This document shows positions 1 to 58,275 of a stretch of DNA of 58,275 nt, piece by piece. The stretch is from Polyangium fumosum (GTDB lineage: Bacteria > Myxococcota_A > Polyangia > Polyangiales > Polyangiaceae). The stretch spans positions 1-58,275 of the forward strand of contig NZ_SSMQ01000079.1 in NCBI RefSeq assembly GCF_005144585.1, in the 5' to 3' direction. Under the pieces are notes generated by a model, which was given only the letters and a program-made list of their open reading frames with translations, ran no database searches and was not told the DNA's origin. Position numbers and translations under genes: made by a program. Positions within the stretch are counted from its first letter, which is position 1, and every line of letters starts with the position of its first letter.

Positions 1-98
1 ATACGCGAGACCTCCGCACGAATGGCTGCCGCTTGTTGTTCCGTACACATGTTGAGGCTCCTTCCGGCGGGGAGCCTGGGCACGAGGGACACGGGGCG

Positions 99-359
99 TC
101 AGGACGGGGGTGGGCGAGGTGATACCTCCAGTCCGCCAGGGATCATGTCCTCGACCCGCAAGCCGAGGCCCACGGCAATCTTCACGCAGGTCGTGATCGT
201 CATGTTGACGCGCCCATTCTCGATACTGGACAAGGCGCCTTTCGTGACTCCGCTCGCGTCAGCGAGGTCGGTCAGCGACATCCGCCGATCGAGGCGCACG
301 TTCCGAATGTGCGCACCAAGTGCCCTGAGAAGTGGATGGTTCGTTTGTCGACGTGGCAT
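99..359 (-). CDS. XRE-family helix-turn-helix transcriptional regulator (small)
   Basis: Protein of 86 aa that is almost entirely one Cro/C1-type helix-turn-helix (residues about 12-70). The pattern RMSLTDLADASGVTKGALSSIENG is typical of XRE DNA-binding domains, including the SxIENG recognition-helix end. No ligand or oligomerisation domain follows. An ORF extends 13 codons further upstream, but the ATG at 359 is preceded by GGAGGG six bases away and is preferred. It lies downstream of, and on the same strand as, the sigma-factor gene (gap about 90 bp), so joint transcription is possible. Target genes cannot be read from the sequence. Family assignment is secure; the role is unknown. Confidence 0.85.
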   Translation of the reverse strand: MPRRQTNHPLLRALGAHIRNVRLDRRMSLTDLADASGVTKGALSSIENGRVNMTITTCVKIAVGLGLRVEDMIPGGLEVSPRPPPS

Positions 360-446
360 GGCCGTCCCTCCATCGTGAGCTGCAAGGAGCGGCAACACCG
401 AAGCCGCCCAAGGCCGACGAGTCGTGTTTCGCGAAACTGAAAAGCG

Positions 447-1415
447 CTACTTCGTCGCCTCGGCGTCCCGAAGCGCGTTCGCGAGGATCCAGGGCGCCGG
501 CGAGCGGTCCTCGTAGCGACCCCCCGGCGGAGGTCGTGGACTTGTGACCTTCGAGGCCTCTGCCGGGATGGGGGGCTTGGGTCTCGACTTTACGAGGCCA
601 GCATGCCGCGCGAGATCGTCCGAGATTCGGCCTTCCATGCAATCCGCGCGAGCAGCGAACGCACGCTCTTCGCCTGCGCACGACCCGAGGTGCGGCGTGC
701 CCGTGAAGATTGCGGCTGCCGTGCCAAGGCTTCCGATGAAACGGGCAGGGGTGCGGCGAAGAGACCCGACCCACCGTGTCCAGAACGAGCCCACCTGCGC
801 GCGCGCCTCGCGGGCGACCAGGCCAAACAGGGCCAGCGGAATGGCACCGATCCGGCGCCGGCGGCGACGTTTCGACCGCGCCGCAGGCTCGTTCACCACC
901 ATGCGCGCCCGATGGGTGACGTTATCCATCCGCTCCCGCATCGTCGCCCACGCCACACCGCGCTCCGCGGCGAGTTCTTTGATCGTCGTCCCCTCGTAAA
1001 AATACTCGTGGAGCAGGGAGCCATCGTCATGGCTCAGACGCTCGAATATCCTGGACGCGTCGACCTTCGCCTCGTAGTTCTCGACGTGCGCGCCACGGGC
1101 ATCGATTGCGCGCACGATCTCCTCCGTAGGCGTCGCGACTTCCCGCGAGCGGGTCGCGTCCTTGCGGTTCGTCAGGGCCGCGTATTTCGCGACCGCGTTC
1201 AGCCATGCGCCGAACGCTTCTTCGTCGTATGGATCGGGTCGCTCTGCTTTGGGCTTGCGACAGGCGAGCAAGAATGCATGATGGACGATATCCATCTCAT
1301 GCGCCGAATCGACCCCGACCGAGCGAACCACCGCGGCCATAGCATCCAGATACCGGCGCGTGGCCTCCCTGGAGATACCGAGTTCGTTCGAGCAGTCGTC
1401 GAGGACGTGTGTCAT
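447..1415 (-). CDS. ECF-like sigma-70 family sigma factor with Arg-rich, hydrophobic C-terminal extension
   Basis: Protein of 322 aa. The N-terminal half looks like sigma-70 region 2 (around DIVHHAFLLACRK and AFGAWLNAVAKYAALTNRK). A region-4-like helix-turn-helix follows (LLHEYFYEGTTIKELAAERGVAW, residues about 145-180). After it comes a run of arginines (SKRRRRRRIG), a hydrophobic segment and a poorly conserved, Pro-rich tail of about 120 residues, which is not usual for ECF sigmas. No anti-sigma gene is adjacent on the same strand; a secreted/outer-membrane type gene is divergent. The start at 1415 has GAGAGG 8 bases upstream; an alternative ATG at 1445, also with a purine-rich upstream, would add 10 residues. 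Family assignment is inferred from pattern and the sigma regions are divergent. Confidence 0.7.
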   Translation of the reverse strand: MTHVLDDCSNELGISREATRRYLDAMAAVVRSVGVDSAHEMDIVHHAFLLACRKPKAERPDPYDEEAFGAWLNAVAKYAALTNRKDATRSREVATPTEEIVRAIDARGAHVENYEAKVDASRIFERLSHDDGSLLHEYFYEGTTIKELAAERGVAWATMRERMDNVTHRARMVVNEPAARSKRRRRRRIGAIPLALFGLVAREARAQVGSFWTRWVGSLRRTPARFIGSLGTAAAIFTGTPHLGSCAGEERAFAARADCMEGRISDDLARHAGLVKSRPKPPIPAEASKVTSPRPPPGGRYEDRSPAPWILANALRDAEATK

Positions 1416-1561
1416 GCCCCAGACCTCTCGGTCGAGGCTCGGCATCGGGGGCCGCCTCTGCTCGCGTTCACGAGTCCCATGGATACAAAGGGCAGAAGTC
1501 GCCCTCCATCACGGGAACAATCGACCGACCCCTCCACATTTTTCGTCGAGGGGGCCACGGA

Positions 1562-2575
1562 GTGAGGTCGCGCACTGATTTCTGGCGCTCCTGGAGTGCG
1601 TTTGGCGCGGCGGCCCTGGGCGTGGCCTGGTCGTCCTCGGCCCTCGCGGCGGACGAGCTGCCGCGCCATCGCGTCGAGCTCACGACGGATCGGACGCTCC
1701 CCGGTTGCGCGGATGCGTTCGAGTTCAAGGCCCTTCTGACGAACTGGGTGCCCGTGAGCACGATCGATCCGACGGCGACGCGCGCGCTCGTCGTGCGGAT
1801 CCGGCGACTCCCCGATGGCGGCAAGTCGGTCGATACGACGATCACGGACGAGAACGGCGTCGCCGTATCCACCGATCACCGCGACTACTCACCCCGGACC
1901 GACTGTTTCAAGGTGCTTTATTGGACGGCATTTGATGCGGGGACACGGATACGAGCTACGGCGCCGAAGAAGGAGGAGCAGGCGCCAACACCACCGCCAC
2001 CCCCTCCGCCGCCCTCTCCCAAACCGGCACCGTGCCCGCAATGCCCGGCGTGCCCACCGTCCCCACCCACCGCAGCCCCAGCTCCGAAGAAGCGAGGTTT
2101 CGTGGCGCTCGGAGGGATCGTCTCTTCCGGTCTCATGCCAGATTGGGCACCCGGGCTCCGGGTCGCGGGGGGCGTGCAGCTCCCGCAGCTTTCGGTCGAG
2201 CTCGATGCGCGGTGGATGCCGCTTTGGAATACGCGTCCTGCGGGCCCAACCGAGGTCGAAGTGCACGCGTTCACGATGACGGGCGCGGGCTGCCTGAAGC
2301 GCGCGCCGTTCGTCGGGTGCTTATTCGTCATGGGCGGGACCGTCGGAGCGACAGCCTTGAACAGGAGGTATGCCGGTCACGGCATGCGAGGCATGTTCGG
2401 TATCGGGGCGCGCAGCGGGGTCGAGTTCCCGTTCGCGCAACGGTTCGCGGTGCGCCTGGAGGTCGAGGTTGCGATCCCGCTGTTCGCTACAGGTCTCGAC
2501 ACGATCGCTCCTTCGCTATGGGAGACGCTGCGCCCCTTTATGACGGGCGGTGGGTCGCTCGTGTACGCGTTCTAA
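1562..2575 (+). CDS. Secreted protein with Pro-rich linker and outer-membrane beta-barrel-like C-terminus
   Basis: Protein of 337 aa from a GTG start preceded by AGGGGG seven bases upstream. Residues about 1-30 form a signal peptide ending near SSALAADE. A soluble N-domain (about 30-140) is followed by a run of prolines and a CPQCPACPP cluster. The C-terminal half then alternates hydrophobic/polar residues, is Gly- and aromatic-rich and ends in SLVYAF, a terminal Phe as in outer-membrane beta-barrels. It is divergent from the sigma factor, so the two may be functionally linked (inference). Its stop codon overlaps the stop of the convergent gene by 4 bp. No specific function is recognised. Confidence 0.7.
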   Translation: MRSRTDFWRSWSAFGAAALGVAWSSSALAADELPRHRVELTTDRTLPGCADAFEFKALLTNWVPVSTIDPTATRALVVRIRRLPDGGKSVDTTITDENGVAVSTDHRDYSPRTDCFKVLYWTAFDAGTRIRATAPKKEEQAPTPPPPPPPPSPKPAPCPQCPACPPSPPTAAPAPKKRGFVALGGIVSSGLMPDWAPGLRVAGGVQLPQLSVELDARWMPLWNTRPAGPTEVEVHAFTMTGAGCLKRAPFVGCLFVMGGTVGATALNRRYAGHGMRGMFGIGARSGVEFPFAQRFAVRLEVEVAIPLFATGLDTIAPSLWETLRPFMTGGGSLVYAF

Positions 2576-3867
2576 GTCACGGGCGCGGAGCAGCAAACCG
2601 TGACGGGCTCGAGCAGAACGAGATCCCCTTCCGCGTTCCCCCCGCTCGGCGTGCACGCGCCTTTTGTGTACTCCAGGATTGCGGCCGATTTGCTGGAGAG
2701 CTGCGTGCCCGACATGAGGTCCTTGCAGGGAGGGATCATGCCGGTGGAGATGTTGGAGTCCTCCTCGACGACCGTGCACGCCGTATCGCTGAAGAGTCGA
2801 AACTTCACGCTGCAAGTGCCGCCGCTCGGCTCGCCACACTCGCACTCCGCGCAGGTACGTTTGTCGTCCACGTACCCGTAGAGGAGCGTCTTCTTGCCCC
2901 AGCCCTCCGGGCACACGTGGTCCCCCTCGCGGTACAAACAAGAGGAGAAGCTGGGCGGCTTCGGGACACAGACCTTCCCCTCGGCCTCGATGCAGTTCGG
3001 CAGGGCGCTTTCGCTCGTGCAGACTCGCCCAAGCGTGATCTCCGGTCCGCCATTCCGGGCCTTTGGAACCTTGGGCTCCGGATCCCCGATGTGGTGCGCT
3101 TGGCACGGCAGTTCCTCGATCACCGGGGGCGAGATCGTGATCGAGCGGACGCACGGAACACCGCCGCAGAGTTTGTCACCGAGGATCGACTTGTCGCCGT
3201 TGCAGGTCCCATCCCAGTTTGTCGGCGGATCGAAGTTTGTCTTGACACCGCCACCCGGGCATGCCTGCGAGTCCACGACCCACGTCTCTGGGAGCTTGCA
3301 CGTCCCCTCGGGCGCATCGCACTCGCACGTGCCACACGAGGGCGGGGGCGGCGCGGTCCACCCCTCGAACGCGAGGATCGGCGCGTCCTCCGGGCACAAG
3401 GGTGCCTCGATGCCCCATCCCTGCCAGAAGCTCATCGGCCCTTTCCAGCTCGCGGGGCCCGGGGACACGCACGATCCGCCCGTGCAGAGCGAGGACATCG
3501 AGCCGTCGCTGCCTGCGTCCGTTCCGCCATCGAACTGGTCGCAGTAGTCCGGGAAATCCCACTCATCCGGAGGGACGCCGCGGGAACACCACACGGGAGT
3601 CGGGCACGGGCAGCACTCATAGGGGATGCCCTCTGGACAATCGGGCCGGCAGTAGTCGGGGATGGTCACATCCTTCGGAAACCCCTGCGGGCACGCTTCG
3701 GGGGAGGGGCAAATGCAACACTCCCTCGGGATGAGGAGGTTGCCGTCGTCGTCGATGGGACAGTCGGCACCAACCGTTATGCTGGAGACGACGCAGGACG
3801 GGACGGCGAGCGCGGCAAGGCCTGCGCTGGCTGCGAGCACGAACGCTGCACGTGCGAGACGAACCAT
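2572..3867 (-). CDS. Cys-rich secreted lipoprotein, function unknown
   Basis: Protein of 431 aa. The N-terminus has a basic start, a hydrophobic stretch and a lipobox-like AVPSC (Cys25). The mature part contains many CxxC/CxCP clusters (for example ECCICPSPEACP and ECCPCPTPVWC), repeats of about 35 residues near the N-terminus and many Pro/Gly residues. This suggests a disulfide-stabilised extracellular protein. An upstream extension of 12 codons exists, but the Met at 3867 starts directly at the signal peptide. The gene converges on the previous one and their stop codons overlap (2572-2575). Myxobacteria carry many such Cys-rich lipoproteins; no enzymatic motif is seen. Confidence 0.75.
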   Translation of the reverse strand: MVRLARAAFVLAASAGLAALAVPSCVVSSITVGADCPIDDDGNLLIPRECCICPSPEACPQGFPKDVTIPDYCRPDCPEGIPYECCPCPTPVWCSRGVPPDEWDFPDYCDQFDGGTDAGSDGSMSSLCTGGSCVSPGPASWKGPMSFWQGWGIEAPLCPEDAPILAFEGWTAPPPPSCGTCECDAPEGTCKLPETWVVDSQACPGGGVKTNFDPPTNWDGTCNGDKSILGDKLCGGVPCVRSITISPPVIEELPCQAHHIGDPEPKVPKARNGGPEITLGRVCTSESALPNCIEAEGKVCVPKPPSFSSCLYREGDHVCPEGWGKKTLLYGYVDDKRTCAECECGEPSGGTCSVKFRLFSDTACTVVEEDSNISTGMIPPCKDLMSGTQLSSKSAAILEYTKGACTPSGGNAEGDLVLLEPVTVCCSAPVT

Positions 3868-4103
3868 GGCGCGAGGGTACGCCATCCGAGCGTGGCGGGG
3901 CAAGGTCTACAGCGCGGATACCGTGTCGTTGACGATGCGCGGGCAAACCCCGTGGGGGAAGGGACAAACCTGGGCCTACGGGGTGCCAGGGCACGGCATC
4001 GAACTTTCGGCTCGGCGGCGACATTGACTCGCACGCGGCTCCCGTGCGACCGTCTCGACCTGTAAGCGAAGGTCAGCGGTCAAGGCCCGCACGAGAGGAA
4101 GTG

Positions 4104-4556
4104 ATGAAGCTGCGTGACTATCGACCGGAGGATCGGGCGGCGTGCCTCGCCGCGTTTGACAGCAACATCCCGTGGTTCTTCTCGGTCGAGGAGCGTGAGC
4201 GATTCGGGTGCTTCCTCGACGACTTGCCGGGCCGTTATGCCGTGATCTGCGACGACGACGGCGCCGTCGTAGGGTGCGGGGGGCTCGCGCCCACGAGAGA
4301 AGACCCGCGCGTGGCGGCGTTGACGTGGGGCCTCGTTCATTCGTCGTTGCACGGGCAGGGGTATGGGAAGGCGCTCACCGAGGGCCGGCTCGCCTGGCTC
4401 GCGGACATGCCCGAGATCGAGCTCGTGCGCATCGATACGAGCCACCTGACCATGGATTTTTATGCGCGGCGCGGGTTCAGGCTCCTGCAACGAATCGAAG
4501 ATTTCTATCAGCCCGGGCTCGATCGGTGTGACATGGAGCTCGTGGTGCGTCGCTGA
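4104..4556 (+). CDS. GNAT-family N-acetyltransferase
   Basis: Protein of 150 aa, the usual length of a single GNAT domain. The start MKLRDYRPEDRAACLAAFD is a typical first GNAT strand/helix. The acetyl-CoA pyrophosphate-binding motif A region is seen as LVHSSLHGQGYGKALTEG (Q/RxxGxG/A pattern), followed by the C-terminal FYARRGFRLLQ motif B region. The ATG at 4104 follows GAGGAAG and is chosen over an in-frame Met 20 codons upstream. The acceptor substrate cannot be predicted. A strong hairpin with a short T tract lies 21 bp after the stop. Confidence 0.9.
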   Translation: MKLRDYRPEDRAACLAAFDSNIPWFFSVEERERFGCFLDDLPGRYAVICDDDGAVVGCGGLAPTREDPRVAALTWGLVHSSLHGQGYGKALTEGRLAWLADMPEIELVRIDTSHLTMDFYARRGFRLLQRIEDFYQPGLDRCDMELVVRR

Positions 4557-4577
4557 ACCGGTCGACTGATCTTCCCC

Positions 4578-4624
4578 GCTAGAACATCGGTCGGTTTGAC
4601 AACCGCTCGATGTTCTAGCTCTTT
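4578..4624 (+). terminator. Long hairpin followed by T tract, probable intrinsic terminator
   Basis: A perfect 12-bp inverted repeat (GCTAGAACATCG at 4578-4589 and CGATGTTCTAGC at 4608-4619) encloses a second 5-bp stem (CGGTT/AACCG) with a TGAC loop. It is followed by a short TTTT run. It sits between the convergent GNAT and NTF2-like genes, so it could terminate the GNAT transcript and perhaps act in both directions. Confidence 0.6.
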
Positions 4625-4721
4625 TGTCCCGAGGGGGACGCCTCGCGTCCCCCTCTCGCGCAGGCAAAGCCCGGTCGATTACGCGGCGCAATGGCTCGAT
4701 GCCGGCGGCTCGGCAGGCTCT

Positions 4722-5177
4722 TCAGGGCAGGTCGGAGGGGAACGGCTGGGCCGTGACGCTCGTCCCGGAGCGCATGTAAAGGAGATCGAACCGACGCCGG
4801 GTGAACCGGAATCCGCTCGCCGTCCGCACGTATTCATCGCTGTAGACGCCGCCCACGTTGGTGTCGACGCCCTCCAGCACGCCGAACTCGCTCAGGTACC
4901 AGCGCCCCGTGGCCCGCTGGGGGTGCGTGTTCGGAACGAACTCGACGGTGCCGGAGTGGACCGCCTGAATGATGGTGCTCCACTTGTTCAGGATGTCGGC
5001 CAGGAACGTGACGATGTTGTTACGGCCGGCGACGTGATGGCCGGGGATGTCGAGCACCGCGTTCGGCGTGAGGAGGTGGTGCATTTCATTCATCGCCTTG
5101 CGGTTCACGAGATCGGCGAACCTGGCGACGAGTTCGTGGATCTCGAACTTTTGGCTGAAATCAGCGTTTTGGGACAT
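4722..5177 (-). CDS. NTF2-like / SnoaL-type protein
   Basis: Protein of 151 aa, the length of a single NTF2-like (SnoaL_4-type) cone fold. The start EIHELVARFADLVNRKAMNEMHHLL is the conserved first helix. The segments VLDIPGHHVAGRNNIVTFLADIL, HSGTVEFV and ATGRWYLSEFGV match the strand/helix order of this fold. Family members include polyketide cyclases, isomerases and small-molecule-binding proteins, so the substrate cannot be assigned. A perfect 9-bp inverted repeat lies 35 bp upstream of the start and may be the operator of a regulator not found here. Confidence 0.8.
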   Translation of the reverse strand: MSQNADFSQKFEIHELVARFADLVNRKAMNEMHHLLTPNAVLDIPGHHVAGRNNIVTFLADILNKWSTIIQAVHSGTVEFVPNTHPQRATGRWYLSEFGVLEGVDTNVGGVYSDEYVRTASGFRFTRRRFDLLYMRSGTSVTAQPFPSDLP

Positions 5178-5211
5178 GGGTCACCTCATGACATCATCCC
5201 GCGGCGCCGAC

Positions 5212-5239
5212 GCGCATGACAACCAGCGCGGTCATGCGC
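5212..5239. promoter_or_regulatory. Putative operator: perfect 9-bp inverted repeat
   Basis: GCGCATGAC (5212-5220) and GTCATGCGC (5231-5239) form a perfect dyad with a 10-bp spacer, 35-62 bp upstream of the NTF2-like gene start. Size and spacing fit a dimeric repressor such as a TetR- or MarR-type protein (inference). Confidence 0.4.
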
Positions 5240-5336
5240 CATCCAGAACGGGGATCGCGCGCGAGACATCGATAGGATAGCACTGTCCATGGCGCACGCG
5301 GCACATGAAAAGCCGGCCGTTTGGACATTGTTTGAC

Positions 5337-6770
5337 CTAGATTCGGTTATCGAGCGCCTCGAGCTCGACGAGGGCCGCGTCGTCGAGCTCCTTCGTCGAG
5401 AAAGGCGACTCGCGCGCCGCGGTGAAGAGCGCGCGCGCCTCCTCGATCGCCCCGAGACGCGCGGCGATTTTGGCGTGCGCGATGAGCGCCTTCACGGCCA
5501 AGAGGGTCTCTGCGTTGTTCCGGTGCACCGCCTCGTACGCGTCCGTCGCGTCGCGCGGAAAACCGGCGCCATCGAGCGCCTGTCCCATCTGCATGAGCGT
5601 CGCGGCTGGCAGCTCGAGGAGCCGCTTTTCGGCGCGCACCTCGCGGAAGAGCGCGAGCGCCCCATCGGCCTCGCCCGCGCGGACGTAGAGCTGCATGAGC
5701 CGAGCGTAGGCCGCCATCTCGCGTGCTCTCTGGCCGAGCATTTTCGTGGCCCGCAGGATCTCGAGTTGCACGTCGATACTCGAAGGCATCTCTGCGTGGA
5801 GCTCGTCGAGGAGCACGAGCGCCTCGGCGGCGCGGCCTTGCGTGATGAGGTCCGAGGCCTCGACGATGCGTGGATCTTGCATTGTCGTCACGCTCTGTTC
5901 GACGGCGTCGTCGAGCTTCTTCTCGACGCCGCTGAAGCGCAGGACCCCTGCGACGACGACGCCGAACACGAAGCCTCCTACGTGCGCCGCGTAAGCGACG
6001 CCGTTGCGCGGCGCGAGCATCAAATAGGTGATCTGCAAGGCGAGCCAGAGCGGGAGCATGACGTACGCAGGCGCCGTGAAGAAGATGGGGCGCAGGCGGA
6101 GGAAAGTGACGAAGCGGATGCGCGTCGTGGCGAACGCGACGAGGAACGCGCCCAAGGCGCCGGCGATGGCGCCCGAAGCGCCGATGAGGGGGACGTTCGG
6201 CGAGCCTCCCAAGAGTTTGTGCACGAGCGCGGCGACGACGCCCGCTGCGACGTAAAACGGGCCGTAGACGGCGCGGCCCCATCGGTCCTCCATGTTGCAG
6301 CCGCAGAGCCAGAGGAACCAGAGGTTGAACAAGAGGTGCAGCCAGCCGCCGTGGAGGAACGGGTGTGTCACGAGCCCGAGCACGTCCCCGCGCGCGGGCA
6401 CGTAGCCGAAGCGGCGCGTGGGGAATGCGTCGATCGTTTTCTGCACGGAGAGGCCGAGCTCATCGAAGTGCTGCTGCTGCCGCGCCAACGCTTCCTCGTC
6501 GTCCGGGGCCTTCTCGGGGCGCGGTTTCTCGGCGAGCAGCGGGAGCTGCCTGTAGCCGACGATTTCGTCGAGCGGCGGGCGCGTTTTCAAATACGGGTGC
6601 GCTGCGTGGTAGGCGAGGGCTTGCGAGACGAGCGCGTTGAGGTCCCGCGTCTGCGAGCGCTCCGTGGCGGCCACGACAGAATGGATCACGAAGCAGATCG
6701 CGATGATGACGAGGGTGACGACGGGCCACCTCCGCGCCTCCATGTTTTCGTGGGTGATGGGGAGGATCAT
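5337..6770 (-). CDS. Rhomboid-family intramembrane serine protease with TPR-like C-terminal domain
   Basis: Protein of 477 aa. The start MILPITHENMEARRWPVVT followed by a membrane segment is the usual N-terminus of GluP-type rhomboids. The catalytic Ser199 sits in GASGAIAG and the catalytic His263 in AAHVGGFVFG, the two essential residues of the family; the HGGWLHLLFNLWFLW segment is the expected second rhomboid helix with its His/Asn. After about residue 285 a soluble helical region with TPR-like spacing (for example GRAAEALVLLDEL and GDRALALF-like repeats) extends to the C-terminus. A TTG-started extension to 6809 is possible but ATG at 6770 aligns with the family. Substrates are unknown; it should act in the inner membrane. 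Confidence 0.9.
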   Translation of the reverse strand: MILPITHENMEARRWPVVTLVIIAICFVIHSVVAATERSQTRDLNALVSQALAYHAAHPYLKTRPPLDEIVGYRQLPLLAEKPRPEKAPDDEEALARQQQHFDELGLSVQKTIDAFPTRRFGYVPARGDVLGLVTHPFLHGGWLHLLFNLWFLWLCGCNMEDRWGRAVYGPFYVAAGVVAALVHKLLGGSPNVPLIGASGAIAGALGAFLVAFATTRIRFVTFLRLRPIFFTAPAYVMLPLWLALQITYLMLAPRNGVAYAAHVGGFVFGVVVAGVLRFSGVEKKLDDAVEQSVTTMQDPRIVEASDLITQGRAAEALVLLDELHAEMPSSIDVQLEILRATKMLGQRAREMAAYARLMQLYVRAGEADGALALFREVRAEKRLLELPAATLMQMGQALDGAGFPRDATDAYEAVHRNNAETLLAVKALIAHAKIAARLGAIEEARALFTAARESPFSTKELDDAALVELEALDNRI

Positions 6771-6956
6771 CGTGGAAGCCGTGTGCCTCGTGACCGGAGG
6801 GTAGGGCAAACAAACCGGGATTTTCTCCTCCCCGGCGCCTGCTTGCGGCGAAGGCGTCCGATTACGTGGCCGCCCCCCAGACGATCGCGCGCTCGCACGA
6901 GGCGCCTTCGGCGATCGTCCTGCCGGTCCTGTCTCCGTGACGCTTCAGAGACGCTG

Positions 6957-7877
6957 TCAGAACCCCCAGCGCACGCCGAAGCCCGCCTGCAGGACCGCGG
7001 GAGCCATGCGGTAATACCCCACTTCGTTGCCGGCCAGCGCGGTGAAATAGAGCTGATAGAGCCCCTGCGTGGCCGGCCGCAGCGCGACGCCCGTATCGAG
7101 CACGAGGCGCCGCTCGGTCGCCGCGAGCTCGTTGCTCACCAGCCACGCGCCGTGCAGGGCGACGAAGAAGCGGTAGGGATACCCTTTGACGAACGTGCCG
7201 TCGAATACCACGTCCATCGCGGTCTCGAACGTGACCGAGCCGCCCTTTCCGCCGTAGTTGCCGCACGTCACGGCGTTCGTGGTGCACGTGAGCACGTGCA
7301 ACCGAGTGACCAGCGCCACCGTCAGCGCGTGGATCCCGAGCGCGACGGTGGAGTCGCCGCGCAGCGAGAGGCTATTCAGGTTCACGAAGCCCGGGTGCCC
7401 TTTGGACGAGTGGTCGCTCTCGTGCTCCACCGCGAACGCGCCTGCGAACGCTGCCTTCCGTGCGCCCAGCGCTACCTCGCGACGGTAGATCGCTTCGATG
7501 GCAAGCCGGCCGCGCCAGTACTCCCACGGGACGGCCTGCGTCGGCGACGTGTTGTGCAGCTCGATGAGCGCTGGCAGTTGCAACAAGAACCCCGTGCCCG
7601 CGAGCGCACCCACGATGGGCATGCGCGCCCCCACTGCGCCGCGCAGTGTGTTCCGCCAGCCCAGCGACACGACAGGGGCGTCGGGGCTTGCGGACAGCAT
7701 CCGCGCGTCGGACTGCGCCTGCGCCGGGGAGGCCTGCGTCGATGCGGGGCGCACGACAGGCTGCGCCGAGGCCCGCGCCCCGCTCGACACGAATGCCAAC
7801 AGGAATGCCACGCATCGCACGATGGATCGGTTTGAAGAAACGCATTTGTGGGAAGCTCTATGGCCGGCGGTCGTCAT
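6957..7877 (-). CDS. Secreted/outer-membrane beta-barrel-like protein, unknown function
   Basis: Protein of 306 aa with a signal peptide (residues about 18-40, AFLLAFVSSGARASAQP). The mature part shows a series of amphipathic strands with Gly/aromatic pattern (RGAVGARMPIVGALAGTGFLLQL, WEYWRGRLAIEAIYRRE, YYRMAPAVLQAGFGVRWGF) and ends in an aromatic residue, as outer-membrane barrels do. EHESDHSSKGHP may form a loop. No Shine-Dalgarno is obvious at the ATG used, so the start is uncertain. It is divergent from the gene at 8130. No specific family was recognised. Confidence 0.6.
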   Translation of the reverse strand: MTTAGHRASHKCVSSNRSIVRCVAFLLAFVSSGARASAQPVVRPASTQASPAQAQSDARMLSASPDAPVVSLGWRNTLRGAVGARMPIVGALAGTGFLLQLPALIELHNTSPTQAVPWEYWRGRLAIEAIYRREVALGARKAAFAGAFAVEHESDHSSKGHPGFVNLNSLSLRGDSTVALGIHALTVALVTRLHVLTCTTNAVTCGNYGGKGGSVTFETAMDVVFDGTFVKGYPYRFFVALHGAWLVSNELAATERRLVLDTGVALRPATQGLYQLYFTALAGNEVGYYRMAPAVLQAGFGVRWGF

Positions 7878-8129
7878 TGTTGCGACTTCTATACGATCAT
7901 GACCCCGTCTCGTGCAGCGTTCGGCTCCATGATGCCTCTGGATGGTTTCTCACTCAACGCTCGCTCGGACGAGGGTGCGCATGGGCGGCACGAACGCCCC
8001 CCACCGCAACGCCCAGCACCCTCCAGCCGCCATGCACGTTTTTGTCGTGATTACGCGAACGCGGCGTCCGTCCCACCCTCCGCTACAACATCCATGTCCC
8101 CCAGGTTTTGCCTGGGAGGAGGAATCCAC

Positions 8130-8915
8130 ATGTCGCGTTCGTTCTCTCCGACCCAGCTCGTCGTTTTGCCCCGCATGACGGCCGTCTCCACCGCTCGCCT
8201 CCTCGCCGAGCTCCTCGAGACGGCCTCCCGTGAGCCGGGGCTTCCCATCGCCATCGCTGCCGATCGCAATACACTCGCCGTCACGCACGAGACCCTCCAG
8301 GTGGAGCTCGGCAAGCGCGTCTTCGCGGAGGGCGAAGCGTCTCCGGTCGTCGCCGTCGCCGATCGTGTCGAGGACAATGCGTTCGGCGCGCTTTCGGACT
8401 GGCTCCTCTCTTTCAAGCGATTGCCCGTCGAGCGGTACCCCGCGGCCGCGGACGCCGCGAGGGTGCACGACGCGCTCTTCGGCCAGGGCCTCGGCTTCCT
8501 GCGGCTGCGCGCCGCCGACGAGTGGCAGGAGGCCGAGACACGGATCCGAATCCTCATGGAAAAAGGGTTCGACGTCGTGATCGCGAATCTCGGAGGCAAG
8601 CCGTTTCTGGACGAGCTCATCTTCGCGCACACGGCGTATGGGGAGGCGCTCGGGATCACGAAGCCGCGGCCCGCGTCCGATCCGCACAGCTTGGGCAAGG
8701 CCCAAGGCGAGGCGCTCGATGCGCTGCGGAGCTACGTGCTGCGCGTCGCGGCGCACGTGCGGGAGAACGACCCCGCCACGGCGGCGCTCGCGGAGAGGCT
8801 GCTGGCGCCGCTGGCGGCGTGGAAGAGCCGGCGGCCGAAGAATCGGCGAAGTGTGCCGGCGAAGGAGGCTGCGCGGGGGAAGGCGCCGGAGGAGGCGGTG
8901 GTCGCGGGCGAGTAA
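8130..8915 (+). CDS. Conserved hypothetical protein with basic C-terminal tail
   Basis: Protein of 261 aa starting at an ATG with an excellent ribosome-binding site (GGGAGGAGGAAT). It has no signal peptide or membrane segment. It is mostly helical, with an N-terminal MTAVSTARLLAELLETASREP segment and a Lys/Arg/Ala-rich tail (residues about 232-261). No catalytic motif is recognised. A hairpin (CCCAGG-ttttg-CCTGGG, 8100-8116) directly precedes the Shine-Dalgarno and could affect translation. The last 57 coding bases and about 85 bases after the stop are closely matched by a segment at 33942-34080, so this gene family probably has at least one decayed copy here. Confidence 0.7.
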   Translation: MSRSFSPTQLVVLPRMTAVSTARLLAELLETASREPGLPIAIAADRNTLAVTHETLQVELGKRVFAEGEASPVVAVADRVEDNAFGALSDWLLSFKRLPVERYPAAADAARVHDALFGQGLGFLRLRAADEWQEAETRIRILMEKGFDVVIANLGGKPFLDELIFAHTAYGEALGITKPRPASDPHSLGKAQGEALDALRSYVLRVAAHVRENDPATAALAERLLAPLAAWKSRRPKNRRSVPAKEAARGKAPEEAVVAGE

Positions 8916-9000
8916 GCGGGCCGCGGAGGGCGGCCGAGCGGGAGTCCGTTTCGCGCCCGGCCGCCCCGTGCCCACGCTCCGGGGGCGCCCGTTTTGTCAG
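8859..9000 (+). repeat. Dispersed repeat copy A (gene 3' end plus downstream hairpin)
   Basis: This stretch aligns with 33942-34080. Over the first 87 bases I count about 12 differences and one indel. Just after the stop it contains a hairpin with arms at 8927-8940 and 8954-8967 (AGGGCGGCCGAGCG and CGCCCGGCCGCCCC, 12 of 14 pairs). The hairpin is also present in the second copy, where two positions change to G-U pairs rather than mismatches. Confidence 0.7.
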
Positions 9001-9167
9001 AAAGACCGGGTTACACAGCCGGCTGCCGAATTCCCGAAACAGCGGGTTAGACGGCTGCTGCGAATCACGCTAGAGGGGGCGTGGTTAGGCCGAAGCGGGC
9101 GAATCAGCGCCGGCCGAGGGGTAGGTGGTGGCGGGCAAATGGCACAGGTAGACGCCAAGGAGACATC

Positions 9168-9620
9168 ATGACGGTCAAGCGTATGGACAACATTGGCATC
9201 GTGGTAGAAGACCTCGACGCCGCCATTGCGTTCTTCACCGAACTTGGCCTCGACCTCGAGGGGCGCGCCCCAATCGAAGGAGACTGGGCAGATGGCGTCA
9301 CTGGATTGCGCGACATGCGCGTCGAGATTGCCATGATGCGTACGCCGGACGGTCACAGCCGGCTCGAGATATCCCGATTCCTGGCGCCGCCTGTGGTCGC
9401 CGATCACCGCAGCGCCCCGGTGAACGCTCTGGGTTACTTACGCGTCATGTTCACCGTGGAGAACATCGACGATACGCTCGCCCGGCTGGGCAAACGCGGC
9501 GCGAAGCTCGTCGGCGAAGTGGTCCAGTACGAAGACACGTATCGGCTCTGCTACATCCGGGGCCCCGAAGGAATTCTCATCGGGCTTGCCCAAGAGCTCG
9601 GGCGGCAGACTTCCCGATGA
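9168..9620 (+). CDS. VOC-family (glyoxalase/bleomycin-resistance-like) protein
   Basis: Protein of 150 aa with one VOC module: MDNIGIVVEDLDAAIAFFTELGLDLEG at the N-terminus and a second beta-alpha-beta half starting at LGYLRVMFTVENIDDTLARLGKRG, ending with the usual YIRGPEGILIGLAQEL. The ATG follows AAGGAGACATC. Metal-ligand positions (Glu in the last strand region, His near DGHSRLEIS) could be present, but glyoxalase, dioxygenase and antibiotic-binding roles cannot be separated. A perfect 10-bp palindrome (CAGCCGGCTG, 9016-9025) lies upstream. It reads away from copy A of the dispersed repeat. Confidence 0.85.
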   Translation: MTVKRMDNIGIVVEDLDAAIAFFTELGLDLEGRAPIEGDWADGVTGLRDMRVEIAMMRTPDGHSRLEISRFLAPPVVADHRSAPVNALGYLRVMFTVENIDDTLARLGKRGAKLVGEVVQYEDTYRLCYIRGPEGILIGLAQELGRQTSR

Positions 9621-9831
9621 GCACATGATCAGGTCAGGCCTCACGGGGGGAGGCTCCGTTCGTGACGTCCAGCGTCCGCACGTGACGAACACCTTGCGCG
9701 GCCTTGCACGGTCCACGCAGGCCGTCTCACCCTTGGCGCTCCGAACGGAGGAACTTCGCGGAATGGCGGCGTTCCACGAGCTGGACCACCCGAAAGCTCG
9801 TTCCTCTCTCACCTGAGCAAGAGGTACCCCT

Positions 9832-10691
9832 GTGCGTCGACTCGCTCAACTCACCCTCGCGCTCTCCCTGAGCGCATGTGCGCAGTCCGCTCTCCCCCCA
9901 CCCGCAACCACGTTGACCCCGAGCTCCGCCGCCGGCCCGACGAGCGCCGCCCAGGAGCCGCACGTCGCCAACGTGCTCCGCGGCCTGCGCCCGTTCGTCG
10001 AGATCACCGGCCGGCCGCCCGTCCGCTGGACGATCGAAGAGCGCATGGCCCACCACCACGTGCCCGGCGTCAGCATCGCCGTCATCGAGGGCGGGCGCAT
10101 CGCGTGGGCCCGCGGCTTCGGCGTGAAGACGGCCGGCTCGGCCGACCCGAAGGACGCGGTCACGCCCGACACGCTCTTCCAGGTCGGGTCCGTCAGCAAG
10201 CCCGTCACCGCCACGGCGATGCTCCGCCTCGTCGAGCGCGGGACGCTGGAGCTCGACACCGACGTCAACCGCTACCTCAAGACGTGGAAGGTGCCTGAGA
10301 ACGAGCACACCACGAAGGAGAAGGTCACCCTCCGCCGGCTCGCCAGCGCCGCGCGCGCGGGCGAGGCGGCCCACGCCCACGTCGGCGAGGGCAAGACGAT
10401 CCCTGGCGGGTGGAACGTGTATCCGGAGATGGCCCCGGCCGGGCTCTGGACGACGCCGAGTGATCTCGCCCGGTTGGCGATCGCGATCGCCGACGCGCAC
10501 GCCGGGCGGTCCAAGGTGCTGCTCTCGCAGGCGACGGCCGAGCAGATGCTCACGCCCCGCAGTCGGAGACCGAGTTCGTGATGGGGACGCTCGGCTGGCG
10601 CGTGACGTTCAAGCGCGAGGCAGGCGGCAAGGCGACCGGGATGACCGTGGACGGCGGGGGGCAGGTCGTCGAGGCGACGAGGAAGCCGTAG
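9832..10691 (+). pseudogene. Serine hydrolase (beta-lactamase/PBP4-like) pseudogene with internal deletions
   Basis: The intact N-terminal part (signal peptide, then VPGVSIAVIEGGRIAWARGFGVK and the active-site SVSK at residues 120-123) is typical of class C beta-lactamase-like serine hydrolases. After VTLRRL (about 10340) the sequence jumps to PGGWNVYPEMAPAGLWTTPSDLA, a block that normally lies over 100 residues later, so the YxN motif region is missing. A second break near 10555 changes frame. In another frame the typical C-terminal segment LGWRVTFKREAGGKATGMTV continues to a stop at 10689-10691. I see at least two deletions, one with a frameshift, so the gene should be non-functional; the residual ORF ends at 10581. 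Confidence 0.75.
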
Positions 10692-10733
10692 AAGGCGGAC
10701 GGGGGCTGTGCATCGCGTGATCGGGCAACGACC

Positions 10734-11522
10734 ATGACGTCGAAGAGAACCGCAAAGGCACCATTCGCGGGCAAGATGTACCTTCAGGGCGTGTACGCCG
10801 TCGCCGAGCGTATCCCCGGCGAGGCCCGCTTCCCGTTCAACCTCCCCTTCGTTCGGGGCCTCGACGTGGGGCTCGATCAGCCGGTGACCTTTTTCGTGGG
10901 CGAGAATGGCTCCGGGAAGTCGACGCTGCTCGAAGCCATCGCGGACCTCTGTGGCCTCCACGTGGCCGGCGGAGGGAGCGCCGATACTTTGTACTCCTCG
11001 CACGAGCAAGGCTCCGAGCTCGCCCGTGTGCTGCGTCCGCGCTTTCGTCATCGGCCCCGAGACGGTTTTTTCTTCCGCGCCGAGACGCTCGTGAACTTCG
11101 CGACGCTCCTCGAAGAGCGCCAGCGCGATCCGGATTTCCTGGGAGATCCCTACATGCGTTACGGCGGCAAGTCGCTCCACCTTCGATCACATGGCGAGGC
11201 GTTCCTCGACGTCTTCCAGCATCGCATCCACGACGGGCTCTTCCTCATCGACGAGCCAGAAGCGGCGTTGTCTCCCCAGCGGCAGCTCACGCTCCTTTAT
11301 CTCTTGCGGGATCGCGTGGAGCGCGGCCGGGCGCAGTTCATCATCGCCACACACGCGCCCATCCTGCTCACCTTTCCGGGGGCCGTCATCCTCGACTTCG
11401 ACGACCCCGCATTGCCCGAGATCGCCTTGCAGGATACGAAGCATTACCAGATTACGCGAGGGATCCTGGAGCATCCCGAGCGGTACTGGAGATCCGACGG
11501 AAGCGACGACCCAGCAGGTTGA
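10734..11522 (+). CDS. AAA/ABC-type ATPase (COG3910-like predicted ATPase)
   Basis: Protein of 262 aa. Walker A is GENGSGKST (residues 56-64), an ABC-like signature position is occupied by SHGEAF (152-157), Walker B is LFLIDEPE (169-176) followed by the D-loop AALSP, and a switch His lies in IATHAP. This arrangement and length match the single-domain cytosolic ATPases of COG3910, whose biological role is poorly known. There is no membrane partner next to it. The ATG at 10734 lies 43 bp after the pseudogene stop. Family is secure; function is not. Confidence 0.85.
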   Translation: MTSKRTAKAPFAGKMYLQGVYAVAERIPGEARFPFNLPFVRGLDVGLDQPVTFFVGENGSGKSTLLEAIADLCGLHVAGGGSADTLYSSHEQGSELARVLRPRFRHRPRDGFFFRAETLVNFATLLEERQRDPDFLGDPYMRYGGKSLHLRSHGEAFLDVFQHRIHDGLFLIDEPEAALSPQRQLTLLYLLRDRVERGRAQFIIATHAPILLTFPGAVILDFDDPALPEIALQDTKHYQITRGILEHPERYWRSDGSDDPAG

Positions 11523-11690
11523 GCGCGGAAGGAAGAAGCCGCAGCCGCTGCCGGGGTCCACAACATCGATGGGTTCGTCGCTTCGTCCTCGATCTGGCCG
11601 AGAAAAACCGCCATGCAATCATTCCCCTTGACCACGCCTGGCATCGGGAGTATTCGCCGCCCCGAACGCAGGAAAAGAGAGGCATATCTC

Positions 11691-12134
11691 ATGGTCAGCA
11701 CGCGATCGTCCCTTGCCCTTGTCGCCATTGTGCTTTTTGGTCTGTTTGGTGCGGGTTGCGAGAACAAGCCCGCGGCGGAGGGCGCCAAGCCCGGAGAGGC
11801 CAAGCCGGAAGGCAAGGCCGAGCCGAAGGCCGAAAAGAAAGCAGCGCCCGCGAGCGCGAAGGTCGCCTCCTGCAACGTCATCAAGGCCGAAAGCATCTGC
11901 CGGCAGTACGGCGATGCGAACATCTCGGCGGCAGGCGAGGACTTCCTCAAGAACATGTGCACCGGCGAATTCAAGATGGAGGCGTGTCCGGCCGACAAGC
12001 GCGTCGGATCCTGTGCGACTCCGGAGGGAACGAAGGTCTACTACAACGAGGGCCCGCTCCCCATGGCGGCGGATGCGGCGGCCAAGGCGTGCAAAGAGGG
12101 AGTGCCCGCAGGGGAATGGAAAGCGGGACAGTGA
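11691..12134 (+). CDS. Small lipoprotein with Lys/Ala/Pro-rich linker
   Basis: Protein of 147 aa. Signal peptide with lipobox LFGAGC (Cys23), then a low-complexity Ala/Lys/Pro/Glu linker (about 24-58). A globular C-terminal part of about 90 residues with six cysteines follows (SCNVIKAESICRQYG, FLKNMCTGEFKMEACP, VGSCATPEGTKVYYN). The ATG at 11691 follows AGAGAGG. It converges with the phosphotriesterase-like gene. The Cys-rich domain with KVYYN is seen in other myxobacterial lipoproteins, but I cannot name a function. Confidence 0.75.
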   Translation: MVSTRSSLALVAIVLFGLFGAGCENKPAAEGAKPGEAKPEGKAEPKAEKKAAPASAKVASCNVIKAESICRQYGDANISAAGEDFLKNMCTGEFKMEACPADKRVGSCATPEGTKVYYNEGPLPMAADAAAKACKEGVPAGEWKAGQ

Positions 12135-12157
12135 GCAGGGCAAACCCCCCCCCGTCT

Positions 12158-13213
12158 TCACGCCTTTGGCTTCGTGAAGGGAAGCAAGCGGCGGGGGTTG
12201 TCGATGAGCAGCTTGCGCAGCTCGGCGTCGGTCAAGCCCACCTTGCGGAAGCGCGGCACGACCCGCTTGAGAAGGTGACCATACCCCCAGCCGCCGCGAC
12301 CCTCTAGCATCATCTTCATGCAGATGTCCTGGGCGACCAGCACCTGGTCGCCGTGGCCCGCGTCGAAGAGGTGCTTGACCGCCCGGATCCGCGTGTCGTC
12401 CTGTGGCATTTGCATGTCGATGCGCGCCCAGTAGGACTCCATGCCGAACACGTCGTATTCAATGGTGACGCCGCGTCGGATCAGGCTGGTCTGATAATCG
12501 AGGTCCTCCTCGCTCCCGTCCATGTGACTGAAGACCGTGCGGCTCAGATCGCCTCCCGCGGCCTCGATGGCGTCCGCGATGGCGTGCCCCTGGCGCTTGA
12601 GGACCATGTAGATCTGGTGGATGTTCAGCATGGCGCCCGTGGCGCCCTGGGCGCGGGCGGCGGCGCGCACCACCTTCATTTCGTTGGGGGTCATCGCGTC
12701 GACGCCGATTTCGCCGATGTGACCACACTTGATGCCCGTGCCGTCGACCCCCTCATTCACCTCGCGCACGATCTGCTCGTAGATCTCGCCCTCGCTCAAC
12801 GCATCCATGTCGGACGGGTGAGAGACCGCGGCGTAGTAACCTGCGCCCATCGTGACATGCAGCCCCGTGGTCTCGGCGATGCGCGCGAGCGCCCACGGAT
12901 CGCGGCCGATCCCGAGGGTGGTTGTGTCGACGACCGTTCCTCCGCCGGCCTTTTTGAACTCGAGGATCTCCGCGATGGCCTCCTGCTCGTCGAGCAGCAT
13001 GACGTTGTCGCGGTTGCCCGCGGGATCCGAGAGGATATCCATGCGCCGCTCGATGGCATAAGGCAGCTCGCCGAGCGAAGGATCACCCTCGGGCGGCAAG
13101 TAACGGCAGCGCATGTCGATGAGCAAGTGCTCGTGCATCAGGGTCGTCCCCATCTGCTCCGGCTCGATCAACCCCAGAACCGTCTGCACCTTGCCCACGC
13201 GTTCGTTCTGCAT
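12158..13213 (-). CDS. Phosphotriesterase-family (amidohydrolase superfamily) metallohydrolase
   Basis: Protein of 351 aa, the usual length of the PTE family. The binuclear metal centre ligands are all in place: HxH at His27/His29 in TLMHEHLLID, the bridging Lys162 in GTGIKCGHIGEIG, His199 in MLNIHQ, His230 in VFSHMDG and Asp296 in VAQDICMK. The ATG at 13213 has a very strong Shine-Dalgarno (AAGGAGG). No signal peptide is present, so it is cytoplasmic. PTE-family proteins include lactonases, phosphotriesterases and phosphotriesterase homology proteins; the substrate here is not predictable. Confidence 0.92.
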   Translation of the reverse strand: MQNERVGKVQTVLGLIEPEQMGTTLMHEHLLIDMRCRYLPPEGDPSLGELPYAIERRMDILSDPAGNRDNVMLLDEQEAIAEILEFKKAGGGTVVDTTTLGIGRDPWALARIAETTGLHVTMGAGYYAAVSHPSDMDALSEGEIYEQIVREVNEGVDGTGIKCGHIGEIGVDAMTPNEMKVVRAAARAQGATGAMLNIHQIYMVLKRQGHAIADAIEAAGGDLSRTVFSHMDGSEEDLDYQTSLIRRGVTIEYDVFGMESYWARIDMQMPQDDTRIRAVKHLFDAGHGDQVLVAQDICMKMMLEGRGGWGYGHLLKRVVPRFRKVGLTDAELRKLLIDNPRRLLPFTKPKA

Positions 13214-13254
13214 TGGCACCTCCTTCGAGCGGCCAGGATAGCCTCCCACAAAGT

Positions 13255-13450
13255 CCGCGTATGGATATACACGACCGCGCGGGTGGCCTCCACGGACGTG
13301 ACCACGCACGTGGTGCGCCGGCCTCGCGCGAGGTCGAGGACTTCGGCCATGCGGATCTGCTCTACGCGAACGACGCGCTCGCGCTCGCGTGGGCGCCGCT
13401 CGCGCTGTGGCTGCTCGCCCACGGAAGCGAGAGGGGGCACGGGGAGGGCG
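13255..13450 (+). pseudogene. Possible remnant of an alpha/beta-hydrolase C-terminus
   Basis: In one plus-strand frame this divergent intergenic stretch reads EDFGHADLLYANDALALAW followed by a hydrophobic helix-like end. This resembles the catalytic-His end of alpha/beta hydrolases (GHxDLLxGxxA...W). GC-rich third positions support former coding. There is no intact start or upstream part. Apart from this the 319-bp gap between the two divergent genes (13214-13532) shows nothing firm. Confidence 0.3.
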
Positions 13451-13532
13451 CGCGCCGGGAGGGCCGTCGTCGTGGTGGCTCAGGCCGACGGACATGGCGG
13501 AGACCGTAGCGCATCCTGTACGCTGGGGGCCG

Positions 13533-13946
13533 ATGAAGATCTTGGCGCGCGGCGCGGTGATGGCTGACGAACTCTCTGTCTTCGAGGTGGTGGCTGCTCG
13601 CGATGACGAGGATCGTCTCGTGCTGACGTTCGAGGGCGTCCTTCGGGTCGACAATCCTTATCGTCACCTGTGGAGCTTCCTTGAAGAGCTCGGCCGGATC
13701 CTACCCGAGCGCGTCTTCGCGTCGATCCGGATGGACTTCACGCGGATGCGGTTCGCCAACGACAATTGTTTCTACGTCATCATGGATATCGTGGACGCGG
13801 TTTACCTCGGTGTCCCCGGCGCACCCGTCACCGTTCGCCGCGGCGCGAACGAAGATTGGCAACAAGAAACATTGCCGGTCCTCCTCAACCTGAGCGAAGA
13901 GGCCAACGCCGCGAGGACGACGTTCGAGGATATCGCGGTGCGATGA
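13533..13946 (+). CDS. Small hypothetical protein (STAS/SiaC-like fold possible)
   Basis: Protein of 137 aa, soluble, without signal peptide. The strand/helix order (LVLTFEGVLRVDNPYRHLWSFLEEL, then FASIRMDFTRMRFANDNCFYVIMDIVDAVY, then APVTVRRGANEDW) resembles proteins with a STAS- or SiaC-like alpha/beta fold, where a central strand Asp/Asn-rich loop carries the regulatory Ser/Thr. The match is only structural impression. An alternative Met at 13560 exists. A terminator-like hairpin follows 27 bp after the stop. Confidence 0.6.
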   Translation: MKILARGAVMADELSVFEVVAARDDEDRLVLTFEGVLRVDNPYRHLWSFLEELGRILPERVFASIRMDFTRMRFANDNCFYVIMDIVDAVYLGVPGAPVTVRRGANEDWQQETLPVLLNLSEEANAARTTFEDIAVR

Positions 13947-13972
13947 CGCAACGATCGGGGCACCTGCTCGCA

Positions 13973-14012
13973 CGGGCGCATAGGGCAAACCCATGTGGAG
14001 CGCCCGTTTCTT
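13973..14012 (+). terminator. Terminator-like hairpin with T-rich tail
   Basis: CGGGCGC (13973-13979) pairs with GCGCCCG (14000-14006); an inner GGG/CCC can also pair. TTTCTT follows directly. It lies just after the stop of the small hypothetical gene at 13533-13946. Confidence 0.5.
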
Positions 14013-14224
14013 GCCCTGAGGCTCCCCGCGCTTCGCGGGCTACCGCATGGGGCTCGTCCCCTCCGCGTGCCCTCGAGAGGACGTCACGAAACCGGATCCC
14101 ATGAATCCGTGGCGGCGAGCCAGCGCGCGTGGATCAGGTGTTTTTGATGCGGGAGCCAAGCGTTCGAGCCCTCGACCGATGGTATGTACTGCGGAGCTGG
14201 GATCCGCTACGATCGGCCGTCCTG

Positions 14225-14623
14225 ATGGTTCGCACAGGCCTGCTCATCGCGCTCCTCTTGGTTCCCTCCTGTGCCAAATCGGCGTGGACCGCGGACGAGG
14301 TCGTTGGCGAGTTTCGCGCCTACGGCCTGCCGACGCGCGGGGCGCGGGAGCCTGGCCCAGGGGACTGCCCCGTGGGCGGCGCACATCCTCGCAATGTGCG
14401 CCGCTTCGACGGTGACACGGCCAGCGCCGCGGGATGGGCGTGTATCCTCCAGTTCGACGATGCGTCGACGGCGTCGACGGCGCACACGGAACTTCGTGGG
14501 AGCAAGGGTATCGGCAGCGCTTCACGGCGAGACAATATCGTGTTGCTGCTGAGCGCCGACTTTGATGGCGCTTCCGCGGCCGCGTACGGGAAGGCGCTCC
14601 AGGAGATGTGGGGCGGCGAATGA
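14225..14623 (+). CDS. Small lipoprotein, function unknown
   Basis: Protein of 132 aa: signal peptide with lipobox LLVPSC (Cys16), then a compact domain with two cysteines (GDCPVG and WACILQFDDAS) and a C-terminal helix. The in-frame upstream extension (from 14129) has no signal and is rejected in favour of ATG 14225. It converges with the large serine-hydrolase gene, leaving 26 bp. No recognised family. Confidence 0.65.
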   Translation: MVRTGLLIALLLVPSCAKSAWTADEVVGEFRAYGLPTRGAREPGPGDCPVGGAHPRNVRRFDGDTASAAGWACILQFDDASTASTAHTELRGSKGIGSASRRDNIVLLLSADFDGASAAAYGKALQEMWGGE

Positions 14624-14649
14624 GCGCCTTGGACCCGGAAGGCTCCCTT

Positions 14650-17571
14650 TTACAGAACGCAGCGGCCTTCTACGTTGCATTCGAACTCGATCGGGTACCC
14701 CCTCAGTTGGCAGTCACCGGGCAAGATGCATTCGTTCTCGCACTGGGTGCCGTTCCAAACCGTCCCCATCGTCGCGCATGTGATGCCGTCGGGGCCGTCG
14801 AGCGCGTCGACGCACATCGCATACAGGCCACCTTCTTCGCGGTGATAGCAAACGCCCGTGTTGCCATAAATCATCGTACAGTCGGCCTGGCAGTCCCACG
14901 AAGGCAAAGCCTCGTTCACCAGGACGCACTTGCCCGACCCGTACGTACCTAGCCCGTTGCTGTTGTAGCCCGTCGTCGGGATGCACATGAGCTCGGGGCT
15001 TTGCGCGCCGCACGAATCCACGTGGTTCGGATCGCACTCGCAGCCCGGCCACTTCGTCTCGTTCGTGCACGTGCGGCAAATGCCGACGTGTTCGTTGGGA
15101 TTGGTGCCATACGCGACGCACACGCGCTCGATGCCTGTATCGGGATAGTCGTCCAGGCAATATTTGTTCTGCGCAAAATTGCCGTCCGGGTGCCAATACT
15201 CATCCGTCGCCGAGAGGGGCGGCGACTGCTTGACGGTCGCGCACAACCCGCCCTCGACGGTGCCACAGCCCTCGGGCGGGCAGTCGACCGGCGGCCCAGG
15301 CGGAGGCTCCTCCGGCGACCACGGCAAGGAAGCGATGTCGCCGCAGCAGAGGGTGCCCGCCCTGTTGGTCGTGGCTGTGCCGCAGCCTCCGAACCACTTG
15401 TTCTGTACGCTCCCGCCGAGCCCACATTGAATGATGTCCACCTGTCTGCCGAGCGCGTCGGTCGTGTTGTCCGTCGTGACGCGCATCGGCCCCTTGCCGG
15501 TCGGGCACTGAATGTAGGCCGAGCCTGTGCCAACGGTACAATTGCCGGACGGCGGCATTCCGCCCGCGGCTACTCCCCGATATCCGAGGTTGTCGTCCGT
15601 CCAGTAGTTGTAGAGGGGGCGCTCGTTGTCCGTATTCAGAGCCACGTATTCGCTTGCGTCGCAGACATGGAACCCAGGCGCGCAGAGGTCCGCGCGGTTT
15701 TGCCAGGTCACCGCGCCGGAGCAGCCGAACATCTTCGTCGAGCTGAGCGTCTGGGTCTGGTTCGTGTAGAAACGCTGGACATTCAAGACGCCGCCGCCGT
15801 TTTCGTCCGTGCACCCGTGGGAGACCCCGAGCTCGGACGTGCTCTCGCAGCTTCCCGTGAGGGGACAGTCTGCATGCCTGTCACACCGCAGCTCGGTGCA
15901 CAGGCCGTTATCGCATGTGCCGCTGTCGCACTCCGCGTTCGCGTTGCACGCGACAACCGGACCACCGCATACCCCGAGGTTGTTCTTGAACGGGTAGCGC
16001 TGCTTCAGGTCGGCGAGGACCTTGCCGACCGCGCCGCCATCGTCGCCCGTGTTGTGCACGAAGGCGATATAAGCGATGTCGGCCTCGGGCACGAACTGAT
16101 ACCACGTCGATCCGTACAGCTTGCCGTTGTGTTGTAGAAAGGTTCGGTTCTGGACGAAGCTCAGGCTGGTCGTGTCCCGTCGATCCAACGTCAAGTTCCG
16201 GCCCGTGGGCGAGAAGAACGCCGGGTCCCGCGTCATCCGCTTGATTTCCGGCGAAAGCTCGCGGTTCATGCGCGTCAAGAACCTCGCTGCGTCATCCGCG
16301 GTGACGGCGTAAGAGCCCTGCGGCGCGGGCGGGACCCAGCCGGGGGAGGCCCAGCTATTGACCGCATATGCGTTGTAGCCGTTCTCGATGGCGTAGTTCT
16401 TCGAATAGATCCGCGCGTGCGTCTCCTGGAACAGATTCGGAATCCACGTCGCCTTTTCAGCCGCGGTACCGGTGAACAGCGTCGAGTCTCGGTCCAGGCT
16501 CGCCGGGTATCCAAGGAAGGTGTTGGACACGCTCGGCCCCCAGGGCTGCGCGGTTTGGATGTAGTTCTCGAGGCTGGTCTGAGACCAATAGTCGATGACC
16601 GCCGCGACCAGGAAGAGGCCGGTGTTCGAGTAAGACGTGTCGTTGTCGTCGTCCCCGTCGTTGTAGTCGACGATGACGGGAATCGGGCAATTGGGGTCGC
16701 CATTCGTCCTGTCGTTGTAAAACAACGCGACCTCTTGCCGCATCTGGGCAGGCGTGAGCGGCTTCCAGTAGCTTGCGTCCGGTGTGGGGTATTTCTTTCC
16801 TGGGAGAGGGATCACGCAGGTTCCGATGCCGCATTCGTCGTCCGCCTCGCAGACCTTCATCTCGCACGTGCCGCCGGTGCCACACGATCCGCTGTCACAA
16901 ACGGTGGCCTGGTTTCCTGCTGTACATGCGGCTCCCTTCGTCGAGCAATACCCATCGTCCGAACGATCTGGATCTCGGCAGTACCCTGCTCTGTGGGAGA
17001 CCAGGTGCTTGAGCTTCTTCAGCTTGCGAAAGTTCCATTCCGGCGTGTTGAGGTTCACCCACGGCATCGCGTCGGCGAGGGTCGACTCCCAGGTGAGCGT
17101 GTGGCCATTGATCGTCGGGGCCGATTCGATGAGCTTCGACAGCCCGAGGACGGTGTACACCTTGGAGATGGATCCGAGCTGAAACGCGTCGCTGATCTCC
17201 ATGTCCTTGGTCGCAGGAGCGCCGGGCGCATTCCAGAACGAGCGGTCCTTGTACGCCAACCCCGACGCGCCGATGGCGACGATCCGGGTTCCATGGACGA
17301 CGGCCGCGATACACCCCTTCTCGTGCTCCGAGTTCAGTCGATCCGCGAATTGCATCCCGCAATGGGTCGCCGACAACCACGGGCCCAGATCTTCGTAGTT
17401 GTGCGCGAGGATGGAGGGGATGCCCGCGGCCTGCTGCGCCGAAGCGATGTTCTCGGCCGGGGAAGTCGATTCATTTGGGGGCTGCGTGTCCTGCGAGCAT
17501 GACCATGTCATGACGCCGGGCAGCAGAAAGAGCCCAACCGTTGCCGCATTCAGTTTGCGCGTCCGGTGCAT
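14650..17571 (-). CDS. Large secreted serine hydrolase (beta-lactamase fold) with Cys-rich insert and C-terminus
   Basis: Protein of 973 aa. Signal peptide with a lipobox-like MTWSC (Cys25). The class C beta-lactamase/PBP-like catalytic motifs are SISK (Ser134-Lys137) and YSN (about residue 315). Between them lies a Cys-rich insert (about 195-265) with CSTKGAACTAGNQATVCDSG-type repeats like the short Cys modules of myxobacterial surface proteins. The C-terminal third (about 540-973) is again Cys-rich with EGF-like spacing. Typical serine hydrolases are 350-450 aa, so more than half is accessory. It probably acts at the cell surface or outside; substrate unknown. It shares a divergent promoter region with the PHM-like gene. 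Confidence 0.85.
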   Translation of the reverse strand: MHRTRKLNAATVGLFLLPGVMTWSCSQDTQPPNESTSPAENIASAQQAAGIPSILAHNYEDLGPWLSATHCGMQFADRLNSEHEKGCIAAVVHGTRIVAIGASGLAYKDRSFWNAPGAPATKDMEISDAFQLGSISKVYTVLGLSKLIESAPTINGHTLTWESTLADAMPWVNLNTPEWNFRKLKKLKHLVSHRAGYCRDPDRSDDGYCSTKGAACTAGNQATVCDSGSCGTGGTCEMKVCEADDECGIGTCVIPLPGKKYPTPDASYWKPLTPAQMRQEVALFYNDRTNGDPNCPIPVIVDYNDGDDDNDTSYSNTGLFLVAAVIDYWSQTSLENYIQTAQPWGPSVSNTFLGYPASLDRDSTLFTGTAAEKATWIPNLFQETHARIYSKNYAIENGYNAYAVNSWASPGWVPPAPQGSYAVTADDAARFLTRMNRELSPEIKRMTRDPAFFSPTGRNLTLDRRDTTSLSFVQNRTFLQHNGKLYGSTWYQFVPEADIAYIAFVHNTGDDGGAVGKVLADLKQRYPFKNNLGVCGGPVVACNANAECDSGTCDNGLCTELRCDRHADCPLTGSCESTSELGVSHGCTDENGGGVLNVQRFYTNQTQTLSSTKMFGCSGAVTWQNRADLCAPGFHVCDASEYVALNTDNERPLYNYWTDDNLGYRGVAAGGMPPSGNCTVGTGSAYIQCPTGKGPMRVTTDNTTDALGRQVDIIQCGLGGSVQNKWFGGCGTATTNRAGTLCCGDIASLPWSPEEPPPGPPVDCPPEGCGTVEGGLCATVKQSPPLSATDEYWHPDGNFAQNKYCLDDYPDTGIERVCVAYGTNPNEHVGICRTCTNETKWPGCECDPNHVDSCGAQSPELMCIPTTGYNSNGLGTYGSGKCVLVNEALPSWDCQADCTMIYGNTGVCYHREEGGLYAMCVDALDGPDGITCATMGTVWNGTQCENECILPGDCQLRGYPIEFECNVEGRCVL

Positions 17572-17905
17572 TACATTGTCCTCCAGAGGAGCGGATAGGA
17601 CGTGATGTGCCTACGCGTTTTCCAGCAAGCTACGTGCCGACGCCCGTGCGTTGCGGACAGAGACCTCGGTGCCGCCGGTGCGTACGCGCCAGACGCGGAT
17701 CCCACGCCTCTCCGGGAGGACTGGTACGTGCGCATGACAGAGGGCTGTCACGGCAACGTGACAATGTCTCCGGCGCGTGACACCGCGCGGCCGCTCCCTG
17801 GAAAACCGATGAACGTTTTCCCGCGACCGGGCACAGAGGGCGAGCGTCCTCTCGGCAACCATTCTTCGCCACCCGGGAGACCACCGGTCACTCACACGGA
17901 AAGCC
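17572..17905. promoter_or_regulatory. Divergent intergenic region with clustered TGTCA/TGACA half-sites
   Basis: This 334-bp gap separates two divergent genes for secreted enzymes. It holds no convincing gene. At 17735-17782 four TGACA/TGTCA half-sites cluster. They include a TGTCACG-gcaa-CGTGACA perfect dyad (17746-17763), a TGACAG/CTGTCA dyad just upstream and a further CGTGACA at 17776-17782. This arrangement suggests cooperative binding of one dimeric regulator controlling one or both genes. Confidence 0.45.
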
Positions 17906-19135
17906 ATGAATCTTCGCAACTTCTTCTTCAAGACCGCCATCCCGTCCCTCACCCTCGCCCTGCCGGCCCTCGTGGGCTGTGGCGGCTCGGAGCCCCCGCA
18001 ACCCGGGCAGCCTGGGCAGGAGCTGCTCGCGCCCCCGGAAGCGGGCAAGGGCGTGCAGTTCAAGATGGTCACGAAGCTCGACCCCGGCACCGAGGGCGAG
18101 CATTGTATGTTCGTGAAGGCGCCCGCGGAGGGGCTCTTCATCAACCGTGACGAGGTGCGCTACTCGAAGGGGAGCCACCACTTCCTGCTCTTCCAGACGA
18201 GCTACGACGACATCCCGACCCAGAAAGAGGACGGGACGGTCGTCGACACGAGCGGCGTGTTCGACTGCTCCGACGGTGCGACCGATGGCTGGGACGTGGA
18301 GAAGCTCGTCGCCGGCTCGCAAAACGCCGACGGCGACTCCATGCTGCGCTTCCCCGAGGGCGTGGCCATGAAGGTGCGCCCGGGCGCCGTGCTCCTCATG
18401 AATGCGCATTACATCAACGCCTCGATGAACGTCATCGTGCCTGAGGTCCGGGTGAACCTCTACGCGATCCCCGAGGCCGAGGTGAAGACGGAGGGCGACA
18501 TCCTCTTCCTCTACAACCCTTTCATCCACGTCGGGGCGCAGGCCGAGGGCCGCGCGCGCATGCGGTGCCCGGTGCACACGGACATCACGATCGCGAACGT
18601 GCAATCGCACATGCACGCGCGCGGCGTTGGTTATGCCGCGTCGATCGTCGGGCAGGCGGATCCGTTCTATACGAGCACCGAATGGGAGAACGTGACCGTC
18701 AAGGATTTGGGCGAGGGCCTCCAGGTCAAGGCGGGCGAGCGCTTCGATTACTGGTGTGACTACGCGAACGCGGAGGCGAGGGACGTCTTCGAGGGCCCGC
18801 GCTCGACGGACGAGATGTGCATGCTCATCGGCTCGTATTACCCGGCCGATTGGGCGACGACGCATTGCCGCGCCGAGGCCACCGGCCCCGACCAGCCGAA
18901 CTTCATCGGTGCCGAGTGGGTGGGTAATGGCAAGGCGACGTGCGCCGCGTCGTACGCCTGCGTGCAGGAGGCCCTCAGCGCGGGCCAGGAGATCACGACC
19001 TGCGTGACGAACTCTGACGCCGCGGTCTCGCGAGAGCTCTCCGACGCCTTGCGTTGTTTCCTCAAGAAAGCCGGCCCGAACCAGGACCCGGCGATCGTCT
19101 GCAAGACCGAGCTCGACGCCTGCCTCGCGAAGTGA
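17906..19135 (+). CDS. PHM-like type II copper, ascorbate-dependent monooxygenase-family lipoprotein
   Basis: Protein of 409 aa. Signal peptide with lipobox ALVGC (Cys25). The two copper sites known from peptidylglycine hydroxylating monooxygenase are recognisable. CuH has His91-His92 in SKGSHHFLLF and His168 in NAHYIN; CuM has His235-x-His237 in VQSHMHARG and the Met ligand in DEMCMLIGSYYP (about Met304). All six ligands are therefore in order and spacing. The enzyme should hydroxylate a substrate using copper, O2 and a reductant in the periplasm or at the outer membrane; bacterial substrates are not known. The Cys-rich last 90 residues are extra. It ends 23 bp from the convergent pectinacetylesterase gene. 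Confidence 0.88.
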   Translation: MNLRNFFFKTAIPSLTLALPALVGCGGSEPPQPGQPGQELLAPPEAGKGVQFKMVTKLDPGTEGEHCMFVKAPAEGLFINRDEVRYSKGSHHFLLFQTSYDDIPTQKEDGTVVDTSGVFDCSDGATDGWDVEKLVAGSQNADGDSMLRFPEGVAMKVRPGAVLLMNAHYINASMNVIVPEVRVNLYAIPEAEVKTEGDILFLYNPFIHVGAQAEGRARMRCPVHTDITIANVQSHMHARGVGYAASIVGQADPFYTSTEWENVTVKDLGEGLQVKAGERFDYWCDYANAEARDVFEGPRSTDEMCMLIGSYYPADWATTHCRAEATGPDQPNFIGAEWVGNGKATCAASYACVQEALSAGQEITTCVTNSDAAVSRELSDALRCFLKKAGPNQDPAIVCKTELDACLAK

Positions 19136-19158
19136 CCCGCCCCCGCCGGATCACGCTC

Positions 19159-20328
19159 TCAGGGCCCGACGTCTTCGTTCGGCTGCACGCTCTCGATGTA
19201 GCTCTCCAGCGGGCGTCCGTCGTCGAGCAAGACATCCACGAAATCCCCGAGGTCGACGCCGGCCTCCTGGATCTCCGTCCCCACGTAATCGAAAACCGTG
19301 CCGCAATGGGAGTTGTTGCGCTCGCGCCAGTAAGGAATGAAGTACGCGAGGTTCTCGCGTGTGTCGAACTGCGCGGTGAGGAGCTTCGTGTCCTCGGCCC
19401 AGAGCGCGAGGATCTCCTCCTTCTCGAGCCCGGGATAAAAACGCTCGTACGAATAGAGCGAATAATCCATGTCGCGCTGGAAGAACGTGATGCCCAGCCG
19501 ATCGTCGGGGAACGCGTCGGCGAGGGCCGTGTTGATGCTGCCGAGATCGCCGGGCTCGATGGCGACGGGCAGGTCCTGGTACACGGAGTCGACGTCCCAC
19601 GCCTCGCGGATCGTCTCGTGCAGGTATTTCGAGGGACCCGCGCTGGGGAAGATGGGGCCGGAGTCGTCGAGCATGTAGCCTCGACCGACGGGGAGGCCCT
19701 TGCGCAAGAAGTAATAATTGGCGAGCGAACCCGCCCCGCCCGCGCTGCAACCCGAGACGAGCAGGCGCGGGATGTGCTCGAATTGCTTCGCGAGCCAATC
19801 GGTGACGAGCAGGTTGTTCGGGTGGCCGCTGTGGTGGAACTCGACCGCTCCCTCCCCGGGGGCGCCGACGTAATCCGTTACGCGGTTGCCGGAATGGATG
19901 TCGCCCGTGCAATAAGGGAAGTACACGAGGTTCCAGTCGCGCGCAGGGTTCCCCTCGTCGCGCCGCAGGAGCGGGAAGACATGCTGCATGATGACCATGT
20001 GGTCGTCGTCGATGCCGTTGGGGTTGGCGGCGCCGCGAATGCCCGTCTTCCCCGTACAGCTATCGTAGTCCCAGCACGCGCCGCCTCCCTCGAACATGAC
20101 GGCGAGGTCGTTCGACGTCTCCGACCAGTTGACGAAGAACTTGTACTGGCTGCCGTTGCCGCACACCGTCCCGGGCACCTCGACCTTGAGCCACTCGCCA
20201 TAGACGCGCGGCTCCTCCACCGGGGGCGCCGAGACCACGTCGTCCCCGCACCCCACGAGGCACGCGGTCGAGGCAGCCGCGAGGAAAAAAAGAACGGGGG
20301 CGAACGAGCCTGCGCGGGGACGGTTCAT
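19159..20328 (-). CDS. Pectinacetylesterase/Notum-family secreted hydrolase
   Basis: Protein of 389 aa with a signal peptide ending in a lipobox-like LVGCG. The family marks are present: YKFFVNWSE and MFEGGGACWDYDSC (residues 79-91, oxyanion region), YFPYCTGDIHSGN, and the nucleophile elbow SGCSAGGAG with Ser195. Asp/His of the triad probably lie near the C-terminus (around NSHCGTVFDY). Plant and bacterial members remove acetyl groups from pectin, and animal Notum removes palmitoleate, so the substrate is only broadly an O-acyl ester. Secreted location fits degradation of polysaccharide or lipid-modified protein. Confidence 0.9.
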   Translation of the reverse strand: MNRPRAGSFAPVLFFLAAASTACLVGCGDDVVSAPPVEEPRVYGEWLKVEVPGTVCGNGSQYKFFVNWSETSNDLAVMFEGGGACWDYDSCTGKTGIRGAANPNGIDDDHMVIMQHVFPLLRRDEGNPARDWNLVYFPYCTGDIHSGNRVTDYVGAPGEGAVEFHHSGHPNNLLVTDWLAKQFEHIPRLLVSGCSAGGAGSLANYYFLRKGLPVGRGYMLDDSGPIFPSAGPSKYLHETIREAWDVDSVYQDLPVAIEPGDLGSINTALADAFPDDRLGITFFQRDMDYSLYSYERFYPGLEKEEILALWAEDTKLLTAQFDTRENLAYFIPYWRERNNSHCGTVFDYVGTEIQEAGVDLGDFVDVLLDDGRPLESYIESVQPNEDVGP

Positions 20329-20457
20329 TGGCGAAGGATAACCGGCGTCGCCCGGAAAGGCGGCAAAAATCCCCCCGCGGCCCCGCTTGTATCCGTAGGC
20401 AACATCACGCCGAGGCAGGCCCGGGAACTCTTTCCGCTCTCAGCGGTCCTTGCCCAA

Positions 20458-21801
20458 ATGCTCTCGCGCCGCGCCTTCGCCTGCATCGTCTTCCTCACCT
20501 CTTGCGCGCCCACGCCACCTCCCGCCTCGAAAGCGCCTGAAGCCTCCGTCGACCCTGCGCCTCCCATCTCCTCCCCGCCTGCTCTCACGAAAGACGCCGA
20601 AGCGAAACCTGCGCTCAGCCTCGAACCGCTCGTCGCAGGCGATGTCGCTCGGTGGAAAATCACCAATCGCACATCCGCGCCTCTCCAGCTCGGCATCGAG
20701 AACGCACAGCAGCATTGGGCACGCGATTGCCGCTCGCCGCTGCGACGCATGGGCGACGACGGGCGCGCTTGGTGCATGCCGATCCACGTCGTGACGGACG
20801 TCGCCGCTTATGCGACGCTCGACCCGGGCGCGTCCGCGGTGCTCACGTTATCGCTGCAGTTCGATTCGCGCGGCCCCGAGCCCGCGCTCCCCGCAGGTCG
20901 ATACCAGCTCGCGATCCCCACGACAAACCCACACGACCGCAGCAGCGGCCCCACGGCGAGTGCGAGCTTCCGCCTCGAAGGTCTCGACGAAGACGAAGCA
21001 CGCTCGCTCGCCCAACGCGTCGCATTCGCCACAGAGCACGGCTGCGCCCATACCTCCGAGCTCGGACAACGAGCCCTCGCATGGACGGCGCCCGAAGCGA
21101 TCGCGCTTTCCGCCATGGATGCGCCTGGTGTGCCGTGGATGCGCGCGCGTTATGCGCGGTTCCTGGTGAGGTTCCCGGAAGCCCAAGAGCGCCTGCGAAG
21201 CGCCTTGCGGGGCAGCTCCTTTGACACCGCCGTCGCGGTGAACGCGCTGCTCTCGGTCCGAGCGCAGCCTCCGACCGAGGTGCGCGAAGAAGCGCTCCGC
21301 GCCCTGCCGAGCGCGCTGGATGTGAGCGGCTTCGATCCGATCCTCGTGCAAGCCGTCGCAAATAGCGACTCTCGTGCGAGCATCCTCCGAGCCGTCGCGT
21401 GGCGCGTCGCAGGCCGCCAGGGGGCCGAGCTTGGCCCCTGGGCAGCGGGCCTCGCGTGTGCGAGAGCGCGCGTGGGCGACGAGCTGCCCTTTGCGGACCT
21501 GATTCATGCCTTTCGCTTGCGCGCGCAGAAGGCCAAACCAGAGCTCGCCGTAGCGCTCCGCGACCGCGCAGACGCCTTCGAGGCACAACTGCGCGAGCGA
21601 CGGGACGAGATCGACCAAGCGCTTCGAATTGCACGCGCAGGGCGTCCTCCCTCGGACGGCCATCACGCTCCGAACATCGGAACGGGCTGCGGCTATGGCA
21701 CAAGCGGCCCCCGTCCCGAGCCTGCTTGCGCAGGCGCCGAGATCACGCCGAAGGACCCTGCGCTGCGCTTCTTGTCTGCGCCCATGATGTCGGGGGGCTA
21801 G
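20458..21801 (+). CDS. Lipoprotein with helical repeat C-terminus, function unknown
   Basis: Protein of 447 aa. Start ATG 20458 gives a signal peptide with lipobox VFLTSC (Cys16), a Pro-rich linker, then an Ig-like/beta domain (LEPLVAGDVARWKITNRTSAPLQLG, residues about 60-170). A mostly helical remainder with HEAT-like spacing (RALRALPSALDVSGFDPILVQAVAN and similar) follows. The much longer in-frame upstream extension overlaps the opposite-strand pectinacetylesterase gene and has no signal peptide, so it is rejected. No known family is recognised. Confidence 0.7.
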   Translation: MLSRRAFACIVFLTSCAPTPPPASKAPEASVDPAPPISSPPALTKDAEAKPALSLEPLVAGDVARWKITNRTSAPLQLGIENAQQHWARDCRSPLRRMGDDGRAWCMPIHVVTDVAAYATLDPGASAVLTLSLQFDSRGPEPALPAGRYQLAIPTTNPHDRSSGPTASASFRLEGLDEDEARSLAQRVAFATEHGCAHTSELGQRALAWTAPEAIALSAMDAPGVPWMRARYARFLVRFPEAQERLRSALRGSSFDTAVAVNALLSVRAQPPTEVREEALRALPSALDVSGFDPILVQAVANSDSRASILRAVAWRVAGRQGAELGPWAAGLACARARVGDELPFADLIHAFRLRAQKAKPELAVALRDRADAFEAQLRERRDEIDQALRIARAGRPPSDGHHAPNIGTGCGYGTSGPRPEPACAGAEITPKDPALRFLSAPMMSGG

Positions 21802-21823
21802 CCCCTGGAGCCCTCTCACGCCC

Positions 21824-21854
21824 CCTGTAACATGCACTGTTACAGGTACACCTG
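21824..21854. promoter_or_regulatory. Overlapping inverted repeats, putative operator
   Basis: CCTGTAAC (21824-21831) and GTTACAGG (21839-21846) form a perfect dyad with a 7-bp spacer. It overlaps a second dyad CAGGT-ac-ACCTG (21843-21854). A further imperfect dyad lies at 21918-21942 (CCTGA...TCAGG around TGAAA/TTTCA), ending at the Shine-Dalgarno of the small ORF. They may be operator sites for the small ORF-peptidase unit; the first could also work as an RNA hairpin after the upstream gene. Confidence 0.45.
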
Positions 21855-21951
21855 ATGAGGGACACCCCGCGGCTCCCCATCCAGCCGTCTGGCGTCAGAC
21901 TGCGGACCCTCGGACCGCCTGAAATGGCAGTTTCATCTCAGGAGGTTGCCA

Positions 21952-22050
21952 ATGCCGAGCCGTGGAGCGGCGACTGGCACGCTCGCTGCAGTAGACGACC
22001 CCCGTCCCACGCCCGATCAGAAAACCCCCCAGCAGGAAGAATTTCGATGA
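21952..22050 (+). CDS. Small ORF (32 aa) translationally coupled to the M20 peptidase
   Basis: ATG at 21952 is preceded by a near-perfect Shine-Dalgarno (AGGAGG, six bases away), better than that of the peptidase. The ORF encodes MPSRGAATGTLAAVDDPRPT followed by a Gln/Glu-rich end. Its TGA (22048-22050) overlaps the peptidase ATG (22047) as ATGA. This is the normal arrangement for translational coupling, so it is either a leader peptide or a genuine small protein. It has no hydrophobic segment or Cys. Too short to judge by homology. Confidence 0.5.
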   Translation: MPSRGAATGTLAAVDDPRPTPDQKTPQQEEFR

Positions 22051-23414
22051 GCGACGACGTCAACGACATCCGTACCAAGGTCCAGGCGCTGATGGCCCAG
22101 GCCCAGGCCGATCTCGCCCAGATGGTCTCTTACGAATCGGTGTTCGCGCCCGCGGACAATCCGCCCGCGGATTGCAACAAGATGGTCGTCTGGCTGGCGA
22201 AGGCCTTCACCGCGGCGGGCTTCACCGATATTGCCGTTCACGTCACCTCCGACAAATCCAAGACGGTGACCGGTTACAAGAAGGGGCCCCCGGGCGCCCC
22301 CACCGTGCTCCTGTACTTCCACCACGACGTGCAGCCCGTGCCGAACAGGGCGGAGTGGAAGACCGATCCGTGGACGCTGACCCCGCAGAACGACGGGCGC
22401 TGGTACGGGCGTGGCGCGGCCGATTGCAAGGGCAACATCGCAGTGCACCTCACGGCCATCCGCGCGCTCGGCGACAACCTCCCGGTCAACCTCAAGATTG
22501 TCGGCGAGGGCTCCGAGGAGCAGGGCACCGGCGGGCTCGAGGACTTCGTCGCCGACCCGAGCAACCATGATCTGCTCGCAGCCGACGCCATTCTGGTGGG
22601 GGACGCGGGCAATTTCGCGGACGGGACGCCGACCCTGACCACGTCGCTGCGCGGCGTCGCCAACGTGATCGTCGCCGTCGACACCCTCGAGGGGCCCATG
22701 CATTCGGGTCAATTCGGAGGACCGTCCCCCGACGCCCTCGCCGCGCTCATCTCCATGCTGGCCACCCTGCGCGACGCCAAGGGCAACACCACGGTGCGCG
22801 GGCTCGACAACGGCATGACCTGGTCGGGGCAACAATACCCGCCGGATCAATTCCGCACGGATGCGCGTGTCCTCGATGGCGTGGATCTGCTCGGCAGCGG
22901 CACCGTGTCGGACATGCTCTGGGCGCGGCTCGCGGTGACCGTCTGCGGAATCGACTGCCCGTCCGTGGACGAGGCCACCCCGGCCGTGCAGGGCCACGCG
23001 CGGGCGCTCGTCAGCCTGCGCATCCCGCCCGGCATCACGGCGGAGGCGGCGCAGCAAGCCTTGATGGCTCACTTGAAGTCGGTCGCGCCCTGGAACGCGA
23101 GGGTCACCCTGACCCCGTCCGCGAGCGGCGAGCCATTCCGCACGGCGACCTCGGGGCCGGGCTACAATGCAATGGTCGCCGCCATGGGCGCCGCCTACGG
23201 CAAAGAGGTCGTCGCCATGGGCCAGGGCGCCTCCATCCCGCTCTGCAACGTCTTCCAGACCTCCTTCCCCAAGGCGGAGATCATGCTCTTCGGCGTCGAG
23301 GAGCCGAAGGCGTTGATCCACGCGCCGAACGAGAGCGTCGACCCCTCCGAGATCGAGAACATGGCCGTCTCCCTGGCGGTCTTTCTGCAGAAGTTCGCGA
23401 AGGTCACGGGCTGA
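22047..23414 (+). CDS. M20-family metallopeptidase (dipeptidase-like)
   Basis: Protein of 455 aa, the normal length for M20A/M20F enzymes. Zinc-site motifs are FHHDVQPV (first His/Asp), GRGAADCKGN (bridging Asp with catalytic neighbour), and GEGSEEQGTGG (catalytic Glu and metal Glu). A lid/dimerisation domain spans about 190-330 (starting near LRGVANVIVAVDTLEGPMHSGQFGG, with a conserved His). The C-terminal metal His is likely in EPKALIHAPNESV. This pattern is closest to the CNDP/DapE-related dipeptidases. No signal peptide, so cytoplasmic. Start chosen from the ATGA overlap and AGGAAG upstream. Substrate not predictable. Confidence 0.93.
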   Translation: MSDDVNDIRTKVQALMAQAQADLAQMVSYESVFAPADNPPADCNKMVVWLAKAFTAAGFTDIAVHVTSDKSKTVTGYKKGPPGAPTVLLYFHHDVQPVPNRAEWKTDPWTLTPQNDGRWYGRGAADCKGNIAVHLTAIRALGDNLPVNLKIVGEGSEEQGTGGLEDFVADPSNHDLLAADAILVGDAGNFADGTPTLTTSLRGVANVIVAVDTLEGPMHSGQFGGPSPDALAALISMLATLRDAKGNTTVRGLDNGMTWSGQQYPPDQFRTDARVLDGVDLLGSGTVSDMLWARLAVTVCGIDCPSVDEATPAVQGHARALVSLRIPPGITAEAAQQALMAHLKSVAPWNARVTLTPSASGEPFRTATSGPGYNAMVAAMGAAYGKEVVAMGQGASIPLCNVFQTSFPKAEIMLFGVEEPKALIHAPNESVDPSEIENMAVSLAVFLQKFAKVTG

Positions 23415-23431
23415 TCTTCCCCCGCCCCCCA

Positions 23432-23446
23432 CCCGGGTTGCCCGGG
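23432..23446. terminator. GC hairpin between convergent genes
   Basis: CCCGGG-ttg-CCCGGG forms a compact perfect stem in the 69-bp gap between the M20 peptidase and the copper oxidase stops. There is no T tract, so terminator function is only a guess. Confidence 0.25.
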
Positions 23447-23483
23447 ACGTGGATCCCCGTCAAGTCCTCGGGCCGACATCCCT

Positions 23484-26400
23484 TCAATGGCTGACCCGGA
23501 GGAACCCCCAGCACCCGTTCGTGTATCCGAAGCTGCCCTCGTCGCGGTACAGGAAATCGCCGACCACGCCGAATTTCCCGCCGGCGCCGTAAAGGGGCAA
23601 GACGTTGTGCGCCGTCTGGACGCTGGCCCCGCCTTGCGTGGAGACCACGAACCAGTCGGGGTTCGGCCCGATCACGGTCGAGTTGAGAAGGAACGGGCGG
23701 TAGCCCCATTCGTGGCCCCACAACGTGAAGGCGTGCTGCCGCGCATGCCCGGAGGGCTGGAGCTGCCGGATCCGCAAGGCTTGCCCCGCCTTCGCCCGCA
23801 GGATCGGCGTGGCCGGATCGCCGAACACGTACGAGTTGTGGATGTCACCGAGCTGGTGCTCGTTGTACGCATTGAAATCGGTCTCGGGCCGGAGGCCGAG
23901 GCGCGCCCAGATCGGCTCGGTGGCGTAGTTCCACGCCTTGTGCCCCGTATCCTCGGCGTCGTCCTCGCCGCCGAGGTTGCGGATCGCGTTGCCGCAGTTG
24001 AGATCCCCATCTTCGCAGCGGAACCGAGGATCGTCCGACCGCATGGGCACGTCGTCCTGGAGCAGGAGGACGTGCTCGCGGAACGATTTCGCCCCCCCGA
24101 GGCCGGGGTGCGTCACGGTGGCTTGCGCTTCCGTGTCGGGATCGGTCGCCCAGGTGGCGAGCTCCGGCTCGATCACGAGCGCGCCCACGCCGCCGTGGGC
24201 CCCGCCGTGCACGACGTCCGCCATGTTGCGCAGGTTGATCGCGCCGAACTCGATGGGCCGGGGCTTTTTGCCCTGCCAATCGCCGGCGTACCAGACGTAC
24301 GTGTGCTCCTTTCCCGGAGCCACGGTCTGCGGGGGGTTGTGGCCGACGTTCGCGCCGTCGGAGACGGCCACGTCGTAGGTCACGAGCTGCGGGTGCAGCG
24401 AGACGTGATTCGATTTTCGTACCTGGTTCACGTTGAACCCGTCCGTGATCGGCGGGTGGTAGTTCCAGTGCGGCGTCTGGGGCAGGACATGGGGCAACTC
24501 GTTGCGCAAGGTCACGCGAATGCACTCCCCCGCGGCCGCGCGCAGGATGAGCGGCTCGGGGCGCCGGAGCCCATGGCGGAGATCGGAGAGGTGCTCCTCG
24601 CGCACGAAGAGGATGGCCTCCGGATCGTAGAGGTCGAAGTCTTCATTGTACGTGAGCCGCCCGTCCGGCAGGTTGTCCGCGGCGGTGATGGCGACGACGT
24701 GGTATTCGCGCTCTTTCGCGCCCGCGGGGCAAATGCGCGCATCCGTGTCGTAGTACGAGCTGCCTATGGGGACGCCCGCCCAGGAAGATCCGGGCAGCGG
24801 CCGGAGCCAGGGCTTTCGCTCCCCATAGCAGCGCATGAGCCCCCACATCCCGTTCCAGAGGTCGTCCGTCGGCGTGCTCGCGTAAAGGTAATCGACGAGG
24901 TCCGCCCCCGTGCTCGTCGACCATTGATTGCTGGGCATGACGAATTCGAGGTGCTCCGAGATCCCGATCGGATTGCTGTTCGCGTATCCGCTCTCCGGGT
25001 CGGCGAACTCGTAGAGCCACTTGTTTCCGTGCAGGGCCCAGACGTGTTGCTCCTCGTGGGCCCCTTGGATCAATCGTATGTGCACCTCGTCTTCGGGGTA
25101 CGCTTCGAGGATCGGCGTCGAGGGCTCGCCGTGCAGATCCGAGCGGAAGACATTCTGCATCTCCCCGACCGGGCCGTCTTTTTGCACGAGCGTGCCGTCC
25201 GGGCCGGGCTTCCCGATGCGCAGCGGGATGGGCTCGTTCCGGTAATTGATCAGCATGGTCCCCGGGTCCGCGGCGGAGATGGCCTCCGGCGGGAAGGGCT
25301 CGTGCGTGACCGCGAGCGGCAGCGGCGCCTCGACGGTCCCGGGCGGGTTCACGGGCTCGCCGTAGGCGTCGTAGGCGAGCGCGAAGTCCGCGAAGGCGAT
25401 GTTGAACTCGCGGAACGACGTGCCATCGCCCCTCGTGATGTCGGCGCGGAAGCTCGTCGGCCCGCCGTCCTTTCGTGTGCCGAAGGCTTGCCCCGTCCTC
25501 GAATCGCGGTAGGTCGAGCCCTCGGGCTCGATGACGAGCGCGCCATAGAGGCCGTGCTGCTGGTGCGAGGACGGCGACAAATGGTCGTGCGTGAAGACGG
25601 TGCGGCTCGTGCGATCCCGGCCGATCTCGTCGAGGATCGGCGCCGCCCACTGGCGCTGCGCCGTCGTCTGCGCGGCGAAGGCCTTGGGGATGCGCGGGTG
25701 CGCCTTGGGGGTGAGGAAGACGCGGTTTCCTTTGGGTGTGATGGCGCCGCCGCTCGCGTTCGCCGCTGCGATGCGATCCTCGACCTCCCCCGCGGCGAAC
25801 GTACCGTCCTCGTAATTGAACCCGTTCGCCCCTCCGTCCGAGCTCATCACGTCGAATTGCACGAGGTGGATGTGCTGGCCCACGGTGTCCGTGGGGGTGC
25901 GGATTTGGAAATCGTCCTCATCGAGCACCTTGGGGAGCAGGTTCGTGGCCTCGGCATGAATGCAGTCGTTCGAGTTCACCCGCATGTACAGCGGCTCCGG
26001 GGGCCGCGTCCCTGCGTAGGTCGCGGGCAGGTCGTGCTCGAGCACCATCATCCGGAGCTGCGGGTCGTGCCAGTAGTTGTCGTTGAGCAGGCCGTTGATT
26101 TCCACGAACGCGAATTGGAACGTGCGCAGCGGGACGTTTTTCGGGCAGGGGTCGGCGAACGGCGCGCCCACCGCCGGCGGCCTGCCATTGACGAAGAAAC
26201 GCGCGACCTGACCGGCCGGCGTGCGGGTGGGGTAACTCGCGCCGGTCCAGCCGTGAAGTGTTACGGTTGGCTTGCCGCCAGGGAACGTGCCGGCGTGGAA
26301 GGCCATGGCCGCCTGCTCCGAGGCCGTTCCATTCTGCGGCAGGAGCACGAGGTCCGCCTCGAGGATCTCCACGTCGAACCGCGCGACCCCGCTGCCCCGC

Positions 26401-28262
26401 ACGATCGCATTGTCGGGGACCGCGTCGATCTTGTGCCGGGGCAAGCCGCCGTCGAAGACGATGTCGAGCGGCGGCTGCGGCGGCCTGTGCCCCGCGTCGG
26501 CGGGGACGTAGAAGGGATACCCTGGCATCGCCGGGCGCCATACCTTCTTGTTCCCCTGGACGACCAGCGTGGGCTCGTAGGTGGGCATGAGCGCCATTCC
26601 ACGCTCGGGGATGGGGACGAGGGCGGGCGTCGGGGTGCCGCTCGGGATCTCTCCGTCCGGCAGCCTCCGCGACGGCGATCCGTTCTCGAAGACGTCGTGC
26701 ACGCGGAGCAACGCCCACATGCCTTGCGCGAAATGGGGATAGAGGTGGCAATGGAAAATGGCGTCGCCGGGCGTGAGGACGCGGTTGCCTGCGCCCCCGA
26801 ACAGGAGGTCGTAGGTGAAGGCCGCGCCGGGGCCGATCGTCTGCGAGTCGCGGGCCATGGCGTCGTCATGGCCCGGGGACTGGAGCCACTGGTGGGCGTG
26901 CAGGTGGAAGACGTGTGTCTCCTTGGGCCCCGCGTGCAGGTTCCGGATGCGGACCGGATCCCCGAGGTAGGCGTGGTGGACATTCGAGGGATCCTCCGGG
27001 AAGAGGGCTCCGAGCGCTCGCCCCTCCTCGTCCCGCGACACGAGGATCGCCGGATCGCCGTTCGCCCACGACGAGAGGAAAAACTCTTCGAACTTGCATT
27101 CGGCGCAATCGGCCGCGGGCCCGAGGCGGGCGCGGTTGGCGAGCAGCTCCGCGCCCAGCCCCGCGGAGCCGTAGTTGATGCCGAAGCCGTCGCGCACGCC
27201 GTGGAGGCTCGGGTCCTCGTCGAGTTCGGGGAACGCCTGCACGGCCTTGAGCTCGTCGTGGAAGAGCACCGTCATCTCGCGGAAATGGCCCTGGTCCTTG
27301 GAGACCGTGGTCCCCGCTTCGGTGTTCGTGTAGCCGGTGATGATGGCGTAGAGATCGCTGTGCACGATCTCCAGCTCGCCGTCTCGGTCGTCGAGGATAC
27401 GAAGGATGGGCGTACCATCGGGATACGTCGCGTCGTAATTGATCCGGGGTGGCAAGAGCGGGTCCTTGTCGTACGTCGCCGCGACCGCGAGCTCCTTGCC
27501 CGTGACCTGCGAGCGATACCAGACCGCGTTTTTCGGCTCGACGTGGACCGCGCCGAAGAGCCCGAGACCGATTTGCCCCCCGAGACCCTCGCCGCCCGTC
27601 ATGGCCCCGCCGCTATGCGCGAGGAACGTGCCTTCACGGTCGGCGAGGAACCGATACGTGCGGGTCTGGCCCGGCGCCGCGAGGGCGGGCGCGTTTTTCC
27701 CGACGTTCCCGGCCAGCGATTTCTGATCGAGGACCTGGAGCCCGCTCACGTGGAACGACGCGCGCCTCGTCGCGGTCGAATCCGATCCGATGTCGCCTCC
27801 CACGTGGAAGGGGACCTCCGCGTCGGGAGAGATGTCGCCCACCGTGGGGGCGAGCAGGTTCTTGAAATGAACGACGAGCTCGTCCCCGACGTTGACGCGA
27901 AGCACGAGCGGCCTCGGTCGCTTGTCGGGCGCGAGCATGGCGTTGCCCGGACCGATCGGCTTCGCGTCGTCAATGGGGACGACGTCCCGCTCGAGGGCGA
28001 AGATCATCCCGTCGGGGTTGAACGCGCCAAACCTGTTGTATACGTACACCTGATCGAGCGCGACCACGCGCGCGACGATCGTGCGGCCTCCGTGGGGGGG
28101 GCTCGGGGAGGGCTCGCTCGGCGGAGCGACGACGGCGAGCGAGTCTGCCCCTGCCGTCCCCGCGTCGGGCGGTGACTCGTCGGGGTCACTCCCTCCGCAC
28201 CCCGACGCCAACAAGAGGACGAACGCCAACCATCGCAACAAAGAAGGTCCAGGTCTGGACAC
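23484..28262 (-). CDS. Giant multicopper oxidase lipoprotein (MofA/McoA-like, several cupredoxin domains)
   Basis: Protein of 1592 aa from a GTG start. Signal peptide with lipobox LLLASGC (Cys22). It shows about six cupredoxin-like segments. Typical copper-ligand motifs are VFHLHAHQW (about 450), FHCHLYPHFAQGMW (about 505, combining T1/T2/T3 ligands and an axial Met), QHIHLVQFD (about 795), FTHDHLSPSSHQQHGLYG (about 889-905), EEQHVWALHGNKW (about 1070-1080), NHVSLHPQL (about 1285) and HARQHAFTLWGHEWGY (about 1507-1520). Laccases have three domains and about 500 aa; this size and the HCHLYPHFAQGMW and EEQH..HGxKW patterns are those I associate with MofA/McoA-type Mn(II)-oxidising proteins. Mn oxidation itself is inference. 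It follows the cytochrome-fusion gene by 58 bp on the same strand and two SCO chaperone genes lie upstream. Confidence 0.88.
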   Translation of the reverse strand: MSRPGPSLLRWLAFVLLLASGCGGSDPDESPPDAGTAGADSLAVVAPPSEPSPSPPHGGRTIVARVVALDQVYVYNRFGAFNPDGMIFALERDVVPIDDAKPIGPGNAMLAPDKRPRPLVLRVNVGDELVVHFKNLLAPTVGDISPDAEVPFHVGGDIGSDSTATRRASFHVSGLQVLDQKSLAGNVGKNAPALAAPGQTRTYRFLADREGTFLAHSGGAMTGGEGLGGQIGLGLFGAVHVEPKNAVWYRSQVTGKELAVAATYDKDPLLPPRINYDATYPDGTPILRILDDRDGELEIVHSDLYAIITGYTNTEAGTTVSKDQGHFREMTVLFHDELKAVQAFPELDEDPSLHGVRDGFGINYGSAGLGAELLANRARLGPAADCAECKFEEFFLSSWANGDPAILVSRDEEGRALGALFPEDPSNVHHAYLGDPVRIRNLHAGPKETHVFHLHAHQWLQSPGHDDAMARDSQTIGPGAAFTYDLLFGGAGNRVLTPGDAIFHCHLYPHFAQGMWALLRVHDVFENGSPSRRLPDGEIPSGTPTPALVPIPERGMALMPTYEPTLVVQGNKKVWRPAMPGYPFYVPADAGHRPPQPPLDIVFDGGLPRHKIDAVPDNAIVRGSGVARFDVEILEADLVLLPQNGTASEQAAMAFHAGTFPGGKPTVTLHGWTGASYPTRTPAGQVARFFVNGRPPAVGAPFADPCPKNVPLRTFQFAFVEINGLLNDNYWHDPQLRMMVLEHDLPATYAGTRPPEPLYMRVNSNDCIHAEATNLLPKVLDEDDFQIRTPTDTVGQHIHLVQFDVMSSDGGANGFNYEDGTFAAGEVEDRIAAANASGGAITPKGNRVFLTPKAHPRIPKAFAAQTTAQRQWAAPILDEIGRDRTSRTVFTHDHLSPSSHQQHGLYGALVIEPEGSTYRDSRTGQAFGTRKDGGPTSFRADITRGDGTSFREFNIAFADFALAYDAYGEPVNPPGTVEAPLPLAVTHEPFPPEAISAADPGTMLINYRNEPIPLRIGKPGPDGTLVQKDGPVGEMQNVFRSDLHGEPSTPILEAYPEDEVHIRLIQGAHEEQHVWALHGNKWLYEFADPESGYANSNPIGISEHLEFVMPSNQWSTSTGADLVDYLYASTPTDDLWNGMWGLMRCYGERKPWLRPLPGSSWAGVPIGSSYYDTDARICPAGAKEREYHVVAITAADNLPDGRLTYNEDFDLYDPEAILFVREEHLSDLRHGLRRPEPLILRAAAGECIRVTLRNELPHVLPQTPHWNYHPPITDGFNVNQVRKSNHVSLHPQLVTYDVAVSDGANVGHNPPQTVAPGKEHTYVWYAGDWQGKKPRPIEFGAINLRNMADVVHGGAHGGVGALVIEPELATWATDPDTEAQATVTHPGLGGAKSFREHVLLLQDDVPMRSDDPRFRCEDGDLNCGNAIRNLGGEDDAEDTGHKAWNYATEPIWARLGLRPETDFNAYNEHQLGDIHNSYVFGDPATPILRAKAGQALRIRQLQPSGHARQHAFTLWGHEWGYRPFLLNSTVIGPNPDWFVVSTQGGASVQTAHNVLPLYGAGGKFGVVGDFLYRDEGSFGYTNGCWGFLRVSH

Positions 28263-28320
28263 GGTATACCCCCATCACATGGATTCGATATGCCTACGAA
28301 AAAAGCGCGATGGCCCGAGA

Positions 28321-29895
28321 TCACCGGTGGGGGGCGACCGTCAGCCATTCCGATACCCGCACGATCTCTCGCGCGACCGGATCGACGCGGACGACGTATG
28401 CGCCCGTCACCCCGACGTGATTCCCGCGGCTGAAGCTGAGCGGCGCCGAGAGGCCGACCTCGAAATCGCGCAGCGTCTCGAGCGCCGCGACGAAGGCTCG
28501 CCGTGTCGGACGCCCCCCTGCGCGGCGGAGCCCTTCGATCAGGGTCCGGGCGGCGACCTCCGCCGATATCGCGAGCCCGATCCGCCCTGCCGGGGCGCCT
28601 CGCGCTTGCAGGCGGGCGCGGAGGTCCCGGACCCTGGCGGAGACGTGATCGTCGACGGGGCCCGCGTGCACGAAGAGCGTCCGCCGCGCGGCGCGGGGAT
28701 CGAGCGCGGCGGGCGCATCGCCGAGGATCGCGGACGGGGCATACATCGGCACCTCGTCCGCGGAGGAGAGCGCCCGGACGAACGCGCCGAGCTCCTCGGC
28801 GGTCCCGCCGAAGAGAATGGCATCGGGCACGCGCGCGCGCGTCTCCGCGGCCGCCGCCGCCGCGTCGAAGGAGCCTGGCACGAAGAGCCACGCGGAGGGC
28901 GCGGCCAGGTCTCGCCGCGTTGCCTGGCCGCGCGCGAGTCCGTCCCGGAGCAGCCTGCCCGCGGCGTCGTCGGGAGCGATCACGTGGAATGCGGGGGTTC
29001 GCCGGGACGTGGCCGCGTGCGCGAGCACGATCTGCGCCAGCATATCGAGGCCGGGTCGCACCTGGAAGACGCGCTCGGCGTCCGGCGGCGTCGGCCCGAG
29101 GGGCGCGAGATGGGGGATCTCCTCGCCCTCGTCGTCCCGGAGCGGCTCGGCCGCGATCGGGCTCGACATCATGGCGAAGACCTCGCGCCGGGCGAGGCGC
29201 GCTGCCGCTGCATGCGGGCCTCCGGGGCCATTCGAATCCTCGAGCACGAGCTCGATGCGACGTCGAAACACCCCGCCCTCGGCCTCGATCTCCGCGAATA
29301 CGTCGGCGGCGGCGGCGGCCATCGCCGCCCCTTGCGCCTTGGCTGGGCCCGACATCGGCCACGCTGCGCCGACACGGATCACGCCCGCGGAGACGCCCGG
29401 CTCGCGCTCGTGACCGAGGCAGGCGAGGTACGCTCGCAGATCCGCAAGGGCCGACGTATCGAGCGTGAACCTCGGCATGGCGGGACCGAGTCGCCGCGCG
29501 CCGACGCGCCCTTCCCGGATCGCGGCGAGGAGCGTCGCCTCGTCGTGTCCGGGGCGGCCCGTGCGTGCATCGGGCGAGAAGAGGCTCTCGGGCGTGAGCG
29601 CGGGCGCGGCGATGCCTCCCTCTTCGGTCCCTTCCCCCGAGAAACCATGGCAACGCGCGCACGCCGCGCTCGCCCCCGAGAGCCTGGCGGAGCCGTCGCC
29701 GACGAGCCCCACGAGGGGCTCTCCCTCGGCGCCCCGGCCCTGGTGATAGAGCGCCTTGCCGCGCCGCGCGGCGGGGCCGAGGCTCGCGCACGAAGCGCCT
29801 CGGTCGCGCGGCGCCTCGGGGCGGCTCTCGCTCCCTCCGAGGAGCAAACAAGCGCCCATGAGCACGACAGCGCCCATCCCCCAGCGCTCGATCAC
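28321..29895 (-). CDS. Cytochrome c fused to periplasmic branched-chain amino acid-type binding domain
   Basis: Protein of 524 aa from GTG 29895, whose GTGA overlaps the stop of the SCO gene upstream. After a signal sequence (residues about 6-22) comes a class I cytochrome c domain with CxxCH at Cys79-Ala-Arg-Cys82-His83 and probable axial Met140 in GPAMPRF. From residue about 172 (GVIRVGAAWPMSGPAKAQGAAM) to the end is a Peripla_BP_6/LivK-type binding domain with the usual GxxxPLSGxxAxxG-like start. Fusion of the two is unusual. It may be an electron-carrying or ligand-sensing partner of the adjacent copper oxidase. No transporter permease genes are nearby, so a classical uptake role is unlikely. 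Confidence 0.88.
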   Translation of the reverse strand: MIERWGMGAVVLMGACLLLGGSESRPEAPRDRGASCASLGPAARRGKALYHQGRGAEGEPLVGLVGDGSARLSGASAACARCHGFSGEGTEEGGIAAPALTPESLFSPDARTGRPGHDEATLLAAIREGRVGARRLGPAMPRFTLDTSALADLRAYLACLGHEREPGVSAGVIRVGAAWPMSGPAKAQGAAMAAAAADVFAEIEAEGGVFRRRIELVLEDSNGPGGPHAAAARLARREVFAMMSSPIAAEPLRDDEGEEIPHLAPLGPTPPDAERVFQVRPGLDMLAQIVLAHAATSRRTPAFHVIAPDDAAGRLLRDGLARGQATRRDLAAPSAWLFVPGSFDAAAAAAETRARVPDAILFGGTAEELGAFVRALSSADEVPMYAPSAILGDAPAALDPRAARRTLFVHAGPVDDHVSARVRDLRARLQARGAPAGRIGLAISAEVAARTLIEGLRRAGGRPTRRAFVAALETLRDFEVGLSAPLSFSRGNHVGVTGAYVVRVDPVAREIVRVSEWLTVAPHR

Positions 29896-30539
29896 GGCGC
29901 CTCCGTGTTCTTTGCGGGATGACGCAGCGCCGCGATCTCGGCGCGCAGGCGCGCGGGGGAGGCGAGCCCGTCGACGAGGACAAACTTGCCCTGGCCGTCT
30001 CCGATCACGGTGAGCGGGCGATGCTCCTCCTTGACCCTCGCATCGCCGCCGAGCGCGCGAAGGGCCCGCGACAAACGATCCGGCCTCCCCGTGAGAAACG
30101 TCCAGCCCTCCCGCCGCCCGAATTGGTCCGCGTAACGGCGCAATGCCTCGGGGCCGTCGATGGCCGGATCGAGGGTGAGCGATACGAGACGTATATCGTT
30201 TCCGAACGAATCGCCGAGGTCGTGGGCGAGCCGCGCGAAGACGGCCGTCATCGGCGAGCAGATCGTCGTGCATGTGGTGAAGACGAACTGGATCGCAAAA
30301 GCGCCCGGCCCGAGGGCGTCGCGCAGCAGCACCGTTTGCCCGTCCTGATCGACGAGCTCCACGTCTGGCACGACGACCTTGGCGAGGGGCGCGACGCGGA
30401 CGTCGGCGCCCGGGGGCGGAAGCGGGACGGGCGGCGCGCCCTTGCTTTCCCCCTCGCATCCCGCGGCGAACAGGGCGGCGCCCACGAGGACCAGGGCGCG
30501 CGCGTGCCGGAGCGGATGAGTTGCAAGGGCCATGCTCAT
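29892..30539 (-). CDS. SCO1/SenC-family copper chaperone lipoprotein (second copy)
   Basis: Protein of 215 aa with lipobox LFAAGC (Cys28). The thioredoxin-like SCO fold has the copper-binding CxxxC at Cys90 and Cys94 (FTTCTTICSPM) and the third ligand His173 in KEEHRPLTVIGD. The ATG at 30539 overlaps the stop of the upstream SCO gene as ATGA, and its own stop overlaps the next start as GTGA. SCO proteins deliver or reduce copper centres, classically CuA of cytochrome oxidase; here the likely client is the giant copper oxidase downstream (inference from operon). Confidence 0.93.
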   Translation of the reverse strand: MSMALATHPLRHARALVLVGAALFAAGCEGESKGAPPVPLPPPGADVRVAPLAKVVVPDVELVDQDGQTVLLRDALGPGAFAIQFVFTTCTTICSPMTAVFARLAHDLGDSFGNDIRLVSLTLDPAIDGPEALRRYADQFGRREGWTFLTGRPDRLSRALRALGGDARVKEEHRPLTVIGDGQGKFVLVDGLASPARLRAEIAALRHPAKNTEAP

Positions 30540-31138
30540 CGCTTGGGGTCGTCGAGGTGGTCGACGAGATAGACGATGTCCTCGGGGCGCGCCGTCGCCT
30601 GGGTCTTCACCCAGTTGCCGGTCGAGAGATTGCCGACGTAGAGGGTCGTCGCGTGGTCCTCGGGCTTGCGCAAGAGGCCCCCGATGCGGCCGAGCACCTT
30701 GTTCACGTCGTCCGGTGCGCCCGTCAGGAAGTACCATCCGGCCGTGGCTCCGTGCCGATCGGCGTACTGCTTGAGCACGGCCGGGGTGTCGTTCTCCGGG
30801 TCGGCCGTGACGGTGATGATGTGGATCTCCTTGCCCATTCGCGCGCCGAGGAGACGCTGCACCTTCGCGAGGTTCGCCGTCATGGCGGGACACGCGCCCT
30901 TGCACGACGTGAAGGCGACGTTGATGAGCACTTTTTTCCCCCGCAGGAGATCGTCGTGGAAATGGCGGACCTTTCCGTCCTGATCCACGAGCTTCGTATT
31001 GGTGAAATAGCGCGCCGCCGCGTCTTCGTTGGCCTTCGCGCCCGACGCCGGCGGCGCCTCGGCCACCACGGGCGCCGCGACGAGCGCGGCCAGGAGCCCG
31101 AGCGAGACCTGCAAGGTGACGACCCGGAGCCGCTTCAC
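30536..31138 (-). CDS. SCO1/SenC-family copper chaperone (first copy)
   Basis: Protein of 200 aa, exported by an N-terminal signal sequence (ending around APVVAEAPP). Copper ligands are Cys79 and Cys83 in FTSCKGACPAMT and His162 in KPEDHATTLYVGN. The GTG start at 31138 is coupled to the stop of the propeller gene (GTGA) and has an AAAGGGGGG ribosome-binding site. It differs clearly from the second SCO copy and has no lipobox, so the two may work in sequence, one as a reductase and one as a copper carrier (inference). Confidence 0.92.
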   Translation of the reverse strand: MKRLRVVTLQVSLGLLAALVAAPVVAEAPPASGAKANEDAAARYFTNTKLVDQDGKVRHFHDDLLRGKKVLINVAFTSCKGACPAMTANLAKVQRLLGARMGKEIHIITVTADPENDTPAVLKQYADRHGATAGWYFLTGAPDDVNKVLGRIGGLLRKPEDHATTLYVGNLSTGNWVKTQATARPEDIVYLVDHLDDPKR

Positions 31139-33162
31139 TTTCGACCCCCCTTTCCCCCTTCGCTCGCGGGCAGAACCTCGGCGTCGCCTGCCCGGACGCC
31201 CAGGGTCCATGTCGCGCGGCGCATCAAAGGCCCCGCCTTCTGGTTCGGACGCACGACCAGCCGATATCGGCCGGGCGTGGAGGGTTTCACCGTGATCGCA
31301 TAGACCGAATCCCCCTCGGCCTTCGGCACGCCGCGCCATACGTATCCCGTCGGATCCTGCGTGAAGAGCGCCGTGAGCGCGCGCGGGGCGATGGGCTCCC
31401 GCAGCCGGAAGCGGAGGGTCGTGGCCTGACCCGCGACGAGCTTTTCGCCGGGATCGAAGAGGGGCTCGATGCCGAATGCATCCTCGCCCGGGCGCGATTC
31501 CCCGTCCGGGAGGGACCCTTCGAGGCAAGCCGTGACCTTGCGGGGTCCGTCGATTTGCACGGCCACGTCGTGGACGCCGCCGCCGTCCATGCGGAACGGC
31601 GCTTCATAGACCCCCGGTTCGATTTCGTGGAGCGAACGATCGACGATTCGCACGGCGCGCGGCGAGCGCCCGTAGGCGGGGTGCGTCGCGATGGGCGCCA
31701 TCATCCCCTCGGCGTATCCATAAAGTGTGCGGTCCACGGGGTGCGCGACGAGCATTCCGCCCCCCTCGGGCAAGGGAGCCATCGGAGCCGCGAAGCTCGG
31801 CGCGAAGTCCCCGTCCGGCGCCGCTTGCCCCATGGCGACCTGGACGAGCTTCGGCGGCTCGTTCGCCGGGTCGCCCGCGAGCCCGAACATGGAGAGGTGG
31901 CTCGACCCGAGCTCCCGCACGTACACGAAATTCCGCGTGAAGGAGACGTGATCCGGGCGGGACAGCCTCCTCGTCGTCTGCACGATCTTGCCCTGGGACG
32001 CATCGAACACGTGCACCACGCCCGCCTCCCGCTGGGCCAGCCAGGCGAACCTGCCGCCGGGCGCGAATGCGACGGACGCGCCGCCGCGGGCCACGGGGAT
32101 TCGCCTGGTGACGGCCCGGCTGGCCTCGTCGACGACGACGAGCTCGCCATGGTCGCGCGCGGCGAGGATCATGGCTGCCTCGTCGCTGCCCGCGAGGGCG
32201 ACGACACCTCGGCCCACGTTGACCTCGGCGAGGAGCTCCCCGTGCTCGGCGTCGAAGACCTTCATCGTCTCGCTGTCCGACGCCGATACCCAGGCGCGCC
32301 GCCCCCCCGCGAGGAAGACGATCTCCTGATGTCCTGCGCCCGAGCCCAACGTCTTCCGTTTCGCCCGCGCGTCCGCGTCGATCACGCTCACGGTCCCGTC
32401 GCCATCATTTCCGACCCAGAACGAGCGTGCATCGCCGCGGGGCACGATTCGTGTCGGGTGGTCGCCGACGTCCTGGCTCCCGCGCACGCGGCCGCGGAGC
32501 ACGTCCACCTCGGCGATCAGGTCGCGCTCCGGGATCGTCACGAAGACCGAGGTGCCCTGTGGCGCCGCGGCCCAGTCCGCGGCCTGACCGGGCAGGGCGA
32601 CGAGGCTCTGGAGCTTCGTGCGCGCGAGGGCGACGCGCGGCTCGATGATCGAGAGGCTCGGGTCTTCGTTGAGCGCGAGGACGAGGTATCCGTCGAGGAC
32701 CGAGGCTGGCTGCGCGGAGAGCAGCCCCCCGGCGAAGGACGCGACGAGGTTTCGGCAGGCCTCGTGATCGAGCGCCGTGCCCCCTTCTTTCCGTGCGGAC
32801 AGCCATACGCGGGGCCGGAGGCCGACCTGCGCTGCGCCCGTCGCAGCGTCCTTCACGGAGAGCCTCGCGCGGGCCACCCGCCACGCGCCGACGGCGTTCG
32901 TCGCGCCGTCTTCGAACGTCGCGGACCAGGCCATCGTCAGGCCATTGTCTGTGACCTCGACGGACACCGGGGCCGAAGGCGCGCCCGCGCTCTCTCCCGC
33001 GGCCGCCGGGAGCGAGGGTTTTTCCTTGGGATCCTGCCTCGCGCAGCCGCCTGTGTGCAGCAGCCAGGAGGCGAGCCAAAGGACGAGCGCGTGTTGCTCC
33101 GCCAGGGCGCGGAGGCAAAGCAGCCGCCGCCGTCCCCATTGCACGACAGAATTTGTTTCCAC
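31135..33162 (-). CDS. YVTN/YncE-type beta-propeller lipoprotein
   Basis: Protein of 675 aa, first gene of the copper-oxidase operon. The GTG start at 33162 gives a signal peptide with a lipobox-like HTGGC (Cys40). From about residue 200 to 470 it has blades with the YVTN pattern (FWVGNDGDGTVSVIDADARAK, AWVSASDSETMKVFDAEHGEL, LAARDHGELVVVDEASRAV, AWLAQREAGVVHVFDASQGK). Ig-like and C-terminal beta domains follow. Such propellers often bind metal-enzyme partners or act as electron-transfer scaffolds (for example in copper/PQQ systems); the exact role is unknown. An in-frame extension upstream of 33162 lacks signal and RBS. Confidence 0.85.
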   Translation of the reverse strand: METNSVVQWGRRRLLCLRALAEQHALVLWLASWLLHTGGCARQDPKEKPSLPAAAGESAGAPSAPVSVEVTDNGLTMAWSATFEDGATNAVGAWRVARARLSVKDAATGAAQVGLRPRVWLSARKEGGTALDHEACRNLVASFAGGLLSAQPASVLDGYLVLALNEDPSLSIIEPRVALARTKLQSLVALPGQAADWAAAPQGTSVFVTIPERDLIAEVDVLRGRVRGSQDVGDHPTRIVPRGDARSFWVGNDGDGTVSVIDADARAKRKTLGSGAGHQEIVFLAGGRRAWVSASDSETMKVFDAEHGELLAEVNVGRGVVALAGSDEAAMILAARDHGELVVVDEASRAVTRRIPVARGGASVAFAPGGRFAWLAQREAGVVHVFDASQGKIVQTTRRLSRPDHVSFTRNFVYVRELGSSHLSMFGLAGDPANEPPKLVQVAMGQAAPDGDFAPSFAAPMAPLPEGGGMLVAHPVDRTLYGYAEGMMAPIATHPAYGRSPRAVRIVDRSLHEIEPGVYEAPFRMDGGGVHDVAVQIDGPRKVTACLEGSLPDGESRPGEDAFGIEPLFDPGEKLVAGQATTLRFRLREPIAPRALTALFTQDPTGYVWRGVPKAEGDSVYAITVKPSTPGRYRLVVRPNQKAGPLMRRATWTLGVRAGDAEVLPASEGGKGGRK

Positions 33163-33587
33163 GGTGACCAGTCTCTCCAGGTTCGCGCGATTAGGATGTC
33201 GAAGAGCTGCCGTGCGCTTGCCGCTTCTTTGGTCAGGCGTCTCCGGAGCCGCCTCCAGGTGCGCCGCGCCGGGGCGCTGCCCCGGACCTCGACCCGAGCC
33301 AAAGCCAGCCCTGGACCTTTTTGGGAAAAATGGTTGTTCATGGTTTTCGCTGAAGCTGCCCAACGATTGCTGGGAGTTCCAGGGGATTTCGTTCGTGCTC
33401 CTGGGGCGGCACGACGAGGCGCTCGTGGCATTCCAGGGGCGGCACGAACGCACGCTTACACGTCTCGCGACGTCATCAACCCGTGAGGATGACCGTAATC
33501 GCGTGCGTTCGTAGGGGCGCACGGCCTACGTTGATCCGTACCGTCGCTTGCGCGGAGGGCACGGCTCGCGCGGAGGGCGAGGCCGTG
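33163..33587. other. Gene-poor region with hairpins upstream of the operon and the minisatellite
   Basis: About 425 bp without a convincing gene. Visible structure: a perfect 7-bp stem CCGGGGC-gct-GCCCCGG (33279-33295); two near-identical phrases around GGGGCGGCACGA (about 33400 and 33435); and GCACGGC/GCCGTGC (33559-33565, 33582-33588) with two 11-bp GCGCGGAGGGC copies (33550-33560, 33568-33578) just before the minisatellite. It should contain the promoter of the copper-oxidase operon, but no clear -35/-10 can be fixed. Confidence 0.5.
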
Positions 33588-33644
33588 CTTCGTAAGGACG
33601 GAGTGGCATTTCACAATGGCGGGGGCTCGTTCCGCAAGGGCGGG

Positions 33645-33944
33645 GTGGCGTTCCGCGAGGGCGGAGTGGCGTTCCGCGAGGGCGGAGTGGCGTTCCGCGA
33701 GGGCGGGGTGGCGTTCCGCGAGGGCGGGGTGGCGTTCCGCGAGGGCGGGGTGACGTTCCGCGAGGGCGGGGTGACGTTCCGCGAGGGCGGAGTGGCGTTC
33801 CGCGAGGGCGGAGTGGCGTTCCGCGAGGGCGGAGTGGCGTTCCGCGAGGGCGGAGTGGCGTTCCGCGAGGGCGGGGTGACGTTCCGCGAGGGCGGAGTGG
33901 CGTTCCGCGAGGGCGGGGTGGCGTTCCGCGAGGGCGGGGTGGCG
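33645..33944 (+). repeat. 21-bp minisatellite, about 14.3 copies
   Basis: Unit GTGGCGTTCCGCGAGGGCGG plus one G or A, repeated head to tail without indels. Variation is confined to two positions: GTGGCG/GTGACG and the final G/A. Being a multiple of three it stays open on the plus strand, encoding GV(A/T)FREG repeats, and on the minus strand as ATPPSRN-type repeats. Degenerate units begin near 33588. An ORF runs 33483-33947 through it, but its start region has no clear coding or RBS support, so I do not call it a gene. Confidence 0.95.
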
Positions 33945-34080
33945 TAAGAAGCTACGCGGGTGAAGGCGCCGAAGGAGGCGGGGGTTCCGGTCGAGGAAGC
34001 GGGGCCGCGGAGGGCGGCCGAGCGGGAGTTGCTTCGCGCTTGGTCGCCCTGTCGCTCCGGATCATGCTCGTTTCGGGAGC
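33942..34080 (+). repeat. Dispersed repeat copy B (decayed 3' end of the 8130-8915 gene family)
   Basis: This aligns with 8859-9000 at about 86 percent over its first 87 bases, in the same relative frame. The stop codon of the intact gene (TAA 8913-8915) corresponds to GAA here, and an early TAA (33945-33947) is present. The hairpin after the stop is conserved (34011-34024 with 34037-34050): all 14 positions pair, two as G-U. It is probably the 3' remnant of a paralogue whose upstream part has been lost or replaced by the minisatellite. Confidence 0.65.
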
Positions 34081-34118
34081 GCCGCGGCGCTCACGCCGCT
34101 GCGCGGGCGGCGAATGCG

Positions 34119-34673
34119 CTACTTGAACACATCCATGGAGCCAAGCAGCCAGTTCCCGGGGGCGTTCGGGTCCGCGCTCAGGTAAAACTCGACGATCGCC
34201 TGCCGGAACTCGGCGCAGCTCAGCCCCCCGCTGCTGTCGCGGTCGAGCCGCTTGAACCACTCGGTGGAGGTCGACGGAGGAACCCCCACCACGTCGTACA
34301 TTCGCACGAATTCTTTCTGCGAAAGGCTCCCGTTGCCGTCGCGGTCGAGGGCTGCAACCATCCCCTCGGCGATGCGCCCCACCGCATTCTGGAAATTCTC
34401 CGGAGCGATGACGCTGGTGCTCATGATGCGGAGGAACTCCGGGTGCCCGATCTTCTCTCCCGACGTGCCTTGACCGGACTCCAGCAGGAGGCCCCACCAG
34501 TGCATGAAGGACTGCTGCATTGCGGTCTTGGTCTTTTCATCGTCCTCGGCTGCCAGGCCGGTGAACATCCCGGCCATCTTCTCGAAGTCGTCCCGGGTGA
34601 GCCAACCATCGCCATTCTGGTCAAACCAGGTGAATAGGAAGCCGAACTTCTTGGCCTGCAAATCCGTCGTCAT
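34119..34673 (-). CDS. Calerythrin-like EF-hand calcium-binding protein
   Basis: Protein of 184 aa, the length of calerythrin/sarcoplasmic calcium-binding proteins. Canonical EF-hand loops: [12 protein letters not shown] (residues 18-29), [12 protein letters not shown] (110-121) and [12 protein letters not shown] (144-155), each flanked by helices. A degenerate, non-binding second hand lies around 60-85. The ATG at 34673 follows AGGGAT; the upstream 54-codon extension is rejected. Cytosolic, no signal peptide. Likely a calcium buffer or sensor. Confidence 0.92.
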
Positions 34674-34933
34674 GAAGATATCCCTGTCGCTCGATCTGGA
34701 TCGCTCGGGATTCCCGTCTGGAATCCGCTGCGCCAATATCCGCTCCATACGAACACGATGCCTCCGCCCACGGCAGCGAGAAACCTCGAAAGGCGTGGCG
34801 GAGACCATCGTCGCGGAGAGTAGACAACGGAGCACTCGCTGGCGTCAACCCGATCGGAAGGCGGATTCCCCCGCTACCTCGCGTGCCCGACAGGTGTGCG
34901 CCTTGGCGAAGCCGTGGAGGATGCGCCGCGGCT

Positions 34934-36103
34934 TTACGGGCAGGCCGTCGCGTACATCAGGCGCTTCGCCGACAGGTCGTGGTAAGCGATGTGCACGCGG
35001 CCCGTATCATCCACCTTGAGCGAGCCGCCGGTCGCGAAGCTCGTCGGGTCCACCTCGGTGGTCTGGAAACTCCCCGTCGCATGGCTCGCATAGCTCATTC
35101 TCTGTGCCCCGATGTCGAGGTACGCGACGTGCGAGACGCCCTTCGCGTCGAGCGCGGCCGAGGTCGCGATGGAGCTCGTCGTGATGGGCTCCTTCGTCCA
35201 GCTCCCTGGTGTGCCCTGCATATGCAGGAGCCCGTCGTACGTGGCGGGGAAGATGTGCCGACCGCCCGTCGCGTCCACGAGGAAGGGGTTCGTCGTGTCG
35301 TACATGTAGCTCGACGTGACCTCGGCCTTGTCCCAGTTCATCGCGTCCACGCGGGCGGCGTGGTAGACGCGGAAGTAGATGTTGTTTTCGCGCTGGGTAT
35401 AAACGATCTCCGGGGTGCCATTGCGGAGCGCGAGGGAGGTGTTGCTCCCGGGCTGGAACGCGGTATTGACGACCTCGACCGTCCACGTGCCCGAGGCGTT
35501 CGTGGCGTACCGGACGTCGTCGAGCACGTAGAAGCTCGCGTGGAGCTTCCCGTTGGCATCGGCGACGAGCGAGAGCCCGTTGGCCGCTGCCGGCTCGACG
35601 ACCTCTTTTTTCCACGCCCCGTTCTCGTACGTCGCGTGCTTCACGGCCCCGTTGGCGTAATCCTTGTAAAGGATGTGCGGCCTTTCGTCGACGAAGACGA
35701 GCTGGCTTGCCCCGCCCACGTCGCCGGTGTCGATGGTCTCGACCTCGAAGCCATCCGCCGCGCTGCGTACGACCTGGAGCGTCTTCGAATCCTTCTCGTA
35801 GTAGGAGATCCAGATCTGATGGTTCTTCCCTATCTCGAGATCCGGCTGATTCCCATTCTTCGCGATGTCGATCGCCTTGAACTCCCAGGGAGAGGGAGAG
35901 CAAACACCGCTCCCACCCGCGCCCCCGCCGCCCCCTGCGCCGCCGCCGCCCCCTGCGCCGCCGGTGCCCGTCGTCGAGCTGCTCGATCCCGAGGGATCTT
36001 CGCCTCCGGCCCCGGTTTGCTTTTCGGGCTCGGAGCATGCGGCGAGGACGGGGAGGAAGGACACGAACAGACAAAGGAAACCACGTAAGCCAATTCCATG
36101 CAT
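34934..36103 (-). CDS. Lipoprotein with Gly/Ser linker and beta-propeller-like domain
   Basis: Protein of 389 aa. Signal peptide with lipobox PVLAAC (Cys23), then a Ser/Thr/Gly-rich linker (residues about 30-67), then repeated strand units such as NHQIWISYYEKDSKTLQVV, PHILYKDYANGAVKHATYENG, LHASFYVLDDVRYATNASG and VHIAYHDLSAKRLMYAT. The six or so repeats of about 45 residues with the H(I/V)xYxD motif are the pattern of BNR/sialidase-like propellers seen in many myxobacterial lipoproteins. Sialidase catalytic residues are not evident. Confidence 0.8.
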   Translation of the reverse strand: MHGIGLRGFLCLFVSFLPVLAACSEPEKQTGAGGEDPSGSSSSTTGTGGAGGGGGAGGGGGAGGSGVCSPSPWEFKAIDIAKNGNQPDLEIGKNHQIWISYYEKDSKTLQVVRSAADGFEVETIDTGDVGGASQLVFVDERPHILYKDYANGAVKHATYENGAWKKEVVEPAAANGLSLVADANGKLHASFYVLDDVRYATNASGTWTVEVVNTAFQPGSNTSLALRNGTPEIVYTQRENNIYFRVYHAARVDAMNWDKAEVTSSYMYDTTNPFLVDATGGRHIFPATYDGLLHMQGTPGSWTKEPITTSSIATSAALDAKGVSHVAYLDIGAQRMSYASHATGSFQTTEVDPTSFATGGSLKVDDTGRVHIAYHDLSAKRLMYATACP

Positions 36104-36313
36104 GGCTTCAGTCCTTAAGGCAGGGGAGTGGAATGAGTCAAGAGCCCGCTGCGCCCATTCTTTGCCCTGCGCCCTCGCCCTTGCCCTCCTCCCTCCACAC
36201 GCAACCCGGCGTACCTCGCGCGGGTGCCGGAGGCGAGGCGGAGAACGAGAGAGGGGTCGTAAGGCTGCAAGGCAGAACGGCGGGCGCGATGATCTGCCGC
36301 GATGGATCGAGCA

Positions 36314-36886
36314 TCAATTGCTGTCCGGACACGTGCCGGTGATCTTCGGGGACTCACCGCACTCGACTGTGTAATCGCACGCGCCGTCTTTTATCTCGCA
36401 GCCGCCCCAGCCCCAGTAATCATGCGAGCAATACGCCAAGTTGCATAACTCGCCCTTCTCCGAAGGGGGTGGATTGCCCGTGCATTCGACCTCGCAGCCA
36501 GCGCAGGTGCAGCTCCGCGTGCACCAGCCGTTGCTCAGCGAGCACGGCCCGCCGGCTGCCCCTCCGGCGCCGCCGCTTCCTCCGCCTCCTTCATTGCAGG
36601 CACTCTCCCTATCGCAGACGCCGACAGGCGGACCGCCTCCGCTGGCCCACGGGTCGCAAAAGAAATGCCCGGAGGGATCACAGGTGCATCGGAGACCACT
36701 CTCGACGCCCGAATACGCACAGGTCGCTCCCGCCGAGCAAGGGGCGCCCATGCCGCAGCGTCGCTTCGCGAAGGAGTCGTCCCCTGATTCCGTGTTGGCG
36801 GCACCATCGCACGCACCCAGCGTCAACGCAGTCAGGAATGTCCACCACGCCGCGCGCGCTATCGATGCTATCTTGGTCAGGTTCAT
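36314..36886 (-). CDS. Small Cys-rich lipoprotein
   Basis: Protein of 190 aa. Signal peptide with lipobox TLGAC (Cys26), a Gly-rich linker (about 100-115) and about 20 cysteines in CxC/CxxC spacing (CGMGAPCSAGATCAYSG, CTRSCTCAGCEVEC). Cell-surface, disulfide-rich; no enzyme motif. Start ATG 36886 chosen because it begins the signal peptide; the 26-codon upstream extension does not fit. It precedes, on the same strand, the propeller lipoprotein after a 210-bp gap that shows no gene. Confidence 0.7.
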   Translation of the reverse strand: MNLTKIASIARAAWWTFLTALTLGACDGAANTESGDDSFAKRRCGMGAPCSAGATCAYSGVESGLRCTCDPSGHFFCDPWASGGGPPVGVCDRESACNEGGGGSGGAGGAAGGPCSLSNGWCTRSCTCAGCEVECTGNPPPSEKGELCNLAYCSHDYWGWGGCEIKDGACDYTVECGESPKITGTCPDSN

Positions 36887-37109
36887 GGCGCATCCATCGG
36901 AGCAACGGTTGGGCCAGGCATCGTCCGCGGAAAGGATCGCGCCGACGCCGCAGTTTGGCGACATGCCGGACGTTCAGGGTTGGCGCACAATGACTCAATA
37001 CAGGACTTTTAAAGCACACGTCGAGGTGGACGGCGTCGCGGCCGGGGCCGCCGCGTTCACCGTTTGATCCCTCGACACCTCCCCGCCGGCCCGGCTACAT
37101 TCGCAAGCC

Positions 37110-37745
37110 ATGCGCCTCGTCAAGGACCTCTCGCTCCCCCTTGCCGCGACAACCCCCGTTTTTCCCGGCGATCCACCGCCGGAGCTGCGTCCACTCGCGC
37201 GCATTCGTGACGGCGCGCCGCTCGACGTCTCGAGCCTCCACCTTCACGCCCACGTCGGCACCCACCTCGACGCGCCCTCTCATTTCGTCCTCGGCGCCCC
37301 GGATCTCTCTGCCTTTTTGCCCGAGACCTTCGTCGGCCCCGCGTTCGTCCTGGATCTCGCGCGCCTCCCCAAGGACCGCATCGAGGCCTCGGACCTCGGC
37401 GACCTCACGCGCATCCCGCGCCGGAGCCGCCTCCTGCTCCGCACGCGCAACAGCGCCCGCTGGCAGGGTCCTTCTCCCGCGGTCGACCTCGCCTTTCTGG
37501 ATCCGCAGGTGATCGACGCGTTGCTCGCGCGCCGCCCCGTCCTCGTCGGATTCGATGCCTACAGCCTCGACCCTCTCGATTCGACGACCTTCCCCGCCCA
37601 CACCCGCCTCGCGGCCGCGGGGCTGCCCGCGCTCGTCGCGCTCGATCTCGATGGCGTCGAGGCGGGCAGCTACACGCTCGTTTGCCCGCCTCTACCGGTC
37701 GCGCTGGAGGCGAGCCCCGTGCGCGCGCTGCTTTTTTCGATTTGA
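37110..37745 (+). CDS. Cyclase-family (kynurenine formamidase-like) hydrolase
   Basis: Protein of 211 aa. It carries the family signature HAHVGTHLDAPSHF (residues about 47-60, the HxGTHxDAxxH metal-binding motif), the first strand LVKDLSLPLAATTPVFPGDPPPE and the C-terminal LVCPPLPVALEASPVRALL. This metal-dependent family includes kynurenine formamidase, isatin hydrolase and putative cyclases; the context does not point to tryptophan breakdown, so substrate stays open. No signal peptide. No clear Shine-Dalgarno. Confidence 0.9.
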   Translation: MRLVKDLSLPLAATTPVFPGDPPPELRPLARIRDGAPLDVSSLHLHAHVGTHLDAPSHFVLGAPDLSAFLPETFVGPAFVLDLARLPKDRIEASDLGDLTRIPRRSRLLLRTRNSARWQGPSPAVDLAFLDPQVIDALLARRPVLVGFDAYSLDPLDSTTFPAHTRLAAAGLPALVALDLDGVEAGSYTLVCPPLPVALEASPVRALLFSI

Positions 37746-37789
37746 TGCAGCGGAGCGCCCGGGCTCACGTGGTTCCGTCCCTCGGCACC

Positions 37790-38383
37790 TCAGTGATGCC
37801 TCTTCGCGGCCTCGGGCGAAGGATTCGGCAGGATCTTGAAGACCCCTGGCCGATCCGGATCGTCCACGCGCGCTGTGCGTGTCCCCAGCAGGAGATGCAG
37901 ATATCCCTCGGCTGCGCCGGGCGGGGTGACCACGAATCCGAGCGGCGTCCAATGGTCGATGTCGCGCCGGGAGGCATACGGGAGGATGGCGACGGTGCAG
38001 CCTTGCGCCAGCGTATCGCAGAGGCGGCGCACGAGGGCGAGGTCGATGTTGCGGCCCTCGTGCGCGGGGTCGATGACGAGCTCGCGGATGTAGAGGGCGT
38101 CGTTGCCGCCGCCCTCCAGGTATTCGTCCTTGGGCCAGTCGTTCTCGAAGAAGATATCGTGGAGCGCTTCGAGCTCGCCGCTGTCGGCGTCGAGCACGTC
38201 GAGGAGGGGTACGTTGAGGTCGAGGGCGCTGCCAATGTGAATGCGGGCGACGCGCGCGTGGCCGATTCGAGCGGGGTGCGGGGCGTCGTCGTCGGGGAAG
38301 ATGTCGATGGAGAACCACGTGACGAGGCCGGAGGAGTCGTTCGGCTCGCTGAGGGGGATGTCGGTGGAGACGTGGATGCGCAT
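37790..38383 (-). CDS. GNAT-like hypothetical protein
   Basis: Protein of 197 aa. After an N-terminal region of about 85 residues the segment ALYIRELVIDPAHEGRNIDLALVRRLCDTLAQ resembles the core strand-helix of a GNAT fold (strand 4, motif A position, helix 3), with EGRNID in place of the Q/RxxGxG pyrophosphate loop. So acetyl-CoA binding is doubtful. The tail HWTPLGFVVTPPGAAEGYLHLLLG fits the last strands. ATG 38383 has GGGAGGG upstream. Converges with the cyclase-family gene. Confidence 0.6.
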   Translation of the reverse strand: MRIHVSTDIPLSEPNDSSGLVTWFSIDIFPDDDAPHPARIGHARVARIHIGSALDLNVPLLDVLDADSGELEALHDIFFENDWPKDEYLEGGGNDALYIRELVIDPAHEGRNIDLALVRRLCDTLAQGCTVAILPYASRRDIDHWTPLGFVVTPPGAAEGYLHLLLGTRTARVDDPDRPGVFKILPNPSPEAAKRHH

Positions 38384-38610
38384 GGGGCCCTCCCGAGGAT
38401 CGGTGGGGAGGCTTGCACGTGGTGGTCGGCGGGGTCAAGGGGGACGCGGCACGGGGTGAAAGGATGAGCCTTTCGTGATGACCGTGGTTCCTGACGTCGA
38501 GAGTGGCAGACCACCGCACGCTGCCGTTATCGCCGCGAACGTGGTACTGGCGCTTGTCCCGGTCGAATTGCAGCACCTCCTCGTGCGCACGCGACGACCC
38601 GACCTCAAGG

Positions 38611-39756
38611 TCACGACGACGCGCCGGGCCTTCCCTTCGGGACCTCCGTATCCTCCGCGTTCCCCTGCTTGATCGCATATCGGAGCGCAGCCTCCAGCGT
38701 TCCGAACGTCTTCAGCGCGCCGAGATCGAGCTCCAGGCTGACCACCGTACTCGCCATGCCTGGCGAGATCCCGGAGACGAGGCATTGCGTGCCGAGCAGC
38801 CGCGCTGCCTGCACGACCTTGAGCAGGTGGCTCGCCGCGCCCGTGTCGATCACGTCGACGCCCGTCAGATCCAGGATCGTAAAGCGCGCCTGCGTCCGCG
38901 TGATTTCTTCGAGCAACGCCTCCATCATCCCCCCGGCGCGCGTGCTGTCGACGAGCCCGACCACCGGCATCGTCAGGACGCCCTTCCACAACCGGAGGAT
39001 CGGCGTCGACATGGCGCGGATCGCCTCTTCTTGTCGCCGGATCAGCTCGAGCTTGCTCCGGAGTTCTTCTTCGATGCGCGTACGCTCCTCGACCTCGCGG
39101 CGCAGGTCCTCCTCGATGCGGCGGCGCTCCTCGACCTCGCGTTGCAGGCGCTCGAAGGCAATCGTGAGGTCCGCCTTGGTGGCATTCTCGGTGCCGATCA
39201 GCGCTTCGAGGTCGTCCTCGATCGTGCGCGCCGTGGGGCGCACGACGAACTCGTCATAGGCGTCGCCGCGCGCCTGGAATGCGGTCTGCTCGGCCCGACA
39301 GTGCGTCTCGAAGATGCGAGAGCAGTGGGCGCCGAACTTGCCCGCCATCGTGCTGGTCCCCCAGGTGACGCCGAGCGCCTTCTGGTAGAGGCCCTCCCAG
39401 CTATTGTGGACGCGGAACCACGCCTCCTTCTTCGCATGGTCGAGCCGCACGAGCTCCCAGTGGCCGTGCCCGACCGCGGCGGCGCTCGTGCCGAGGTACC
39501 GGAACCCGTCCTCCACGCTTTGGCGGTGCTGCATGATGGCCGCCACCTCGCCTGCGATGCTTTCGCGGCCCGCCTGCTCCGCGGCGATCACGAAACGCTC
39601 GGTGCCGACCATCTTGTGGATGCCGACCATGAGCCCGGCCAGCGTCGTCTCGATCCACATGAGGACCGCCGGGTTGCCCCAAACCAGGATGCGGCCGTTC
39701 TCGCGATCCCACTCGAAATCCACGCCATCCACGCTGATCTTCGGACGCTCGTTCAT
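38611..39756 (-). CDS. STAS-domain regulatory protein with coiled coil (RsbR-like architecture)
   Basis: Protein of 381 aa. N-terminal about 190 residues form a sensor-like domain (V4R/heme-NO-like appearance, with VGHGHWELVRLDHAKKEAWFRVHNSWEG). A charged coiled coil (about 195-245, REVEERRRIEEDLRREVEE) leads to a C-terminal STAS domain (about 250-365) with the regulatory loop ILDLTGVDVIDTGAASHLLK. This is the RsbR/stressosome layout. ATG 39756 has a strong GGAGG site. No RsbS/RsbT gene is adjacent, so it may act in a distant partner-switching system. Confidence 0.85.
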   Translation of the reverse strand: MNERPKISVDGVDFEWDRENGRILVWGNPAVLMWIETTLAGLMVGIHKMVGTERFVIAAEQAGRESIAGEVAAIMQHRQSVEDGFRYLGTSAAAVGHGHWELVRLDHAKKEAWFRVHNSWEGLYQKALGVTWGTSTMAGKFGAHCSRIFETHCRAEQTAFQARGDAYDEFVVRPTARTIEDDLEALIGTENATKADLTIAFERLQREVEERRRIEEDLRREVEERTRIEEELRSKLELIRRQEEAIRAMSTPILRLWKGVLTMPVVGLVDSTRAGGMMEALLEEITRTQARFTILDLTGVDVIDTGAASHLLKVVQAARLLGTQCLVSGISPGMASTVVSLELDLGALKTFGTLEAALRYAIKQGNAEDTEVPKGRPGASS

Positions 39757-40050
39757 CGCTCCTCCACCCACGCCTGGAAAAATGCGACCTGGTCGGACGC
39801 ACGGACAACCATGCTACCGTGTCCCAATGAGGAGGAGCGTAAAAATGCCACGCTCCCGAACGCAGGTGGTGATCCGGTCGGTGCTGCGGCGGTCCTTGAT
39901 AGCTGAAAAAATATGGCCAAACCGCTCCCGGCGCTCAGGAGATGCACGAGGCCCCATGGCGGGTGGGAGACCCACTCGCCTCGGACGCCCACACGGCACA
40001 CGATTCATCCAGGCAACGGTTTGCCTGCAGATCGCATCAGGGAGGTGTCT

Positions 40051-40302
40051 ATGTTTTCCAGTCGAACGAAGCTCCGTGCATTGGCTGCGCTGGCTGCACT
40101 TGTGCTGTTTGGCGCCGCCACATATTCGACCTCGGCGCTGGCACAACGCACGACGACATGGCGGTGCTGGCACAATGGCGTCGCCCAGGGGACTGTCAGT
40201 ATCTGGTGGGGCCACACGGCGGGTGATGCCTCTTGGGCATGCAACAACTGGATTTCTTCGTGTGGGAATGCTTCGGGCGGGTGCTCCGCAACGGAATTGT
40301 AG
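40051..40302 (+). CDS. Small secreted Cys/Trp-rich protein
   Basis: Protein of 83 aa. Signal peptide with cleavage after TSALA (residues about 1-31), leaving a mature peptide of about 52 residues rich in Trp and Cys (WRCWHNGVAQGTVSIWWGH, CNNWISSCGNASGGC). ATG 40051 follows GGGAGG with good spacing. It stands alone between divergent and convergent neighbours. Could be a small exported binding or antimicrobial-type peptide (speculation). Confidence 0.65.
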   Translation: MFSSRTKLRALAALAALVLFGAATYSTSALAQRTTTWRCWHNGVAQGTVSIWWGHTAGDASWACNNWISSCGNASGGCSATEL

Positions 40303-40476
40303 CTTCTATCGTTTCTCGCCACGTTCTCTCGGCTTTCCGGCCGGGGCGAGGCGCGCACCGCGAGCGTGCGCAGGGCGTGCGAAGAAGCCGCTGGAGACCG
40401 GCTTGCACGCTTTGGGGGGAACGATAGCCGGAAGCGAGGGCCCGCGTGGTGTTGCTTGGGCTCCGTTCCCCGCCGT

Positions 40477-41712
40477 TTACTTTTTCACGACCGGTTTCCC
40501 ATCGCTCCGGCACGAATAAAACGAGTTGTACCCGTCCACGGTCGCGCTCTTGACGTTGTTCTTCCACGCGCAGGTGGGCATGCAGCAGTCCTGCATGGTC
40601 GTCGTGTGATAGGGCTCGTTGTTGAGCGTGCTGACGAAGCCGGCCGCCTTGGCCTGCGCGGCCGTCTGGATGTTCGGATCGGGCGCCGGGAGGCCCTGGG
40701 GAGCCAGCTTGCAGCCCGTGACCTCCGTCAGGTGCTCCGGACAAGCCACGCGCTTGGCGAGGACCTTCCAGTTCTCATGGTAGTACGAAGTGGCCTGGTT
40801 CGACTGGATGCAAGACTTGCGCGTCTCCTCCTGGAGCGTGGGGTCCGCGGCCGTGATGGTATTGCACGCGCTGGTGATTTTCTGCTGGCAGCTCCCGGAC
40901 GCGATCAATGCGTCGCTCAGGTTTCCCCCGTCATCGCATTTCATGCTGTCGGGCCCGGGCTTCACGCCGCCGTTGAACGCTTGCCCCTCCGAAGGATAGG
41001 TCTGGTACTGCGAATACCCGAACTTCGTCCCGTAGTTCAGGTCGGCGTCGCATGCGTTGAAGGCGCCGAGGCCTCCCGCTCCCATGTAGATGTCGAAGCC
41101 CGTCGCCCCCGAGGCCTGGGTGTTGAAGCTCTGCACGAGCAGCGGCTTCGGCGGCGTCAACGTCGAGTTGGTCAGGTACCTGGGGGCGTCGAAGACGAGC
41201 TGGTAGCACTGGCAACACGAGTCGGGCAGTCCCATGTCGAGGTTCGTCCCGTCGGGGTCGTGGCCCGCGACGGCATAGTTGAATTTGCCCTCGAAGCCGT
41301 CGTCGATCGCGGCCTGCTCCATCTCGTTCGCAAACAGCATGTAACGAGGGCAGGCGAACTGAACGGGGACCCCATCCTTGCCGCCCTCGCAGGCGTTTTT
41401 CGACGTGGGACCATAGTCGTTCGTGCACTCGCCGCCGCACGTGCTGCTCGTGTCCCCCTTTTTGCAGCCATCGACGGAGAACTGGTTCGAGCATTCGCTG
41501 GGCGGCGGAAGCGCATACCCCCCGGGCATGTCCGGGCCCGTCCCGCTGGACGCGTTCGAGGAGGTCGAGGCCCCGCGACTCCCCGTGGGGGACGTCGTCG
41601 AACTCGAACCATCCGTACCTCCGGCGCCCCCCGCGTTCTGGGTGCCAGAAGCGCTGTCGCAGGCAGCAGGAGCAAGGCAAAGGACGATCGGAACCAGGCG
41701 CGTCAACTTCAT
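40477..41712 (-). CDS. GH45/expansin-like secreted lipoprotein with permuted conserved blocks
   Basis: Protein of 411 aa with lipobox PAAC (Cys18) and a Gly/Ser/Thr linker. The block CCQCYQLVF (residues 166-174) then LLVQSFNTQASGATGFDIYMGAGGLGAFNACD matches the middle-to-C-terminal core of GH45 endoglucanases, including the acidic position Asp207 (TGFDI, the acid in family members). The other family hallmark, usually at the N-terminus (DCC..CAW with catalytic Asp), is seen near the C-terminus: Asp375 in TMQDCCMPTCAW (373-383). So both catalytic acids are present, but the usual order is inverted, suggesting a circular permutation of the double-psi barrel. Activity on cellulose or related glucan is inferred; not all key residues could be checked. 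Confidence 0.75.
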   Translation of the reverse strand: MKLTRLVPIVLCLAPAACDSASGTQNAGGAGGTDGSSSTTSPTGSRGASTSSNASSGTGPDMPGGYALPPPSECSNQFSVDGCKKGDTSSTCGGECTNDYGPTSKNACEGGKDGVPVQFACPRYMLFANEMEQAAIDDGFEGKFNYAVAGHDPDGTNLDMGLPDSCCQCYQLVFDAPRYLTNSTLTPPKPLLVQSFNTQASGATGFDIYMGAGGLGAFNACDADLNYGTKFGYSQYQTYPSEGQAFNGGVKPGPDSMKCDDGGNLSDALIASGSCQQKITSACNTITAADPTLQEETRKSCIQSNQATSYYHENWKVLAKRVACPEHLTEVTGCKLAPQGLPAPDPNIQTAAQAKAAGFVSTLNNEPYHTTTMQDCCMPTCAWKNNVKSATVDGYNSFYSCRSDGKPVVKK

Positions 41713-41876
41713 GAAGAACTCCAAAAATCGTGAAGGTAGTAGGGAGGAGACCCAACGAGGATTCCAAGAGAAGGACGAGGCGTCAACGCAAAGCGTCATG
41801 CCACGCGCTGGATTTCGACGAGGTCGTGCGCCGCGCGGCGGCGCCCGGACGACCCCTCGAACGATTCCCCGCGCCC

Positions 41877-42734
41877 CTACGAGCGCACGCGATTGCGGCC
41901 GTCGTGTTTGGCTTGGTAGAGCCTTTCATCGGCCGCCCCGATGAGATCGCTGGCGAAGCAGGTTTTCTCGTCCGCTTGGGCGACACCCGCCGAGAGGGTC
42001 AGCGAGATCGTGTGCTCCTCGAAGGTCACCACGTGGGCCGCGACGGCCGCGCGGATCGTCTCGGCGAGCGCCACGGCTCCCGCAAGGTCTGTCCCGGGGA
42101 GCATCCACGCGAACTCTTCCCCGCCATATCGTGCAAAGACATCACCCGGGCGTACATGCTGCTGCGTGAGCGAGGCGATCTCGCGGAGCACCTGGTCACC
42201 CGCCAGGTGCCCGAACGAGTCGTTGATCCTTTTGAAATGGTCGAGGTCGAACATCACCAGCGCGAGCGGATGCTCGGTGGGCTCCGTGCGCCGCAACGTG
42301 GTGTCGAGTTGCTCGATGAGATGACGGCGGTTGTACGCCTTTGTCAGGCCGTCGATCGGCGTCGTCGTGTACCGTGTTTCGTCGATCATCCGTCCGCACT
42401 CGGCGCAGCAGCACTTGAAGATCGTGTTTCCGACGCGGACCCGATCCCCGCAGCGGAGCAGCGCCTCCGGCACCCGCTCGTCGTTGACGAAGGTGCCGTT
42501 GGTGCTGTCGTTGTCGACCACCCAGAAGCCCTCGGCGCGCTTCTCGAAGCGCGCGTGACACCGCGAGACCCCATCGCTGTCGATCGGGATGGTGTTTTCC
42601 GCGCGGCGTCCGATCGTGACGACCGTGACGGCCGGGTCCAGTTTGTACCGATGGCCGAGAAGCTTGCGATCGCGCGTGTAGATGACGATGAGGGTGTCGG
42701 GGCCTGCCGGGTCTTGCGAGGAGCAGATGATCAT
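41877..42734 (-). CDS. FHA-GGDEF diguanylate cyclase
   Basis: Protein of 285 aa. N-terminal FHA domain (residues about 35-105) with the conserved TIGRRAENTIPIDSDGVSRCHARF and STNGTFVN. After a short Cys-rich link (CCCAECGRM) comes a GGDEF domain (about 125-280) with the active site RYGGEEF and an inhibitory I-site RPGD five residues upstream. An active diguanylate cyclase with product inhibition, perhaps controlled by phosphoprotein binding, is expected. Cytoplasmic, no membrane segment. No ribosome-binding site is obvious at ATG 42734. Confidence 0.93.
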   Translation of the reverse strand: MIICSSQDPAGPDTLIVIYTRDRKLLGHRYKLDPAVTVVTIGRRAENTIPIDSDGVSRCHARFEKRAEGFWVVDNDSTNGTFVNDERVPEALLRCGDRVRVGNTIFKCCCAECGRMIDETRYTTTPIDGLTKAYNRRHLIEQLDTTLRRTEPTEHPLALVMFDLDHFKRINDSFGHLAGDQVLREIASLTQQHVRPGDVFARYGGEEFAWMLPGTDLAGAVALAETIRAAVAAHVVTFEEHTISLTLSAGVAQADEKTCFASDLIGAADERLYQAKHDGRNRVRS

Positions 42735-42892
42735 GGGGGGCGGCGGCGCTGGGGTTGGCTCGGGCTCCCTAGAATAGCGTGACGGGGCCTCGTCCCTGGC
42801 GCCCGCCAGGCGGATTTTCCCTCCGCCACCCCCCCCGCGCCCGTTCCTGCCCGGGAAACGTGCGCGGCCTGGATCCTGCTCCCGCCGGGGCC

Positions 42893-43621
42893 ATGGTAGC
42901 GATGCTCGAACTGGCCCCGGCCCACGAAAACGTCCTCGAAACGCTGACCGTCGGGCCCCGCGGGCCCCGCGAGCGCGCGCTGGAGGAGGGGATCTTGATG
43001 CTCTCGGACGCCGATCTGCTCGCCATCGTCCTCGGCACCGGGCTCGTCGGGTGCTCGGTCTTCCGCCTCGCGAACGAGATGCTCGAGCGGGTCGGCGGGC
43101 TCGAAGGCCTCGGGCGGCTCGGGCCCTCGGCGATCGCCGAGATCCCCGGCGTGGGCACCGCCAAGGCCCTGCGCCTGCTCGCCGGGCTCGAAATCGGCCG
43201 GCGCTCGCTCATGCGCTCGATTCGCCCGCGGCCCGCGGTCTGCAACTCCGCCGCCGTCGCCGCCTGGTTCACGAGCCGCCTCTCCTGGCGCGAGTACGAG
43301 GAGTTATGGGTGATCTCGCTCGACGGCCGCAACGGCCTGCGCAGCGCGCGGCGCGTGGCCCAGGGCGGCGTGCACGGGCTCGGCGTCACCCCGCGCGACG
43401 TCCTGCGCGTCGCCCTCCAGGACACGGCGGCCGCCATCATCCTCGTGCACAACCACCCGAGCGGCGACCCTGCGCCCTCGGACGCCGACGTGGCCATGAC
43501 CCACAAGGTCGCCGAGGCCTGCCACGTCGTGGGCGTGCCCCTGCTCGATCACGTGATCGTTTCGAGCACGGGCCAGTACGTCTCGCTGCTGGATCTCGGG
43601 ATCTTGCCCCCTGCCGTGTGA
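42893..43621 (+). CDS. radC: RadC-family JAMM-type protein
   Basis: Protein of 242 aa, typical RadC (UPF0758) length. N-terminal helix-hairpin-helix region (GPRERALEEG, DLLAIVLGTG, IAEIPGVGTAKALRL). The JAMM/MPN+ metal motif is HNHPSGDPAPSDAD (about residues 185-198) with the upstream Glu in the EELWVISLDGRN region. Start could also be the Met three codons on. The family was once tied to DNA repair but its function is not settled. Followed by a GC hairpin. Confidence 0.93.
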   Translation: MVAMLELAPAHENVLETLTVGPRGPRERALEEGILMLSDADLLAIVLGTGLVGCSVFRLANEMLERVGGLEGLGRLGPSAIAEIPGVGTAKALRLLAGLEIGRRSLMRSIRPRPAVCNSAAVAAWFTSRLSWREYEELWVISLDGRNGLRSARRVAQGGVHGLGVTPRDVLRVALQDTAAAIILVHNHPSGDPAPSDADVAMTHKVAEACHVVGVPLLDHVIVSSTGQYVSLLDLGILPPAV

Positions 43622-43634
43622 GGCGCCGCCCTCG

Positions 43635-43663
43635 CCCCCCACGCCCGCGGGGACCGTGGGGGG
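43635..43663 (+). terminator. GC-rich hairpin after radC
   Basis: CCCCCCAC (43635-43642) pairs with GTGGGGGG (43656-43663), extended by one G-C pair. No T tract follows, so it is a weak terminator candidate in the gap before the dehydrogenase gene. Confidence 0.3.
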
Positions 43664-43756
43664 CTCCAAGCTTTGCCGAGTTCTTCCCTTTCCTCCCTGG
43701 ATGATCGGACACTTGCGCGTCGGGTGGCCACGCGCCGCTCGCCCCGGAGCTTCCTC

Positions 43757-45328
43757 ATGCATGAACTGCTCTCCCGGCTCGGCCTCGCGCGCGACGAGAA
43801 CCTCGGCGGTTTCGACGGCGAGCACTGGCTCGGCACAGGCACGCCCCTCGACGTGATCACCCCGATCGACGGCGCGCGTATCGCCTCCGTGCGCCCGATC
43901 CGCCGCGCCGAGTACGAGCACATCGTGGCGCGAGCCGAGGCCGCCTTCCGGACGTGGCGCGAGGTGCCGGCCCCGAAGCGCGGCGAGGTCGTGCGCAGGC
44001 TCGGCGACGCCCTGCGCGCCCACAAGAAGGACCTCGGCGCCCTCGTCACCCTGGAGATGGGCAAGATCACGGCCGAGGGCGAGGGCGAAGTGCAGGAGAT
44101 GATCGACGTCTGCGATTTCGCCTGTGGCCTCTCGCGCCAGCTCCACGGCCTCACCATGCACAGCGAGCGGCCGCGCCATCGCATGTACGAGCAATGGCAC
44201 CCGCTCGGCGTCATCGGCGTGATCACCGCCTTCAATTTCCCGGTGGCCGTGTGGAGCTGGAATGCGGCGATCGCGGCCGTCTGCGGCGACACGACGGTCT
44301 GGAAGCCCTCGCCGAAGACCCCGCTCACGGCCATCGCCACCACGCACCTCGCGGCGCGGGTTTGCCGCGAGAGCGGCGTCGATCCGGCCGTCTTCTCGCT
44401 CGCGTTCGGCAGCGTCGAGGACGTCGGAGAGCCCATGCTCGCCGATCCGCGCTTCCCGCTCGTCTCGGCCACGGGCAGCACCCGCATGGGCCGGCGCGCC
44501 GCAGAGGTCGTCGGCCGGCGCCTCGGGCGCACCTTGCTGGAGCTCGGCGGCAACAATGCCGTGATCGTCACGAGTCACGCCGACCTCGACCTCGCCACGC
44601 GGGCGATCCTGTTCGGCGCGGTCGGCACGGCCGGGCAACGTTGCACTTCGACCCGTCGCATCCTCGTCCACCGCTCGGTGCGGGACGAGCTCGTCAAGCG
44701 CCTCGTCCGGGCCTATGCCACGGTCCGGATCGGCGATCCGCGCGCGGCCGGCACGCTCATGGGGCCCCTCGTCAGCCATGACGCCGTCGCCGCCGTGCAA
44801 TCGGCCCTCGCGCGGCTGAAGGAGGAGGGCGGCGAGGTGCTCTACGGCGGCGCGCCGCTCGACGGCCCCGCGTTCCCCGGCGGTCATTACGTCGAGCCGT
44901 GCATCGCCGCGGCGAAACATGAGTATCGCATCGTGCAGGAGGAGACGTTCGCGCCGATCCTCTACGTCATCGACTACGGCGGCACCTCGCGGCCGCGGGA
45001 TCACGTTACGCTCCTCGGCGAGATGCGCGAGGCGATCGCGCTCCACAACGCCGTCCCCCAGGGCCTCTCGGGCTCGATTTTCACGCACCACCTCGTCGAG
45101 GCCGAGGCCTTCCTCGCCCACACCGGCAGCGATTGCGGGATCGCGAACGTCAACATCGGCACGAGCGGCGCGGAGATCGGCGGCGCGTTCGGCGGCGAGA
45201 AAGACACGGGTGGCGGACGCGAGAGCGGCTCCGACGCGTGGAAATCCTACATGCGACGGCAGACGAACACCCTCAACTGGGGCATGGACCTGCCCCTGTC
45301 GCAGGGCATCACCTTCGGAGAGCCCTGA
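43757..45328 (+). CDS. Aldehyde dehydrogenase, ALDH7-like (L-piperidine-6-carboxylate/aminoadipate-semialdehyde type)
   Basis: Protein of 523 aa. Conserved ALDH active site: general base Glu in LELGGNNA (about 261) and nucleophile Cys in GTAGQRCTST (about 296), with the NAD loop ITAFNFPVAVW. The end FGGEKDTGGGRESGSDAWK, then the NTLNW close, is the distinctive ALDH7/AmaB mark, pointing to oxidation of the aminoadipate semialdehyde/piperidine-6-carboxylate pair in lysine breakdown (inference from family). ATG 43757 has GGAG upstream. The propeller gene starts 2 bp after its stop, so the two are cotranscribed. Confidence 0.93.
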   Translation: MHELLSRLGLARDENLGGFDGEHWLGTGTPLDVITPIDGARIASVRPIRRAEYEHIVARAEAAFRTWREVPAPKRGEVVRRLGDALRAHKKDLGALVTLEMGKITAEGEGEVQEMIDVCDFACGLSRQLHGLTMHSERPRHRMYEQWHPLGVIGVITAFNFPVAVWSWNAAIAAVCGDTTVWKPSPKTPLTAIATTHLAARVCRESGVDPAVFSLAFGSVEDVGEPMLADPRFPLVSATGSTRMGRRAAEVVGRRLGRTLLELGGNNAVIVTSHADLDLATRAILFGAVGTAGQRCTSTRRILVHRSVRDELVKRLVRAYATVRIGDPRAAGTLMGPLVSHDAVAAVQSALARLKEEGGEVLYGGAPLDGPAFPGGHYVEPCIAAAKHEYRIVQEETFAPILYVIDYGGTSRPRDHVTLLGEMREAIALHNAVPQGLSGSIFTHHLVEAEAFLAHTGSDCGIANVNIGTSGAEIGGAFGGEKDTGGGRESGSDAWKSYMRRQTNTLNWGMDLPLSQGITFGEP

Positions 45329-45330
45329 GC

Positions 45331-46674
45331 ATGCCCCGCTTGCCCCTCACCGAGCCCGAACTGCTCTTTTCGAGCCAGGCCCCGCGTTCCTGGTCGGGGT
45401 TTCTGGAACGGCCCGTCATCGCCGAGCAGGGCTTGCTGCTCGCGGGCGACGACGCCTCCGTCGTCGGCGTGGACGGCGCCACCGGGCGCGCGATTTACAC
45501 GCTCCACGTGCCGCTCGAAGCCACCGACGCCTACGCGGGCCTGCCCATGCCGTGGAACGACGGCCGCGCGCTCGTGCCGGTCTACCAGAAGGACGCCTCG
45601 CTCAAGGTCTACGACGTCAGCCCCGCGGGGGCGATCGGCCTCGTCGATGCGCCCGGCGCCGAGGAGGAGGCGCGCGGCAACGACATGCGCATCTTCGGGA
45701 GCGACGGGAGCTGCAAGCTCTTCCTGATGCCCCTCGCCCGCGCGTCCGATGACCATTACCTCGTTTCCTGGCTCTACCGCCAGGTCCGGTTTTACCGGAC
45801 CGAATGCCGCTCCTTCGCGCGAGGCCTTCGCTGGGGCAGCGAGGAGGCCATGCTCGCCACCACCTCGAACGTCGTGCTCGGCGTGACCGTGCCCGTGCGC
45901 GGGACCGACGATCGGGGGACGCTCGTGGCCCGGTCGATCGAGGACGGCCAGGTCCTCTGGTCGCTCGGCGCGCGCAGCCGCACCGTCGCCGGGGCCGGCG
46001 CGGGCATGTTCTTCGTCCTCGATCGCTCGGCCCGCGTGGCCGAGGACGCCGCGCGCAAGATCGCTCGCGACGAGGAGCTGCTCGAAGCGCTCGCCGAGGA
46101 GCCCGCGCTCATGGGCGAGGCCCTCGACTCGCTCCTGCGCAGCCTGCTCGCGCAGCGCCCCGTCCGCGCGCCCTCGCGGATCGTCGCGCTCGACGCCGCG
46201 ACGGGGATCGTACGCTGGGAGGCGCAGGTGCCCGGGGACGTCGTCTCGATTGCGGGGCCGGGCGGGGGCATGCTCGCGGTCGTGGGCGTCGCGGGTACGG
46301 CCGCGCATCTGCATCGGTTCGACGCCGAGACGGGCGCGGCGCGGGGCGCCTCGTCGCTCGGCGCGGGCTGGCCCGGCTCGCCCTTCGATCCCTGGAGCGG
46401 GCGCCTCTCGTTCGAGCTCTGGTCGACCGAAATGCCGGCGATCGTCGCGGTGGACGAGCATGCCATTGCCTGGTCGAGCCCCGAGGCGCTTTTCGTCGAG
46501 CGCCTCGAAGAGCCGTTCACCCGGCTCTGGCGCTGGACCTTGCCGGCCCCGTGCCGCGCCTTCCGCCCGCGGGTCCTCGACCGTGTCCTCAACGAGCCGT
46601 CCATCAGCGTCGGCGACGGGCGCATCTACCTGCGCGACGGCTGGAGCCTCTGGGGCATCGGCGAGCGCCGGTAG
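45331..46674 (+). CDS. PQQ-like beta-propeller protein
   Basis: Protein of 447 aa without a signal peptide. It shows blade-like repeats with the PQQ-type A(L/I)xxxTGxxxW pattern: VVGVDGATGRAIYTLHV, RSIEDGQVLWSLGAR, VALDAATGIVRWEAQV, LHRFDAETGAARG. A cytosolic location is unusual for PQQ propellers, so PQQ binding is not implied. Two bases separate it from the ALDH stop, so it is probably in the same transcript; what it contributes to the dehydrogenase is unknown. Confidence 0.75.
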   Translation: MPRLPLTEPELLFSSQAPRSWSGFLERPVIAEQGLLLAGDDASVVGVDGATGRAIYTLHVPLEATDAYAGLPMPWNDGRALVPVYQKDASLKVYDVSPAGAIGLVDAPGAEEEARGNDMRIFGSDGSCKLFLMPLARASDDHYLVSWLYRQVRFYRTECRSFARGLRWGSEEAMLATTSNVVLGVTVPVRGTDDRGTLVARSIEDGQVLWSLGARSRTVAGAGAGMFFVLDRSARVAEDAARKIARDEELLEALAEEPALMGEALDSLLRSLLAQRPVRAPSRIVALDAATGIVRWEAQVPGDVVSIAGPGGGMLAVVGVAGTAAHLHRFDAETGAARGASSLGAGWPGSPFDPWSGRLSFELWSTEMPAIVAVDEHAIAWSSPEALFVERLEEPFTRLWRWTLPAPCRAFRPRVLDRVLNEPSISVGDGRIYLRDGWSLWGIGERR

Positions 46675-46839
46675 CGCTGCCGACGTTCTTGTGCGATTCC
46701 CGAGGCGCGTGGCGCGCCGGAGGCCGGAAAGTCCGCCAATGCTCCCATTTATCCGCGGGCAAACGCTCGTTCCAGCTTGATCGGGCTGCACGCTCGAATC
46801 ACGTTCGGTTTCATCCGGGGGGGAACTTCAACCGGGTGG

Positions 46840-48273
46840 ATGAAACAAATGATTGCACGCCGTGAATGGTCTTACTTCGTCGTCATGGCCCTCGCCGCCA
46901 TGACCCATGGTTGTCAGGGAGAAATGGGCGAGACCGGCCTCGACGACGCGGCGGACTCCACCGCGTCCGAGGCCGAAGCGCCGGCCGATTCCGAGGACGC
47001 CGAGCCCGCCGAGGTGACGGACGAGGCAGCCCTCACCGCCGCGGGGAGCCTGCGCGACATGCCGGGCTCCGCGAGGGCCGGCAGCGAGGGCCTCGAACCG
47101 GACGATGCCCGTATGACGGCCAAGGACGCGCCGCTCGGCGTCACGGGCAACCTCTCCATCACCAAGGGCGATGAAGACTGGTACCGTGTCGTCGTGCCTG
47201 CACACACCATCGCGCGGGTCGGCATCGAGATGAAGCACGCCGCGGGGGACCTGGATCTCGTGGCGTATGATGCGCAGGGACGCCTGCTCGGCTCCCGCAA
47301 CGGCGCCGAGTATCCCTACACGTTCCGCGGCCAGGAGACGAACTCCGAATATTATGGCTTTTATTCCGAGGACGGCGGCGCGGTGTATTACGTCCGTGTC
47401 CTCGGCCATGCGGGCGCGACGAACACGTACAGCCTGCGTCTCAAGCACTATGCTTACAAGGACAGCCAGACCTGCACGGGCGCCGGGTTTTCCCTCGCCG
47501 ATTGCGATGGACGCGGCAGCAGCGGCAGCGGCCTGATCCCGTTCCCGTTCGCGGATCCTTCCGATTCGGTCGTCGGGGACGGCTACAACTTCGCCTCGTA
47601 CTCCAATTATCGCTTTGCCCGGCGCGAGCTCGTCATGCTCGTGCGTCACGCCCTCGCCGAGACGCGCAAGGCCTTCCCGGGCACGAAGCCTCTCTCGCTC
47701 ATCGACATCTGCCAGATGGACGGCGTCACGCCCGGCTACGACGTCGGCGACCCGCGCCATCCGCAGAGCACGCATGATCAGGGCGGCAACATCGACATCT
47801 CGTACTTCCAGACCGACGGGGCGAACGACGCCGAGATCGTGTGCAACGACGGCGCGAGCCACGCCGACGGCTATTGCACGGCCGGCGCGGCGAAGACCCA
47901 CATCGTCGATCTGCCGCGCCAGGCCTTCTTCATGGCCAAGCTCTTCGCTTCACCGCGCACGCGCGTGATCGGCACGGACACCGTCCTCGCGCCCCTGCTC
48001 CAGTCCACCGCGAAATCGCTCGCGGCGCTGCCCGCCGGGGATCGTAGGAAGATCAGCCAAGCCGAACTGAGCGCATTCTCGAGCCGGCTCGCGTATGGCT
48101 CGGGCTGGCCCTATCACCACCACCACATTCACCTCAGCCTGGAATGGCGGTCCCAGGGGAATGCGCGTGGGGGTGAGGTCTCGCCGCTCGTGGCGCCCGC
48201 GCCGTTCCACACGATGCAGGCGCCCGGCGAGGCCGTCGATTCGCTCGACATGGCCTGGCCGCCGCGCCCCTGA
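46840..48273 (+). CDS. Lipoprotein with pre-peptidase (PPC) domain and MepA/M74-like metalloendopeptidase domain
   Basis: Protein of 477 aa. Signal peptide with lipobox MTHGC (Cys25), an acidic linker, then a PPC-like beta domain (residues about 110-200, ITKGDEDWYRVVVPAHTIARVGIEM). The C-terminal half has metal-site motifs of LAS/MepA peptidases: HDQGGNID (His312, Asp319) and the HHHHIHL block with HxH at 429-431. Murein endopeptidase or D-alanyl-D-alanine-cleaving activity at the cell envelope is inferred. A strong hairpin follows the stop. Confidence 0.82.
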   Translation: MKQMIARREWSYFVVMALAAMTHGCQGEMGETGLDDAADSTASEAEAPADSEDAEPAEVTDEAALTAAGSLRDMPGSARAGSEGLEPDDARMTAKDAPLGVTGNLSITKGDEDWYRVVVPAHTIARVGIEMKHAAGDLDLVAYDAQGRLLGSRNGAEYPYTFRGQETNSEYYGFYSEDGGAVYYVRVLGHAGATNTYSLRLKHYAYKDSQTCTGAGFSLADCDGRGSSGSGLIPFPFADPSDSVVGDGYNFASYSNYRFARRELVMLVRHALAETRKAFPGTKPLSLIDICQMDGVTPGYDVGDPRHPQSTHDQGGNIDISYFQTDGANDAEIVCNDGASHADGYCTAGAAKTHIVDLPRQAFFMAKLFASPRTRVIGTDTVLAPLLQSTAKSLAALPAGDRRKISQAELSAFSSRLAYGSGWPYHHHHIHLSLEWRSQGNARGGEVSPLVAPAPFHTMQAPGEAVDSLDMAWPPRP

Positions 48274-48285
48274 GGTGCGCCGGGT

Positions 48286-48324
48286 CGCAGAGGCGCGGGC
48301 TTTTCTTTCGCCCGCGCCTCTGCG
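48286..48324 (+). terminator. Perfect 15-bp hairpin, probable terminator
   Basis: CGCAGAGGCGCGGGC (48286-48300) and GCCCGCGCCTCTGCG (48310-48324) pair perfectly around a TTTTCTTTC loop. It lies 13 bp after the peptidase-like stop and ends 11 bp before the next start, so it could terminate the upstream transcript or act in the leader of the next gene. Confidence 0.65.
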
Positions 48325-48335
48325 ATTCTCCATTC

Positions 48336-48830
48336 ATGACGGATGCCCCCACGCCCCTCACCGAGGAGGAGCGCGCCCTCGTCGCGACGCAGCTCGCGAG
48401 CCGCCGCTCCGTGGCGAACCGCTTCGCGATCATCGCCGCGATTCCGAGCACCCTTTTCGTCCTGAAGGTCGTCCTCGACGGCATGGGGCGCGGCTCGAAG
48501 GGCGCCGCCCTCTTCGGCCTCGCGATCGCCTTCGTGATCGTGGTCGGCCTGCTCGTCTGGACCTTCGGCTACCGCCTCGTCTCCCTGATCGCCGCGGACC
48601 TCGCCGCGGGCGAAAAACGGCGGATCACGGGCAAGATCGAGCGCATCACGAGCGAAGGCAATGCGTACGGCGAGACCATCACGTACGTGACAGTCGGTGG
48701 CGAGCGGTTCGTGACGCGTGGCCGTTTTTTCGATCGCTGCCGCGGAGGCGAGCCCGTCACGCTGGACATCCTGCCCCGCTCGCGTGTGGCCCTCGCGGGG
48801 CGTGTGCTCGAAGCCGAGGAGACGCGCTGA
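48336..48830 (+). CDS. Small membrane protein with two transmembrane segments
   Basis: Protein of 164 aa. A cytoplasmic N-terminal region (about 1-25) is followed by two hydrophobic helices (NRFAIIAAIPSTLFVLKVVL and AALFGLAIAFVIVVGLLVW). A soluble C-terminal beta-rich domain (about 85-160, KIERITSEGNAYGETITYVTVGGERF) follows, reminiscent of the DUF3592-like beta domain. No family is firmly recognised. It reads towards the duplicated terminator region. Confidence 0.65.
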   Translation: MTDAPTPLTEEERALVATQLASRRSVANRFAIIAAIPSTLFVLKVVLDGMGRGSKGAALFGLAIAFVIVVGLLVWTFGYRLVSLIAADLAAGEKRRITGKIERITSEGNAYGETITYVTVGGERFVTRGRFFDRCRGGEPVTLDILPRSRVALAGRVLEAEETR

Positions 48831-48990
48831 TTCAGGGGTTCCCGGGGTCGTCGTCGCCGAGCGCGCGCCCCAGCCGAGGCTCGGCTCGCTGCGCCCGAGG
48901 TCCTTCACGGAGCGTCGTTTCCCCAGACAACCTGCGTCCAACGCAATGCGCGACAGCGTGTCGTGTGGCGTACGATCTTGACGCGAAGGC

Positions 48991-49101
48991 AAAAAAAGAG
49001 CGCCTACTCGACGGCGGGGGGGGGGACCGGAGCAGGCGCTCGCGTAGAGATAGAGCAACCTCCGGGCCAGGCACTTCCTGACCTGAATTCGAGGGGTTGG
49101 C
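48991..49101 (-). repeat. Duplicated element copy 1 (intrinsic terminator unit)
   Basis: This 111-bp unit is nearly identical to 49326-49438. On the minus strand it reads as a hairpin (GAGCGCCT...AGGCGCTC with inner CTC/GAG and CGG/CCG pairs around a C10 run) followed by seven T residues. This is a classical Rho-independent terminator facing the PPK2 transcript. The other 60 bp of the unit (containing CTGACCTGAATTCGA) are also repeated, so more than the terminator was duplicated. Confidence 0.8.
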
Positions 49102-49259
49102 CCAGCTCGACCCTCCCGGCCCTTCACCCCTGCAACCACGCGCCGACAACCATGCAGGACCGGAGCGGCCTCCGGGCGCACGCGAGGCGGTCGCGGGGGC
49201 GCGGCCCGACCCGCGCATCGGGTGGATCGTGCAGATGGGCGGCTGCGGCGCGGACGGAT

Positions 49260-49296
49260 GCGCGCGTGGACGGCGGATGAACACGTCCACGCGCGC
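49260..49296. repeat. Perfect 13-bp inverted repeat
   Basis: GCGCGCGTGGACG (49260-49272) and CGTCCACGCGCGC (49284-49296) with an 11-base loop, lying between the two copies of the duplicated terminator element. Can form a very stable RNA hairpin or serve as a protein-binding dyad. Confidence 0.6.
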
Positions 49297-49325
49297 ACGC
49301 TGCGGCGTCTCGGCTTGCAGCGGAC

Positions 49326-49438
49326 AAAAAGAAAGAGCGCCTACTCGACGGCGGGGGGGGGGACCGGAGCAGGCGCTCGCGTAGAGATAGAGCAAGCCCT
49401 GGGCCAGGCATCTCCTGACCTGAATTCGAAGGGTTGGC
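49326..49438 (-). repeat. Duplicated element copy 2 (intrinsic terminator unit)
   Basis: Second copy of the 48991-49101 element, about 10 percent different outside the stem, with the same 10-G run and the same hairpin. It is the first terminator met by the minus-strand PPK2 transcript (gene end 49528). No gene is supported anywhere in 48831-49527; the reading frames there are created by the repeats. Confidence 0.8.
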
Positions 49439-49527
49439 GATCAGGCGGCCCCCGCGGCATCGCATCGGTGAAAATCACGACGACGAACCTGCAGGGCATG
49501 TAGGTGCGGCACCCTACGAATACCGGC

Positions 49528-50541
49528 TCAGTCGACCTTGGGCGCTGCGCGGTGGAAGCGCATCACGACGTTGGGGTCGGGGACGAGCGAGACGCCCGCG
49601 TTCTGCTTGCCTGGGTACTCGAGGATCGACAGGACGTACCGGATGCTCTCGAGCCGCGCCTTCCGCTTGTTGTTGGCCTGCACGATCATCCACGGGCTGA
49701 AGCTCGTGTGCGTCCGGCCAAACATGATCTCCTTGTACCGCGTGTAGCTGTCCCACAACGCCTCGGCTTTGCCGTCGAGGGGCGAGAGCTTCCATTGTTT
49801 GAGCGGGTTCTTGCGCCGCGCCTCGATCCGCGCGCTCTGGATGCCCTTCGAGATCGAGAACCAGAACTTCACGAGCACCACGCCGTCCTCGACGAGCATG
49901 TGCTCGAACTCCGGCACCTGGCGCATGAAGCGCTCGTATTGCTCCTGCGTGCAGAACCCGTTGACGGGCTCGACGACGGCGCGGTTGTACCAGCTCCGGT
50001 CGAAGAACACGATCTCCCCGCGGTTCGGGAGCTGGCGCATGTACCGCTGGAAATACCATTGCCCCGTCTCCTCGTCCGACGGCTTGGGCAGCGCCACCAC
50101 GCGCATCGCCCGCGGGTTCAGGTACTCCGTGAAGCGCCGGATCGAGCCGCCTTTGCCCGCCGCGTCGCGCCCCTCGAACAGGATCGCGACCCGCCGGCCC
50201 TCCTCCTGCACCCAGCGCTGCATCTTCACGAGCTCGACCTGAAGCTTCTCCAGCTCGTTCTCGTAATCGATGGCTGCCTTGATGCGCCGGACGTCCACGC
50301 TCTTCGAACGCAAGAGCTGGATGAACTCGCGCGACGCGTGCAGGTCGGAGAGCTCTTCGAGCGAAAGGATGGACTCCGGCAGGGTCGCGGCCGGCAGGTC
50401 GCAGAGCGCCTGCACCACGGGCTCGATTTCGCACGACACCCCGGGCGGATGAATCCGCGCGCCTTCTTGCTGCCCGCGTGTCCCTCGGACGCCCCCATTG
50501 CCCTCGTCCAGCCTGGCCCCCTTGCTCGGTCCTAGCGACAT
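49528..50541 (-). CDS. ppk2: Polyphosphate kinase 2 (PPK2 family)
   Basis: Protein of 337 aa. The PPK2 Walker A is FEGRDAAGKGGSIRRF, the Walker B region is GEIVFFDRSWYNRA (with the lid RSWYNR pattern), and the end with FGRTHTSFSPWMIVQANNK is typical of the family. It transfers phosphate between polyphosphate and nucleotides; class (ADP versus AMP phosphorylation) cannot be set from this alone. The N-terminal 60 residues are extra. ATG 50541 has GAGG upstream. Transcript should stop at the duplicated terminator element. Confidence 0.93.
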   Translation of the reverse strand: MSLGPSKGARLDEGNGGVRGTRGQQEGARIHPPGVSCEIEPVVQALCDLPAATLPESILSLEELSDLHASREFIQLLRSKSVDVRRIKAAIDYENELEKLQVELVKMQRWVQEEGRRVAILFEGRDAAGKGGSIRRFTEYLNPRAMRVVALPKPSDEETGQWYFQRYMRQLPNRGEIVFFDRSWYNRAVVEPVNGFCTQEQYERFMRQVPEFEHMLVEDGVVLVKFWFSISKGIQSARIEARRKNPLKQWKLSPLDGKAEALWDSYTRYKEIMFGRTHTSFSPWMIVQANNKRKARLESIRYVLSILEYPGKQNAGVSLVPDPNVVMRFHRAAPKVD

Positions 50542-50594
50542 GCGTACCTCGCCCCGCCTTGGTGGTCGTGGTGGCAAATGCTACCCATCGAAAG

Positions 50595-50981
50595 GTGAGC
50601 TGGCGCGTCGTGTTGTTCAATTTCGACGGTCACCCGCCGCCCGACGAGCTCGTGCAGGGCTTTCGGGCCCGGCCCATGGGGTCGCCTGCATACGTGCGGG
50701 CGTCGATCTCGTCCTTGCTTTGCGACGTCGACTGGTCCGATCCGTCCAGGGCTACCTTCGACGAAGGCGAATACACGATGTGGCTCGCTTTGTCCGGCGG
50801 CGACGTCGTGGATCGCGTCGAGGTCGAGGTCGCCGGCGGCGGCAACCCCGTGCCCGTGCTCTCGCACCTTTGCCAGGTCAACGGCTGGTTCGCATACGAC
50901 GTCGGCGAGCGCGTGTTTCTCGATCCGGATGCGCCACGCGCGAGCGGCTGGGATGCGCGCCAGCGGCTGCCAAAGCACTGA
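50595..50981 (+). CDS. Small hypothetical protein, function unknown
   Basis: Protein of 128 aa if the GTG at 50595 is used; the upstream extension has no support and the ribosome-binding site is weak, so the start is uncertain. Compact alpha/beta pattern (VSWRVVLFNFDGHPPPDELVQGF, then EVEVAGGGNPVPVLSHLCQVNGWFAYD, then a C-terminal VGERVFLDPDAP). Resembles small immunity-type or stand-alone proteins in overall look only. Overlaps nothing on either strand. Confidence 0.5.
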   Translation: MSWRVVLFNFDGHPPPDELVQGFRARPMGSPAYVRASISSLLCDVDWSDPSRATFDEGEYTMWLALSGGDVVDRVEVEVAGGGNPVPVLSHLCQVNGWFAYDVGERVFLDPDAPRASGWDARQRLPKH

Positions 50982-51082
50982 CGCGTTCGTTTGCTGGAAC
51001 CCCGCGCTGCGGAAAGGGAGCGCTGCGGTCACGCGTCCGCTTGACGCCGCGTCGAAATGCAATGACCCTGGAGGCGGCCGCC

Positions 51083-53305
51083 ATGCCGGAGGACGACCCG
51101 CGAGCCCGGCTCGAATCGCTGGAGCGCGAGATCGAGCATCTGCGAGGGGAGAACCAGCGTTTGCTGGACGTGCAACGAGGGGTATCCTCCGTTTCGGACG
51201 GAAGCACCCCGCCGAGCGCGGCGAGCATGCGCCCGATCGCGGAGGCGTTGCCGCATCTCGTATGGATATGGGGTCTGGACGGACCCGAATACTACAATCG
51301 TCGATTCGTGGAATATACTGGGCGGACCATCGAGACCGGACGGAAGGTGAGCTGGGTCGAGCACGTTCATCCCGACGACCGCGAGAGGGCGGCGCGCACG
51401 TTCGCGCGCAGCCAGCAGACGGGGGAGATTTACGAATGCGAGGCGCGGGTGCGGGGGGTGAACGGCCAGTATCGCTGGTTCCTCTCGCGCGCCTGGCCGA
51501 TGTACGGCCCGGACGGGCGACCCGAGCGCTGGTTCGGCGCGCTCACGGACATCGACGAGCACAAGCGCAACGAGGCGGCCCTCGCGAGCCTCTACGAAGT
51601 GGCGGAGCGAGAGCGAAAACGAATGGAACGGCTCCAGGCGTTCACCGCGAAGCTCTCGGCCGCGCGGACGATCCGCGAGGTGATCGACGCCATCGTGACC
51701 GAGGGGCGCAAAGCTTTCGGGGCTTCACGCGGCGTGTTCGCGAAGCTCGTCGCGGAGCCGGGGTTTCTCGAGATCGTGCGAATGGAGGGCTGGCCCGACG
51801 AGATGCGCGCGCTCTGGCTCGGCCGGCGCCTGCCGCTCCTCGAGGAATTGCCGCTGACCGACGCGGTGCGCGCCGATACGCCGATCTATTTTCGCGACCG
51901 GGCATCCCTCGAAGCGCGGTACCCCGAATTCGCGCGGCGCGTCTTGGGCACGGAGGCCCTGCTCGTCCTGCCGATTCGCGCGGGCGGGAGCCAGGTCGGG
52001 GCGCTCGGGCTCCTGTACGACGCGCCCCCGCATTTCACGGACGACGATGATCGCCGTGAAATGCAGACGTTCGCGCGCCTCTCGGGCCAGGCGTTCGAGC
52101 GGGGCCAGCTCTTCGACACGGCCAAGGCCGAGATGCAGCGCGCCGAGGAGGCAAACCACGCGAAGGATCTTTTCCTGGGCATGATGAGCCACGAATTGCG
52201 CACGCCGCTCACGGCCATCCTCGGCTGGGCGACGATCCTGCGCGGGAGGTTGCCGCCGCCGGAGACGCTGGCCAAGGCGCTGCAGGTGATCGAGCGGAAT
52301 GCGCGCGCCCAGGCGCAGCTCATTGACGATTTGCTCGACGTGACGAAGATCCTCGCGGGATCGATGCGGATCGAGGTGCAGGACGTCGATCCGCTCGCCG
52401 TGATGGAAGCGGCGCTCGACGTGGTGCGGCCCGCGGCGATGGCCAAAGGCGTGGATATCGTTCGGGCGCTCGACGCGGGTGTCCTGCCGCTGCGCGCCGA
52501 TCCGGCGCGGCTGCAGCAGGTCGTGTGGAACCTGCTTTCGAATGCGGTAAAATTCACGCCGGCGGGCGGGCAGATTTTCGTGACGTTGCTGGGCGACGAC
52601 AGCCATGTCGAGCTCGCCGTGGAGGATACGGGCAAGGGCATTCCGTCCGCGTTTTTGCCGTACATCTTCGAGCCGTTTCGCCAGGCGGACGTGGGCACGA
52701 CGCGCGCCCACGGCGGCCTCGGGCTCGGGCTCGCGATCGTGCGCCACCTCGTCGATTTGCACGGGGGCGTGATCGAGGCGACGAGCCCAGGCGAAGGCAA
52801 GGGCGCGCGTTTCGTGGTGCGGCTGCCGCGACGGCAGGATTCGTTCGCCGTGTCGCCCGGCGCCTCATTGTATGGCTTCGGGCCGGCGCTGGGTTCGAGC
52901 CTCGAAGGCCACCGGATTCTGGTGATCGACGACGAGCCGGACGTGCTCGAAATGCTCGCGTCCTACCTGTCGAGCCGAGGCGCGACGGTCCTCGTGGCCA
53001 GCAGCGCCGCCGAGGGGCTCTGGAAAATCAAGGAGTCGCGGCCGGACGTGGTCGTGTGCGACATCGGCATGCCGGGGCAGGACGGCTACCATTTCATCGA
53101 GCAGCTCCGCAGCGCGTTGCCCGTGGAGGGGAGCACGACGCCGGTCGTCGCGCTCACGGCGTACGCGCGCCCGGAGGACCGGACGCGCGCGCTCTTGCAT
53201 GGATTCGACACGCACGTGGCGAAGCCGCTCGATCCGAGCGAGCTCGCGGCCGTGATCGAGCGGCTCTCTACGTCCAAGGTGGCGGCGCGATCTCGCGCAA
53301 GTTGA
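51083..53305 (+). CDS. Hybrid sensor histidine kinase (PAS-GAF-HisKA-HATPase-REC)
   Basis: Protein of 740 aa. An N-terminal coiled segment leads to a PAS domain (about 55-160, with the NGQYRWFLSRAWPMYGPDGRP PAC part), a GAF domain (about 190-335), and HisKA with phospho-acceptor His370 in MSHELRTPLTA. The HATPase has N-box NLLSNAVKF, EDTGKGI and GGLGLGLAI. A C-terminal receiver follows, with VIDDEPDVLEM, phospho-acceptor Asp660 in VCDIGMPGQDGY and Lys in HVAKPLD. Cytosolic, no membrane helices. The Met at 51083 has GGAGG upstream and is preferred over 51062. The output partner is not encoded nearby. Confidence 0.93.
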   Translation: MPEDDPRARLESLEREIEHLRGENQRLLDVQRGVSSVSDGSTPPSAASMRPIAEALPHLVWIWGLDGPEYYNRRFVEYTGRTIETGRKVSWVEHVHPDDRERAARTFARSQQTGEIYECEARVRGVNGQYRWFLSRAWPMYGPDGRPERWFGALTDIDEHKRNEAALASLYEVAERERKRMERLQAFTAKLSAARTIREVIDAIVTEGRKAFGASRGVFAKLVAEPGFLEIVRMEGWPDEMRALWLGRRLPLLEELPLTDAVRADTPIYFRDRASLEARYPEFARRVLGTEALLVLPIRAGGSQVGALGLLYDAPPHFTDDDDRREMQTFARLSGQAFERGQLFDTAKAEMQRAEEANHAKDLFLGMMSHELRTPLTAILGWATILRGRLPPPETLAKALQVIERNARAQAQLIDDLLDVTKILAGSMRIEVQDVDPLAVMEAALDVVRPAAMAKGVDIVRALDAGVLPLRADPARLQQVVWNLLSNAVKFTPAGGQIFVTLLGDDSHVELAVEDTGKGIPSAFLPYIFEPFRQADVGTTRAHGGLGLGLAIVRHLVDLHGGVIEATSPGEGKGARFVVRLPRRQDSFAVSPGASLYGFGPALGSSLEGHRILVIDDEPDVLEMLASYLSSRGATVLVASSAAEGLWKIKESRPDVVVCDIGMPGQDGYHFIEQLRSALPVEGSTTPVVALTAYARPEDRTRALLHGFDTHVAKPLDPSELAAVIERLSTSKVAARSRAS

Positions 53306-53409
53306 ACCCACCGGGGTAGGAAGGACGCGTGTACGTCCGTGGCGCCCGGGGCGATCGTACCACGACGAGCCCTTCCCGGCAGGCCGGGGTCCCGGGTAGA
53401 CTGCGCGTG

Positions 53410-55167
53410 ATGCGTGTTCGTCGTTTCGCACGGATCGCCATGTTCCTCGGGCTCGTGGGCTGCGGCGCGGCCGCTCCGGGGGACCCTTCTGCGTTCCCGG
53501 GAAAACCCGCGCCGACGAAGGGACGCGCGGATGTGGCGTACATCGCGATAGGTCCTCGCGCGCTGCTTGAAGGAATCGAGCCGCTGCTCGTGCACCGCGA
53601 GGCGCGGGGCCTCCGGGTCGCGCGGGTTTCGCTCGAAGAGATCGCCCGGCCGAACGGCGGCGGCGCGCCGTCGCCGGAGCAGATCGAGGGGGCGATCCGG
53701 CAGGTCGCGTCGGATGCGGGGAAACGGCTTCGGTTCGTCCTGCTCGTGGGGGACGCGCCGGGGTATGGCGAGTCGCTCGACGGGTCCTCGTTCGTGCCGA
53801 CGTTTTACCGGACGAAGATTCACTACGAGAACGAGGACATCGAGGAGTATGCGTTCCTGGAGGCGAATGTGCGGGAGGAGGACCGCGGCCTCCTGCGTCA
53901 CATGGAGGGGAGTTACGCGACGGACTTCCCGTACGCCCTCGCGCACGTGGGTGCGCCCGGACAACCGGAGCTCTCGGCGCAACGAGCGCCCACAGCGCTC
54001 GCCGTGGGGCGGGTGCCGGCGCGGACCGCGGACGAGGCGCGTGATTTCGCGAAGAAGGTGGTCGCGTACGAGACGGCGCGCCCGGAGCGCGCGTGGCGCC
54101 GCAGCATCTCGCTTTTCAGCGCGCCGGCGCGGTTTGGCCCGGTCGCCGATCTCCTGATCGAGAGAAGGATGACGCGTGTCCTGGACGAGCAGGTCCCCTA
54201 TGACTGGGACGTGGACATCGTTTTCCCGAAGGCAGGGTCGCCGTACGCGTATCCTTTCCCGGAGCTTGGCCATCGGCTCGTCGAGCGGCTCGACGCGGGC
54301 GCGCTGATTGCGGGCTACGTCGGCCACGGGTCGCCGATGTTCCTCGACACCGTCCGCTTCAACGGCGCTCGGTACAGCACCGGGAACATGCTGGATTTTG
54401 CGCATGTGCGTATCCCCGACGGCAAGCCCTTTTTCGTGGCGATCACGTGCAGCACGGGGTTTTTTGATCTCCGGAACGGGCGTCGATCCATCGCGGAGGC
54501 CCTCGTCATGAACCCGGAGGGCGTCATCGCCGCGTTTGCGTCGAGCCGCGAGAGTCACCCGTACCCGAATGCGCTTTATGGAGAGGCGATCGTGCAGACG
54601 TTCGTCGAGGAGCGCGCGCCGACGATCGGGGAGGGGATCGTGACTGCGAAGCGGAGAATGCACGAGGGGGAGGTCCCGCTCGCGCCGTTGCTCTTTCAAT
54701 CGGATCCGGAGGAGCTCGCGGAGGAGCACTTGGGCCTCTACAACCTGCTCGGCGATCCGGCGACGGTGTTGCAATACCCGGCGAGCGCCGTGGTGAAGCT
54801 CGCGGGAGGGCCCGAGTCACGCGCGCCGGGCGCCGAGGTGGCGATTTCGGTGGAGGCCTCCGGGATTCCGACGGGAACGGCGCTCCTCACGGTCGAGACG
54901 AAGCGCAGCGTGGTGCGGACGAAGGTCCCGGGCGAGGCCGAGCTGGAAGCGATGCCCGAAGAACAGGCGTGGGAGGTGCTACGAAAGACCTATGCCGCGG
55001 CCTCGGACAAGGTGATCACGCGCCTCGAAGGAGCGTTGCATGAAGGGCGCGCGGAGTTTCGCGTGAAGCTGCCGGTCGAGGCCGGTGAATACGTGATCAA
55101 GGTGTTCGCCGGGGGGAGTGGACAGGCGGCGACGGGGCACGCGCGGGTCAAGGTGGAGAAGCCATAG
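53410..55167 (+). CDS. C25 (gingipain)-like cysteine peptidase lipoprotein
   Basis: Protein of 585 aa. Signal peptide with lipobox LVGC (Cys18). The catalytic pair of the C25 family is recognisable: His306 in AGYVGHGSP and Cys347 in FFVAITCSTGFFD. The preceding alpha/beta region (RFVLLVGDAP, FYRTKIHYENEDIEEYAF, ALAVGRVPARTADEA) matches the fold. C-terminal about 120 residues are Ig-like. A surface-exposed endopeptidase is expected; whether it needs secretion by a type IX-like route, as in Bacteroidota, is unclear and no such genes are here. Confidence 0.85.
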   Translation: MRVRRFARIAMFLGLVGCGAAAPGDPSAFPGKPAPTKGRADVAYIAIGPRALLEGIEPLLVHREARGLRVARVSLEEIARPNGGGAPSPEQIEGAIRQVASDAGKRLRFVLLVGDAPGYGESLDGSSFVPTFYRTKIHYENEDIEEYAFLEANVREEDRGLLRHMEGSYATDFPYALAHVGAPGQPELSAQRAPTALAVGRVPARTADEARDFAKKVVAYETARPERAWRRSISLFSAPARFGPVADLLIERRMTRVLDEQVPYDWDVDIVFPKAGSPYAYPFPELGHRLVERLDAGALIAGYVGHGSPMFLDTVRFNGARYSTGNMLDFAHVRIPDGKPFFVAITCSTGFFDLRNGRRSIAEALVMNPEGVIAAFASSRESHPYPNALYGEAIVQTFVEERAPTIGEGIVTAKRRMHEGEVPLAPLLFQSDPEELAEEHLGLYNLLGDPATVLQYPASAVVKLAGGPESRAPGAEVAISVEASGIPTGTALLTVETKRSVVRTKVPGEAELEAMPEEQAWEVLRKTYAAASDKVITRLEGALHEGRAEFRVKLPVEAGEYVIKVFAGGSGQAATGHARVKVEKP

Positions 55168-55185
55168 GTGGCTGGGCGGCGCCGG

Positions 55186-55986
55186 TCATTCCACCTTCAC
55201 GGTCACCGCCACGTCGCGGTTGTCGATCACGCATTGCTCGGACGTGCAGACCGAGAAGTAAAATTTGCCGGACACCTGCGCGTCGCCGGCGTTTTGCGGG
55301 ACGAACGGCACGCGCATCACGGCGCGGCTCGCGGAGACGCTCACGCCCTCGGTCCGCACGATCGGCGTGGGATACGTGACGCCCGCGGCCGCCGCGCCGA
55401 GCTTCATCTTGTACGGATATTCTTGATTGCAGTGGAATTCGCCCTTCGGGACGAGCACCACCTCGACGAAGCCCTGCTCCCCGGCCTTGTACCGGCCTGA
55501 CGATTGCATCCACAGGCTGAAGCTCTGCTCGCCCACCTTCGGGGAGACGACCGGCGGAGGCGGCTCGGGCGTGGGCGCCGGGGCGGCGGCAACCGCGGGC
55601 GGAGGCTCGGGCGTGGTGGCAGGCGGGGGCGCCGGCGCAGGCTCGGGCGCGGCGCTGGGCGCAGCTTTCTTGGCGGCGTCCGCTTGGGCCGGGTCGGCTG
55701 CTTTTGCTTTGGGCGCCTCGTGCGCCGGTGCCGCGCCGGCGTTTCCCTCGCTTTCGGGCGCCTTCGCCGCCGGTGCCGCGGGGGCGGGCTTTTCGGGCGT
55801 GGCGGACGCCTCCTTCGCCTCGGGCTTGGCTTCCGGCTGGATCGTCGCGCGGTCGGGCTCCGCGGTGGGCTCGGCGCCGCCTTCCTTGCAGCCCGCGGCG
55901 AGGAAACAAGCCGCCGCGGCGAGCGCCCCCTGCACAACGAATCCACGCACGTGCGTCGCCTGGTTCGAGCCGCCCGAGAGAGCCAT
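55186..55986 (-). CDS. Lipoprotein with long Ala/Pro/Glu linker and C-terminal beta domain
   Basis: Protein of 266 aa. Lipobox LAAGC (Cys33), a low-complexity linker of about 110 residues (A, P, E, K) and a C-terminal beta domain of about 110 residues. Its conserved-looking end FYFSVCTSEQCVIDNRDVAVTV carries a Cys pair like that of DsbD-N or related disulfide-bearing domains. May tether to the peptidoglycan through the linker. Shine-Dalgarno is weak at ATG 55986. Confidence 0.65.
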   Translation of the reverse strand: MALSGGSNQATHVRGFVVQGALAAAACFLAAGCKEGGAEPTAEPDRATIQPEAKPEAKEASATPEKPAPAAPAAKAPESEGNAGAAPAHEAPKAKAADPAQADAAKKAAPSAAPEPAPAPPPATTPEPPPAVAAAPAPTPEPPPPVVSPKVGEQSFSLWMQSSGRYKAGEQGFVEVVLVPKGEFHCNQEYPYKMKLGAAAAGVTYPTPIVRTEGVSVSASRAVMRVPFVPQNAGDAQVSGKFYFSVCTSEQCVIDNRDVAVTVKVE

Positions 55987-56107
55987 ACCATTCGAGGTAT
56001 CCGATCCCGTAGCTCCCGTAAAGCCTCCGGCTCGGATACGACTCGCACGATTGCGACGTCCATCGCCGCTCCGCGATGCCCGCGTTGCATTGCGCTGGAC
56101 AGCGTCT

Positions 56108-56923
56108 CTACGCGTCCGCTTTTTCGACCGCCCTCGCCGGAAGTTTCTTCCACGCCGCGATCGCCATCCCCACCGCGACGGCCGCAGCCACGAGCGCGAC
56201 CACGCCACGCGCGCGCGGCCCGTCTCCGAGCAGCCCGCTCTTCCACGTCACGTCGAGCAGCCCGCCGCGCAGCCCCACGCCCGCGAGCAGGGTGAAGCCC
56301 GCATGCGCCGCGACCGACGCCCACGCGACGCCGGTGCGCGCCCAGAGCACCGCGAAGAGCGCGCCCTGCGCGGCCGCGAGCACGAGCGCCTCCCACGACG
56401 CACCCGGCACGAGCGCGAGCGCGGCGACCCCGGCGAGCACGGCGTACCCGATCCCGAAGCGCGGACCGAGCCCCGCGCGCGCCGCGACCACGAGCGGCAA
56501 ACCCCGGTAGAGCAGCTCGTCCCGCGTCGCCACGGCCGCCGCGCGCAGCAGGGCAAACCCCAGCGAGCTCGACGGGCTGCCCGCGCTCACGGTGGCAAAC
56601 CCCGCGAGCACGGCCACGAGGAGCGGCACGACGACGAGCACGAGCGCGACGCCGAGACCGAGCCCGATGCCGCGAAACGCACGCGCTCGTGGCTCCTTGC
56701 CGGTGCTCGGGTCCGGGTCCCATCGCACGCCCACGCGGTACGTCCCGAGGTCCACGATGATCGCGCCGACGAGCGCAGCGACGAGCGGATTGCGACCGAC
56801 GACGACCTCCGCGAGGCGTACGGCCGCCGCGGTGCCGAGCAGCCACGCGGAGCCCTTGGCGATCTCACGCAAGGCGGTCCGAGGTGCGTCGAGCCGTACG
56901 GTCGCGGAAGGCACGGGCCGCAT
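56108..56923 (-). CDS. CPBP-type intramembrane protease-like protein (divergent)
   Basis: Protein of 271 aa with about six to eight hydrophobic helices. The CPBP/Abi motif region is TRDELLYRGLPLV, where the usual EExxxR has Asp before Glu (DE). A second conserved motif region is WASVAAHAGFTLLAG, with the expected His. The missing first Glu may mean a weak or inactive protease. Function of CPBP proteins ranges from prenyl-protein processing to bacteriocin immunity. Divergent from the bactofilin genes. Confidence 0.75.
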   Translation of the reverse strand: MRPVPSATVRLDAPRTALREIAKGSAWLLGTAAAVRLAEVVVGRNPLVAALVGAIIVDLGTYRVGVRWDPDPSTGKEPRARAFRGIGLGLGVALVLVVVPLLVAVLAGFATVSAGSPSSSLGFALLRAAAVATRDELLYRGLPLVVAARAGLGPRFGIGYAVLAGVAALALVPGASWEALVLAAAQGALFAVLWARTGVAWASVAAHAGFTLLAGVGLRGGLLDVTWKSGLLGDGPRARGVVALVAAAVAVGMAIAAWKKLPARAVEKADA

Positions 56924-57078
56924 GGTGGCATGTTTCCGCGAGGGACGCTTCGCTCGCCGCGGAGGGCGCGGCCCCGACAGACAGGCGTTGCGGGCCGGAT
57001 CGCCTTGGAGTAGCTTGCGCGCGCTTTCCGCCCCGCGCGTGTTTCGCCGTGGCGGACGCGAACGTGGAGAAGAGGTCC

Positions 57079-57474
57079 ATGGTCCGAGCGCCGGCGATGC
57101 AAGACAACGATCTCGATACGAGCGGCTCCGTGCTCGGACGCGGCACGCGCGTGCGTGGCCGCGTCGTGGGCGAGGGAGATCTGCGCGTGGAGGGCCACGT
57201 CGAGGGCGGCGTGAGCCTCACGGGCGAGCTCGTGATCGAAGAAGGCGCCGAGATCACCGGCGACGTCGAGGCCGGGGTCGTGACGATCGCCGGCACGCTG
57301 ACCGGTGACGTGTCGGCGCGTGGCCCCGTGGCGATCCGCGCGTCGGCGAAGGTCTCGGGCAACCTCGGCGGCACCGAGGTGAGCCTCGACGAAGGCGCCG
57401 AGTTTGCGGGGCGGATCGAGGCGGATTTCGAGCTGCCGGCCGAGCTTCAGGGTGGCCGCGCCGGCGGTCGGTAA
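57079..57474 (+). CDS. Bactofilin (first of three)
   Basis: Protein of 131 aa. The right-handed beta-helix of bactofilins appears as Gly/Val-rich short repeats: VLGRGTRVRGRVVGEGDLRVEGHVEGGVSLTG, then LVIEEGAEITGDVEAGVVTIAG. The ATG 57079 follows AGAGG. Cytoskeletal filament-forming scaffold without nucleotide. Three bactofilin genes in a row recall the bacN-bacO-bacP locus of Myxococcus xanthus, so this is probably the same arrangement (inference). Confidence 0.92.
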   Translation: MVRAPAMQDNDLDTSGSVLGRGTRVRGRVVGEGDLRVEGHVEGGVSLTGELVIEEGAEITGDVEAGVVTIAGTLTGDVSARGPVAIRASAKVSGNLGGTEVSLDEGAEFAGRIEADFELPAELQGGRAGGR

Positions 57475-57531
57475 ACGTTTTTCCGAGGAACACGAACGTG
57501 CTGCGGCGCGCGCGGCGAGGGAGCGTGGAAG

Positions 57532-57846
57532 GTGGCGGGTACGATCATCGGCAGCGGCATCACGATCGAGGGTGAGATCACCTCCGACGAGGAGGTGGTC
57601 GTGGCCGGCACGGTGCGCGGCAAGCTGAGCGTCGACGGCGGCGTGACCGTCGAGGGAGGCGCGGTCGTCGAAGCGGACGTCGCGGCTGCGTCGCTCTCGG
57701 TCGGCGGCCACGTGACGGGCAACGTGAGCGCTTCGGATCGCGTCGATCTGCTCACCGGCGGACGCCTCGTCGGCGACGTCAAGGCGGCGCGGCTGACCAT
57801 CGCGGACGGTGCCTCGTTCAAGGGCAACGTCGACATGGACGTGTAA
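57532..57846 (+). CDS. Bactofilin (second of three)
   Basis: Protein of 104 aa, near the minimal bactofilin core, from GTG 57532. Repeats such as IGSGITIEGEITSDEEVVVAG, GKLSVDGGVTVEGGAVVEADV and DLLTGGRLVGDVKAARLTIADG form the beta-helix. Only 57 bp after the first bactofilin and 4 bp before the next start, so the three are one operon. Short N- and C-terminal tails suggest it is the core filament subunit. Confidence 0.92.
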   Translation: MAGTIIGSGITIEGEITSDEEVVVAGTVRGKLSVDGGVTVEGGAVVEADVAAASLSVGGHVTGNVSASDRVDLLTGGRLVGDVKAARLTIADGASFKGNVDMDV

Positions 57847-57850
57847 GCCG

Positions 57851-58275
57851 ATGACGACCCCCTCGACCATCGGCCGTGGGACCACGATCCGCGGCTCCAT
57901 TCGCGGCGACGGGGACCTCGACCTCCACGGCTTCGTGGAGGGAAGCGTCACCGTCCAGGGCGAGCTCCTCATCGGCGAGACGGCGCTCGTCAAGAGCGAC
58001 GTCTCCGGCCGCCGCATCATCGTGCGCGGCGCCGTCGCGGGCAACGTGTCGGCGACCGAGCTCGTCGTGCTCGAGCCCGGCGCGCGCGTCGTCGGCGACA
58101 TCGGCGCGCCGCAGATCGGCATCCGGCCCGGCGCGCTCGTGCGAGGCAACGTCTCGACCGGCGCCCCGCTGCCTGTCCGCGCCCCGCAGCCCGCCGCGGC
58201 CGCGCCTGCACAGGCGGCCCCGCGTGGTCGTGCGGCCACCCCGGCCCCTGCCGCCGCGCCTGCGCGTCCTGCGCC
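57851..58275 (+). CDS. Bactofilin (third of three), partial at right edge
   Basis: ATG 57851 begins MTTPSTIGRGTTIRGSIRGD, followed by beta-helix repeats to about residue 98, then an Ala/Pro-rich tail (PVRAPQPAAAAPAQAAP) still open at the window end. At least 141 residues are visible. The long Pro/Ala-rich C-terminal tail resembles that of tail-bearing bactofilins which use it for partner binding, as BacP does in Myxococcus. Truncated only by the window edge. Confidence 0.92.
   Translation, partial: MTTPSTIGRGTTIRGSIRGDGDLDLHGFVEGSVTVQGELLIGETALVKSDVSGRRIIVRGAVAGNVSATELVVLEPGARVVGDIGAPQIGIRPGALVRGNVSTGAPLPVRAPQPAAAAPAQAAPRGRAATPAPAAAPARPA

Follow-up and report, generated by a model that had tools for sequence, protein, structure and literature searches.

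A family of naturally circularly permuted GH45-like proteins in Myxococcota

The window, that is, the whole stretch of 58,275 nucleotides from Polyangium fumosum that was analysed (NZ_SSMQ01000079.1, from a host genome of 12.98 Mb), carries on its minus strand a gene for a GH45-like protein in which the parts of the GH45 domain stand in rotated order (Table 1). The gene opens with an ATG at 41712, with a GGAG ending 6 nt 5' of it, and its stop codon occupies 40477-40479. The orthologue in a congener is 91% identical over residues 1-410. The hydrophobic start makes it likely that the protein is exported, and the APAAC at the end of this putative signal could mark a lipoprotein. On the opposite strand, just beyond the 3' end of the permuted gene, a short ORF (40005-40302, plus strand, an in-frame part of 39913-40302) has a possible export signal, is rich in Trp and Cys at its end, and might encode a small secreted protein. 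Two further ORFs on the minus strand (34934-36103 and 36314-36964) probably carry export signals and contain stretches rich in Gly or Cys, with no Pfam match at E 0.001.

Table 1. Coordinates of the permuted GH45-like gene and of the parts of its product in the window.
Feature	Position	Strand	Basis
Gene for the permuted GH45-like protein (P0001; 411 aa and stop)	40477..41712	-	ORF and translation; 91% identical orthologue in a congener
Residues 1-18, putative hydrophobic export signal ending in APAAC, possible lipoprotein signal	41659..41712	-	reading of the sequence
Residues 19-62, Ser/Thr/Gly-rich spacer	41527..41658	-	sequence
Residues 74-96, small Cys-rich leader C..NQF..GC..G...S.CGG.C; counterpart absent from the aligned ordinary GH45 rows	41425..41493	-	alignments
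Residues 108-334, GH45 core, about residues 47-199 of ordinary GH45, first in the chain here	40711..41391	-	hhalign; VIA-align to 5gly and 3eng; phmmer
Asp207, equivalent of the catalytic acid Asp121	41092..41094	-	D in 28/28 permuted and 30/30 ordinary rows
Residues 335-369, new linker from the old C-terminus to the old N-terminus	40606..40710	-	best rotation cuts fall here; pLDDT block means 96-98
Residues 370-411, moved block TTTMQDCCMPTCAW...FYSC, the start of ordinary GH45	40480..40605	-	phmmer and hhalign matches to the GH45 N-terminus
Asp375, equivalent of the catalytic base Asp10	40588..40590	-	D in 28/28 permuted and 30/30 ordinary rows

An earlier note on this DNA had claimed that the GH45 core comes first in this protein and that the DCC...CAW block, with which ordinary enzymes open, stands at the C-terminus, and had proposed a possible circular permutation. 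Several kinds of search bear out this order. In a phmmer search of PDB sequences the GH45 5gly was matched in swapped order (whole-sequence E 0.0027), query residues 370-387 falling on chain residues 7-24 (7.3 bits) and 165-253 on 86-167 (17.5 bits), and a profile of 28 members, window protein included, matched 1oa7 in three segments, also in swapped order (E 1e-10). Furthermore, an HMM built from seven ordinary myxobacterial GH45s and run on all fetched ORFs detected 18 of the 28 permuted members, each with the core positions first and positions 4-27 (or nearly) at the C-terminus; the remaining 10 stayed under its threshold, and their swapped order was read from end-to-end alignment. The same HMM gave one continuous match, from position 1-2 to 196-215, at each of 30 ordinary loci, whose usual order is partly selected because they were chosen as the best returned by PF02015. 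Proteins with a DCC block at both ends were absent from the HMM-searched ORFs listed.

Comparisons with hhalign agree with a rotation at one point of the chain. The 28-row alignment in native order gave two separate matches (97.8 and 50.6), versus a single match of 128.1 over 221 columns when it was rotated. In a scan of 59 cut points, cuts at residues 330-372, which lie past the last core motif and before the DCC block, reached 123-128, cuts inside the core (222-324) still reached 105-108 because the block is thereby joined to part of the core, and other cuts gave 70-98; control shuffles of 40-column blocks (40 of them) had a maximum of 91.1 and a mean of 53.8. The rotated score and the peak between the two blocks thus support the proposed permutation. 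Chance similarity of the DCC/CAW block was considered and rejected: the block matched on its own (score 50.6, probability 89, E 2e-6), which together with its Asp and Cys in 28/28 rows makes chance very unlikely, and the cut-point scan and the swapped-order match to 1oa7 speak against it as well.

In Pfam scans the full native window protein had no PF02015 match. Its native residues 104-411 scored 28.1 bits against this family, for which the curated cut-off is 27 bits, the rotated and trimmed form 41.7 bits and a form cut inside the core 23.5 bits, while the rotated but untrimmed protein had no match. A single rotated sequence with its leader untrimmed likewise brought no gain in a search of PDB (best E 0.0044, with 5gly at 0.015 against 0.0027 in native order), and a gain from rotation was seen only with the profile or the trimmed form. 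At E <= 0.1, PF02015 matched 10 of the 28 permuted members, and expansin families were absent from the Pfam scans of the window protein and the 28 members. Since profile searches that depend on order can miss such proteins, as with the full window protein and with all except these 10 members, permuted GH45s are probably under-annotated.

We have hardly any doubt that the window protein is a natural circular permutant of GH45, and permuted GH45 is confirmed as a family of proteins in Myxococcota and not a single oddity, which goes beyond the earlier note. The 28 aligned members are the window protein and 27 relatives that are 42-93% identical to it (one of them, L007, cut by a contig end); all 28 have the rotated order and both catalytic Asp, and as far as they are named they belong to Myxococcota. 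A species-wide scan, which reaches close relatives only, returned 12 loci, each bearing the title Myxococcales, Polyangiaceae, Polyangium or Deltaproteobacteria; one of them is a remnant and one is broken, probably by a frameshift. In a class sample of 240 genomes 26 matched: 23 have a permuted gene (window genome included), one has a remnant (G197) and two match at a low-complexity start only (G017 and G103), the last three being left out of the permuted counts. Within the window's family, Polyangiaceae, 19 of 108 genomes match the profile, nine of them along a stretch that begins close to the start and extends through the moved block (G000, G187, G180, G226, G514, G521, G522, G547 and G554), one partially through the moved block, one as a remnant and eight only in the core common with ordinary GH45. 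Among 377 genomes sampled from the phylum there were 6 matching genomes, all in the class, and no member outside it. In one permuted relative (L012/L057, G058:C189) the gene is split into two overlapping frames, a frameshift being probable. Finally, in an unrooted tree with 30 ordinary myxobacterial GH45s, for which the permuted rows were rotated before alignment, the permuted members make up one side of a branch with support 100/100, and three eukaryotic GH45s, when added, join the ordinary side of that branch. A single old permutation event would be the simplest reading of this tree.

One catalytic Asp is preserved in each of the two parts. Asp207 sits in FDIYMGAGGLGAFNAC and Asp375 in TTTMQDCCMPTCAW, and the earlier statement that these two catalytic-type residues are retained holds throughout the family. 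In the accessible text of PMC5829257, Asp121 of HiEGV is given as the proton donor and Asp10 as the base, the two being 11.3 A apart. The four Cys of the moved block (376, 377, 381 and 401) are C in 28/28 rows, and Cys 221, 108, 166 and 121 of the core are C in 28, 27, 28 and 27 of 28 rows, the gaps belonging to the contig-cut row. We take these core residues to be the expected partners of 376, 377, 381 and 401, respectively, and the disulfides of GH45 subfamily A to be 11-135, 12-47, 16-86, 31-56, 87-199 and 89-189. The window protein has Cys at all twelve of these positions, each of which is Cys in 27 or 28 of the 28 rows, the equivalents of Cys87 and Cys199 being so in all 28. Since both parts kept the Cys pattern, the pieces that would have to be re-joined in space retain the Cys for it. 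The 30 ordinary myxobacterial rows (L016-L045) have Gly at 87 in 30/30 and Cys at 199 in none (26 with another residue, 4 gaps), and the pair is present in 5gly as in the permuted rows.

Additionally, further positions of the active site, Tyr8 and Ala74, on which the earlier note was silent, have changed. The Tyr8 equivalent is Met in 28/28 permuted rows (Met373 in the window protein), and the Trp9 equivalent is Gln in 24 and Glu in 4. The column that we take as Ala74 from HiEGV numbering (with a one-residue label offset after the first block) has Gly in the 27/27 permuted rows with a residue there, versus Ala in 30/30 ordinary rows. Trp18 has a kept equivalent in the window protein, and at the place of Asp114 no Asp is found in its alignment with GH45s. 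Other residues are invariant and specific to the family: Gly150-His151-Asp152 in 27/27 rows, and Asp159, Tyr311, His312, Asn314 and Trp315 in 28/28.

Because both catalytic Asp are retained, hydrolysis can be argued for; the permuted protein is likely an exported inverting beta-glucanase, and we lean towards its having hydrolytic activity. Its substrate or activity may differ from those of known cellulases, given the changes from Tyr8 to Met and from Ala74 to Gly. In this regard, the available part of a study on beetle GH45 (PMC6509783) describes Tyr8, Ala74 and Asp114 as important in GH45 and suggests that Ala74Gly may have made two beetle proteins inactive, with Tyr8Phe and some changes of Asp114 being tolerated. 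A broader reading, to which we give even chances, is that the family represents an unrecognised clade of permuted GH45 fold which split before or near the fungal-bacterial divergence of subfamily A and has its own active site, made up of Met-Gln where Tyr-Trp otherwise precedes the base, Gly-His-Asp in the loop of Ala74 and the invariant Tyr-His-x-Asn-Trp; its substrate or mechanism would therefore be new among double-psi barrel glycosidases.

The same substitutions could also point to a permuted GH45 fold that does not hydrolyse, namely a carbohydrate-binding or an expansin-like loosening protein in which both Asp are kept for structure or binding. Met at Tyr8 throughout, Gly at Ala74 in every row with a residue there and the missing Asp at the Asp114 place are in keeping with this, the more so as changes of this kind are in part tied to loss of activity in the beetle proteins, for which the same portion of PMC6509783 reports the tolerated ones mentioned above. 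However, the equivalents of Asp10 and Asp121 are both invariant (28/28 each), expansin EXPB1 is without the Asp10 equivalent in the accessible text of PMC5829257, and Asp159, Tyr311, His312, Asn314 and Trp315 are invariant as well, as expected of an active site. We consider such a loss of hydrolysis unlikely.

With respect to gene context, the congener G187 has its permuted gene 79 bases 5' of a co-oriented GH5 cellulase gene (PF00150, E 9.5e-44), and in Polyangium sp. y55x31 (G197) the same GH5 is adjoined only by a 157-base remnant of the permuted gene. This remnant (L093:8814-8970, also L015 and L068) comprises roughly the moved block and about 20 bases beyond the stop and is 90% identical to window 40458-40614, the rest of the permuted gene being unmatched at that locus. 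The window genome has a counterpart of the GH5 (91% DNA identity) on another contig. Among six genomes of the genus, this GH5 type, as assigned by profile range and score, is found in three that have the gene or the remnant and is absent from the other three. Between the window (40454-41823) and an 18-kb congener locus (L092), DNA similarity is confined to the gene, 23 bases past its stop and 111 before its start; the surroundings differ, so that either the gene or its surroundings moved within the genus.

Neighbourhoods were also scanned more widely, with 147 ORFs chosen in 20 neighbourhoods, of which 16 permuted genes and 17 ORFs longer than 640 aa were left out. Among the 25 of 140 families listed for the 114 neighbouring ORFs scanned there was no common partner, with no glycosidase and no family found more than 3 times; the GH5 neighbour in G187 is one of the 114 and lies outside the 25 listed. 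Carbohydrate-binding Pfam domains were absent from all 10 long relatives scanned (10/10). Across the 240 genomes, ordinary GH45 occurs in 15 of the 23 with a permuted gene versus 21 of the 217 without (Fisher p 5e-9, kinship ignored), four genomes (G012, G039, G081 and G226) being left out of the ordinary counts as their PF02015 match is the permuted gene. Kinship alone may explain this co-occurrence. Of these observations, the GH5 neighbour in G187 and the co-occurrence with ordinary GH45 count in favour of the explanation preferred below, and the lack of binding modules and of a glycosidase among the listed neighbour families counts against it.

The predicted structure is that of one confident domain. 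AlphaFold2, run with the 28-row alignment, gave a pTM of 0.89 and a pLDDT of 84.8, with about 25 residues below 50, and the new linker (residues 335-369) is predicted to be ordered, as its pLDDT block means in Table 1 indicate. The sequential aligner VIA-align matched the model to ten GH45 chains (Z 10.3-11.8, 168-177 residues), best to 5gly (Z 11.8, rmsd 3.0 A, 176 residues, model residues 10-287 on chain residues 27-213). Matches to fungal GH45 begin at chain residue 25-27, and the GH45 opening block is without a sequential counterpart. Foldseek returned one match with E < 0.001, to 1l8f (rmsd 12.5). In the model the permuted domain has the double-psi barrel fold, which is reportedly the subject of Castillo et al. 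1999.

Removal of residues 346-411 (the moved block together with two thirds of the linker), for which the alignment was rebuilt separately from the full-length one, lowered the pTM from 0.89 to 0.78. The mean pLDDT dropped most over model residues 11-60 (83 to 52); it also dropped over 1-10 (63 to 44) and 271-280 (96 to 76), and over 61-270 the change was slight (83 to 79). Model residues 11-60 correspond to the leader and the part that follows the DCC block in ordinary GH45. The prediction thus suggests that the N-terminal part of the core depends on the moved block for its order. For the truncated model VIA-align reached a Z of 10.5 at most, which is uninformative on docking. From these changes of confidence, the sequential structural alignment and the Cys pattern, we infer that block and core would be in contact in one barrel.

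Contact could in principle be made between molecules, the moved block completing the barrel of a neighbour and the active form being a domain-swapped dimer or oligomer, which a connector of about 35 residues could permit. We regard this as improbable, because the prediction gives an ordered connector (pLDDT block means 96-98) and a pTM of 0.89 for the single chain. It is still less probable that a truncated GH45 core has been fused to an independent small DCC domain, descended from the GH45 start and lying outside the barrel. The two separate hhalign matches in native order would fit such a fusion, but deletion of the block sharply lowers confidence in the N-terminal core and the four expected Cys partners are still in the core; the lack of any Pfam match for the isolated block (45 aa) also speaks against it, weakly because the block is so short. 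An artefact of assembly or gene prediction, for which we found nothing in favour, can be dismissed for practical purposes, as the same order recurs in the 28 aligned members from many assemblies, one of them on a 13.2 Mb contig.

Taken as a whole, a permuted, exported GH45 that hydrolyses beta-glucans with an altered preference is the explanation we hold with good confidence. The swapped order, its conservation across the family and the confident prediction of one domain come directly from the computations, whereas docking geometry, disulfides, export, hydrolysis and substrate are inferred. The old GH45 ends would have been joined by the ordered linker of about 35 residues, and new ends created in the loop that lies between the counterparts of Cys31 and Cys47. 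The C-terminus would then supply the strand with the catalytic base Asp375 (Asp10), docking back into the barrel beside the catalytic acid Asp207 (Asp121) and held there by the same Cys pairs as link the two pieces in ordinary enzymes. The protein would be exported, perhaps anchored at the cell surface through its flexible spacer, and would most likely hydrolyse beta-glucan with inversion, with a preference possibly unlike that of known cellulases, given the replacement of Tyr8 and Ala74.

By titles and the starts of abstracts, no report of a permuted GH45 was found among the papers listed in searches of open-access PMC. In the accessible portion of PMC7410926, permutation is mentioned only in a reference on binding modules, and a 2025 survey of myxobacterial carbohydrate enzymes (PMC12093494) names GH45 once in the section available, in a list. 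Small designed barrels have been interconverted, including by circular permutation from OB to SH3, with no GH45 in the available part of that work (PMC11258233). Cellulase design could draw on the permuted family for natural scaffolds whose termini are new and whose new linker is predicted to be ordered, and genomes that have both ordinary and permuted enzymes provide material for comparing the two.

Compared with known systems, the permuted proteins have the same double-psi barrel core in the model as GH45 subfamily A (Humicola insolens EGV 2eng/3eng, Thielavia 5gly, Melanocarpus 1l8f; VIA-align Z 11.0-11.8), and share with it both catalytic Asp and the Cys positions, among them the CC pair and the C-terminal TGC, along with Trp18 in the window protein. 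They differ from it in the rotated order of the chain, in TMQDCCMPTC where subfamily A has RYWDCCKPSC, and in Gly for Ala74; in addition, they have a Cys-rich leader, long insertions and the family-specific signatures GHD...D and YHxNW. The ordinary GH45s of the same bacterial class (30 loci) belong to the same fold family and often occur in the same genome, but they have the usual order and are without the Cys87/Cys199 pair retained by the permuted rows. Subfamily C (PcCel45A) and expansin domain 1 have the barrel in common with the permuted protein, although subfamily C chains reach a VIA-align Z of just 2.3-2.8 against the permuted model. In PcCel45A, Met17 of the first strand touches the ligand via its backbone, according to the accessible text of PMC5829257, and Met373 of the window protein is perhaps comparable to it. 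The same text describes both subfamily C and expansin domain 1 as being without the Asp10 equivalent, and here the window protein differs from expansins, since it has Asp375.
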